A DNA stretch of 37,484 nucleotides. Origin: Deltaproteobacteria bacterium (lineage in GTDB: Bacteria > Desulfobacterota > Desulfarculia > Adiutricales > Adiutricaceae). Location of the stretch: assembly GCA_031264185.1 (NCBI GenBank), contig JAISEL010000032.1:1-37484 (forward strand), given 5' to 3'. Below are positions 1-37,484 of the stretch, piece by piece. Position 1 is the stretch's first letter. Each line of letters starts with the position of its first letter. The position numbers were made by a program, and so were the translations under genes. The notes under the pieces were generated by a model. The model was not told where the DNA came from, did no database searches, and saw nothing but the letters and a program-made list of their open reading frames with translations.

Positions 1-112
1 TCATAAATTGCTAAAAATCAATTTTATATCTATTTAATACTAAAAATGATTGAATTATGCTTCGGTGAGAAAAATTTTTGACTCGGCCCAAAAAGTTTTT
101 CAGGGACGACTA
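1..112. repeat. Left arm of long inverted repeat
   Basis: This AT-rich stretch is the reverse complement of 37068-37178 with one substitution (left 88/89 area, GGGCCG against GTGCCG) and one single-base length difference in an A/T run. The inner boundary is sharp, since similarity stops at base 112. The outer boundary cannot be seen because the window starts inside the repeat. The two arms flank almost the whole window. No protein family was recognised in it. It could be a MITE or insertion-sequence end, or a longer dispersed repeat at which an assembly broke. Confidence 0.93.
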
Positions 113-129
113 CTTATCCTAAAACGCCT

Positions 130-360
130 ATGTTTAGTTCCAGAAACAGGTATGAGGGCGAATTCGTATTTGACCGGCACACAATTGTCCCTCTTTGGCA
201 AAATCAAACCATTCTCGGCGTTACGTACTCGAGGGATAATCGTCCGGCCAGTTTTCCGGAAAATCAGGTTTGGTATTACACTTTGAGCGGCGATACGCTT
301 GAAATAAAGTATAGCGGCGATTTATTGTTTATTTTAGGAGTCTATAAAAAAATTCATTAA
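130..360 (+). CDS. Small unrecognised ORF, possibly a gene fragment
   Basis: This 76-codon ORF begins just inside the inverted repeat, and the same frame is open upstream into the repeat. The predicted protein alternates polar and aromatic residues (a Trp-Tyr-Tyr-Thr-Leu-Ser-Gly-Asp-Thr-Leu segment), which suggests beta strands of a small lipocalin-like or META-like fold, but no family is recognised. There is no convincing ribosome-binding site before the ATG. It may be the C-terminal end of a gene cut by the repeat, or chance. Confidence 0.25.
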   Translation: MFSSRNRYEGEFVFDRHTIVPLWQNQTILGVTYSRDNRPASFPENQVWYYTLSGDTLEIKYSGDLLFILGVYKKIH

Positions 361-879
361 GGCCATCAGATAGAATCAGCGCCTTTCGCCTCTAAATCTG
401 ATCATATTTAGTTATACTATTTAATGTTAGTTATGTAATTAAGTTCAATAGTGACAAATAAATACTGACAACTATTTATTTTCAAGTTTAATTGCGCACA
501 GTTGGAAGACGACCTTACGCAGCGGGGAGAAATTTCCGCCCGGCAGCTTTCTGCTCTGTTCAGGCAGCAATTTGTTATTAAATTAATATATTTTATATCA
601 AATAATATTATACATTGTCAATGCGCTAAAATTATAAAAATACTTAATACATACAAATTAGTTTCAATTATATTAATTATTTTACTGTTCTTATCACGAA
701 ACTTTCTAACCTGTCATAAGGTCAGCTAAGGGGTTATTTAGCCCATTGACCCCAGCTTTGATGACTGGGAGTTGAGGAGACCAAAACTGAATCAGACCGG
801 CCCTACTGTATCACAAGACCTCCAACCGAACAGGTCATCAGAGGCGCCGGCTGAACAGTTACTGAATTAAAAAAAATCC
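361..879. other. AT-rich intergenic stretch without a recognisable gene
   Basis: About 520 bases, strongly AT-rich between roughly 400 and 720. Only short ORFs occur (for example 502-729), without a Shine-Dalgarno sequence or recognisable protein features. The composition differs sharply from the aroF side and resembles the right edge of the window near the other repeat arm. Confidence 0.6.
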
Positions 880-908
880 TTGACATCATCAAAACCCCGG
901 CTTATACT
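880..908 (+). promoter_or_regulatory. Sigma70-type promoter of the aroF-pheA leader
   Basis: A perfect -35 box TTGACA (880-885) is followed after exactly 17 bases by TATACT (903-908). Transcription would start near 915, giving a leader of about 325 nt before aroF. That leaves room for the leader peptide and attenuator. Confidence 0.85.
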
Positions 909-1021
909 TTGCCTGTTCTTCTTCTGAGTTATAAAACCAGAAGATATAAGTTTAATATGAACCGAATAGTTTTTAATTATTAATATTTTTCGTTCTCTTT
1001 CCCTTTTTAAGGAATAGCCGC

Positions 1022-1159
1022 ATGTCTTTCTCCCGGCCCGCCAATACCCAAACAGCTGAGTGCGCCCGCTGGCGCACCTCTTTAGGCACGGATCTGGGCC
1101 CGGCTTTGGCTCCTTACTTTTACTTTTTTAACTTTAGGGCCAGGGTTTCGCTTGAATAA
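1022..1159 (+). CDS. Leader peptide of the aroF-pheA attenuator (pheL-like)
   Basis: A 45-codon ORF starts at ATG 1022, preceded by AAGGA (1009-1013) at 8-base spacing. Codons 32-38 (1115-1135) read Tyr-Phe-Tyr-Phe-Phe-Asn-Phe, a run of aromatic codons expected to stall a ribosome when charged tRNA-Phe or tRNA-Tyr is scarce. It ends at TAA 1157-1159, just 22 bases before the terminator stem. In known phe and trp operons, such peptides are sensors for transcription attenuation and have no other function. The position between promoter and terminator, upstream of genes that make phenylalanine precursors, supports this. Its sequence is otherwise unlike enterobacterial PheL, so the name is by role only. 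Confidence 0.85.
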   Translation: MSFSRPANTQTAECARWRTSLGTDLGPALAPYFYFFNFRARVSLE

Positions 1160-1200
1160 GCCATAGTGAAATAAAATCACCAAAGGCCGCCAGCGAAACC
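1060..1200 (+). promoter_or_regulatory. Antiterminator and pause structures of the attenuator
   Basis: GGTTTCGCT at 1144-1152 is fully complementary to AGCGAAACC at 1192-1200. The latter overlaps the last four bases of the terminator's 5' arm and its loop, so the two structures exclude each other. The 1144-1152 strand lies in the last codons of the leader peptide. A ribosome at the stop codon would cover it (terminator forms). A ribosome stalled on the aromatic codons would leave it free (antiterminator forms). A separate perfect 7-bp hairpin, GTGCGCC/GGCGCAC (1060-1077), contains CGCTGGCG (1067-1074), which can also pair with 1188-1195. The mechanism is inferred; the complementarities are seen. 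Confidence 0.75.
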
Positions 1201-1228
1201 AATAAACCGCTGGCGGCCTTTTTATTTT
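1182..1228 (+). terminator. Attenuator terminator before aroF
   Basis: This is a 14-bp perfect stem (1182-1195 with 1208-1221, GC-rich core GGCCGCCAGCG) with a 12-base loop, followed by TTTTTATTTT. It ends directly before the aroF ribosome-binding site AAGGAGG. A complete intrinsic terminator between a promoter and its structural gene is the hallmark of attenuation. Confidence 0.92.
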
Positions 1229-1240
1229 AAGGAGGAAAAA

Positions 1241-2143
1241 ATGTCCCCGTCCGACGCTTCGGCCCCCATCCCACCGGTCAAACTGCCGGCTTACAAACTG
1301 ACCAGCCGGCTGACCCATCCACAAGATTCAGTCATTCCTCTGGGCGGTTATTCCATAGGAGGGCCGGAATTTATTGTCATGGCCGGTCCCTGCTCGGTGG
1401 AAGCCGATCCCCAGATGCTGGGCACAGCCTGGGATGTCAAAGTGGCCGGAGCCCACATTATCCGGGGCGGGGCCTTTAAACCCAGAAGTTCCCCTTACAG
1501 TTTCCAGGGCCTAGCCGAGGAAGGGCTTAAAATGCTGGCTAAAGCCAGAGAACTGACGGGTCTGTCTATAGTCACCGAGGTCATGGATTCCTCTGAAGTG
1601 GAGCTGGTCGAAGCCTACGCCGACATCCTCCAGGTTGGTGCCAGAAACGCCCAGAATTTTTCTTTACTCAAGCGCCTGGGTCAAGTTAACAAGCCGGTTT
1701 TATTAAAAAGAGGCCTGATGAACACGGTGGAAGAATTTCTGTGCTCGGCCGAGTACATCTTAGCCGGCGGTAACCCCCAGGTTATCCTGTGTGAACGGGG
1801 CATCCGGACGTTTGAGACCTCGACAAGAAATACTCTTGATCTGAGTTCTATTCTGGCTATTAAAGAAAGAAGCCATTTACCGGTCATAGTCGATCCCTCC
1901 CACGCCAGCGGCAAAGCCAATTACGTGGCCCCCTTGTCTAAGGCGGCTTTAGCGGTCGGTGCGGACGGACTTATGATCGAAGTTCACTGCGATCCGGCCA
2001 AGGCCCTGTGCGACGGCGAAGAATCTATGACCCCGGACCAGTTCAAAGATCTTATGGAAAATCTAAGAGATCTGGCTCCCTACTTCGGACGACAGATATC
2101 CACAGCCGCTTCGGTTACCGCCCGAACGGCCGATGGCCTGTGA
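1241..2143 (+). CDS. aroF: 3-deoxy-7-phosphoheptulonate synthase (DAHP synthase)
   Basis: It condenses phosphoenolpyruvate and erythrose 4-phosphate, the first step of the shikimate pathway, in the cytoplasm. The 300-residue protein is of the KDO8P-synthase-like (type I-beta) class. Visible motifs are Ala-Gly-Pro-Cys-Ser-Val-Glu near residue 48, Gly-Gly-Ala-Phe-Lys-Pro-Arg near 80, Val-Asp-Pro-Ser-His-Ala-Ser-Gly-Lys near 212, and a C-terminal Ile-Glu-Val-His segment. The roughly 45 residues before the barrel are too short for the ACT-like regulatory domain of the Thermotoga enzyme, so feedback control may rest on the upstream attenuator. The ATG has a strong AAGGAGG site at 6-base spacing. 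The pheA start follows eight bases after the stop. Confidence 0.95.
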
Positions 2144-2151
2144 GACAACCT

Positions 2152-3300
2152 ATGAGTAACGCCCCTGATCCATCGGCTGTTTTAGCTCCCCTGCGCCTGG
2201 AAATTGACCATTTGGACGAAAAGATCCTCGAACTGGTCCAAAAAAGAGCCAGCGCTGCCATTGAACTTGGCAAACTGAAAAAGAAAAGTTCCCTGCCCAT
2301 TATGGATTTAGGCCGGGAGAGAAACGTATTAACCCGCCTGACCAAGAATATCACTCCCGGCCAGGGTCTGGGGCCCGAGGCCGTGGCTGCCGTTTTTACG
2401 GAAATCATCAAAGCCTGCCGGGACGCTCAGGCTCCGACTAAAGTCACGTTTTTAGGGCCGGCCGGAACTTTCAGTCATGCGGCCGCTCTGGAACAGTTCG
2501 GCCGTCTGGCCCATTTTATTCCCGAAGATGATCTGGCTCAGGTTTTTAAGACTGCCGAAGCAGGAGAAGCCGATTTTGCTTTAGTGCCTTTTGAAAACAC
2601 GACTGAGGGGATTGTCGGCCAGACCCTTGACCTGCTGACCCAGACAAGTTTAAAGGTTCAGGCCATGCTCAACCTCAAGGTTAATCTGTCATTAATGAGT
2701 ACCCACGGGGATATAAGCCGCCTTAAAGTCATAAGCTCACATCCCCAGGCTCTGGCCCAGTGCCGCAACTGGCTGGCTCTGAATATGCCGGGAGTGGAAC
2801 TGAGACCGACCGTCTCCACGGCCGCCGGGGCCACTTTAGCCATTAAAGACGATTCCTTTGCCGTGATCGGCCACCCGGCTCTGGCTACGTTTTACAGATT
2901 AAACGTCATGAGCGGCAATTTGGAAGATTATCAGCATAACCAGACCTGCTTTTTAGTCTTAAGCCGCGATGACAGCCAGATAACCGGCAGAGACCGCAGC
3001 TTACTGTGGTTTGCCGCACCCCATAATTCCGGCAGCCTGTATAAATGCCTCCAGCCTTTGGCTGAGGCCGGAGTCAACCTGACCAGACTGCACAGCCGGC
3101 CGGACCCCGGTTCCCCCTGGGAATATCTGTTCTTCCTGGAACTGGAAGGCCATTTTAAAGAAGAAAATGTCATCCAGGCCATTTCAGCTTTAAAGAACGA
3201 GACGGCTAAATGCTGCGTTCTGGGCTCCTATGCTCCGCCGGATGAGCCGTTCCAAAAAGACCCCAATCACTTAGGCAAATCAGCCATTTTTAATAACTGA
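2152..3300 (+). CDS. pheA: Bifunctional chorismate mutase/prephenate dehydratase (P-protein)
   Basis: It converts chorismate to prephenate and then phenylpyruvate, the committed branch to phenylalanine. The chosen start, ATG 2152, gives 382 residues, normal for the family; a longer frame from 2008 would overlap aroF. It has an AroQ-type chorismate mutase helix bundle (about 8-95), a prephenate dehydratase domain starting Phe-Leu-Gly-Pro-Ala-Gly-Thr-Phe-Ser (about 105), and a C-terminal ACT domain (about 285-365). Two signature motifs deviate. The dehydratase Thr-Arg-Phe reads Thr265-Cys266-Phe267, and the ACT Glu-Ser-Arg-Pro reads His314-Ser-Arg-Pro317. The second motif helps bind the feedback inhibitor phenylalanine, so allosteric inhibition may be altered. 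It is translated with aroF; its own Shine-Dalgarno sequence is weak. Confidence 0.94.
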   Translation: MSNAPDPSAVLAPLRLEIDHLDEKILELVQKRASAAIELGKLKKKSSLPIMDLGRERNVLTRLTKNITPGQGLGPEAVAAVFTEIIKACRDAQAPTKVTFLGPAGTFSHAAALEQFGRLAHFIPEDDLAQVFKTAEAGEADFALVPFENTTEGIVGQTLDLLTQTSLKVQAMLNLKVNLSLMSTHGDISRLKVISSHPQALAQCRNWLALNMPGVELRPTVSTAAGATLAIKDDSFAVIGHPALATFYRLNVMSGNLEDYQHNQTCFLVLSRDDSQITGRDRSLLWFAAPHNSGSLYKCLQPLAEAGVNLTRLHSRPDPGSPWEYLFFLELEGHFKEENVIQAISALKNETAKCCVLGSYAPPDEPFQKDPNHLGKSAIFNN

Positions 3301-3305
3301 TCCTG

Positions 3306-3344
3306 AAAAGCCCCGAGGCCGCCCATTGGCCTCGGGGCTTTTTT
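3306..3344 (+). terminator. Intrinsic terminator after pheA
   Basis: A perfect stem AGCCCCGAGGCC (3309-3320) with GGCCTCGGGGCT (3328-3339) has a 7-base loop, extended by AAA/TTT pairs and a run of T. It closes the aroF-pheA unit six bases after the stop codon. Confidence 0.95.
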
Positions 3345-3396
3345 AAGATTAAAATTACAGCAAAATCCGATAGTTATCTACCCGTTAATTATTTTA

Positions 3397-3426
3397 TTAA
3401 GACTCTTTCTCTTCATGTGATATAAT
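3397..3426 (+). promoter_or_regulatory. Putative promoter of the DUF362-polyferredoxin operon
   Basis: TATAAT (3421-3426) is preceded by TGA, an extended -10 of the TGn type. A weak -35, TTAAGA (3397-3402), lies at 18-base spacing. A short hairpin GAGAGC/GCTCTC (3512-3527) follows in the untranslated leader. Confidence 0.6.
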
Positions 3427-3554
3427 TTTCTCCCGGACAAGAATTAAAACCCCTGTCCCTATTATAATCTCCCTAACAATTCTGTTTTTTCCCTTTCCTG
3501 TCCGCTCTGCCGAGAGCTGCGGCTCTCTTTGTTGACTATTCGGAGGACGCCTTT

Positions 3555-4472
3555 ATGAACAGAAGAACATTTATCAAAACCCTGGCCGGAGGAGCCCTGG
3601 CTTTAAGCCTGGAAGCCGGTTTGGGCTCCCTTCCCTCCAGCGCCTTACGGGCCCAGGGTTTTCCGGATCTCGTTGCCACCAGAGGCACAAATCTGACCGC
3701 CATGTTTGACAAAAGCCTGGAAGCCTTAGGCGGCTTAGGCCAGTTTGTCAAAAGCGGTCAGACTGTTCTTGTCAAGCCCAACATGGGCTGGGCTATTGAT
3801 CCGGCCGGCGGGGCTAACACTAATCCGGTTTTAGTCTCCCATATAATAAAAAACGTTTTAAATTTAGGGGCTAAAAAAGTCTACGTTTTTGACAACACCT
3901 GTGACAACTGGAATGACGCTTATCAGGTCTCGGGGCTGGAGAAAGCCGCCACCGAAGCCGGGGCCACAGTCGCTCCGGCCAATTCCACGGGCTATTTCCA
4001 AAAAGTCGACCTGCCCGGAGAAACTACCCTGAAATCCACCCAGTACCATGAACTCTACCTGGAAGCCGATGTTGTTATAAATGTCCCGGTTTTAAAACAT
4101 CACGGCGGAGCCAGAATGACGGCAGCCTTAAAAAACATGATGGGCGCCATTTACGATCGCCGGCCCCTCCACCGAAACGGTCTGGACGAAACTATTCCCG
4201 AACTTATGCTGTACAAAAAACCTAACCTCAATGTTGTTGAGGCCGTCCGGGTGATGATCAGCGGCGGGCCCAGAGGACACGGCGATTCCAGGTACCTGTC
4301 AAGTCAGATGATGATTGTCTCGCCCGATCCGGTAGCGGCCGATATGGCCTCGGCCAAACTTCTTGAGGCGGCCGGCATTAAGATTCCTGAATATATTGAG
4401 CAGGGCGCCAAGATCGGTCTGGGGGTGGCCGATCTGGAGAAATTAAACATCCAAAGGCTGACTGCCGCCTGA
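3555..4472 (+). CDS. Tat-exported DUF362 domain protein
   Basis: This 305-residue protein begins with a twin-arginine signal (Asn-Arg-Arg-Thr-Phe-Ile-Lys followed by a hydrophobic Ala/Leu/Gly stretch to about residue 35), so it should be folded in the cytoplasm and exported by Tat. The rest matches the DUF362 family (PF04015), with a Val-Lys-Pro-Asn-Met-Gly segment near residue 73 and a Pro-Val-Leu-Lys-His-His motif near 180. DUF362 proteins are often found with ferredoxin domains in anaerobes and their function is not settled. It is followed after 10 bases by a membrane iron-sulfur protein. Its stop codon overlaps that gene's ribosome-binding region, so the two probably act together in electron transfer (inference). 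Confidence 0.85.
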   Translation: MNRRTFIKTLAGGALALSLEAGLGSLPSSALRAQGFPDLVATRGTNLTAMFDKSLEALGGLGQFVKSGQTVLVKPNMGWAIDPAGGANTNPVLVSHIIKNVLNLGAKKVYVFDNTCDNWNDAYQVSGLEKAATEAGATVAPANSTGYFQKVDLPGETTLKSTQYHELYLEADVVINVPVLKHHGGARMTAALKNMMGAIYDRRPLHRNGLDETIPELMLYKKPNLNVVEAVRVMISGGPRGHGDSRYLSSQMMIVSPDPVAADMASAKLLEAAGIKIPEYIEQGAKIGLGVADLEKLNIQRLTAA

Positions 4473-4482
4473 GGAGCCGGTT

Positions 4483-5895
4483 TTGAAGAATAACTGTCGG
4501 CGGGTTCCAGCCTGGACCCGCCGTTTTATTGCCTATGCCCTGCTACTGCTTCTGGCGGCGGCTTTCCTCTACCCCATACCCCTGGATGCTGTCCTCCATA
4601 CTCTGCCGAAATTTCAGTTCGGCCAGCTGATTGCGGCTTTAATTTCTGACGGGCAGGGAGAATTAATTGCCATTCTTCTTATTATGGCCCTTTTGACCGT
4701 CATTTTCGGCCGTTATTTCTGCGCCTGCCTCTGTCCTTTAGGAGCCCTGATGGATCTGACGAGCCGGATTCGGGCCGTTTTTTCCAAACAGGCCTTCGCC
4801 TATAAACCTGACTCCCGCTTCCGGGCTCTGGTCCCGATCCTGTCCCTTGTTCTTCTGTGGGCCGGTCTTAATCTGCCTTTCGGACTTTTGGAACCCTACA
4901 GTCTTTTTGTGGCCAAAAGTGTTTTCTACTCCGGACCCAACCTGATCATTTTTCTGGTCATAATTCTGGCCGCCGTCTCGGGCCGGGCATTCTGCAACTG
5001 CCTGTGTCCGACCGGTTTTATCTTAAAACTCCTGGCCAAAAATTCGAAATTTCACCTTACATTTAAAGATAGCTGCTTAAAATGCGGCGCCTGCAGCCGA
5101 ATTTGCCGGGCTTCGTGTCTGGACGGAAAAAATAAAAACCTGGACAAAGGACGGTGTGTTCTTTGTCTGGACTGTTTAGCCGTCTGTCCCAGAGATTCTC
5201 TGGCCTGGGGAGAGGCCGCCTCGGCCGCGCAACTGCCGAACCGCCGGCCTTTTTTAAAACAGGCCGCCCTGAGCCTTCTGGCTGCGGGCTCTTATCTGAC
5301 CCCGGAGGCCTTAAGGGCCAAAACCCTGGCCCAGCCGCCTCTGGCTCCGATTCTTCCGCCGGGGGCTTTATCTCTGGCTCACCTAAACGCCCACTGCAGC
5401 CTGTGCCACAGCTGTGTCCGGGTTTGCCCTAATGAGGCTTTAGTCCCCAGCGGAGCCGAAAGTCCGGCCTTGTGGGACAGGCCTGTTTTGGATCCTTATC
5501 AGGGATTCTGCCAGTACGACTGCACTTTATGTACGGAAATCTGTCCCACCGGGGCTTTGGTAGCTCTATCCAAAGAAGAAAAGCACCAAGCCAGAGTCGG
5601 CCTCGTGTTCTTCGAAAGGGAGGAATGTGTGGTTGTTAGAAACCGGACGAGCTGCGGGGCCTGCGCCGAACTCTGCCCGACAGGAGCGGTCCGCATGGCT
5701 CAGGGGCTGTCCGGAGACGAAGAGCCGGTTATCAGCGAAAACTACTGCATCGGCTGCGGAGCCTGTCAACAGGCTTGTCCGGTCCGGCCGACCAGCGCCA
5801 TCCGGGTAAACGGGATATTTATCCAGCAAACCGCCGCCCGGCCGGTAATAGTCGAAACCGAAGATCTGACTTTAACCGATGATTTTCCATTTTAA
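4483..5895 (+). CDS. NapH/NapG-type membrane polyferredoxin fusion
   Basis: This 470-residue protein starts at TTG, with GAGGAG (4471-4476) at 6-base spacing. The N-terminal half has about four membrane helices and two Cys-x-Cys-x-x-x-Cys-Pro-like motifs (Phe-Cys-Ala-Cys-Leu-Cys-Pro and Phe-Cys-Asn-Cys-Leu-Cys-Pro), as in NapH/CcoG proteins. Two ferredoxin clusters follow (Cys-Leu-Lys-Cys-Gly-Ala-Cys and Cys-Val-Leu-Cys-Leu-Asp-Cys). At Arg254-Arg255 an internal Arg-Arg-Pro-Phe-Leu-Lys with a hydrophobic stretch resembles a Tat signal. After it come about four more Cys-rich clusters like NapG/MauM. It looks like a NapH-NapG fusion passing electrons between quinol and a soluble partner, possibly the DUF362 protein. 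No nap, nos or mau genes are nearby. Confidence 0.85.
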   Translation: MKNNCRRVPAWTRRFIAYALLLLLAAAFLYPIPLDAVLHTLPKFQFGQLIAALISDGQGELIAILLIMALLTVIFGRYFCACLCPLGALMDLTSRIRAVFSKQAFAYKPDSRFRALVPILSLVLLWAGLNLPFGLLEPYSLFVAKSVFYSGPNLIIFLVIILAAVSGRAFCNCLCPTGFILKLLAKNSKFHLTFKDSCLKCGACSRICRASCLDGKNKNLDKGRCVLCLDCLAVCPRDSLAWGEAASAAQLPNRRPFLKQAALSLLAAGSYLTPEALRAKTLAQPPLAPILPPGALSLAHLNAHCSLCHSCVRVCPNEALVPSGAESPALWDRPVLDPYQGFCQYDCTLCTEICPTGALVALSKEEKHQARVGLVFFEREECVVVRNRTSCGACAELCPTGAVRMAQGLSGDEEPVISENYCIGCGACQQACPVRPTSAIRVNGIFIQQTAARPVIVETEDLTLTDDFPF

Positions 5896-6373
5896 GAACC
5901 TTAACATATCTCCAGCCTAAAGTCGGGGGATTCTCACAAAACCAGAGTATGACTATCAATATAAATATTAACCCGGCGGATAATTATGATAATCTATTTC
6001 TTCATTGATTTTACCTTATGATGATTTGTTTGTATCAAAATTATCCGCCGGGGTAATAACATTGATTATGCTGCCTGCGTGGCTGAAGAGCGGTATATTG
6101 GCAGCGGCGCCCCGAAAGAGCCAGCCAAACAGTACTTCAGTCTCGCCTGGAACAGGCTGGACTGGGGTGGAATTTAGAATCTGCTCGATACATACTCTCA
6201 TTGATGTATAAACTGAAAGCGGCCTTTGGGAAAGAGACGCTGCGGAACCTGTCCTCCGGCTTTATCAAAAAAAGGGGCCGGGGAAATCATCGGCCTCTTA
6301 TTAGGGCCTAGTCCTTGGCGGCAAGGTCACAGATTTTTGAATATCTGACAGGGTAATCAATAAAGGAAAAAAT
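5896..6373. other. Non-coding stretch with a remnant-like segment
   Basis: About 480 bases lie between the convergent polyferredoxin and ogt genes. No intact gene is present. Stretches around 6070-6180 and 6205-6310 read as short protein-like pieces interrupted by stops, which may be decayed coding DNA, but no family could be named. An inverted repeat lies at 5972-6052. Confidence 0.5.
5972..6052. repeat. 20-bp inverted repeat with 41-base spacer
   Basis: CCCGGCGGATAATTATGATA (5972-5991) is the reverse complement of 6033-6052 with one mismatch. The spacer is AT-rich. There is no T-tract as in an intrinsic terminator. It could be the ends of a small mobile element remnant or a hairpin at the 3' end of the polyferredoxin transcript. 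Confidence 0.7.
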
Positions 6374-6880
6374 TTAGGTACACCCCCAAACCGAGCCCTC
6401 CAGCGACAGGAGGGCTTTTTTCCGGTCCAAACCGCCGGCGTAGCCCGTGAGAGAACCGTCGGCCCCCACAACTCGGTGGCAGGGAATTAATATGGATATG
6501 GGATTATGGCCGACCGCCCCGCCCACAGCTCTGGCCCCGGCGCTTTTATTCCTGACCAGATTTTGGGCAATCTGGCCGTAAGTCCTGGTCTGACCGTAAG
6601 GAATCTTGGTCAGTTCGGCCCAGACCTCTTCCTGAAAGGCCGTGCCCTGCGGTTTTAGCTTTAGGGAGACCTTAGGCTTACGTCCGTCAAAATAGCTGTC
6701 CAGCCATTCTTTTACTTTATCGGCCATCTTACCATTATCAGTTTCCGGCCACGTCTCAGGCCGGGGAAAATACTTCTGGCCGTAAAACCAGAGGCCGGCT
6801 AAACTGTCCCGGTCCATTACGGCCAAAAGAGGTCCTAAAGGCGATTCCACGGTCAGCCTGGTTAAGCCAGTCCGGTTCAT
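6374..6880 (-). CDS. ogt: Methylated-DNA--protein-cysteine S-methyltransferase
   Basis: This suicide repair enzyme takes alkyl groups from O6-alkylguanine onto its own cysteine. The 168-residue protein has the family active site Ile-Pro-Cys-His-Arg-Val-Val near residue 133. The preceding winged-helix DNA-binding part includes Pro-Tyr-Gly-Gln-Thr-Arg-Thr-Tyr-Gly-Gln-Ile-Ala, and the Gly-Gly-Leu-Asp-Arg-Lys-Lys-Ala-Leu-Leu tail is present. It has no Ada-type activator domain, so it is of the Ogt/MGMT type. The start overlaps the stop of the TSCPD gene by ATGA, so the two are translationally coupled. Confidence 0.95.
   Translation of the reverse strand: MNRTGLTRLTVESPLGPLLAVMDRDSLAGLWFYGQKYFPRPETWPETDNGKMADKVKEWLDSYFDGRKPKVSLKLKPQGTAFQEEVWAELTKIPYGQTRTYGQIAQNLVRNKSAGARAVGGAVGHNPISILIPCHRVVGADGSLTGYAGGLDRKKALLSLEGSVWGCT
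6394..6421 (+). terminator. Plus-strand intrinsic terminator inside the ogt 3' end
   Basis: AGCCCTCC (6394-6401) pairs with GGAGGGCT (6409-6416) across a 7-base loop and is followed by six T on the plus strand. It lies within the last codons of the minus-strand ogt gene. It could stop plus-strand transcripts from the 3555-5895 operon before they run far antisense through ogt. Confidence 0.7.
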
Positions 6881-7236
6881 GATTTTCTTCCCGAGGCTTT
6901 TGGGGGCCCTGATTTTTTTGAAGACGTTTTCGTTTTTTCCGGAGTTATAGCCAGCCCTTTGACTTTAGCCGGGGCCTTTATTTTCTTTTCCTCTTTCAAG
7001 GCTTTTTTAATAGCTTTGGCCAGCTGATCGCCGCAGGATGTTTTTTTTAGTCCGCAGGTGAGACCGGAAAGAGTGGCGGCCACCTCGGCGGCCGGTTGCC
7101 CTTCGGCCAAAAGACCTATGGCCTTAAGATTGCCCGGACAGCCGCCGGTAAACTCTATGCCGCTTATAATCCCGCCATTCAGTTCAAAACGCAACTGTCT
7201 GGGACAGACGCCTTTTGGCACTGACTCATATTCCAT
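6877..7236 (-). CDS. TSCPD domain-containing protein with Lys-rich tail
   Basis: This 119-residue protein has the TSCPD domain also found near ribonucleotide reductases. It starts with Val-Cys-Pro-Arg, contains Phe-Thr-Gly-Gly-Cys-Pro-Gly-Asn-Leu-Lys-Ala-Ile-Gly-Leu-Leu, then Thr-Cys-Gly and Thr-Ser-Cys-Gly-Asp-Gln-Leu-Ala, as in the short TIGR03905-type family. The conserved cysteines may bind metal, but the function of the stand-alone proteins is unknown. The last 40 residues are Lys/Pro/Ser-rich and probably disordered; this tail is longer than in typical members. The start has GGGAG about seven bases upstream. It is the first gene of a two-gene unit with ogt. Confidence 0.85.
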   Translation of the reverse strand: MEYESVPKGVCPRQLRFELNGGIISGIEFTGGCPGNLKAIGLLAEGQPAAEVAATLSGLTCGLKKTSCGDQLAKAIKKALKEEKKIKAPAKVKGLAITPEKTKTSSKKSGPPKASGRKS

Positions 7237-7300
7237 TATAAACTCCCACTGTCAGCTGGCCTTTAACTTTTTGAAACCAACTCCCCAAAAAAGCTGTGGG

Positions 7301-7828
7301 CTAATTAACGCCCAAAGTCTTTTTTATCCCGGCCCAGGCCTGCTTTCTGGCCGCCTCAAAGCGCTCCAGATCTTCCTGTTTTCTGGACTGGGCAAAAGAA
7401 GAAAGAGCCTCGGCCTCGGCTGTCAAATCCCTTATGATTTCACTGATGCCGATTATGAACTTTTGATCGGCCTGGGAAATCTGAAGATTTTTGTCCTGGT
7501 ATAAAGTCAGCTGCTGATTGGCGTTCTTTAAAAACGTGATCGTCTCACCGAGCATGGAACTGACCATCTCTGGTTCGTAGACGCCCTGACTCAAGACATC
7601 GGCCAGAACACCTATATAGCCGAAAGACTGAAGAACAAAGCCCGCGCTGTAGGTGCCGATGGTATTTAAGTGCAGAGATTCACGTTCAGCCGACCCCGGA
7701 CTGTCGGCAGGGGGAACCGACGGGGAGGACTGGCTGTTCGACTCCTGGGCCAGACCGACTCCGCCGGCCGGAACCAGACACAGCCCAAGGGCCGCCAGAA
7801 GGGCTATCATAGTATAGATATATTTCAT
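7301..7828 (-). CDS. Secreted hypothetical protein
   Basis: This protein of about 175 residues has a clear signal peptide: Met-Lys-Tyr start, a hydrophobic Ile/Ala/Leu core, and likely cleavage after Gly-Leu-Ala-Gln. I chose the ATG at 7828 because it begins a canonical signal peptide; an ATG four codons upstream (7840) is also possible. A Ser/Pro-rich linker is followed by a helical domain of about 120 residues rich in Gln, Glu and Ala, without cysteines. No family is recognised. It is monocistronic, 65 bases upstream of the TSCPD gene on the same strand. Confidence 0.7.
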   Translation of the reverse strand: MKYIYTMIALLAALGLCLVPAGGVGLAQESNSQSSPSVPPADSPGSAERESLHLNTIGTYSAGFVLQSFGYIGVLADVLSQGVYEPEMVSSMLGETITFLKNANQQLTLYQDKNLQISQADQKFIIGISEIIRDLTAEAEALSSFAQSRKQEDLERFEAARKQAWAGIKKTLGVN

Positions 7829-7890
7829 ACAGCTGCCCATTTAAATTGGAATAGATAGCTTGACCCCTAATTACAACGGATCAGTTTTTA

Positions 7891-7919
7891 ATGGTACCAT
7901 AGATTAAAATGACTATCAA
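7891..7919 (-). promoter_or_regulatory. Putative promoter of the secreted hypothetical
   Basis: On the minus strand, TTGATA (7914-7919) and TACCAT (7891-7896) are spaced by 17 bases. The -10 matches the consensus at four of six positions. It is placed about 60 bases before the gene start. Confidence 0.4.
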
Positions 7920-8089
7920 AAGCCAAGAATGAGGCCAAAAAGCCCCCGGACCCGGTTTCAAAGACCGTGGCACCTTAAATATGCGGTTTTACTAAATTTT
8001 TTTAAACACTGAAGGAGAGGCTGAGAGGCAGACGGCCGGAATATTTTCCGGCCCGGACATTTCAGGAAACCGGCCTTAATTCAGAAGGA

Positions 8090-8344
8090 TCAGCGGGACA
8101 GACGCCTTTTTCTTCTTTTTTTAGGCTCCAATTGGGGATTCCGGAACGCTTGAAGGTCTTTGAACAGAACTCCTCGGGCTACGCCAAAAATTTCGGCTGC
8201 CTCAGCTGCGTTGCTCATAGGATGGTTATAAAACCAGATGACTATCAAGGCCATGCGCAGCGGGATCGGGTCGTCTTTCCGCTCCTCCCTCATTATAAGC
8301 GCTCTCTCGTACTCCTCTTGGGTTATAACTATTCGTCTTGGCAT
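8090..8344 (-). CDS. Small helix-turn-helix protein of unknown function
   Basis: This 84-residue basic protein has a central segment (about 45-70) that reads as a helix-turn-helix: Ser-Asn-Ala-Ala-Glu-Ala-Ala-Glu-Ile-Phe-Gly-Val-Ala as first helix and turn, then a second helix. The tail is Lys/Arg-rich, suggesting nucleic-acid binding. GGAG lies nine bases before the ATG and a good promoter lies upstream, so it is probably expressed. No named family is recognised; it could be a small regulator or the first reading frame of a lost transposon. No other transposase part is adjacent. Confidence 0.65.
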   Translation of the reverse strand: MPRRIVITQEEYERALIMREERKDDPIPLRMALIVIWFYNHPMSNAAEAAEIFGVARGVLFKDLQAFRNPQLEPKKRRKRRLSR

Positions 8345-8375
8345 ATATTTGCGTCTCCATTCAGTTTTCTTTTAT

Positions 8376-8403
8376 ATTATATTATCTGAACCCTTTTAAT
8401 CAA
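8376..8403 (-). promoter_or_regulatory. Promoter of the small HTH gene
   Basis: On the minus strand, TTGATT (8398-8403) is followed after 16 bases by a perfect TATAAT (8376-8381), about 30 bases before the gene start. Confidence 0.65.
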
Positions 8404-8761
8404 GGAATTTCTGTTACACTGCTGCACGGCCCTGTCTGCCTCCGCCCCTGCTCCTGTGAGCCTGCGAGTGTTATAAACAGCCGGGGGAAATTTAAAATTC
8501 CCCTGCCTGTCCTGAGGCTGCGGGGCTCTAAAATAGCTTGACCAAAAGGCTTTCAAACTATAATATTGTAAATATTGTACCGGGTGTTGATTCCGGTCCC
8601 CGGAACCAACTATCACAACAAGCTGACAAACAAAAGCTGACAAATTTGGTAATTTTTCCTTTATTTGTCTTTAAATATTTAATTGACCTGTAATTAAACA
8701 GGTCCGGTTATGGGTTCAGCCTGGCCGCTATTTTAACCAGTTAATCTGAGGATTTTTTGCC
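8404..8761. other. Intergenic region before surA-like gene, with palindrome
   Basis: About 360 bases carry no gene that I can support. A perfect inverted repeat GACCTGT-6-ACAGGTC sits at 8685-8704, overlapping a TTGACC that could be a -35 box. It could act as an operator or hairpin for the downstream envelope gene. Confidence 0.45.
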
Positions 8762-9796
8762 ATGAGTGACTGCCGACCCAGCCTTGCCGGTCTGACCGGG
8801 ACTTTGCTGTCAATTCTGTTGACTGCGCTTATCCTGACCCCGGCCCAGGCCGCGACTACCACCGACCGCATAGTGGCCCAGGTCAACCGGGAGATCATTA
8901 CCTTAAGCGAACTGGAAGCCCAAATGAAAAACGTGCCCCAGTCCCAAAAAGACGCCATTGCCCAGGCCGGGGGCGATATCCAGCGAGAGGTTCTGAATCT
9001 TTTGATTGAGCAGGAACTCATAAATCAGGACGCCAAACGCCAGGGCATAATGGTGACCGAACAGGAAATTGACGAGGCCGTCCAATCAATTATGGAGGAA
9101 AATAAGCTCAACAACGAGCAGTTTAAAGCCTCCCTGGCCAAAAGCGGCACTAATCTGGCCAGTTTCCGGAACGGCCTTAAAATGGAAATCCTGAAAAATA
9201 AGATTTTGGGCCTCAGGATCATGAGTAAAATCGTGGTGACCGAAGCCGAAATCACGGCCTACTTAAATGGCGAAGGCCCGAGACCCGAACCTGGGCTTTT
9301 ACCGGGCATGGGTTCGGCCGAAGACGACCGGGTTCTGATGATCTTTCTGGCCTCTTCCCCGGCCCAGGTCAATAAAGTCATGGCCAAAGCCCGTCAAATC
9401 AAAGCCGAAATCGAAGGGGGGCTGGCTTTCAGTGAAGCGGCCTCCCGGTATTCCGAAGGGCCGGGCCGGGATAACGGCGGCGATCCGGGCAACAACTTAA
9501 AAGTGGGTGAACTTCAGCCCCAACTCCAGGCCGTGGCCAGACAGCTGACTCCCGGCCAGGTCAGTGAGCCGTTAAACGGAGGTCAGGCCGTCTTACTTTT
9601 AACAACCGTGGCCGCTGCTCCCCAGCCCAGGGCCGCCTCCCCCAGCCGCAGTTCTAAAGACAAAGATCAGACGGAATTTTCCGAAAGTGAAAGAGCCTCG
9701 GCCAGGCGGCAGCTGGAACAGATTAAACTGCGCCAGAAATACGAAACCTGGATAACGGAACTGAAAGCCAAGGCGGTTGTCCGTATTTCACTTTAA
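8762..9796 (+). CDS. SurA-like periplasmic peptidyl-prolyl isomerase/chaperone
   Basis: This 344-residue protein has a signal peptide ending Ala-Gln-Ala around residue 30. A SurA N-terminal helical domain follows (about 35-165, starting Asp-Arg-Ile-Val-Ala-Gln-Val-Asn-Arg-Glu-Ile-Ile-Thr). One PPIC/parvulin-type domain (about 190-290) includes Ala-Ser-Arg-Tyr-Ser-Glu-Gly-Pro and Gly-Gly-Asp-Pro-Gly. SurA of enterobacteria has two parvulin domains; here there is one, as in many non-enteric homologues. The expected role is folding of outer-membrane proteins in the periplasm. The next gene, rodZ-like, follows after 40 bases. Confidence 0.85.
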   Translation: MSDCRPSLAGLTGTLLSILLTALILTPAQAATTTDRIVAQVNREIITLSELEAQMKNVPQSQKDAIAQAGGDIQREVLNLLIEQELINQDAKRQGIMVTEQEIDEAVQSIMEENKLNNEQFKASLAKSGTNLASFRNGLKMEILKNKILGLRIMSKIVVTEAEITAYLNGEGPRPEPGLLPGMGSAEDDRVLMIFLASSPAQVNKVMAKARQIKAEIEGGLAFSEAASRYSEGPGRDNGGDPGNNLKVGELQPQLQAVARQLTPGQVSEPLNGGQAVLLLTTVAAAPQPRAASPSRSSKDKDQTEFSESERASARRQLEQIKLRQKYETWITELKAKAVVRISL

Positions 9797-9836
9797 CTTA
9801 CTTTTCAAGTAAATACCCAAGATAATTGGAGCTTTT

Positions 9837-10619
9837 GTGCCCGATAAAACTCATATTGAAAGCCCCTCGCTTGAGAGCCTGGGGCAGTTTTTGTTAGAAG
9901 AACGGGAAAAAGCCGGTCTGACCAGAAGCGATCTGGCCTCCAAAACCAGAATCGCCATCGACCAGATCGCCAAAATGGAGGAAGGCCGTTTTACCCATTT
10001 ACCGCCGGTCTACGCCCGGGGCTTTTTAAAAACCCTGGCCTGGGCATTAAACCTGGACCCGGAAGTTATGCTCAGCGAGTACCGGCGTCTGTCCGGCAAT
10101 AAAGAAAACGATCCGGCCCGGCCTCTGCATCCTAAAAAATATGTGGATGCCGATATCATTGACGAAGGCGGCTCTAACCTGGGGCTGTCCCTTTTGCTGA
10201 TTGCCGTCATTTTTGGCATCGTGGCAGGCCTTTATTTCTTTAATCCCGTTTTCCGTCAGCTGGTCACGGGTTATCTGCCTTTTCTGGAAAAGAGCTCCTC
10301 CCAGCCGACTCAGTCGGCCGCGCCTCTTAATCAGACGCTGGTCGCTCCGGCGGCCGCCGTGTCCCCTCCCCAGCCCCAGAACGGCGGACGGCTGACCCTC
10401 CGGGCCGTTAAGGCCACCTGGTCCCAGGTCCAGGTGGACAGCGAAGGCCTTAAGTTTGTTTACTTTCAGCCCGGCCAGAGCCAGAGCTTTGAAAGCCAGA
10501 AGTCCATTAAGGTCATTGCCGGCGACGGTCAGGCCCTGAAAGCTGAATGGAACGGCCAGGATCTGGGTTTTTTAGGCCCCCAGGGCACATTGGAACTGGC
10601 TTTTCCTTTAAACAGATAA
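9837..10619 (+). CDS. rodZ: RodZ-like membrane helix-turn-helix protein
   Basis: It starts at GTG with GGAG (9828-9831) at 5-base spacing. The 260 residues comprise a cytoplasmic Cro/C1-type HTH domain (about 14-85, with the RodZ-typical Pro-Pro-Val-Tyr-Ala-Arg-Gly-Phe-Leu-Lys segment), one membrane helix (about 115-137), a Pro/Gln/Ala-rich linker, and a C-terminal DUF4115 beta domain. RodZ links MreB filaments to the elongation machinery. No mre genes are in the window, so the cell-shape role rests on domain architecture. Confidence 0.85.
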   Translation: MPDKTHIESPSLESLGQFLLEEREKAGLTRSDLASKTRIAIDQIAKMEEGRFTHLPPVYARGFLKTLAWALNLDPEVMLSEYRRLSGNKENDPARPLHPKKYVDADIIDEGGSNLGLSLLLIAVIFGIVAGLYFFNPVFRQLVTGYLPFLEKSSSQPTQSAAPLNQTLVAPAAAVSPPQPQNGGRLTLRAVKATWSQVQVDSEGLKFVYFQPGQSQSFESQKSIKVIAGDGQALKAEWNGQDLGFLGPQGTLELAFPLNR

Positions 10620-10710
10620 AGGCCCCAAAAGACGGAGAATTAAATTTTAATTTTCAGCCCGCCAGTCCCTGGGGGCTTATACCGGCCCCGGAAGGGATAA
10701 TTTCAACTGC

Positions 10711-12042
10711 ATGAACCCCCACATCCTCAATATTCAGCCCCTTTTAGAAGACGGCCGGGAGAATGAACTGGCCGGACTGTTAAAATCGCTCCATCCGGCT
10801 GATGTGGCTGAGGCTTTAGGGCCTCTGGATATGGAAGACACCATTAAGGTGATGTCTTTGCTTGATGTCCAGCAGGCGGCCGAAGTTCTGGTGGAGCTGT
10901 CGGAATCAAGCCGGGATCAGGTGACTTTAGGTCTGCCTACCGAAAAGCTCTCTCAGATGGTGGCTGAGATGGATTCCGACGATGCGGCCGATATTGTGGG
11001 CGATTTGACCGAAGCCGCCGCCGAGGAAGTCTTATCGGCCATCGGCACGGAAGAATCCGGAGACGTCCGCCGTCTTTTGATGTATGATGAGGAAACAGCC
11101 GGCGGTTTGATGCAGCTGGAACTGGTGGCCGCTGCCGGGACTGATACCGTGGCCGGAGTGGTTAAGGCCATCCGGGCCCGGTCTGAGGATTTAGACGATC
11201 TGGGGGCTGTTTACGTGGTCGATCAGGCCAGAGCCCTTCAGGGTGAAATCAGTTTAAAAGATCTTCTTTTGGCTTACCCCGAGCAGACCTTAAATCAGCT
11301 CCTCCAAAAAGCTCCCGGTCTGGTCGTCCGGGTGGAGGAAGATCAAAAATCCGTGGCCCAGAAATTCCAGAAATACGATGTCCGAAGCGCCCCGGTCGTG
11401 GACAGCCAGAACAGGCTGCTGGGCCGGATTACGGTTGACGACATAATTGACGTTTTCCACGAAGAGACTGATAAGGAATTTTACCGTCTAGCCGGTTCCT
11501 CGGAAGAAGAGGTCTCTACATCCGGGGCTATCCGCCGGGCCGGCCTGAGACTGCCGTGGCTCTTATTCAACTTAGGAGGCGGACTGATTACCAGTTTCAT
11601 TCTGGGCTATTTCGAAACCTCCCTGCACCGGACCATGGCTTTAGTGGCTTTTGTGCCCATGGTCATGAGTCTGTCCGGAGCCGTCGGTTCCCAGTCGGCC
11701 ACCATTACAGTCCGCGGTCTGGCCACAGGCCGGATTGGTTCGGGCCAGACAGTCCGAAGTCTGGGTAAAGAGCAGAAAGTATCCCTGGTTATGGCTTTAG
11801 TCTTCGGTCTGGCCATAACGTTTTTGGCCGGCGGCCTTCACCGGGATCCCCGTCTGGGTCTGGCGGTGGGCCTTTCCATTGCAGCGGCCATCTTAGTGTC
11901 CGCTTTTTTGGGAGCCATAACCCCTTTGTTTTTCAAGGCTGTCAATATTGATCCGGCCTTAGCCTCCGGTCCGGTGGTCACTTCAGCCAATGACGTGGCC
12001 AGCTTGCTCATTTACGCCACCATCGGCACTGCGGTGGTCTAG
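10711..12042 (+). CDS. mgtE: Magnesium transporter MgtE
   Basis: This 443-residue protein has the full family layout: cytoplasmic MgtE N domain (helical repeats with Leu-His-Pro-Ala-Asp-Val-Ala near residue 27), a CBS pair (about 135-255) and five membrane helices. The conserved pore segment Thr-Val-Arg-Gly-Leu-Ala-Thr-Gly-Arg-Ile is present, as is the late Thr-Ser-Ala-Asn-Asp-Val-Ala motif. It is an Mg2+-gated channel-type importer. The stop codon overlaps the phoH GTG start by one base (TAGTG), so translation is coupled. No Mg-sensing riboswitch is visible in the short upstream gap. Confidence 0.94.
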   Translation: MNPHILNIQPLLEDGRENELAGLLKSLHPADVAEALGPLDMEDTIKVMSLLDVQQAAEVLVELSESSRDQVTLGLPTEKLSQMVAEMDSDDAADIVGDLTEAAAEEVLSAIGTEESGDVRRLLMYDEETAGGLMQLELVAAAGTDTVAGVVKAIRARSEDLDDLGAVYVVDQARALQGEISLKDLLLAYPEQTLNQLLQKAPGLVVRVEEDQKSVAQKFQKYDVRSAPVVDSQNRLLGRITVDDIIDVFHEETDKEFYRLAGSSEEEVSTSGAIRRAGLRLPWLLFNLGGGLITSFILGYFETSLHRTMALVAFVPMVMSLSGAVGSQSATITVRGLATGRIGSGQTVRSLGKEQKVSLVMALVFGLAITFLAGGLHRDPRLGLAVGLSIAAAILVSAFLGAITPLFFKAVNIDPALASGPVVTSANDVASLLIYATIGTAVV

Positions 12043-13031
12043 TGCCCAAAGTTTCAGCCGACCGGCAGCACGCCAGCGCATCCCGCCGGGCCAAACTGGG
12101 TCCGGCCTCCCAAAACCTCAAAATCCTGTCGGAAAGACTGGGGTTTTCGGCCGGACAGAGAGGCGATGAGCTGATATTCACCGATACAGAGCCGGACAAA
12201 AGGCTCCTGGGCCAAAAGGCTCTGGCCGCTTTGGACCGTTTGCCAATAGCCGGAACCGTGCCCAGCCCGTGGGAAGTGGAATGCCTGGCCACATTATTAA
12301 AGCAGGATCCGACTGTTGATCTGGAGGAATTTTTCCAAAGCTACCGGCCTCAGCTAGGCCCCGGCCAGCTGGTCGTGCCCCGGACCTTAGGGCAGAAAGA
12401 CTATCTTTTGTCCATAAGCTTAAACGACTTAGTCTTTGGCTTAGGTCCGGCCGGGACAGGCAAAACATATCTGGCGGTGGCCATGGCGGTGGAGGCCTTA
12501 AATAAAGGCCTGGTCAGCCGCTTAATCCTGACCAGACCCGCCGTTGAAGCCGGCGAGCATCTGGGCTTTTTACCCGGCGATCTGGCCGAAAAAATCGATC
12601 CCTATTTAAGGCCTTTGTACGATTCTTTGATGGCCTTGATGCCGGCCGATAAATTTAGCCGCCTGTGGGAAAAAAGGCTCATTGAAGTGGCGCCTCTGGC
12701 TTTTATGCGCGGCCGGACCCTGTCCGGCGCTTTTATAATTTTAGACGAGGCCCAGAATACGACACCGGCCCAGCTGAAGATGTTTCTAACCCGCTTGGGG
12801 CCGGGCTCCAAAGCGGTAGTCACCGGCGATCCTGAGCAGAGCGATCTGCCGGATAATCAAAAAAGAGGTTTAACCGAGGCCATGGAAATCCTGCCCGGAA
12901 TCAAAGGAGTGGCCTTCTGTTATCTGACCGAAAGCGATGTGGTCCGGCACCCCCTGGTGAGGGACATTCTTCTGGCTTACGACAAACTTCGTCAGCCGGA
13001 GAAGGAGAGCCGCAAAAAACGCTTAATTTAG
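12042..13031 (+). CDS. phoH: PhoH family ATPase
   Basis: This 329-residue protein starts at a GTG overlapping the mgtE stop. It has Walker A Gly-Pro-Ala-Gly-Thr-Gly-Lys-Thr (about residue 138) and Walker B Ile-Ile-Leu-Asp-Glu-Ala-Gln-Asn. The PhoH-typical Arg-Pro-Ala-Val-Glu-Ala-Gly-Glu-His-Leu-Gly and Gly-Asp-Pro-Glu-Gln-Ser-Asp-Leu-Pro segments are present. PhoH proteins next to YbeY are thought to work in RNA processing as ATPase or helicase partners. The local order phoH, 7TM-HD protein, ybeY is widely conserved. Confidence 0.94.
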   Translation: MPKVSADRQHASASRRAKLGPASQNLKILSERLGFSAGQRGDELIFTDTEPDKRLLGQKALAALDRLPIAGTVPSPWEVECLATLLKQDPTVDLEEFFQSYRPQLGPGQLVVPRTLGQKDYLLSISLNDLVFGLGPAGTGKTYLAVAMAVEALNKGLVSRLILTRPAVEAGEHLGFLPGDLAEKIDPYLRPLYDSLMALMPADKFSRLWEKRLIEVAPLAFMRGRTLSGAFIILDEAQNTTPAQLKMFLTRLGPGSKAVVTGDPEQSDLPDNQKRGLTEAMEILPGIKGVAFCYLTESDVVRHPLVRDILLAYDKLRQPEKESRKKRLI

Positions 13032-13070
13032 CTGTTTGGGGAAGATGTCGGTTTAATGTAAAGTGATTTT

Positions 13071-15395
13071 ATGACCTGGCTTAGAATTTTTGAAAAACTG
13101 ACTCCGGCTAAAAAACGCCAGGCCGGTAAAACCTGGCCGATAGTCAAGATACTGAACGAGCCCACAGGCCGTTTAGTCCAGATAATATTTGTCCTGATCC
13201 TGTCAACCGTCACTGTTGTCCTGACCAATCCGGCTCCGGAAAACTACCGGGTCGGAGCGGTGGCAGGCCATACCGTCCGGGCGGACAGGGAAATATATGT
13301 GTCCGATCCGGCGGCCACGGCGGAGGCCAGACTTGAAGCCTACCGGGATGCGGTGCCTCTTTTTACCCTGGACGAACGGATGACCGATATGACTATCGGC
13401 AAGATCCGCCAGCTCTTCCGTCAGGGCCGGGAGCATTTAGCTGACCCGGGCCGTCTGCCGGACGAATATATCCGGGATTTTATTTCCTTTTTCCGGGGCC
13501 CCGACAGTCTGGAGCTTTTAAGCCAGACCGAATCCAGCGGCTTCCGGGAAAGTCTGGAGCGGGCAGTGGCCTGGCTGTCGCTTGAACTTCTGACCCAGGG
13601 CATTTTGGATGACAGCCAGGATTACTCCATGTTTACCGGCCGGAACGTGGAAGTGGGCCGAACCGGTCTGGGCTTCATCAATCTGGTCCCCTTTAATTCG
13701 TTATTAACCAGGACCAGGGCCCAGTATCTGGTGGAATCCAGAATCCGGCTCATGGATTTGGAAACAAGCGCCAGCCACGGCCGCCTGGTGGGGCGCCTCG
13801 TCTTAGCCTCTATCCTGCCTAACCTCGTTTTAGACCAGGAAACATTGGATTTGAAGCGTTTTCAGGCCGTCACCTCAGTCGACGAGATCCGGTATTACGT
13901 AGCTCCGGGGGAGGTTTTAATTCGGGAAGGCGAAAAAGTCACCCCTCTGATTAACCTCAAGCTAAACGCCTTAAGGGAACAGGCGGCCGGACGCCTGTGG
14001 CTCCGGAAGACCCTGGGGCTTTTTCTCATATTCCTGGTTTTTCTGGCTGTCTCCCAGACAGTTTCAGCTCTGGAGAAAAAATTCCTATTCACCAACCGGG
14101 AGCTTATTCTGGTCATGTTCCTGCTTTTAATGCACCTGTTTATGACCTGGTCGGCCGGCCGTCTGGGGCAGGGTCTGGCCAGGAGCTTTGACAATATTGA
14201 GGTCCATACTCTCTTCATGGCCATGCCCTTTGCCACAGTGGCAATTATCGGTGCCATTTTCCTGGGCCTGCGGCGGACTTTGTTCATTTCCTTTATCGGG
14301 GCACTGCTGGGGGCGGCCGTAGCGCCCATGGATTCCATGACTGCCTTTGTCTATGTCATTAACGGTTCCATGATCGCCATCTGGCGCCTTAAGCATATCA
14401 GCGAAAGAGGGCGCTTGATTCCGGCCGCCGGTCTGGCCGCCGCCGTCAACTGCCTGACCATTACCGGCATCACTCTTTTGTCCGGCAGCTTATTTACGAA
14501 GCAGTTTCTGTTTGATTTAGACGCAGCCCTCCTGTCCGGTCTCCTGTCCGGCATTGTGGCCAGCGGCCTCGTGCCGTTTTTTGAAATGACTCTGGGCTTT
14601 TCCACCAACTTAAAACTTATGGAACTGGGCAATCTGAACCGGCCCATATTAAGAGATCTCATGCTGGCCGCCCCGGGCACTTACCACCACTCGGTCATAG
14701 TAGGCAGCATGGTGGAAGCGGCGGCCGAGGCCATCGGAGCCAACCCTCACCTGGCCCGGGTCGGAGCTTATTACCACGATATCGGCAAAGTCAAAAAGCC
14801 GCTCTATTTTATTGAAAACCAGATGGGCGAAAACCGCCACGAAACTCTGACTCCGACCATGTCGGCTCTGGTTTTAACCGGCCACGTCAAAGACGGGGTC
14901 GAGATGGCCAGAGCCAACAGCCTGCCGAAAGCGGTCATAGACATTATCGAACAGCACCACGGGACTTCCCTGATGTCCTTTTTCTACCATAAGGCCAGGG
15001 AAAACCGCAGCCCCAACAGTCCGGCCGTCAATGAAGGCGATTTCCGCTACCCCGGTCCCAAACCGGCCGGTAAAGAAGCGGGGCTGGTGATGCTGGCCGA
15101 CATCTGCGAGGCGGCCACCCGCTCACTGACCGATCCCACCCCGACCAAGATCCGGGAACTGGTCAAAACTCTGATTAACCGGGTTTTTGATGACGGCCAG
15201 CTTGAGGCCAGCGAACTTATTTTAAAAGACGTCACCGAAACTGTCCGGGTTTTCAACAACATTTTAGTGGGCATCTACCATCACCGCATTGCCTACCCGA
15301 TGATCACCAAAGCGGCCCAGGGGGATCAGGCGGCGAAAAGCAAGGTTATTTATGGCCATCTTTCTGGAGAACAGGCAAAACGCCTTACCCATTAG
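13071..15395 (+). CDS. 7TM-HD (PgpH-type) phosphohydrolase
   Basis: This 774-residue membrane protein has one N-terminal membrane helix (about 36-52), an extracytoplasmic 7TMR-HDED-type domain (about 60-310) and a block of seven membrane helices (about 315-520). A cytoplasmic HD domain carries Tyr-His-His-Ser-Val, His-Asp-Ile-Gly-Lys (near 565) and Glu-Gln-His-His-Gly metal-binding motifs. Homologues PgpH/YqfF degrade cyclic di-AMP. Whether this organism makes that messenger is not shown here. Its 3' end overlaps ybeY by 44 bases. Confidence 0.9.
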   Translation: MTWLRIFEKLTPAKKRQAGKTWPIVKILNEPTGRLVQIIFVLILSTVTVVLTNPAPENYRVGAVAGHTVRADREIYVSDPAATAEARLEAYRDAVPLFTLDERMTDMTIGKIRQLFRQGREHLADPGRLPDEYIRDFISFFRGPDSLELLSQTESSGFRESLERAVAWLSLELLTQGILDDSQDYSMFTGRNVEVGRTGLGFINLVPFNSLLTRTRAQYLVESRIRLMDLETSASHGRLVGRLVLASILPNLVLDQETLDLKRFQAVTSVDEIRYYVAPGEVLIREGEKVTPLINLKLNALREQAAGRLWLRKTLGLFLIFLVFLAVSQTVSALEKKFLFTNRELILVMFLLLMHLFMTWSAGRLGQGLARSFDNIEVHTLFMAMPFATVAIIGAIFLGLRRTLFISFIGALLGAAVAPMDSMTAFVYVINGSMIAIWRLKHISERGRLIPAAGLAAAVNCLTITGITLLSGSLFTKQFLFDLDAALLSGLLSGIVASGLVPFFEMTLGFSTNLKLMELGNLNRPILRDLMLAAPGTYHHSVIVGSMVEAAAEAIGANPHLARVGAYYHDIGKVKKPLYFIENQMGENRHETLTPTMSALVLTGHVKDGVEMARANSLPKAVIDIIEQHHGTSLMSFFYHKARENRSPNSPAVNEGDFRYPGPKPAGKEAGLVMLADICEAATRSLTDPTPTKIRELVKTLINRVFDDGQLEASELILKDVTETVRVFNNILVGIYHHRIAYPMITKAAQGDQAAKSKVIYGHLSGEQAKRLTH

Positions 15396-15789
15396 ACCCA
15401 GGTCGGTTAAACGGCGCTTAAATAAGCTTCTGGCCGGCCTGGGACACAAGGGAGCAAATTTAAATGTCCTTCTGACGGGCGACCTGGAGATGAGGGACCT
15501 AAACCGGACATTTTTAAAAAAAGACCGTCCCGCCAATGTTTTGTCCTTTCCGCCAGGTCAGACGTTTCCAGGGGAAGTGAAATCACTGGGCGACTTGGCT
15601 CTTTCCGGCGAGACGATTAAAAGGGAGGCCGGCGATCTGGGCTGGACAGAAGGGGCGGCATTTTATTTTTACTTAATTCACGGCCTTCTTCATCTTTTAG
15701 GCTACGATCACAGCCTGGGACCGGACGAGGACATGGCCCAGACCGAGGAAACCGAGCGCCTTTTTGCTTTAATACCTCACGGGCTGTAA
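15352..15789 (+). CDS. ybeY: Endoribonuclease YbeY
   Basis: This 145-residue metal-dependent RNase is implicated in 16S rRNA 3' maturation and ribosome quality control. The zinc motif His-Gly-Leu-Leu-His-Leu-Leu-Gly-Tyr-Asp-His is intact (about residues 114-124), and the upstream Asn-Val-Leu-Ser-Phe-Pro segment is typical. It starts inside the end of the pgpH-like gene (44-base overlap, different frame), with AAGG upstream. Coupling to that gene is therefore likely. Confidence 0.94.
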   Translation: MAIFLENRQNALPIRPRSVKRRLNKLLAGLGHKGANLNVLLTGDLEMRDLNRTFLKKDRPANVLSFPPGQTFPGEVKSLGDLALSGETIKREAGDLGWTEGAAFYFYLIHGLLHLLGYDHSLGPDEDMAQTEETERLFALIPHGL

Positions 15790-16006
15790 AATTAATAACT
15801 CAGGCCGAAGGCGCGGATAATTCAAGCGGCTTCGGCCGGACGATCGTTTAAGGCAGCCTGAATTTTTCCGGCCTGTTGTTTTTTGCAAAATGCTTTACGG
15901 CCAGGGGCGGATGTTCCGGTTCAGGCAAAAAACCGGCTTAAAAGCCGGCGGCCTGTCATTTCCCGCCTAAAAAGCCAAAAGGCCAAAAGGCCTTACGGGA
16001 GGAAAG

Positions 16007-17281
16007 ATGAAAAACGTTCTGGCCCTGATTATGGCCGGAGGAAAAGGCGAACGCCTCATGCCCCTGACCCAGTCCCGCTCGAAACCGGCCATCCCCTTCG
16101 GAGGCATCTACCTTTTAGCCGATCTCTCCCTTTCCAACTGCATAAACTCCGAAGTCTTCAGGATTCTGGTTCTGCCTCAGTACAAAAGCCAGACCCTGAT
16201 CCAGCACCTGGAGACCGGCTGGAATTTTTTCAGTCCCGCTCTGGGCCACTTTTTACGCATAGTTCCGCCTCAGATGATGCGGGGCAATCAGTGGTATCAG
16301 GGCACGGCCGATTCAATCCGGCAGAACCTGGAAATGATTGAGGCGGAAAATCCCTCCCACCTTCTGGTTCTGTCAGCCGATCACGTTTATAAAATGAACT
16401 ACGGCCTCTTTAAAAAATACCACACTGATCATAAGGCCGATGTCTCCATTGCGGTCATCGAAACGGCCAAAAGCCAAGCCAGGGAATACGGTGTTTTGGA
16501 AGTCGACGGCGGCTTTCAGGTCAGCGGCTTTCAGGAAAAACCCAAAAATCCGGCCACCATTCCAGGCCAGCCCGATCTGTGCCTGGCCTCCATGGGCATT
16601 TACCTGTTTACAGCCGACGTTTTAATTGATCTGCTTAAAAAGGACGAGCGCCCTGATTTCGGCAAAGACATCCTGCCCAACATCTTAAAGACCCACAAAA
16701 TCATGGCCTATCCCTTCCGCCGGGAAAACCGCATTGAGGAAGTGGTATTCTTTACCGACTCCGAAGGCAGCCGGGCCGAACTGCCGGTGGAAGCGGCTCC
16801 GGACAGCGGTTACTGGCGGGATGTCGGCAATCTGGACGCTTACTGGAACGCCAACATGGATCTCTGCGGCCTGACCCCGTTCTTTAATCTCTACGGGGTG
16901 CGCTGGCCCATGAGAACGTACCAAAGGCAGTTTCCCCCGGTCAAGACTCTTTCCGTTCAGGCCGATGACGGCAAACCCCTCCACGGTCTGGCCCAGGACT
17001 CTTTGGTCTCCCAGGGCAGCGTTATAGGCGGCGGGGTCGTCCGCAACAGCGTTCTTTCCTATAATGTGGCCGTTCACCGGGGGGCGGCGGTCGACGAATC
17101 GGTGGTCATGGAAAACGTGGACGTGGGCCGCTACAGTAAAATAAAAAAAGCCATCATTGCCGACGGCACCAAGATCCCGGCCCGAACGGAAATAGGCTAC
17201 AACCCAGCCGAAGACCGCCGCCGTTTTACGGTCACCCCGCGGGGGATTGTGGTGGTCACCAAAAATAACCTCATGAACTAA
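16007..17281 (+). CDS. glgC: Glucose-1-phosphate adenylyltransferase
   Basis: It makes ADP-glucose for glycogen synthesis. The 424 residues start with Met-Ala-Gly-Gly-Lys-Gly-Glu-Arg-Leu nucleotide-binding motif. Leu-Ser-Ala-Asp-His-Val-Tyr, Gly-Phe-Gln-Glu-Lys-Pro and Asp-Phe-Gly-Lys-Asp-Ile-Leu-Pro follow, then a C-terminal left-handed beta-helix (about 300-420). The usual Phe-Arg-Ile-Ile-Asp-Phe after the Gly-Gly turn reads Tyr-Leu-Leu-Ala-Asp-Leu. The region that often sets allosteric control therefore deviates, although Leu-Ser-Asn-Cys-Ile-Asn-Ser is normal. GGGAGG gives a strong ribosome-binding site. No other glg genes are adjacent. Confidence 0.92.
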   Translation: MKNVLALIMAGGKGERLMPLTQSRSKPAIPFGGIYLLADLSLSNCINSEVFRILVLPQYKSQTLIQHLETGWNFFSPALGHFLRIVPPQMMRGNQWYQGTADSIRQNLEMIEAENPSHLLVLSADHVYKMNYGLFKKYHTDHKADVSIAVIETAKSQAREYGVLEVDGGFQVSGFQEKPKNPATIPGQPDLCLASMGIYLFTADVLIDLLKKDERPDFGKDILPNILKTHKIMAYPFRRENRIEEVVFFTDSEGSRAELPVEAAPDSGYWRDVGNLDAYWNANMDLCGLTPFFNLYGVRWPMRTYQRQFPPVKTLSVQADDGKPLHGLAQDSLVSQGSVIGGGVVRNSVLSYNVAVHRGAAVDESVVMENVDVGRYSKIKKAIIADGTKIPARTEIGYNPAEDRRRFTVTPRGIVVVTKNNLMN

Positions 17282-17319
17282 TTATAACCCTGAACTGAAA
17301 TTTTAAGGTGTTCTGCGAT

Positions 17320-18828
17320 ATGCTTACGCTCCGGATTTTAAAGCCTTTCAAAAGATCCGTTTTAACGTTCGGCTTATGCTTTTTCCTGGCCGCTCTTTTC
17401 TGGTCAGGGCGGGCAGTCAGAGGCCAGCCGGCCTCAGCCCGGGACGAAAGCCTGAGCCTGAATCAAACTGCGCCTGCGGCGGCCGAAGCCCCGGCAGCCG
17501 AAACCCCGGACCCCGAGACCGGGACGGACAGCCCGGAGGATAAAAAATTACAGGAATGGCTGCTGGTCTGCCGCACCGGAACACCTACGGCCGTACTCCA
17601 GAAACTTAAAGAAGGAGCCGATCCCAGGGCGGCCGATAAAACGGGGGTCACCGCTCTGATGTCCGCCGCCGCCGTCAATCCAAATCCGGCCGTCATTGAC
17701 ATTCTGCTCAGGCAGGGGGCCGATCCTTCGGTCACGGAAAACCGTCACGGCTTAAACGCCCTGCGTTTCGCCGCCGCCTTTAACCCCAACCCCGCGATCG
17801 TAAAGTCCCTGATAACCCCGGAAGAAAGACCCAATGACCGGGATTATTCCGGCAGTTCGGCGGTGCTGTCGGCGGCGGCCGCCAATCCCAATCCCCAGGT
17901 TTTGGATGTTCTGGCCAAAGCCGGCGGCGATTTCTCGGCCGCCGACGATCTGGGGATGACCCCTTTGATGCAGGCCGCTTTAAGAAACCCGAACCCCATG
18001 ATAATGATGAAAATTTTAGACCTGGGGGCCGACATAAATCAGACCGACCGGGACGGAGAGACGGTATTATATAAAGTGGCCCGCCTGGGCAGCCGGCCCC
18101 AGATTATTGAGGCCCTTTTAAAGAGGGGCGCCCAGCTGGAGAAAGCCAACAATAACGGCGAAACCCCGTTTTTAGCCTCAGTCCAGAACTTCAACGAAGA
18201 AATGCTCAGAACCCTGCTGGCGGCCGGGGCCAACCCCAGGGTTGTGGACAATGACGGTTCCGGGGCTCTTTTTATGGCCGCTTTAAACAACAGCAATCCC
18301 GAAATCATAAAGAATTTACTCAGCCTGGGCCTGAATATTAACCAGAAAAACAAGGCCGGCATTACGCCCCTTATGACGGCCATCGCCAATCCCGATCCCA
18401 GGATAACCAGGATGTTTCTTATTCAGGGGGCTGAAATTGAAGAAACCGACAGCCATGGCCGCACAGCTCTGATGCTGGCCGCCAGGATCTCCGGCGAACC
18501 TATGGTCATCAGAACTCTCCTGGCCGCCGGGGCCGATCCCAATAAAAAAGACAGCGGCGGTCAGACGGCCGCCGACTATGCTGCTTTAAATCCGGCCCGG
18601 TCAATACTGGCAGTCTTCCGTCAGATTTCTGGTCCGGCCGAAGAAAAGCCGGACCCCAGACCGGCCGAAAGCCCCGGGAGTTCCGAACCAGGGCCGGGTG
18701 ACGATGACGGTTCCGAAACGCCTCTGAATGAAGCCGTAAATCCGGATGTTCCCCCGAACATGACCGGCCCCGCCCGGGAACCAGGGGGAGCGGAGGCCGG
18801 CTCAATTCCGGCCGGATCCAGGCCGTAA
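17320..18828 (+). CDS. Exported ankyrin-repeat protein
   Basis: The ATG at 17320 is preferred because AAGGTG (17305-17310) lies nine bases before it; a GTG at 17308 is in frame. The 502-residue protein has a signal peptide (hydrophobic to about residue 33), an Ala/Pro-rich linker and about ten ankyrin repeats (about 75-435). Most repeats carry a characteristic Asn-Pro-Asn-Pro between helices, giving a repeat of about 36 residues instead of 33. A Pro/Glu/Gly-rich disordered tail ends the protein. It is probably a periplasmic or surface protein-binding scaffold; the ligand is unknown. It follows glgC by 38 bases and may share its transcript. Confidence 0.85.
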   Translation: MLTLRILKPFKRSVLTFGLCFFLAALFWSGRAVRGQPASARDESLSLNQTAPAAAEAPAAETPDPETGTDSPEDKKLQEWLLVCRTGTPTAVLQKLKEGADPRAADKTGVTALMSAAAVNPNPAVIDILLRQGADPSVTENRHGLNALRFAAAFNPNPAIVKSLITPEERPNDRDYSGSSAVLSAAAANPNPQVLDVLAKAGGDFSAADDLGMTPLMQAALRNPNPMIMMKILDLGADINQTDRDGETVLYKVARLGSRPQIIEALLKRGAQLEKANNNGETPFLASVQNFNEEMLRTLLAAGANPRVVDNDGSGALFMAALNNSNPEIIKNLLSLGLNINQKNKAGITPLMTAIANPDPRITRMFLIQGAEIEETDSHGRTALMLAARISGEPMVIRTLLAAGADPNKKDSGGQTAADYAALNPARSILAVFRQISGPAEEKPDPRPAESPGSSEPGPGDDDGSETPLNEAVNPDVPPNMTGPAREPGGAEAGSIPAGSRP

Positions 18829-18883
18829 GCTTTTTCAGCCTTAAATCAGGCATAACCCAAAACCCAAGGTTGGATAACAGTAT

Positions 18884-19693
18884 ATGAGGAAAAAACTCTT
18901 TTGGGCGCTTTTGACAAGTTTAATGCTGTCTTTCGGGGGGCCTGCGGCTTTCGGAGCCTCCAATGCCGAATTCGCCGGGGAGCCGGTCCCTCAGATCCAG
19001 CCAGAGGTGGCCGAAAGCTTAGACCAGGAACTTTTGCTTTTATCCGAGGCCAAAGCCCGTATCTGGCTTACCATCCGGCGGACAGCCAGGTATCTGCCGC
19101 TGGTGGAGACGGCCCTGTCTAAAGCCGGAGTTCACCGGGATTTCCGGAGCATTCCTCTGGCCCTGACCGGTCTTTCGGCCAAATATCAGTCCCAGGGCCG
19201 GGCCGGGCTGTGGCGCTTTTCGGCCAACGAGGCCAGGGCTTTAGGTTTGACCGTCACCTCGGACCTAGACGAGCGATTTGATCCTGTGGCCTCTTCCGCG
19301 GCCGCAGCCAGCAAACTCAAAAAGCTGACAGCCGATTACGGCTCCCCGGTTCTGGCGGCGGCCGCTTTTTTAGACGAGGGCGCCACTCTGGCGGCGGTCA
19401 CGGCAGCCGGCGGCCAGAAAAACTTTTTCCGCCTTTATTTGCCGGATACTTTGGAAAAATCCGTCTACCAGGTCTTAGCCGGCAAGATCATCTTTGACCG
19501 GCCGGAGGCGTACGGCTACAGCCTGACCCGCACCTGGCCGGTTCTGGCCCGGAAGAGACAGAAACAGGACCAGGCCAGGAGCCTTAAGGATTTAGCCGCC
19601 GGTCTCAAGGTAGACTACCTGACATTCCGGGAAATGAACCCCCACCTGCTGACCGATACAGTCCCGGCCGGGGCCTACGTCTACCTGCCTTAG
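18884..19693 (+). CDS. MltD-like lytic transglycosylase fold, probably catalytically inactive
   Basis: This 269-residue exported protein has a signal peptide to about residue 24. The middle matches the MltD-type SLT domain, with Gly-Leu-Trp-Arg-Phe, a Gly-Leu-x-Val-x-Ser-x-Leu-Asp-Glu-Arg-Phe-Asp-Pro segment, and a late Leu-x-Phe-Arg-Glu-Met-Asn-Pro-His-Leu piece. The catalytic Glu of the family, in Ile-Val-Glu-Ser, is replaced: the aligned stretch reads Ala-Leu-Thr95-Gly, and the loop after it is shorter. It may therefore bind peptidoglycan without cleaving it. No separate LysM repeats are present. Confidence 0.75.
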   Translation: MRKKLFWALLTSLMLSFGGPAAFGASNAEFAGEPVPQIQPEVAESLDQELLLLSEAKARIWLTIRRTARYLPLVETALSKAGVHRDFRSIPLALTGLSAKYQSQGRAGLWRFSANEARALGLTVTSDLDERFDPVASSAAAASKLKKLTADYGSPVLAAAAFLDEGATLAAVTAAGGQKNFFRLYLPDTLEKSVYQVLAGKIIFDRPEAYGYSLTRTWPVLARKRQKQDQARSLKDLAAGLKVDYLTFREMNPHLLTDTVPAGAYVYLP

Positions 19694-19741
19694 GGATTTA
19701 TATTTTTACGGAAACAATAGAATAAAATAAAAACAAGGCGG

Positions 19742-19770
19742 TTGCGAATTTAAGCCGTCCGTGGTATATT
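19742..19770 (+). promoter_or_regulatory. Putative promoter of lemA-M48 unit
   Basis: TTGCGA (19742-19747) and TATATT (19765-19770) are separated by 17 bases. This implies an untranslated leader of about 175 nt before lemA. Confidence 0.55.
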
Positions 19771-19843
19771 AAATGTCATTCTGCTTAATTCCAGCTTTTC
19801 TTTTTTGAAATCAGTTTCCATTGTTTTACTAAGCACTGAAGTT

Positions 19844-19863
19844 GAGCTGCCTAAGGGCAGCTC
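19844..19863 (+). other. Hairpin in the lemA leader
   Basis: GAGCTGCC and GGCAGCTC form a perfect 8-bp stem with a TAAG tetraloop. An outer TGAAGT/ACTTCA pairing (19837-19842 with about 19879-19884) is possible. No T-tract follows, so it is not an intrinsic terminator. It may stabilise or regulate the lemA mRNA. Confidence 0.5.
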
Positions 19864-19951
19864 TGGCGCAGACTGGACTTCATTTTCAGACAGGCATTTT
19901 GGGCGTCCCGGTTAATCTGACTTTTTAAATCAGGAACCTTGAGGTATTAAA

Positions 19952-20566
19952 ATGGGCAGTTTCATTATCTTCATTATTGTCTTGCTCGTCATTTTAGGGG
20001 CCATCTTTCTGGGACTGATGTTCATCTATAACCGGCTCGTGGTCTTAAAGAACCGCTACACCAATGCCTACTCCCAGATAGATGTCCAGCTGAAAAGACG
20101 CTATGATCTCATTCCCAATCTGGTGGAAAGCTCCCGGGCTTACCTGGCCCATGAAAGTTCAACTTTGGAGGCCGTTATTCAGGCCCGCAATACAGCCTCC
20201 GGGGCCCGAATCAGTTCGGCCGGCGACCCAACCCAGCTGGCGGCCATGAAAAAGCTGGCTGAGTCGGATAACGCTTTAAACGGGGTTATGGGCCGGTTAA
20301 TGGTGGTCATGGAAAATTACCCCGACCTTAAAGCCAATCAGACTGTCGCCGATTTAATGGAAGAGCTCCGCAGCACCGAAAACCGGGTCGGCTTTGCCCG
20401 CCAGGCCTTTAACGATGCGGTGATGGAATTCAATCAGGCCCGGGAAGTTTTTCCGGCCGTGCTTTTTGCCGGCCTATTCGGTTTCCAGGCCGCCGACTTC
20501 TGGTATCTGGAAAATAAAGCCGACGGCGGTACTTTAAGAATCGATCTGGCCAATAAAAAACCCTGA
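19952..20566 (+). CDS. lemA: LemA family membrane protein
   Basis: This 204-residue protein has one N-terminal membrane helix (about 3-27) followed by the LemA helical core. The core carries the typical Tyr-Ser-Gln-Ile-Asp-Val-Gln-Leu-Lys-Arg-Arg-Tyr-Asp-Leu-Ile-Pro-Asn-Leu-Val segment and a later Glu-Asn-Arg-Val-Gly-Phe-Ala-Arg-Gln-Ala-Phe-Asn-Asp. LemA proteins have no known enzymatic activity and are often encoded with M48 metalloproteases, as here (36 bases to the next gene). Confidence 0.92.
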   Translation: MGSFIIFIIVLLVILGAIFLGLMFIYNRLVVLKNRYTNAYSQIDVQLKRRYDLIPNLVESSRAYLAHESSTLEAVIQARNTASGARISSAGDPTQLAAMKKLAESDNALNGVMGRLMVVMENYPDLKANQTVADLMEELRSTENRVGFARQAFNDAVMEFNQAREVFPAVLFAGLFGFQAADFWYLENKADGGTLRIDLANKKP

Positions 20567-20602
20567 CCGGACAGTTTTTGATCCACCGGAGGAGGCGCTG
20601 AA

Positions 20603-21715
20603 ATGGAAGAGTTCGGCTCTACAGATTTTTTCCAGTGGCAAAGATCCAGCCGCCTGTGGAGCGTCCTTTTTGTTCTGGTCTTTGTGGCCGCCGCCCTTAT
20701 ATGGTTTGTGGTCATCAACTTTGGCCTGGATTTCATTTTTGTGCATTTTTTGTATAAACAAAAAAACCTGGACCACCGGATATTTATTACCCAGTCTCTG
20801 TATATCACTCCCCCCATGCTGGCTACTGTCATTTTTGCCGGCTACACTTTCTTCTGTTCTCTGGCCCGCTTGCATTCCATTAAAGAAAACGGCAGCACTT
20901 ACGTGGCCACGGCTTTAGGCGGCATTCCGCTGGGGGAAACGGAATCGGTCATCAACTCCCCGGCCGGCCGGAAACAGGAGACGGTGTTAAAAAACGTGGT
21001 CAGCGAAATGGCCATTGCCTCAAGGATGCCAGAACCGGATATCTACATTTTACCCAGAGAAACCAGCATCAACGCCATGGCCACGGGCCTCAACAGCGAA
21101 GAAGCGGCCGTTTTAGTGACCCGGGGGGCTCTTAAGTATTTAACCCGCCAGGAATTAAGCGGCATAATCGGCCATGAGTTCAGCCACATTTTAAACGGCG
21201 ACATGCGCCACAATACTTTGATGGCCGGCTGGCTGCACGGTTTTTTTTCCCTGACCACTTTTGGCCAGAAAATCCTGTTCAAAGGTTCTTACCGGTCCCT
21301 GTGTTCCGTTCCTATGGGCGTTTTCCTCATCATAATCGGTTTTCTGGGAAAAATAGTCGGCAAGATTATCCAATCGGCCTTCAACCGCCGGCGGGAATAT
21401 TTAGCCGACGCCTCCTCGGTCCAGTTCACCCGGAACCCCCTGGATTTAGCCGGAGTGCTGAAAAAAGTAGGCGGCCTGGACCAAGGCAGCCGAATCATGG
21501 CCAAGAACGCCTTAGACTGCCGCCATTTTTTTCTGGCCACGCCCGACAAAAGCATTTTTCGCACCCATCCTCCACTGGAAGATCGCATCTGGGCCTTGGA
21601 TCCCAACTGGAACGGCCATTGGCATGATTTTGAAAAAAATCCAGTGGACTTCCTAGCCGAACCAAAAACAAAAAAACTCCCCTCCCCTGACCCTAAAAAA
21701 ATGTCAGGCATTTAA
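20603..21715 (+). CDS. M48 family (HtpX-like) membrane zinc protease
   Basis: This 370-residue protein has two N-terminal membrane helices (about 20-50 and 68-92). The zinc motif His191-Glu-Phe-Ser-His195 and the third ligand Glu265 in Arg-Glu-Tyr-Leu-Ala-Asp are both intact. The C-terminus carries Leu-Asp-Pro-Asn-Trp-Asn-Gly-His-Trp, shared with the inactive paralogue at 25390. GGAGGAGG lies upstream of the ATG. M48 proteases of this type take part in membrane-protein quality control; the specific substrate here is unknown. Confidence 0.9.
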   Translation: MEEFGSTDFFQWQRSSRLWSVLFVLVFVAAALIWFVVINFGLDFIFVHFLYKQKNLDHRIFITQSLYITPPMLATVIFAGYTFFCSLARLHSIKENGSTYVATALGGIPLGETESVINSPAGRKQETVLKNVVSEMAIASRMPEPDIYILPRETSINAMATGLNSEEAAVLVTRGALKYLTRQELSGIIGHEFSHILNGDMRHNTLMAGWLHGFFSLTTFGQKILFKGSYRSLCSVPMGVFLIIIGFLGKIVGKIIQSAFNRRREYLADASSVQFTRNPLDLAGVLKKVGGLDQGSRIMAKNALDCRHFFLATPDKSIFRTHPPLEDRIWALDPNWNGHWHDFEKNPVDFLAEPKTKKLPSPDPKKMSGI

Positions 21716-22496
21716 AGCCGCTTTTCGTTTTTCAGCCGGTTTTCCTCAGGAACCGCAATGATTTTCAGTATTTTTGCTGACAGCAAATAAAACGTCAGAC
21801 GGCAAATATCCGCCAGGGAACTTATTAGCAGCATTAATTGTTCTTTAACTTGTTTTACAGCATGTAAAAGCAGTAAATTTCACCTTCACCCTCCAAAAAC
21901 AAAAAACATCACAGACCTTCGGAAAACCGGCTATATGATTGTCTGCCAGTGATTATGCACAGCCAGACAGTGATTGTAGATTTGAAGCGCCATATTCTGA
22001 AGCCTTTTTCTGTTTATGACTAGCCAGGAGGGATTTCAAAAGTGAAAAACAGCATAAGCTGACAAAATAATATCAATTAATGAGCAATGAAATGACTATT
22101 TTTCCCTTTCCTTGCTGGGTCAGGGACAGTGTCTTTATGGCATCTCTAAGAATACCTAATCAGGTGCTGTATAATTTTCATGTAATTTATTATTATAAAA
22201 TGATTATCTTAAGTCAATAAAAATAATTAAAAACTAAATTATTGAGTTTATTAGTGTAATATTGATAGTAAAATAATTTATATAACTTAAATTTCAATAA
22301 TTAATAATATTAGCAACTATATAAATCTAATATATCTTAATACAATAAATATAGCTATTTTTAATTTATAAAATTTTTAATATCAACTAATAATGATGAT
22401 TATTATAAATTATTGCTGTATTAAGAATATTTTAGGAAAAATTTAAGTGCCATCGATCTTAGCCATAACATAATATGGTTTCTCAGCAAGAGCTCA
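21716..22496. other. Gene-free region with an extreme AT-rich island
   Basis: No gene is seen. From about 22180 to 22450 the sequence is almost only A and T, unlike the GC-rich core on both sides. It ends right at a decayed integrase fragment, which suggests foreign DNA or the edge of an old insertion. No terminator with a T-tract was found directly after the M48 gene. Confidence 0.7.
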
Positions 22497-22499
22497 CCG

Positions 22500-22857
22500 G
22501 CCAAAATTAGAACTGCCGCACACCGTGCCCATATTAATCCGGCCGTCCATAAAGCCCTGAAAGAGTACCTGAAGGTCAGTTCCGCCTAAAGAGGTCCGAT
22601 GCTGCCGAATCCGCCGCCGCTGCGTCAAATAAAGGTCCCTGAAGCCCATAACCCGGCAAAGAGCCCGGCAAGTCACCGACGAAGCCGGCAAGACGTCCGG
22701 ACTGCCTGATTTGGGCACCCATTCGCTGAGAAAGACTTTCGGGCGCCACATGTACCAAAAATCCGGCCGTAACGCGGGCATGATCCAAAAGATGCTGAAT
22801 CATTCCCGAAGCTGCGCTGCCTTTAAGATATACTGGGGCCGAAAGGGAAGAAACTGA
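22500..22857 (+). pseudogene. Remnant of a tyrosine recombinase (phage-type integrase)
   Basis: Two frames give the C-terminal catalytic part of a tyrosine recombinase. The first frame reads Ile-Asn-Pro-Ala-Val-His-Lys-Ala-Leu-Lys-Glu-Tyr-Leu (from 22533). After a frameshift and stop codons, the second (22642-22857) reads Pro-Ile-Thr-Arg, Gly-Thr-His-Ser-Leu-Arg-Lys-Thr-Phe-Gly, Leu-Asn-His-Ser and a final Ile-Tyr-Trp-Gly. The box II His-x-x-Arg and the nucleophile Tyr are recognisable. The N-terminal half is missing, so the gene is dead. It marks a past integration event between the two M48 genes. Confidence 0.8.
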
Positions 22858-23946
22858 CGACCTCTGCAATAACCTGAATTTGACCTAATCCGTAAATCTA
22901 CGATTCAGTTGCCGTTTTCAATCCATTAACTTGACCGGTTTGTCTCTCTCATTTTTATAGGTGGATTTACACTTCGGAACAGCCGCAATAGTCATAGCAG
23001 CCTTGGCCTTACTCGGAAAATCTGAACTATCGGCCCGCATAAACGATTATACTGCCGGTTATGTGTCAGACCCCGGCAGCCATAAATTCGGCCTGGCCGG
23101 TTCCGCAGCTTCCCGTCAGCTGTACGGAACAGAATCAGATCCTGTCAGACTTAAGCCGCCCTTGCAAGACTTAAGTTAGCCCTGGCCTCCAAATTTTCAG
23201 GCCTATGCCGGAAAAACGGCCCCAGCTGAACGAAAAGACAGGAAAGCCGGCCTTGACTGAAGTCATCATAAATGAAGGTCATCGGGTGGGTTTTACCGCC
23301 GCCGCCGTAAAAGGCCCTGAACCAACCGGCACCCGTGAAGCGGGCCTAAATCAGATGTCTACGGCCGCAGGGGCGGTGAACCTAATGACTCCGCATCATT
23401 TACTTACAAAATTAAAAGAGCGCTGAGACCGCAATCCGTCCAAAAACCAATCAAAGTGTGGTATATTTGTCTCTGACTGAAGCCGGCCGGAACTTATGTC
23501 TTTCGGCGGCCCCGGTCAATCATGCCTAAAAATAATTCCTGACAGACCGTGAGAGTAGGACTATCTCAGGTCTGTCCCTGATCCGTTCATCTGTTATGGA
23601 GAATCCTATCCGGACGGATTGGTTCGGGAGGCCGGCTGCGGACCGGTCCATTTTTGGATCAGTGGGCTGTAATTTATTGAAGCCGGCAGCCAACCCCAGA
23701 AATCATCAGGGACTTACAGGCCAGTCTCTTGGCTGTCGGCCAGGCTTTCAGCTCTCAAAGCCCGTCTGCTCCTCTTGGAGCGGATAGGCTAAACCAGAGA
23801 CCTGGCCCGGATAACCCGGGCAACGGAGATTTTTAAAATCCTGTCCGATGCTCTGGAAAAAACAGCATTTCCCATTTCCTGACCGTGACTGCTCTGAAGA
23901 ACTGGCCAAAATATACGGCCGCCGGGGGTCTTAAACCGGAGGTGAT
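22858..23946. other. Decayed gene zone with a strong hairpin
   Basis: No intact gene can be supported in about 1.1 kb. Short open pieces occur. One at 22961-23179 weakly resembles the C-terminus of PurE. One at 23205-23426 is unrecognised. One near 23457-23550 contains Leu-Ser-Leu-Thr-Glu-Ala-Gly-Arg, as in MarR winged-helix proteins. All lack clear starts or are cut by stops. A strong hairpin lies at 23541-23576: GACAGACC/GGTCTGTC plus inner TGAGA/TCTCA, with a 9-base loop. Confidence 0.5.
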
Positions 23947-24870
23947 ATGAAAAAAACATCAGTGCGCGGAAAAAAGCTCAAAAGACTTCCCGGAACCCGC
24001 CAAAGATTACAGGCAGTAATTTCCGGCGGCCGGCTTTACGCTGACAAGACGCCTTACATTCACAGCATGGTCAAAAATCGCGGACGCAGATGCTTGTTCC
24101 TCTCCGGGCCCGGACGCTTCGGGAAAACACTGCTGCTGGACACTCTTAACGAATTGTTTTCAGGCCGCCGGCATCTTTTTGAAAATCCCTGGATCGGCCG
24201 GGAAACTGGTTATGACTTCAGGCCCCATCCGGTCATTCGTCTGTTCATGAACTACGCCGTGACCGGCAGCCCTGAACAGCTAGAAAACCACATCATTTAG
24301 GATCTCCTGGAAGCGGCTGAATCCATGGACGTGGAAGCCGCCAAAACTGAATACGGCAGCGTTTCAGGGAAACTTCTGCCGGCAGGACTTCATATTTTTT
24401 GGCCGCCGCGGACAGCCGCGATTCCGCAGCAGCCGCCGAATGGCTCACTAATGCGCTGTCCGCTGATTCCTTCTGGCAGCATACGCCTGATGAGTCGTTT
24501 TATCACGTCATCCTGCAGGGCTGCACGGTTTCAGGAGGGCTTAAAGCGTTAGCTGAACCGGCCGGGGCCATCGGACGCTCAGACATCATCGCCGAACGCC
24601 CCGGAGAGAGGTATCTGATAATTGATGTCAAATCCGGAAAAAAAGAAGGCCGCACCGAATCCGGCCTGAAAAAAGAGCCGGCCAAAGCTTCAAAAGAAGC
24701 CTTAACGCAGATAATGAAAGATGACTGCGCCGGACCGACCGATCAGGGGCAGGGCCGAAGAGATCGCCGGCATTTCCGTGGCCGTATACGACCTAAAAGA
24801 CGTCAGAGCCGGTTTTGCGACCGAAGGCCTTATGAAAAACTCAAGCCGGCAGTGTAAGGCCATGCACTCT
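23947..24870 (+). pseudogene. Broken AAA-ATPase-like/PD-(D/E)XK nuclease gene
   Basis: This is a remnant of the PF09820 AAA-ATPase-like family with the C-terminal PF08011-type nuclease domain. The first piece (23947-24297) starts after GGAGG and holds Tyr-Ala-Asp-Lys-Thr and a Walker A, Gly-Pro-Gly-Arg-Phe-Gly-Lys-Thr-Leu-Leu-Leu. It ends at a TAG. The middle of the ATPase, including Walker B, is deleted. The nuclease part continues in other frames (24399-24720, then 24721-24870): Gly-Arg-Ser-Asp-Ile-Ile, Leu-Ile-Ile-Asp-Val-Lys and a Glu-Glu-Ile-Ala-Gly-Ile-Ser-Val-Ala tail. Intact members are about 500-550 residues. Confidence 0.8.
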
Positions 24871-25389
24871 CCCTGTGGCTCAAAAAAACGGTACTTTCAA
24901 TTGAATTCTGAGTACCGGGAACTGAGATGACGAAGATTTAAGACGGTCTGCCAGCAGGTTACCATTTCAGACTTGAGATCTCAGCCGCCTCTGACTCGCA
25001 AGGAGGGGATAAATATATAATTTTTCCGGTTCCCTTTATTTTTTAAATATTATGCGTTTTCTGCCGTCTTTCCGGTTTTCTAGGAATTTTTTTGCTTTTT
25101 GCCTCTTGAACGCCGCACTATACGATATGTATTTTTAACTTAAACGGCAGTAAAACAGGCATTGTAATTTCAAACTTTTTGGCCTTACCCTGTTTTAGAC
25201 AACAGCCGCCAAAACGTCAGTTTTTTTGAGAACGGCACTGTCGAACAATAGAAAGCTTAAATTTCAGCCCTGCTCTGATGAAAAAACATAAGAAACTGCG
25301 CAGTTTTTACTAATGACAAATATTATTGAAAAGGCCGCAGGTCAGGCATTAAAAATCCGGCCGGCCCCTTTAAATTTTAAGGCCCAGCT
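24871..25389. other. Intergenic region before the second M48-like gene
   Basis: No gene is seen in about 500 bases. AAAACAGG (near 25153) and CCTGTTTT (near 25190) form an interrupted inverted repeat. AAACTGCGCAGTTT at 25293-25306 is a perfect 14-base palindrome about 85 bases before the gene and could be an operator. No clear -35/-10 pair was identified. Confidence 0.45.
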
Positions 25390-26511
25390 ATGAGTCAGCC
25401 GTCCGAAAGCCGCCGGAAATTCGGTGATTCTTACCGCGGGGGCCTTCCAGCCTGCCGGCTGTCTTTTAAGTCTCTCCAGGGCCGGGCTTATCCCTGGACT
25501 GCCTTTTTTCTGACTTCAGCGGTCTATTTTCTGTTTTTCGTCATAGCCTTTAAATGCTTCCAGTCCCTTCTGGATCTGACGATCTGGCTCTACGGCGATC
25601 TTACGGTCCGAGGCTTAATCAACCATTTTCAGCAGCCTTTTGTAAGATGGGATCTTGAACCGGCAGTCGCCGCCGGAGTCTTTGCTTTTTACTGCCTGTT
25701 CCGCTCGGTCCGCGAGCTTATGTCCGCATCCGACGCCGGAGAGGAGTCTTTGGTTCAGGATTTGGGCGGAGTTGATTTCCCCGCTTCGCCCCAGGAAATG
25801 GACCGGATTAAAGGCGACTATATCCGGGAAAAAAACAGGGAGCTGGCCGATTTAGTGGGCTTAAAGACACCGAAGCTCTATTTTCAGCCGGATGAACCAG
25901 GCATCAATACTTTTGTTACGGAGATAAGAAGCCAGCCGGCTATAGTCATCACCTGGGGCACGGTGGCCTACCTGACGCTGGCGGAGCTTGAAATCCTAAT
26001 TCTGGCCCAGTTAATCCGTCTTAAAACCGGCCGGCCCAGACGGGAAACTAAAGCGGCTCTGCTGTTCTGGGGTTTTTTTTCCCTCAGGCTTTTTGGGCTG
26101 TATCTCTGGCGGAACCCGGCCGCAACCTACTGCCCCAGATTTTTAAGCGGCCCTGTTTTGCTTTTGGGCGCTCTGGGCACATCTTTGGCTCATCCGGTTC
26201 AGGTCATACTGGGCCGCTTCGATGAACTGGCCGCTGACCGGCAAGTGGCCTCCCATCTGGTTGACAGGAATATCATGGCTGAACTTTTGAAAAAAACCGG
26301 CTCGGTCAACCGTAAAAACGGCCGGCTGAGAACGCCTTCGGCCATGGATTTAAGCTCATTGTTTTGGGCTCCACCAGCTCCTTTCGGCATTTTTAACTGC
26401 CACCTGCCCCTGGAAAGGAGAGTCTATAATCTGGACCCCGACTGGGACGGACACTGGCCCAGACTAAATCCCCCACCCCGGGAAATGATCCTGGGTTCTT
26501 TATATTTTTAG
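25390..26511 (+). CDS. M48-like membrane protein lacking the zinc-protease motif
   Basis: This 373-residue paralogue of the M48 protein at 20603 has two N-terminal membrane helices. A matching core reads Ile-Asn-Thr-Phe-Val-Thr in place of Ile-Asn-Ala-Met-Ala-Thr, and the C-terminus carries Leu-Asp-Pro-Asp-Trp-Asp-Gly-His-Trp. At the HExxH position it reads Ala206-Gln-Leu-Ile-Arg210, so both zinc-binding histidines and the catalytic Glu are gone. The downstream Glu279-x-x-Ala-Asp is kept. The frame is intact over its full length, so this looks like a maintained pseudoenzyme and not a decayed gene. It could regulate or partner the active protease. polA follows after 14 bases. Confidence 0.8.
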   Translation: MSQPSESRRKFGDSYRGGLPACRLSFKSLQGRAYPWTAFFLTSAVYFLFFVIAFKCFQSLLDLTIWLYGDLTVRGLINHFQQPFVRWDLEPAVAAGVFAFYCLFRSVRELMSASDAGEESLVQDLGGVDFPASPQEMDRIKGDYIREKNRELADLVGLKTPKLYFQPDEPGINTFVTEIRSQPAIVITWGTVAYLTLAELEILILAQLIRLKTGRPRRETKAALLFWGFFSLRLFGLYLWRNPAATYCPRFLSGPVLLLGALGTSLAHPVQVILGRFDELAADRQVASHLVDRNIMAELLKKTGSVNRKNGRLRTPSAMDLSSLFWAPPAPFGIFNCHLPLERRVYNLDPDWDGHWPRLNPPPREMILGSLYF

Positions 26512-26525
26512 GGAAAGAGGTAAAA

Positions 26526-29285
26526 ATGAGCCTAGGACCCAGCTATCTTATGGATGCCAGCGCCTTTATTCACCGGGCTTTTCACGCCATTCGCAACATG
26601 ACCTCCAAAGGTCAGCCCACCGGAGCCATCTACGGCTTCACCTCCACAGTATTCAAGCTTTTAAAGGAGAAAAAGCCGGACTCCCTGGCCGTCATTTACG
26701 ACAGTCCCGGCAAAAACCGCCGCCATAAGCTTTACGAACAGTACAAAGCCAACCGGGGGCCCATGGAAGAAAGCCTTATCTACCAGCAGAAAACCATCCG
26801 GGACATTATTTCGGCCTTGGGACTTTTCAGTCTGGAAGTGCCGGGGCAGGAAGCCGATGACATTATCGCCGCCCTCTGCCGGCGCCTTTTGGCCGCAGGC
26901 CGGGAAGTGGTCATTGTCTCCGGGGACAAAGACTTCTACCAGCTGCTGTCGGACCGGGTTTCCATGTATGACCCGGGCAGGGAAAAAAGCTCGGCTTTAA
27001 CTTTGGAAGAGTTCCGGGCTCAGTTTCAGCTGGAACCGGCCGGATTTTTGGAAATGCAGGGTCTGATGGGCGATTCCAGCGACAATATTCCCGGGGTGCC
27101 GGGCATCGGCAGAGTTACGGCGGAAAAACTTATCAAAGAGTACGGCACCATTGAAAATCTCTACGATAACCTGCCAACGGTCAAGCTGACTTTTCAGAAA
27201 AAACTGGCCGGCTTTAAGGATCAGGCTCTCCTGTCATTGGAGCTGGCCAAACTGGGCCTGGAAGAGATACCGGAAATCGATTTAAATTCTTTGGCTCCCA
27301 AGCCGCCTGACCGGGAGACTTTGTCGTCCATCTTCAAAGGATTTGAGCTCCGGCGTCTGGCTCAGGAAGCCGATAAGTATTTTGGCCCGGACCAAAGCCT
27401 TCTGTCAGGATTACCGGACCCCAAGCCGGCGGCCAAAGCCGTCTCCTCAGTTGATTTAAGCAGATATGTCCTGGTCAGTAATGATAATTTCGGCGGCCTG
27501 CTCGAAAGATTAAGCTCCGGAGACACCATTGCCCTGCAGACGGAAACTGCCCCGGCCGGTGACGGCAAATTCGAGCCCGCTTTAATCGGACTCAGTCTGG
27601 CCGCCGGACCCAACGAGGCTTTTTATCTGCCTTTTGACCACCGGACCATTGACTCCCAGAATTTAAACCTGCCGGGTTGTCTGGATAAACTTCGGCCAAT
27701 TCTGACCGAGCCCGGCAAAAAGCTCGTCAGTCACCGGGCCAAGCAGCACTTTTTGGTTTTAGCTAAACTGGGGCTGCCTCTGCCGCCTCCGTCCGGGGAT
27801 CCCGTTTTGGCGGCTTACCTTTTAAATCCGGATACCCAAAGTGAGCTTAACCGCCTGGCTTTTGAGAACCTGGACCACGAGACGGTCAATTTCTCTTCCC
27901 TGGTCCAAAACCCCAAAAAGCAAACGCTTCAGGATGTTCCGGCCCATCTGGCGGCCTGTTATGCGGCCGAAAAAGCCGATCTGGCCTTAAGGCTTTCCGG
28001 AAAGTTCGACGCGGATCTAAGCGCTCTGCCGGAACTGGCGGCCCTGTACCGGCAAGTGGAGCTGCCTCTGGCCGACCTTTTGACCCGGATGGAACTGGAC
28101 GGCATTTTAATTGACAAAGCTGTCTTAAAGGATCTGGCCGGAGAGCTTGGAGAAGAGATAGCCAAAAGGGAAGAAAGAATCTTCCAAATGGCCGGGCATC
28201 CTTTTAACTTAGGCTCGCCCAAACAGATGGAAGAGGTCCTGTTCAGGGAATTAGGCCTGCCGGAAGGCAAAAAGACCGCCCAGAAGACCGGCTTCTCCAC
28301 GGACAGCGAAGTTTTAAGCGAACTGGCCGTCACCTTTCCCATAGCCGCCGAAATCATAGCCTGGCGGGAATTTTCCAAACTGAAAAACACCTACGCCGAT
28401 AAGCTGCCCCTGACCGTAAATCCCGCCGACGGACGCATTCACACTACTTTTCATCAGGCCCTGACCGCCACCGGACGGTTATCGTCCTCGGCTCCCAACC
28501 TGCAGAATATTCCGGCCCGCTCCAAAGAAGGCCAGATAATAAGATCAGCTTTTATTGCCGAAACCGGAAAAGTTCTCGTCCGGGCCGATTACTCCCAGAT
28601 TGAACTCCGGGTCATGGCCAATTATTCCAAGGATGAAAGACTGATTAACGCTTTCGCCTCGGACGAAGACATCCATACCCAGACAGCCGCCGAACTATTC
28701 GGCCTGAAACCTTCGGAAGTCAGCCGGGAACAAAGGCGGGAGGCTAAAACCATCAATTTCGGCATCATCTACGGTCAGAGCCCTTTCGGTCTAAGCAAAC
28801 AGTTAGGTTGGGCCCAGACTACGGCCAAAAATTTTATTGACCGCTATTTTCAAAAATTTCCGGGAGTCAAAAGGTATTTGGACACCACCATAACCGAGGC
28901 CAAACGCGTTGGCTTTGTCAAAACCTGGTTCGGTCGGCGCCGGTTTTTAGGGGCTTTAAAAAGCGGCGGCTACCGGGCCCAGCGGGAAGCGGAAAGGATG
29001 GCCGTCAATACGGTTATCCAGGGCACGGCGGCTGATATTATGAAAATCGCCATGAATCTGGCTGACCGCCGGATAAAAGAGGAAAAGCTGGCCGCCCGGA
29101 TTATCCTCCAGATCCACGACGAACTGGTGGTAGAGGCGCCCGAAGAAGAAAGTGAGGCTGTAGCCCGCCTCCTGAGCGAAACAATGGCTCTGGCCGGTTC
29201 CGCCCCCGGGGTGAGGGAAGCCAAACCGCTGTCAGTTCAGCTGAAAGTGGAGGCGGACTGGGGCCCCAACTGGGCGCATAAGTAA
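26526..29285 (+). CDS. polA: DNA polymerase I, proofreading site degenerate
   Basis: This 919-residue polymerase serves Okazaki-fragment maturation and repair. It has an N-terminal 5'-nuclease domain (about 1-290, Gly-Asp-Ser-Ser-Asp-Asn-Ile-Pro-Gly-Val-Pro-Gly) and a 3'-5' exonuclease-fold domain (about 310-500). The polymerase domain carries Asp-Tyr-Ser-Gln-Ile-Glu-Leu-Arg, Arg-Arg-Glu-Ala-Lys-Thr-Ile-Asn-Phe-Gly and Gln-Ile-His-Asp-Glu-Leu-Val. In the exonuclease fold, the metal ligands matching E. coli Asp355, Asp424 and Asp501 are Gln338, His408 and Lys483. Only Glu340 and Tyr479 remain, so proofreading is probably lost. The ATG follows GGGAAAGAGG. Confidence 0.95.
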   Translation: MSLGPSYLMDASAFIHRAFHAIRNMTSKGQPTGAIYGFTSTVFKLLKEKKPDSLAVIYDSPGKNRRHKLYEQYKANRGPMEESLIYQQKTIRDIISALGLFSLEVPGQEADDIIAALCRRLLAAGREVVIVSGDKDFYQLLSDRVSMYDPGREKSSALTLEEFRAQFQLEPAGFLEMQGLMGDSSDNIPGVPGIGRVTAEKLIKEYGTIENLYDNLPTVKLTFQKKLAGFKDQALLSLELAKLGLEEIPEIDLNSLAPKPPDRETLSSIFKGFELRRLAQEADKYFGPDQSLLSGLPDPKPAAKAVSSVDLSRYVLVSNDNFGGLLERLSSGDTIALQTETAPAGDGKFEPALIGLSLAAGPNEAFYLPFDHRTIDSQNLNLPGCLDKLRPILTEPGKKLVSHRAKQHFLVLAKLGLPLPPPSGDPVLAAYLLNPDTQSELNRLAFENLDHETVNFSSLVQNPKKQTLQDVPAHLAACYAAEKADLALRLSGKFDADLSALPELAALYRQVELPLADLLTRMELDGILIDKAVLKDLAGELGEEIAKREERIFQMAGHPFNLGSPKQMEEVLFRELGLPEGKKTAQKTGFSTDSEVLSELAVTFPIAAEIIAWREFSKLKNTYADKLPLTVNPADGRIHTTFHQALTATGRLSSSAPNLQNIPARSKEGQIIRSAFIAETGKVLVRADYSQIELRVMANYSKDERLINAFASDEDIHTQTAAELFGLKPSEVSREQRREAKTINFGIIYGQSPFGLSKQLGWAQTTAKNFIDRYFQKFPGVKRYLDTTITEAKRVGFVKTWFGRRRFLGALKSGGYRAQREAERMAVNTVIQGTAADIMKIAMNLADRRIKEEKLAARIILQIHDELVVEAPEEESEAVARLLSETMALAGSAPGVREAKPLSVQLKVEADWGPNWAHK

Positions 29286-29401
29286 GTTTTTCAATAAATC
29301 CATGGAAAATCCATCATATTTCCTTGGCCGGGCCATACTAATTTGGTACAAATACCGGACATATCAGGCCGCCTTAATTTTCCGGCCAAAGCGAGCAAAG
29401 T

Positions 29402-32197
29402 TTGACCAAAGACCAGACTCCAAATATTCCCGTCAGCAGTTCCCAAAACTTAAATGATTTTGGGGATCTGTCCCATGTCCGCCTGTCGGAAGCCGAGCTG
29501 TCCGCTCTGGAGACGGAACTGGACCGCGATTTGGACGATAATCCTGAGACCGCTGAAGCCGAAAAGACGCCAAGCGGCCCGGCGGCCGACCTGGACCGGC
29601 TGGCTGACTTTGAGCCGGATGATAATTTCGGGCCCAGCCTTTTTGAGCCCGAGTCCGAGCCCATTATTCTGCTCAAACCCGAGCAGGCTTTAAACAGCCC
29701 CTCAAAAAAACAGCGCCTGGCCAGAACGAGACCGAAACAGGGGCCCAGAAAGGACGAACCGGTCAGGAAGGCCGGCAAGCCGGGCCTGCCCCAACCGGCC
29801 GGCCGGAGGCCGGGCTTATTTAAAAAATTACTGATCTGTATTTTTTGGACCGGTCTGGGCCTGACCATAGCCGGACTGACGGCTCTTTTTCTTGGTTATG
29901 CCTATCTGTCTCAGGATCTGCCTTCGGTGGAGGGGCTTAAAAATTACCAGCCAAAGACGGTGACATTTTTCTACAGCGCCGACGGCCAGGTCATCGGCGA
30001 ATACAGCCACGAAAAACGCCTGGTCAGGCCGTTAAAAGATATTCCCCTGAAAGTCCGCCAGGCTTTCATTGCCGTGGAAGACGCCAAATTCTACAGCCAC
30101 GGCGGCATCAATGTTCTGGCCATGGTCCGGGCCTTCTACAATAACTTGAAGACCGATCAGCTCCAGGGAGCCTCGACCATTACCCAGCAGGTGGTCAGAT
30201 CATTTTTCCTGACCAAGGAAAGAAAGATTATCCGCAAGCTCAAAGAAATAATTTTAGCTTTCCGGCTGGAGGCCGCACTGTCCAAAGACGAGATTTTATA
30301 TCTCTATCTTAACCAGATTTACTTAGGCCAGGGGGCTTACGGTGTGGAAGCGGCGGCCGAGACGTATTTTGACAAGAACGTTGAGCAGCTAACTGTGGCC
30401 GAAGCGGCTATGCTGGCCGGAATCACCCAGTCTCCGGAAGGCAAAAACCCCCTCCACCAGCCCGCCGAAGCCCGGGACAGACAAGTCCACAGCATCCGAC
30501 GCATGCTGACAGTCAATTTCATCTCCCCCCAGGAAGCCCGGGAGGCTATGGAGGAGATAATAAATATAGTGGGCGAGCGGCCTAACCCCAACACCACAGT
30601 GGCTCCCTATTTTACCGAGCAGGTCAGAAGGATCCTGGCCGCCCGGTTCGGGGAGGAAAGTCTTTATAACGACGGCTGGCGGGTCTTTACCACTGTCGAT
30701 ACCCGGGCCCAGAAAGCGGCCGACGCAGCGGTGGCCAGAGGCCTTTGGGAGTATGCCCGCCGAAGAGGCTTTAAAGGTCCGGCGGCCCATTTAGCCGACC
30801 GGGACATTGCCCGGTTTTTGACCCAGGAAAACGAGAAACTGCCGGAAGAGGGTCTCAGCTATGACCGGCTTTATCAGGCCGTCGTCGGGGAAGTCACCCC
30901 GGACGGCCTCAGTATCCGGGTCGGCTCCCTGCCCGGTCACATCACCAGTAAAAACCTGGAATGGATCCGTCCTAAAGCGGCCTCCTCGAAACTCCAAAAA
31001 GGCGACGTTATCTGGGTCAGATTAGATCCCGGAGCCAAAATGTCCCAGGCTCAAACTTTAGCTTCCCTGACTCAGGACACAGTCCGGCCGCGGTCTTTTA
31101 TTTTAGAGAGCCGGACTGATGTGCAGGCGGCCCTGCTGAGCATGGATTTGAAGACCGGAGCTGTGGTGGCCATGGTCGGCGGCCGGGATTTTCGGGAAAG
31201 CCAGTTTAACCGGGCCACCCAGAGCCAGAGACAGCCCGGCTCGTCTTTTAAGCCCATTGTCTATACGGCGGCCATGGATAACGGCTTTACTCCCGGCTCG
31301 GTTCTGATTGACGGCCCCGTCGTCATTGACGATGCCGACAGCGGCCGGAGGTGGAAGCCGGTCAATTCCGACCGCAAGTTTTTGGGACCCATGACCCTGT
31401 ACAGCGCTCTTGTGGCCTCAAGGAACCTTATTTCCATTAAAATTTTGGAAAGAATCGGCTTTGAGGCTCTGGACAAAACCGCTCTTGATTTAGGCATTAC
31501 GACCAGGCTGCCCCACTCGCCCCCGGTGGCTTTAGGCGCCCACGGGATAACTATGCCGGAATTAATCACTGCCTACTCGGCTTTCCCTAACCAGGGCAGC
31601 CGGGTTGAACCCAGGTACATAAACCGGATTGAAGACCGCCACGGCAATGTCATAGCCAATTTTGAGCCTGCCTTTCACGAAGCCATCAGTCCAGGGACAG
31701 CCTGCGAGATAACCTGGATGCTCAGAGGGGTGGTGGCCCAGGGCACCGGAACGTCGGTTAAACCTCTAAACCGGCCGGTCGGCGGCAAAACCGGGACCAC
31801 GAACGACGCCTCCGACGCCTGGTTTGTCGGCTTTACGCCCGAACTGGTCACCGCCGTCTGGCTGGGCACCGACGAACTTAAACCCAGGGCCGTAGGCGAA
31901 GTCGGCGGACGGGCCGCCGGTCCTATTTTTCTTTACTATAATCAGGAAGTTTTAAAAGACAAGCCGATTGTGGATTTTCAGGTTCCGCCGGAGGCCCAGC
32001 TGGCCCCGGGCGGAGCTTTCGGGGTCTGCTATAAAGCCGGCACCATAGGCACCGGCTTTTCCGAAACCCAGACTGAAACCAATGCCGAAGAAGATTTTCT
32101 CCGGAACGACCTTCTGGACGCCGGGGACAGGCCGGCCTCTCCGGCCGGCCTGATTCCGCCTGAGGAAACTTTCCTGGAAGAGTCGAACACCCCTTGA
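29402..32197 (+). CDS. mrcA: Class A penicillin-binding protein (PBP1A type)
   Basis: This bifunctional peptidoglycan glycosyltransferase/transpeptidase has 931 residues from a TTG start without a strong ribosome-binding site; no ATG fits better. An unusually long acidic then basic cytoplasmic N-terminus (about 140 residues) precedes one membrane helix. The glycosyltransferase domain (GT51) has catalytic Glu226 in Glu-Asp-Ala-Lys-Phe-Tyr-Ser-His and Gly-Ala-Ser-Thr-Ile-Thr-Gln-Gln. The transpeptidase has Ser614-Ser-Phe-Lys617, Ser-Arg-Asn and Lys796-Thr-Gly. It is converged upon by the minus-strand regulator gene, 24 bases away. Confidence 0.93.
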   Translation: MTKDQTPNIPVSSSQNLNDFGDLSHVRLSEAELSALETELDRDLDDNPETAEAEKTPSGPAADLDRLADFEPDDNFGPSLFEPESEPIILLKPEQALNSPSKKQRLARTRPKQGPRKDEPVRKAGKPGLPQPAGRRPGLFKKLLICIFWTGLGLTIAGLTALFLGYAYLSQDLPSVEGLKNYQPKTVTFFYSADGQVIGEYSHEKRLVRPLKDIPLKVRQAFIAVEDAKFYSHGGINVLAMVRAFYNNLKTDQLQGASTITQQVVRSFFLTKERKIIRKLKEIILAFRLEAALSKDEILYLYLNQIYLGQGAYGVEAAAETYFDKNVEQLTVAEAAMLAGITQSPEGKNPLHQPAEARDRQVHSIRRMLTVNFISPQEAREAMEEIINIVGERPNPNTTVAPYFTEQVRRILAARFGEESLYNDGWRVFTTVDTRAQKAADAAVARGLWEYARRRGFKGPAAHLADRDIARFLTQENEKLPEEGLSYDRLYQAVVGEVTPDGLSIRVGSLPGHITSKNLEWIRPKAASSKLQKGDVIWVRLDPGAKMSQAQTLASLTQDTVRPRSFILESRTDVQAALLSMDLKTGAVVAMVGGRDFRESQFNRATQSQRQPGSSFKPIVYTAAMDNGFTPGSVLIDGPVVIDDADSGRRWKPVNSDRKFLGPMTLYSALVASRNLISIKILERIGFEALDKTALDLGITTRLPHSPPVALGAHGITMPELITAYSAFPNQGSRVEPRYINRIEDRHGNVIANFEPAFHEAISPGTACEITWMLRGVVAQGTGTSVKPLNRPVGGKTGTTNDASDAWFVGFTPELVTAVWLGTDELKPRAVGEVGGRAAGPIFLYYNQEVLKDKPIVDFQVPPEAQLAPGGAFGVCYKAGTIGTGFSETQTETNAEEDFLRNDLLDAGDRPASPAGLIPPEETFLEESNTP

Positions 32198-32221
32198 ATC
32201 TGCGGCTTTCGGGCCGAGGCC

Positions 32222-33166
32222 TCAGGTCTCGGCCAGCACTTTTCCCATATCGGTTATGTCGTAGCCTTTCATGTGCTGAAACTGCTCCCGGAAGTCGCGG
32301 GACCGCAAGACGCTTAAAATGGCCTGAACAACCGGGGTCTCAAAATCTTCCTTCCTGACCACCATGTCAAACTGCTCTGTCTGAAGAGGCACAAACTCCA
32401 CCCCTTCGACCATGGAAGCCGCTTTCATGTCCCCCACGCCCACATCGGCCTCACCTCGCCCCACCACCCCGGCCGCTGAGATGTGAGACAGAGCTTCCCG
32501 TTCGTAGCCGGGAATGCTTCGGCCGTTTATCTTCATTAAGCGCAGCTGTTCGTCCAGTAAAACCCTGGAGCCGGCCCCTTTTTCCCGGTTAATCAGCGTC
32601 ACGGTGCCGTGGCGCAAATCGGCCCAGGTCTGGATATTGCGGGGATTGCCGGTGGCCACGTACAGGCCCTGAGTTCTTTTCGTCAGATGAATAACGACCG
32701 CCGGAACTCCTGGCAGAAGACGCCGGACAAACGGCACATTGTAACGGTTGCTGTCCCCGTCCCAGAGGTGGGTTGTGGCCGCCTGAACCTCGCCGTAGTA
32801 CAGTGAGGTCAGACCGGCGTAACTGCCCACGTAAGCCCGTAAAGGCGGCCGGTCGACATCGGAGCGCCGGCCCAGATAGCCGGTAAGGACATCCAGCATG
32901 GAATCCTTGCCGCAGATAATAAACCCGCTCTCCTGGTGGGCCACTTCGGAACGGGCCGAACCGGAACCGGAAGTCACTTCCGCCTGCCGGCTGGCTGAAC
33001 GGGAAGTGGCGATGTAAGAATCCACATCGGGCCGGGTAAAACGCATTTTACGGCCGACTTTGTAGTGGTTAAGCTCACCCCGCTTGACCAGTTCATAGAC
33101 AGTGTTTTTGGCAATGCGCAGGATATCGGCCACATCCTGAGCAGTTAGGGTCAAATTCTCATCCAT
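32222..33166 (-). CDS. HTH regulator with periplasmic-binding-like sensor domain
   Basis: This 314-residue protein has an excisionase/MerR-like HTH (about 5-52: Leu-Thr-Ala-Gln-Asp-Val-Ala-Asp-Ile-Leu-Arg, then Thr-Arg-Pro-Asp-Val-Asp-Ser-Tyr-Ile). A linker joins it to a PBP-superfamily domain (PF12727 type, about 85-300) with Asn-Arg-Glu-Lys-Gly-Ala-Gly-Ser-Arg. Proteins of this layout often sit beside molybdate or tungstate transport and molybdopterin genes and are thought to sense an oxyanion. It is divergent to modA, which supports that role (inference). AAGGA lies eight bases before the ATG. Confidence 0.85.
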   Translation of the reverse strand: MDENLTLTAQDVADILRIAKNTVYELVKRGELNHYKVGRKMRFTRPDVDSYIATSRSASRQAEVTSGSGSARSEVAHQESGFIICGKDSMLDVLTGYLGRRSDVDRPPLRAYVGSYAGLTSLYYGEVQAATTHLWDGDSNRYNVPFVRRLLPGVPAVVIHLTKRTQGLYVATGNPRNIQTWADLRHGTVTLINREKGAGSRVLLDEQLRLMKINGRSIPGYEREALSHISAAGVVGRGEADVGVGDMKAASMVEGVEFVPLQTEQFDMVVRKEDFETPVVQAILSVLRSRDFREQFQHMKGYDITDMGKVLAET

Positions 33167-33674
33167 TTAAAATTTCCTTCTGAACGGAAAAAACGCCGGA
33201 ACCAAAAGTCCGCTGACATCACGTTTTTTCCGGGACTGTAAACATTTCGGCCCCCGGCCGTCTGTCTTCCGAATATAGCCCGCCGAAGCTGACGAAAAGC
33301 CATAAGACCTGAATTAAAACAGGAATCTTATTCTGTCTTTTCTAACCCTGTCTTCTGAGCTTTTACTTGCCGGGACTGACTGAGGGGCTGAATCCCCCGA
33401 TCCCTGCAGCAGGTTCATTACACCCACAGAGTCATTTTACACTTTTTCGGGCAAAACCATTGTACCATAAATGAGGCCAAGAAAAGACAAAAATAAAAGG
33501 CAAGCTAAAAAAACAATCCCATTCCGTCAGCCCTTCTTCGGCCTAAAAGCTAAAAAAATACACTTAAGATCAGATAATTGTCCGTTAGGTTGCTGATCGT
33601 TTCGGCGGACCGCCATGTTTGGCCGCTTTTATTCAGCCAAAGGCTGTTTTTTGACTTAACCCGGTTCTTTAGTG
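33167..33674. other. Divergent intergenic region upstream of modA promoter
   Basis: About 500 bases contain no gene that I can support. An extended -10-like element, TGGTACAAT on the minus strand (near 33458-33466), could serve the HTH regulator gene. No classical ModE palindrome was recognised. Confidence 0.4.
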
Positions 33675-33704
33675 TTGACAAGCCGAATTTAAAATGTTTA
33701 TACT
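33675..33704 (+). promoter_or_regulatory. Promoter of the modA leader
   Basis: A perfect TTGACA (33675-33680) and TATACT (33699-33704) are separated by 18 bases. Starting near 33711, it gives a leader of about 420 nt before modA. Confidence 0.75.
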
Positions 33705-33756
33705 GACACAATAAAGTTTGAACCGATTTTTATGTTCTGTTTCGTTCTTTTTTGTT

Positions 33757-34115
33757 GGGAGAGCCGGACCTAAAAATAGAGCCTGTCACTCCCGGCTAAA
33801 ACAGGGCGCCGGCAGGAGCCCTGGACTGTGACCAGAGCCAGCGGAAACCAGTCCGCTGCGTTTTCCGCTGGATTTACCCGCGCCGGACGCCTTAAAAGCT
33901 CCGGCCGCTTGAAGTCAGCGGCTTAAGGCCGGTCAGGGCAGGTTTGAGACGGGTCAGGCTGATGCAAGACATGCCTGATCGGAGCGGTCCGGCAGGGCTC
34001 GTCATTTAACCAGTTAAATGTATCTGTTAAAGGATTCGTATCACGGATACTTCGTGTTTACTTTAAACCAAAACTTAAGGAGGCGGCGTTTCCTCCCCGG
34101 CTTTTCGTCCGGGGT
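33757..34115 (+). ncRNA. Structured 5' leader of modA, possible Moco-type riboswitch
   Basis: Between promoter and modA lies a series of stems: AGCCGG/CCGGCT (33762-33767 with 33792-33797), CAGGGC/GCCCTG (33802-33807 with 33818-33823), CCAGCGGAAA/TTTCCGCTGG (33838-33847 with 33862-33871), CCGGCC/GGCCGG (33901-33906 with 33927-33932) and TCAGGC/GCCTGA (33954-33959 with 33973-33978). Near modA, GGAGG (34079-34083) can pair with CCTCC (34092-34096). That pairing overlaps and competes with CCCCGG/CCGGGG (34095-34100 with 34109-34114). The location before a molybdate-binding protein suggests a molybdenum-cofactor riboswitch or another cis-acting RNA. I could not align it to a family by eye. Confidence 0.45.
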
Positions 34116-34134
34116 TTCTGCGCCGAAGATTCGG

Positions 34135-34905
34135 ATGAAAAAAATCGCTCTGGGCCTTTTAATGGTCTTTTGTCTGGCCGTAAGTCTGGCCGTAAGCCCC
34201 TTCGCCTACGCCGAAGAATTTCAGGTAGCTGTGGCGTCCAACTTCACCAAGCCCGCTCAGGATATCGCAGCGGCTTTTGAGAAAAAAACCGGTCACAAGG
34301 CTGTCTTGTCTTTTGGCTCCACCGGCAGTTTCTATACCCAAATTCAGCAGGAAGCCCCCTTTGCCGTTCTTCTGGCTGCCGATTCGGCAACCCCCCAGAA
34401 GCTGGAAGACGAAAAGCTCATCAAACCCGGCAGCCGTTTCACCTATGCTCAGGGAGCCCTGGCTCTGTGGTCCAGCGACAAAGACCTGGTTGACAGCAAG
34501 GGGGAAATCCTAAAGAGCGACAAATTCGAGAAGCTGAGTGTGGCTGATCCCAAACTGGCTCCTTACGGCAAAGCCGCTTATGAAGTTCTGGCCAAACTGG
34601 GTCTGGAAAAAACCCTGGAAAGCAAGATTGTGACCGGCAACAACATCGGTCAGGCTTTCCAGTTTGCCGAGAGCGGCAACGCTCAAATCGCCTTCGTGGC
34701 CTGGTCACAGGTCTGTCAGGACGGAAAACTGACCAAAGGCTCGGTCTGGAACGTTCCGGCCGACCTTTACTCCCCGATCCTTCAGGATATGGTCATCTTA
34801 AAGCCCGGCGCAGCCAGTGAAGCGGTCCAGGCCTTTGCGGACTACATCAAAAAAGATCCTCAGGCTTTAAACATCATTTTAGGTTACGGCTACACCCTGC
34901 CGTAG
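34135..34905 (+). CDS. modA: Molybdate ABC transporter substrate-binding protein
   Basis: The ATG at 34135 is chosen because it begins a textbook signal peptide (Met-Lys-Lys, hydrophobic core, cleavage near Ala-Tyr-Ala). An upstream in-frame ATG (34018) would add 39 non-signal residues. The mature protein shows ModA features: Val-Ala-Ser-Asn-Phe near the start, Phe-Gly-Ser-Thr-Gly-Ser-Phe-Tyr-Thr-Gln-Ile and Ala-Ala-Asp. The length of 256 residues is typical. It captures molybdate or tungstate in the periplasm. The best Shine-Dalgarno match (GGAGG, 34079-34083) is 51 bases upstream; the site next to the ATG is weak. Confidence 0.92.
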   Translation: MKKIALGLLMVFCLAVSLAVSPFAYAEEFQVAVASNFTKPAQDIAAAFEKKTGHKAVLSFGSTGSFYTQIQQEAPFAVLLAADSATPQKLEDEKLIKPGSRFTYAQGALALWSSDKDLVDSKGEILKSDKFEKLSVADPKLAPYGKAAYEVLAKLGLEKTLESKIVTGNNIGQAFQFAESGNAQIAFVAWSQVCQDGKLTKGSVWNVPADLYSPILQDMVILKPGAASEAVQAFADYIKKDPQALNIILGYGYTLP

Positions 34906-34933
34906 TCCACGGATTTTCCGGCCTTTTGCCCTT

Positions 34934-34972
34934 ATCCCCCCGGCAGCGGTCAGCTACCGCCTCCGGGGGGAT
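34934..34972 (+). terminator. Strong hairpin between modA and modB
   Basis: ATCCCCCCGG (34934-34943) pairs perfectly with CCGGGGGGAT (34963-34972), with a further inner GCGGT/ACCGC stem. Only a weak T-rich tail follows. It may act as a partial terminator or protect the 3' end of modA mRNA, giving more binding protein than permease. Confidence 0.75.
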
Positions 34973-34992
34973 TTCTGATTAAAGTCCTGGAG

Positions 34993-35001
34993 TGCTATAC
35001 T
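34993..35001 (+). promoter_or_regulatory. Putative extended -10 promoter for modB
   Basis: TGCTATACT is an extended -10 element. No good -35 box precedes it. It could give modB transcription independent of the upstream hairpin. Confidence 0.4.
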
Positions 35002-35055
35002 TTATAGTGCTTCCATACTGTTTCGTCTTTTAAAATCGGGATTTATGCCAAAATT

Positions 35056-35754
35056 ATGCTGACCGACGCCGACATCAGCTGTATCCGCCTGTCTATCAAG
35101 CTGGGCGCCACAACCACGTTTTTTACCCTGCTCATAGGCAGTCCTCTGGCCTGGTGGCTCAGCCGCCGGGATACCATGTTCCGCCGGCTGATCGGGGCGG
35201 TCGTAACTATGCCCTTGGTCCTGCCGCCCACAGTCATGGGTTTTTACCTGCTGGTCCTTTTAGGACCAATAGGCCCTGTTGGCAAGCTTTTTAAAGCCGC
35301 CGGCATTCCCACCCTGCCCTTTACCTTCAGCGGCCTGGTCACGGCCTCGGTCATGTGTTCCATGCCCTTTGTGGTCCAGCCTCTCCAAAACGCCTTTGAA
35401 GCTTTGGGCGAAAGGCCTTTGGAAGCGGCGGCCACTTTAGGGGCCAATACTCTGGACGCTTTTTTGACTGTCATCGTGCCCCAGGCCAAACCGGCTTTTT
35501 TGACTGCAGCGGTTATGTCCTTTGCCCACGCCATCGGAGAATTCGGGGTCGTACTGATGATCGGCGGCAATATCCCCAACGTCACCCGGGTTCTTTCCAT
35601 GCAGATTTACGTCTATGTGGAAAACATGCAGTACGCCAATGCCCACATTCTGGCCGGCGGCCTGATGCTCTTTGCTATTCTGACCATGCTTATGATGCAG
35701 CTTTTAAACCCCAAAAGAAAAAATAAGCCGGGACGGAGCCGTTCTGATACTTAA
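35056..35754 (+). CDS. modB: Molybdate ABC transporter permease
   Basis: This 232-residue inner-membrane protein has about five to six helices. It carries the ABC permease EAA motif (Glu-Ala-Ala-Ala-Thr-Leu-Gly-Ala-Asn, with Pro-Gln-Ala-Lys-Pro) and the ModB-type Met-Pro-Leu-Val-Leu-Pro-Pro-Thr-Val-Met-Gly-Phe and Ala-Ile-Gly-Glu-Phe-Gly segments. The ribosome-binding site is weak. The ATPase modC, normally next or fused, is absent from the window. Confidence 0.92.
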   Translation: MLTDADISCIRLSIKLGATTTFFTLLIGSPLAWWLSRRDTMFRRLIGAVVTMPLVLPPTVMGFYLLVLLGPIGPVGKLFKAAGIPTLPFTFSGLVTASVMCSMPFVVQPLQNAFEALGERPLEAAATLGANTLDAFLTVIVPQAKPAFLTAAVMSFAHAIGEFGVVLMIGGNIPNVTRVLSMQIYVYVENMQYANAHILAGGLMLFAILTMLMMQLLNPKRKNKPGRSRSDT

Positions 35755-36355
35755 ACCGCAGCCTCAGCCACGGCCGCTTCTGAAGCGCCGCTTGCATTCA
35801 CCGGCCATTTTTGACGCTGGCCATAACCAACCGTGGAGTCCGGTCACGGCTGTTGTTTCACAGACGCTTAACAGTTGAATGGAACGCCTGTAAGAGCCTT
35901 CAGTTCAAACCTTCTTGACAGAATGAATGATTAAGGCTGTCAGGGATTTCTGGCTGCGGTCTGATTCGGCTGCCTCATCAGAAACGACCCGGCTGTCAGC
36001 ATGACCGGATACAACTTGAGCGGATTCGCATATTTTTCGGCAGCCGACCAGGAAAATTGCAAAAAAATAAGTCAATCGCCGTAACTCCTTGACAGCAGCC
36101 CTCCCTGACCGTCAAAGGCAGCGATTTGAAATCCTAACCCCTCCTGACCGGATCTGAGTTAGGCATGCTGCCCAAAAAAATCCGATGCTTTACCCTTACA
36201 GGATGGCCCGTAAGAGCGGCTTTTTCTTTTTGTCCATGCAGAATTAATGAGGGCTTTTAGCTGACCATAAGAACTAGCGTATTGACGGCAGTATTCGGTT
36301 ACCCGCTCCATAAGCGTTCACGGCCTCCGTATCAAGAGGCTCCTTCCGTGGCCGC
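35755..36355. other. Gene-free stretch after modB
   Basis: About 600 bases where modC would be expected contain no Walker or signature motif in any frame that I can see. The far end approaches the truncated C-terminus of the minus-strand AAA remnant. No terminator with a clear T-tract follows modB. Confidence 0.55.
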
Positions 36356-37060
36356 CTATAAAGCGGCCATAGCTTGGTCAGTAAATTTAGTAAATTTATC
36401 CTCAAGAAGATCAAATGGGTTATCTTTCGTGATATCAGAAATAAATTTTGCTGAAGGGCCTGAACTTAACCGGAAGCCCTCTGAACTGGCTTTATCTATG
36501 CTGCTATTTATGACGGAGAACGGGTTCATGACCATAGTCCGGCCGTCCAACTATACCCGTCGCAGCGATGTATTATTAATTCCAAAAGATCGGGCGCCAC
36601 AGAAGCTTCCGTCATGAGACCTTTGGTTTTCATCCTTTTGAGGACAATCGGCAGATGCTCCCGAAGGCAGTTTTCCATCTCATCACAGGTAAATCCGCAA
36701 ATTCCGGCGTAATTTTCGTCCAAGGTCAAGTCATTAAGTTGGCTGAGACGGGCCGGCAGCCATAAAGGCGCAACGGTCACGCCGGTTACAAAGACAAAGC
36801 GCAGGCACTCATCGGCCTTCTTTAAGGCGGAGTAAAACTCTTTCAGTATTTCGCGGTTATTTTCCGCCACAGTCGGGCTGCCTAAGTTTTCGCTAACCGG
36901 GACATTGTATTCGTCAATTAAAACCACAACTTGTTTGTTGTACTTTTCAGATAAATTTTCAACAATACCCGCCAAATCGGTGCCCGGAACCAGTCGGATC
37001 AATTCCTAAGTCCTCAGAATCGCTTATTTTTACCGTGAAACATACACCACCCATCCCACT
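36356..37060 (-). pseudogene. Truncated, frameshifted AAA-ATPase-like gene
   Basis: This is a PF09820-type ATPase piece read on the minus strand. It includes Walker B Val-Val-Val-Leu-Ile-Asp-Glu-Tyr, Phe-Val-Thr-Gly-Val, and Cys-Gly-Phe-Thr-Cys-Asp-Glu-Met to Asp-Gly-Tyr-Ser-Trp (36526-37002). After a frameshift near 36530-36550 it continues Val-Met-Asn-Pro-Phe-Ser-Val-Ile-Asn to Pro-Phe-Asp-Leu-Leu-Glu (36356-36550). The N-terminal part with Walker A is missing; coding similarity ends a few bases before the inverted repeat arm. The nuclease domain is also absent. It is the second broken member of this family in the window. Confidence 0.8.
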
Positions 37061-37067
37061 GCCTAAT

Positions 37068-37178
37068 TAGTCGTCCCTGAAAAACTTTTTGTGCCGAGTC
37101 AAAATTTTTCTCACCGAAGCATAATTCAATCATTTTTAGTATTAAATAGATATAAAATTGATTTTTAGCAATTTATGA
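37068..37178. repeat. Right arm of long inverted repeat
   Basis: This is the reverse complement of bases 1-112 with one substitution and one base fewer. It lies immediately upstream of the truncated AAA-ATPase-like remnant. Its outer end corresponds to the window's first base, so the full repeat may extend beyond 37178. Confidence 0.93.
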
Positions 37179-37262
37179 GTATGTTTTATTTGACCTTAAA
37201 ATTGTATTTACAATAATTTAATGGCTTTATCAGCAAGCCAAATTTAGAGTAAAATTAATTAT

Positions 37263-37291
37263 ATATAATTACATATAATTACATATAATTA
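37263..37291. repeat. Three tandem copies of a 10-bp AT-rich unit
   Basis: The unit ATATAATTAC is repeated two full times plus nine bases (37263-37272, 37273-37282, 37283-37291) within an AT-rich segment. Its function is unknown; it is probably low-complexity DNA. Confidence 0.8.
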
Positions 37292-37321
37292 TGTTTTTTA
37301 AGATCTGAAAATTTAGCTATG

Positions 37322-37483
37322 TTATGAATTTTGAGGTATTTTGACAAAATTTGGACAGAGGCTCTCCTTGGCAGCCTGCTGCTGCGCGAAAACCTCAAAT
37401 TCGGAGGGAGGTGAAAAATTAAGCGCTTGCGGGACAGCTTCCATAACATTCAGCTGCCCGGAAAGGAGTGCCGTGCAGTCTTC
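37322..37483 (-). CDS. Possible 3' end of a gene running off the window
   Basis: An open frame of 53 codons on the minus strand enters from the right edge and ends at TAA 37322-37324. The outer part is GC-richer with plausible protein composition (Pro-Pro-Ser-Glu-Phe-Glu-Val-Phe-Ala-Gln-Gln-Gln). The last codons run into AT-rich DNA. No family is recognised, and the frame could be open by chance. Confidence 0.3.
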   Translation of the reverse strand, partial: EDCTALLSGQLNVMEAVPQALNFSPPSEFEVFAQQQAAKESLCPNFVKIPQNS

Positions 37484-37484
37484 T

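Follow-up and report, generated by a model that had tools for sequence, protein, structure and literature searches.

The enterobacterial pheL-pheA system combines a Phe-rich leader peptide with alternative terminator and antiterminator structures and controls pheA alone. The trp, his and leu attenuators of proteobacteria apply the same elements (control codons, an antiterminator of regions 2 and 3, a terminator of regions 3 and 4) to other amino acids and genes. At aroF, the closest functional precedents are aroR-aroF of Corynebacterium glutamicum, which has been tested, and a predicted uORF motif upstream of Acholeplasma aroF. The C. glutamicum leader contains Phe-Tyr-Phe and is induced by Phe limitation, Tyr supply being without effect in the reviewed account (Neshat et al. 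2014, as reviewed in PMC11802643). The uORFC-13-1 motif upstream of Acholeplasma aroF is a computational prediction from 24 sequences, all of Acholeplasma or environmental DNA (PMC8632094). For the Geobacteraceae, a short conserved RNA element has been described 5' of the DAHP synthase gene Gmet_0346, with no mechanism or leader peptide stated (PMC2700814), and a putative attenuator is listed upstream of another aromatic gene cluster in Desulfovibrio vulgaris (PMC1173090).

The window analysed here, a stretch of 37,484 nucleotides, is part of a 4.4-Mb draft genome. Its aroF-pheA operon is preceded by what is very probably a classical ribosome-mediated transcription attenuator, predicted to sense charged tRNA-Phe and probably tRNA-Tyr. 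With pheL-pheA it shares the Phe-rich leader, the alternative terminator and antiterminator and the presence of pheA in the operon; in contrast, its leader comprises 45 codons, combines Tyr with Phe and precedes aroF. The trp, his and leu attenuators have the same succession of control codons and regions. Likened by description, aroR-aroF has a Phe/Tyr leader peptide directly before the DAHP synthase operon as well, but belongs to an actinobacterium and shows no Tyr effect in the reviewed account. The Acholeplasma motif, also compared by description, is a predicted uORF with Phe codon(s) and a terminator before aroF, for which just at least one Phe is noted (PMC8632094); the Gmet_0346 element, likened in the same way, is a conserved RNA upstream of a DAHP synthase gene, in an organism formerly classed among the deltaproteobacteria (PMC2700814).

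A search against Rfam returned no gathering-level match in the window and no T-box or amino-acid riboswitch before aroF; the Phe_leader family (RF01859) scored 20.3 bits against a cut-off of 55 (E 0.51). The first-pass annotation of this DNA had considered the element possibly independently evolved or undescribed in the lineage. It is indeed distinct from Phe_leader, and the open-access literature yielded no report of such an aroF attenuator for this lineage or for Clostridia, but Phe-leader aroF attenuators are known or predicted elsewhere. The element itself is well supported; its type of mechanism is known, and the distribution is wider than described.

Table 1 Features of the aroF-pheA leader and operon, in window coordinates
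Feature	Position	Strand	Basis
Sigma-70-type promoter, TTGACA-17-TATACT	880..908	+	11/12
Shine-Dalgarno-like AAGGA of the leader ORF	1009..1013	+	direct reading
Leader peptide ORF, 45 codons, MSFSRPANTQTAECARWRTSLGTDLGPALAPYFYFFNFRARVSLE	1022..1159	+	F/Y-rich ORF in the same place at 28/28 family loci
Control codons Tyr32-Phe-Tyr-Phe-Phe-Asn-Phe38	1115..1135	+	reading; codon count over 29 homologues
Region 1, possible protector strand, partner 1136-1147	1102..1114	+	window fold
Region 2, antiterminator 5' strand, within the end of the leader ORF	1144..1152	+	fold, swaps, alignment
Spacer inside the antiterminator with a small hairpin of GTGA 1166-1169 and TCAC 1177-1180	1160..1180	+	fold
Region 3, antiterminator 3' strand, overlapping terminator 5' arm and loop	1192..1200	+	fold, swaps, alignment
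Intrinsic terminator, stem 1182-1195/1208-1221 followed by T tract	1182..1229	+	fold, covariation
aroF, type I-beta DAHP synthase without N-terminal ferredoxin-like domain	1241..2143	+	profile match TIGR01361, 390 bits
pheA, chorismate mutase + prephenate dehydratase + ACT	2152..3300	+	domain matches
Terminator closing the aroF-pheA operon	about 3305..3343	+	-33.7 kcal/mol, z -7.7

The promoter, the 45-codon ORF with its ribosome-binding site, the Phe/Tyr run, the 14-bp terminator and the pairing of 1144-1152 with 1192-1200 were all located where the first-pass annotation had placed them (Table 1). These elements, their spacing and the operon structure, with only 8 nt between aroF and pheA, can be read directly from the DNA. 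The promoter is the top-scoring sigma-70-like site across positions 1-4000 (11/12), and promoter-like sites lie 5' of the leader at 28 of 29 homologous loci. The leader mRNA of the window has a 5' untranslated region of about 107 nt and a Shine-Dalgarno sequence. At eight or more loci (L011, L014, L017, L019, L021, L022, L025 and L031 at least) the leader's in-frame ATG follows the -10 hexamer by 6-9 nt, and the leader mRNA is therefore probably leaderless in several genera. The ORF, which is predicted to be translated, holds several codons for the amino acids produced by the pathway, and an intrinsic terminator stands ahead of the first structural gene. The terminator stem of 14 bp encloses a 12-nt loop and reaches -27.9 kcal/mol (z -6.35), which none of 200 shuffles equalled; a pattern scan with a loop limit of 8 nt does not register this hairpin. 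The segment 1085-1229 as a whole folds with z = -4.1. Regions 2 (GGTTTCGCT) and 3 (AGCGAAACC) are exact complements over 9 bp, and 1136-1205 in isolation folds into the antiterminator (-19.7 kcal/mol), which may be extended by 3 bp (GCC 1160-1162 with GGC 1185-1187). The proposed alternative pairing thus holds with one correction, in that it takes up just the loop-side 4 bp of the terminator 5' arm together with five loop bases.

In all 28 genomes of the family with DNA upstream of aroF, the gene is preceded by an F/Y-rich leader ORF together with a terminator and an alternative pairing, and locus L031 from another family of the class also has an F/Y-rich leader and a terminator. The order aroF-pheA is kept wherever both genes are readable. 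A covariance model built from A1, a MAFFT alignment of the 28 family sequences, gave one strong match per family genome, upstream of aroF, and a single extra match, in G009. The latter has its own F/Y leader and a compensated pair (GGATCCGC/GCGGATCC); about 80 bases separate it from a contig end, which makes the next gene unreadable. The weaker matches (E > 1e-5), as far as they were read, resemble ordinary terminators or different leaders. When plasmids were searched with the leader, no match was returned. Three genomes of family f1 that are >90% complete (G006, G011 and G023) had neither a detected DAHP synthase nor a strong leader match, a possible loss of aromatic synthesis.

Both stems carry compensatory changes. 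On the unconstrained MAFFT alignment of the 28 family sequences, 86.2% of the antiterminator cells are paired and 20 cells are changed on both sides; its covariation is 0.324, whereas shuffles give 0.177 (0/500) and slid partners no more than 0.159. At its middle positions, U-A, A-U, C-G and G-C pairs are all seen. The terminator is 89.2% paired with 41 double changes (0/500 shuffles). When the partners were swapped between genomes, none of 20,000 swaps reached the observed energy (-522 against a mean of -443), and the same was found with 11 genus representatives (-209 against -173, 0/20,000), the one version of the shuffle and swap tests that takes relatedness into account. The pair itself reads GGTATCG/CGATACC in L017, L020, L022 and L030, GGGGTATCGC/GCGATACCCC in L011, GGCGTCGCC/GGTGACGCC in L019, GGCTCCGC/GCGGAGCT in L013, GGGTTGCC/GGTAACCC in L018 and GGAGGTT/AACCTCC in L031. 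L009, L012 and L014 have short antiterminators, and single-sequence shuffles were not significant for several relatives. Spacer hairpins like GTGA/TCAC are visible by eye in several relatives. A protector stem of regions 1 and 2, which may favour termination when the leader is not translated, is present in the window fold; across the family its signal is weak (103 of 10,000 swaps reach the observed value) and is clear mainly in the window's own genus. The comparison that the first-pass annotation had proposed thus came out in its favour: aromatic codons, terminator and alternative pairing are conserved across the family with compensatory changes.

The geometry is consistent with control by a stalled ribosome. 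Over the 29 loci, median distances to region 2 are 39 nt from the first F/Y codon of the 8-codon window and 18 nt from the last such codon. The end of region 2 falls about 1 nt ahead of the stop codon (median -1 nt), and 28 nt separate the stop from the terminator. The 3' edge of a ribosome lies about 15 nt from the P-site codon. With this textbook footprint, the distances fit a ribosome that, stalled at Tyr32-Phe36, would leave 1144-1152 free and, at the stop, would cover it, as had been supposed for this pairing. RNA polymerase would initiate near 915 and a ribosome would translate the 45-codon leader. With ample charged tRNA-Phe, and probably tRNA-Tyr, it would reach the stop at 1157 and cover region 2, the terminator 1182-1221 would form and transcription would end ahead of aroF. 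With Phe or Tyr scarce, it would stall on Tyr32-Phe36, and the exposed region 2 (1144-1152) would pair with region 3 (1192-1200) as soon as the latter emerges, brought close by the spacer hairpin GTGA/TCAC. The antiterminator would then delay the terminator long enough for the polymerase to pass, and aroF and pheA would be made. Stalling, premature termination in the cell and a response to each amino acid are what we infer from this arrangement. The mutual exclusion of the two stems is borne out by swaps, covariation and distances, and the masking of region 2 is deduced from the distances. With the bases under a stalled ribosome masked, the antiterminator is the optimal fold in the absence of region 4 and the terminator in its presence. 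Since the terminator (-27.9) beats the antiterminator (-19.7) at equilibrium, control must be kinetic; the antiterminator would have to act before region 4 emerges, which is the weakest link of the mechanism. Conservation, compensatory changes and geometry together support the pheA/trp-style logic attributed to this leader at the outset.

The control codons bear on the question of which amino acids are sensed. The run at 1115-1135 is the sole spot with at least six F/Y in eight codons on either strand of the window. In the best 8-codon windows of 29 homologous leaders, 184 of 232 codons are F/Y (base shuffles within the windows reach at most 105), with 124 Phe, 60 Tyr and 28 Gly; Leu, Ile, Val and Cys are absent against about 83 expected from T-rich chance, a contrast that is partly due to the choice of windows for F/Y, the shuffle preserving composition. 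Synonymous codons are both in use (136 TTT and 52 TTC, 42 TAC and 41 TAT). The constraint acts on the aromatic codons. A serious, if minority, possibility is that the same attenuator senses Phe alone and that the Tyr codons are passengers. Phe codons exceed Tyr codons 2:1, pheA in the operon belongs to the Phe branch, and the reviewed account of C. glutamicum aroR provides a precedent. The gene tyrA lies elsewhere than aroF-pheA and has no F/Y leader in the window's genome; in 12 tyrA loci the maximum was 5/8. However, Tyr is kept in the run, interleaved with Phe, in nearly every relative over a long divergence, and a Tyr shortage should matter because aroF encodes the sole DAHP synthase detected in the genome. 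On these grounds Tyr would be sensed together with Phe.

An extension to all three aromatic amino acids, with a Trp codon kept since aroF also feeds Trp synthesis, is unlikely. At least one Trp codon occurs in 25 of the 29 leaders (base-shuffle mean 14.2, max 23), and a single DAHP synthase was detected in the window's genome. The Trp codon, however, lies mostly well 5' of the F/Y run, often as NWR, NWQ or SWR in the leaders of L002-L031, and it is not evident how a ribosome stalled there would leave region 2 exposed; the codon may have a role in RNA structure instead. Trp in distant leaders does not track a single DAHP synthase either: that Trp in the leader marks genomes with one such enzyme fits the window's genome but was rejected, as several distant genomes with Trp leaders have two or three copies. 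Moreover, the trp operon has its own WWW leader. In L031 (G046, a sister-family genome) the leader lacks Trp and differs strongly in sequence, yet it keeps the spacing and the 7-bp antiterminator given above.

Upstream of trpE in the window's genome, a leader ORF (MLFSC...GFWWWSDF..., MLFSCTDIAGSRFFALEGFWWWSDFNCGGVDGRP) is followed by a terminator, so the organism appears to use attenuation elsewhere too. This second attenuator of the same genome, a Trp leader (..EGFWWWSDFNCGG..) with its terminator at approximately L155:1765-1925 (G000 contig C147), precedes trpE-trpGD, with trpE at L155:1947. At L170:200-400 (G055) a short ORF (MKTIFIQTALTVATRLYWWRGPGRWSV) and a terminator before an apparent trpD form a probable Trp attenuator in the sister family. 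One Trp-rich stretch (WCWxWWRR), situated some 104 nt upstream of the second aroF paralogue in sister genomes, resembled the leader of a matching Trp attenuator but was rejected: it is an out-of-frame reading of the paralogue's own N-terminal ferredoxin-like domain, and in the loci read this paralogue lies inside the trp operon after trpG.

Leader peptides can also act in trans, as reported for peTrpL of Sinorhizobium meliloti (PMC7298713), and the hairpin could accordingly be a constitutive terminator or the 3' end of a small RNA, with the ORF encoding a small aromatic-rich protein. This is very improbable here: the leader N-termini vary from genus to genus, whereas the F/Y run, the spacing and the RNA pairing are kept, the pairing overlaps codons at the end of the ORF, and strong matches to the element occur only before aroF. 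Attenuation in cis by the translating ribosome accounts better for this pattern.

Outside the family, aroF loci of other genomes of the class have a related-looking leader (..YFYFSFYYFTAVCP..) in which region 2 (GTCTGCCC) pairs with the entire terminator 5' arm, over up to 15 bp; five of these loci fail the terminator criteria used. Among distant genomes from a collection scan, an F/Y run and a terminator precede aroF in 19 of 74; under the same criteria the antisense control gave 0/74 and the remaining tiles at these loci gave 3/532. A stricter run (6 of 8) retains 14/74 against 0/532 control tiles. The 19 loci include Aminicella, Alkaliphilus, Lachnospiraceae, a MAG of the Fusobacteriaceae, one of the Acholeplasmataceae (L085, with F/Y leader and terminator before aroF) and other deltaproteobacteria. 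In the partner-swap test they gave 0/20,000 as a set, individual pairings often not being significant. Ten distant F/Y-leader loci had no match in Rfam, including T-box and riboswitch families. In seven loci of Clostridia and a Bacillota MAG (L037, L059, L071, L078, L093, L104 and L106) the aroF leaders have in common a motif resembling GFYF[FY]SAG.FC, which could reflect conservation of an RNA strand or of the peptide. An aromatic leader was also seen at an unexpected place, L169:460-640 (G046 contig C20), where a short ORF (..VFYWRGFWPEH..) and a terminator precede an apparent gene for an iron-dependent alcohol dehydrogenase. That the Phe codons are a chance reading of a T-rich stretch beside a terminator carries practically no weight: the run is T-rich, but the composition-matched shuffles, the missing Leu, Ile, Val and Cys (a contrast inflated by the F/Y-picked windows) and these controls speak against it, and conservation already refutes it.

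In the window's genome, PF00793 detected AroF and a second protein 32% identical to it, presumably KDO-8-phosphate synthase, and PF01474 detected nothing; AroF is thus the sole DAHP synthase detected. The ferredoxin-like domain PF18152 is absent from the window AroF, from the leader-linked AroFs of L018, L013, L031 and L117 and from the pheA-linked copy of L120, a set that comprises the leader-linked AroFs examined in the window's own family and its largest sister family. The second paralogues of L120 and L121 (weak matches) and the enzymes of L113 and L106 do have the domain. Phe and Tyr inhibit a Thermotoga DAHP synthase that carries the ferredoxin-like domain, and a Pyrococcus enzyme lacking this domain is not inhibited by any of the three aromatic amino acids (PMC6362186). 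Since AroF is the sole DAHP synthase detected and lacks this feedback domain, attenuation may carry much of the feedback and may be the main feedback on AroF here. The combination is not general, because the enzymes of L106 and L113 are attenuated and do carry the domain. Most sister-family genomes possess a second aroF, which in several loci read lies downstream of a trpG-like gene; 13 such paralogues have no F/Y leader, and in this comparison the leader is found only on the aroF adjoining pheA. This restriction, together with the absence of the domain from the isoenzyme in the proteins tested, points to the idea that transcriptional control is used instead of enzyme control.

The recurrence of such leaders before aroF in Clostridia, Fusobacteria and other deltaproteobacteria, together with the blank in Rfam at ten loci, suggests that sensing of charged tRNA-Phe/Tyr at aroF is common and under-annotated. 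It is conceivable, if rather doubtful, that a widespread and mostly undescribed attenuator layer responding to Phe and Tyr, perhaps also to Trp, acts on the entry enzyme in many phyla and that in Desulfarculia-like bacteria, with a DAHP synthase lacking the allosteric domain, it would act as the principal feedback for the entire aromatic pathway. For the organism studied here, a textbook mechanism would operate at the entry point of the shikimate pathway, kept through a whole family of uncultured bacteria.
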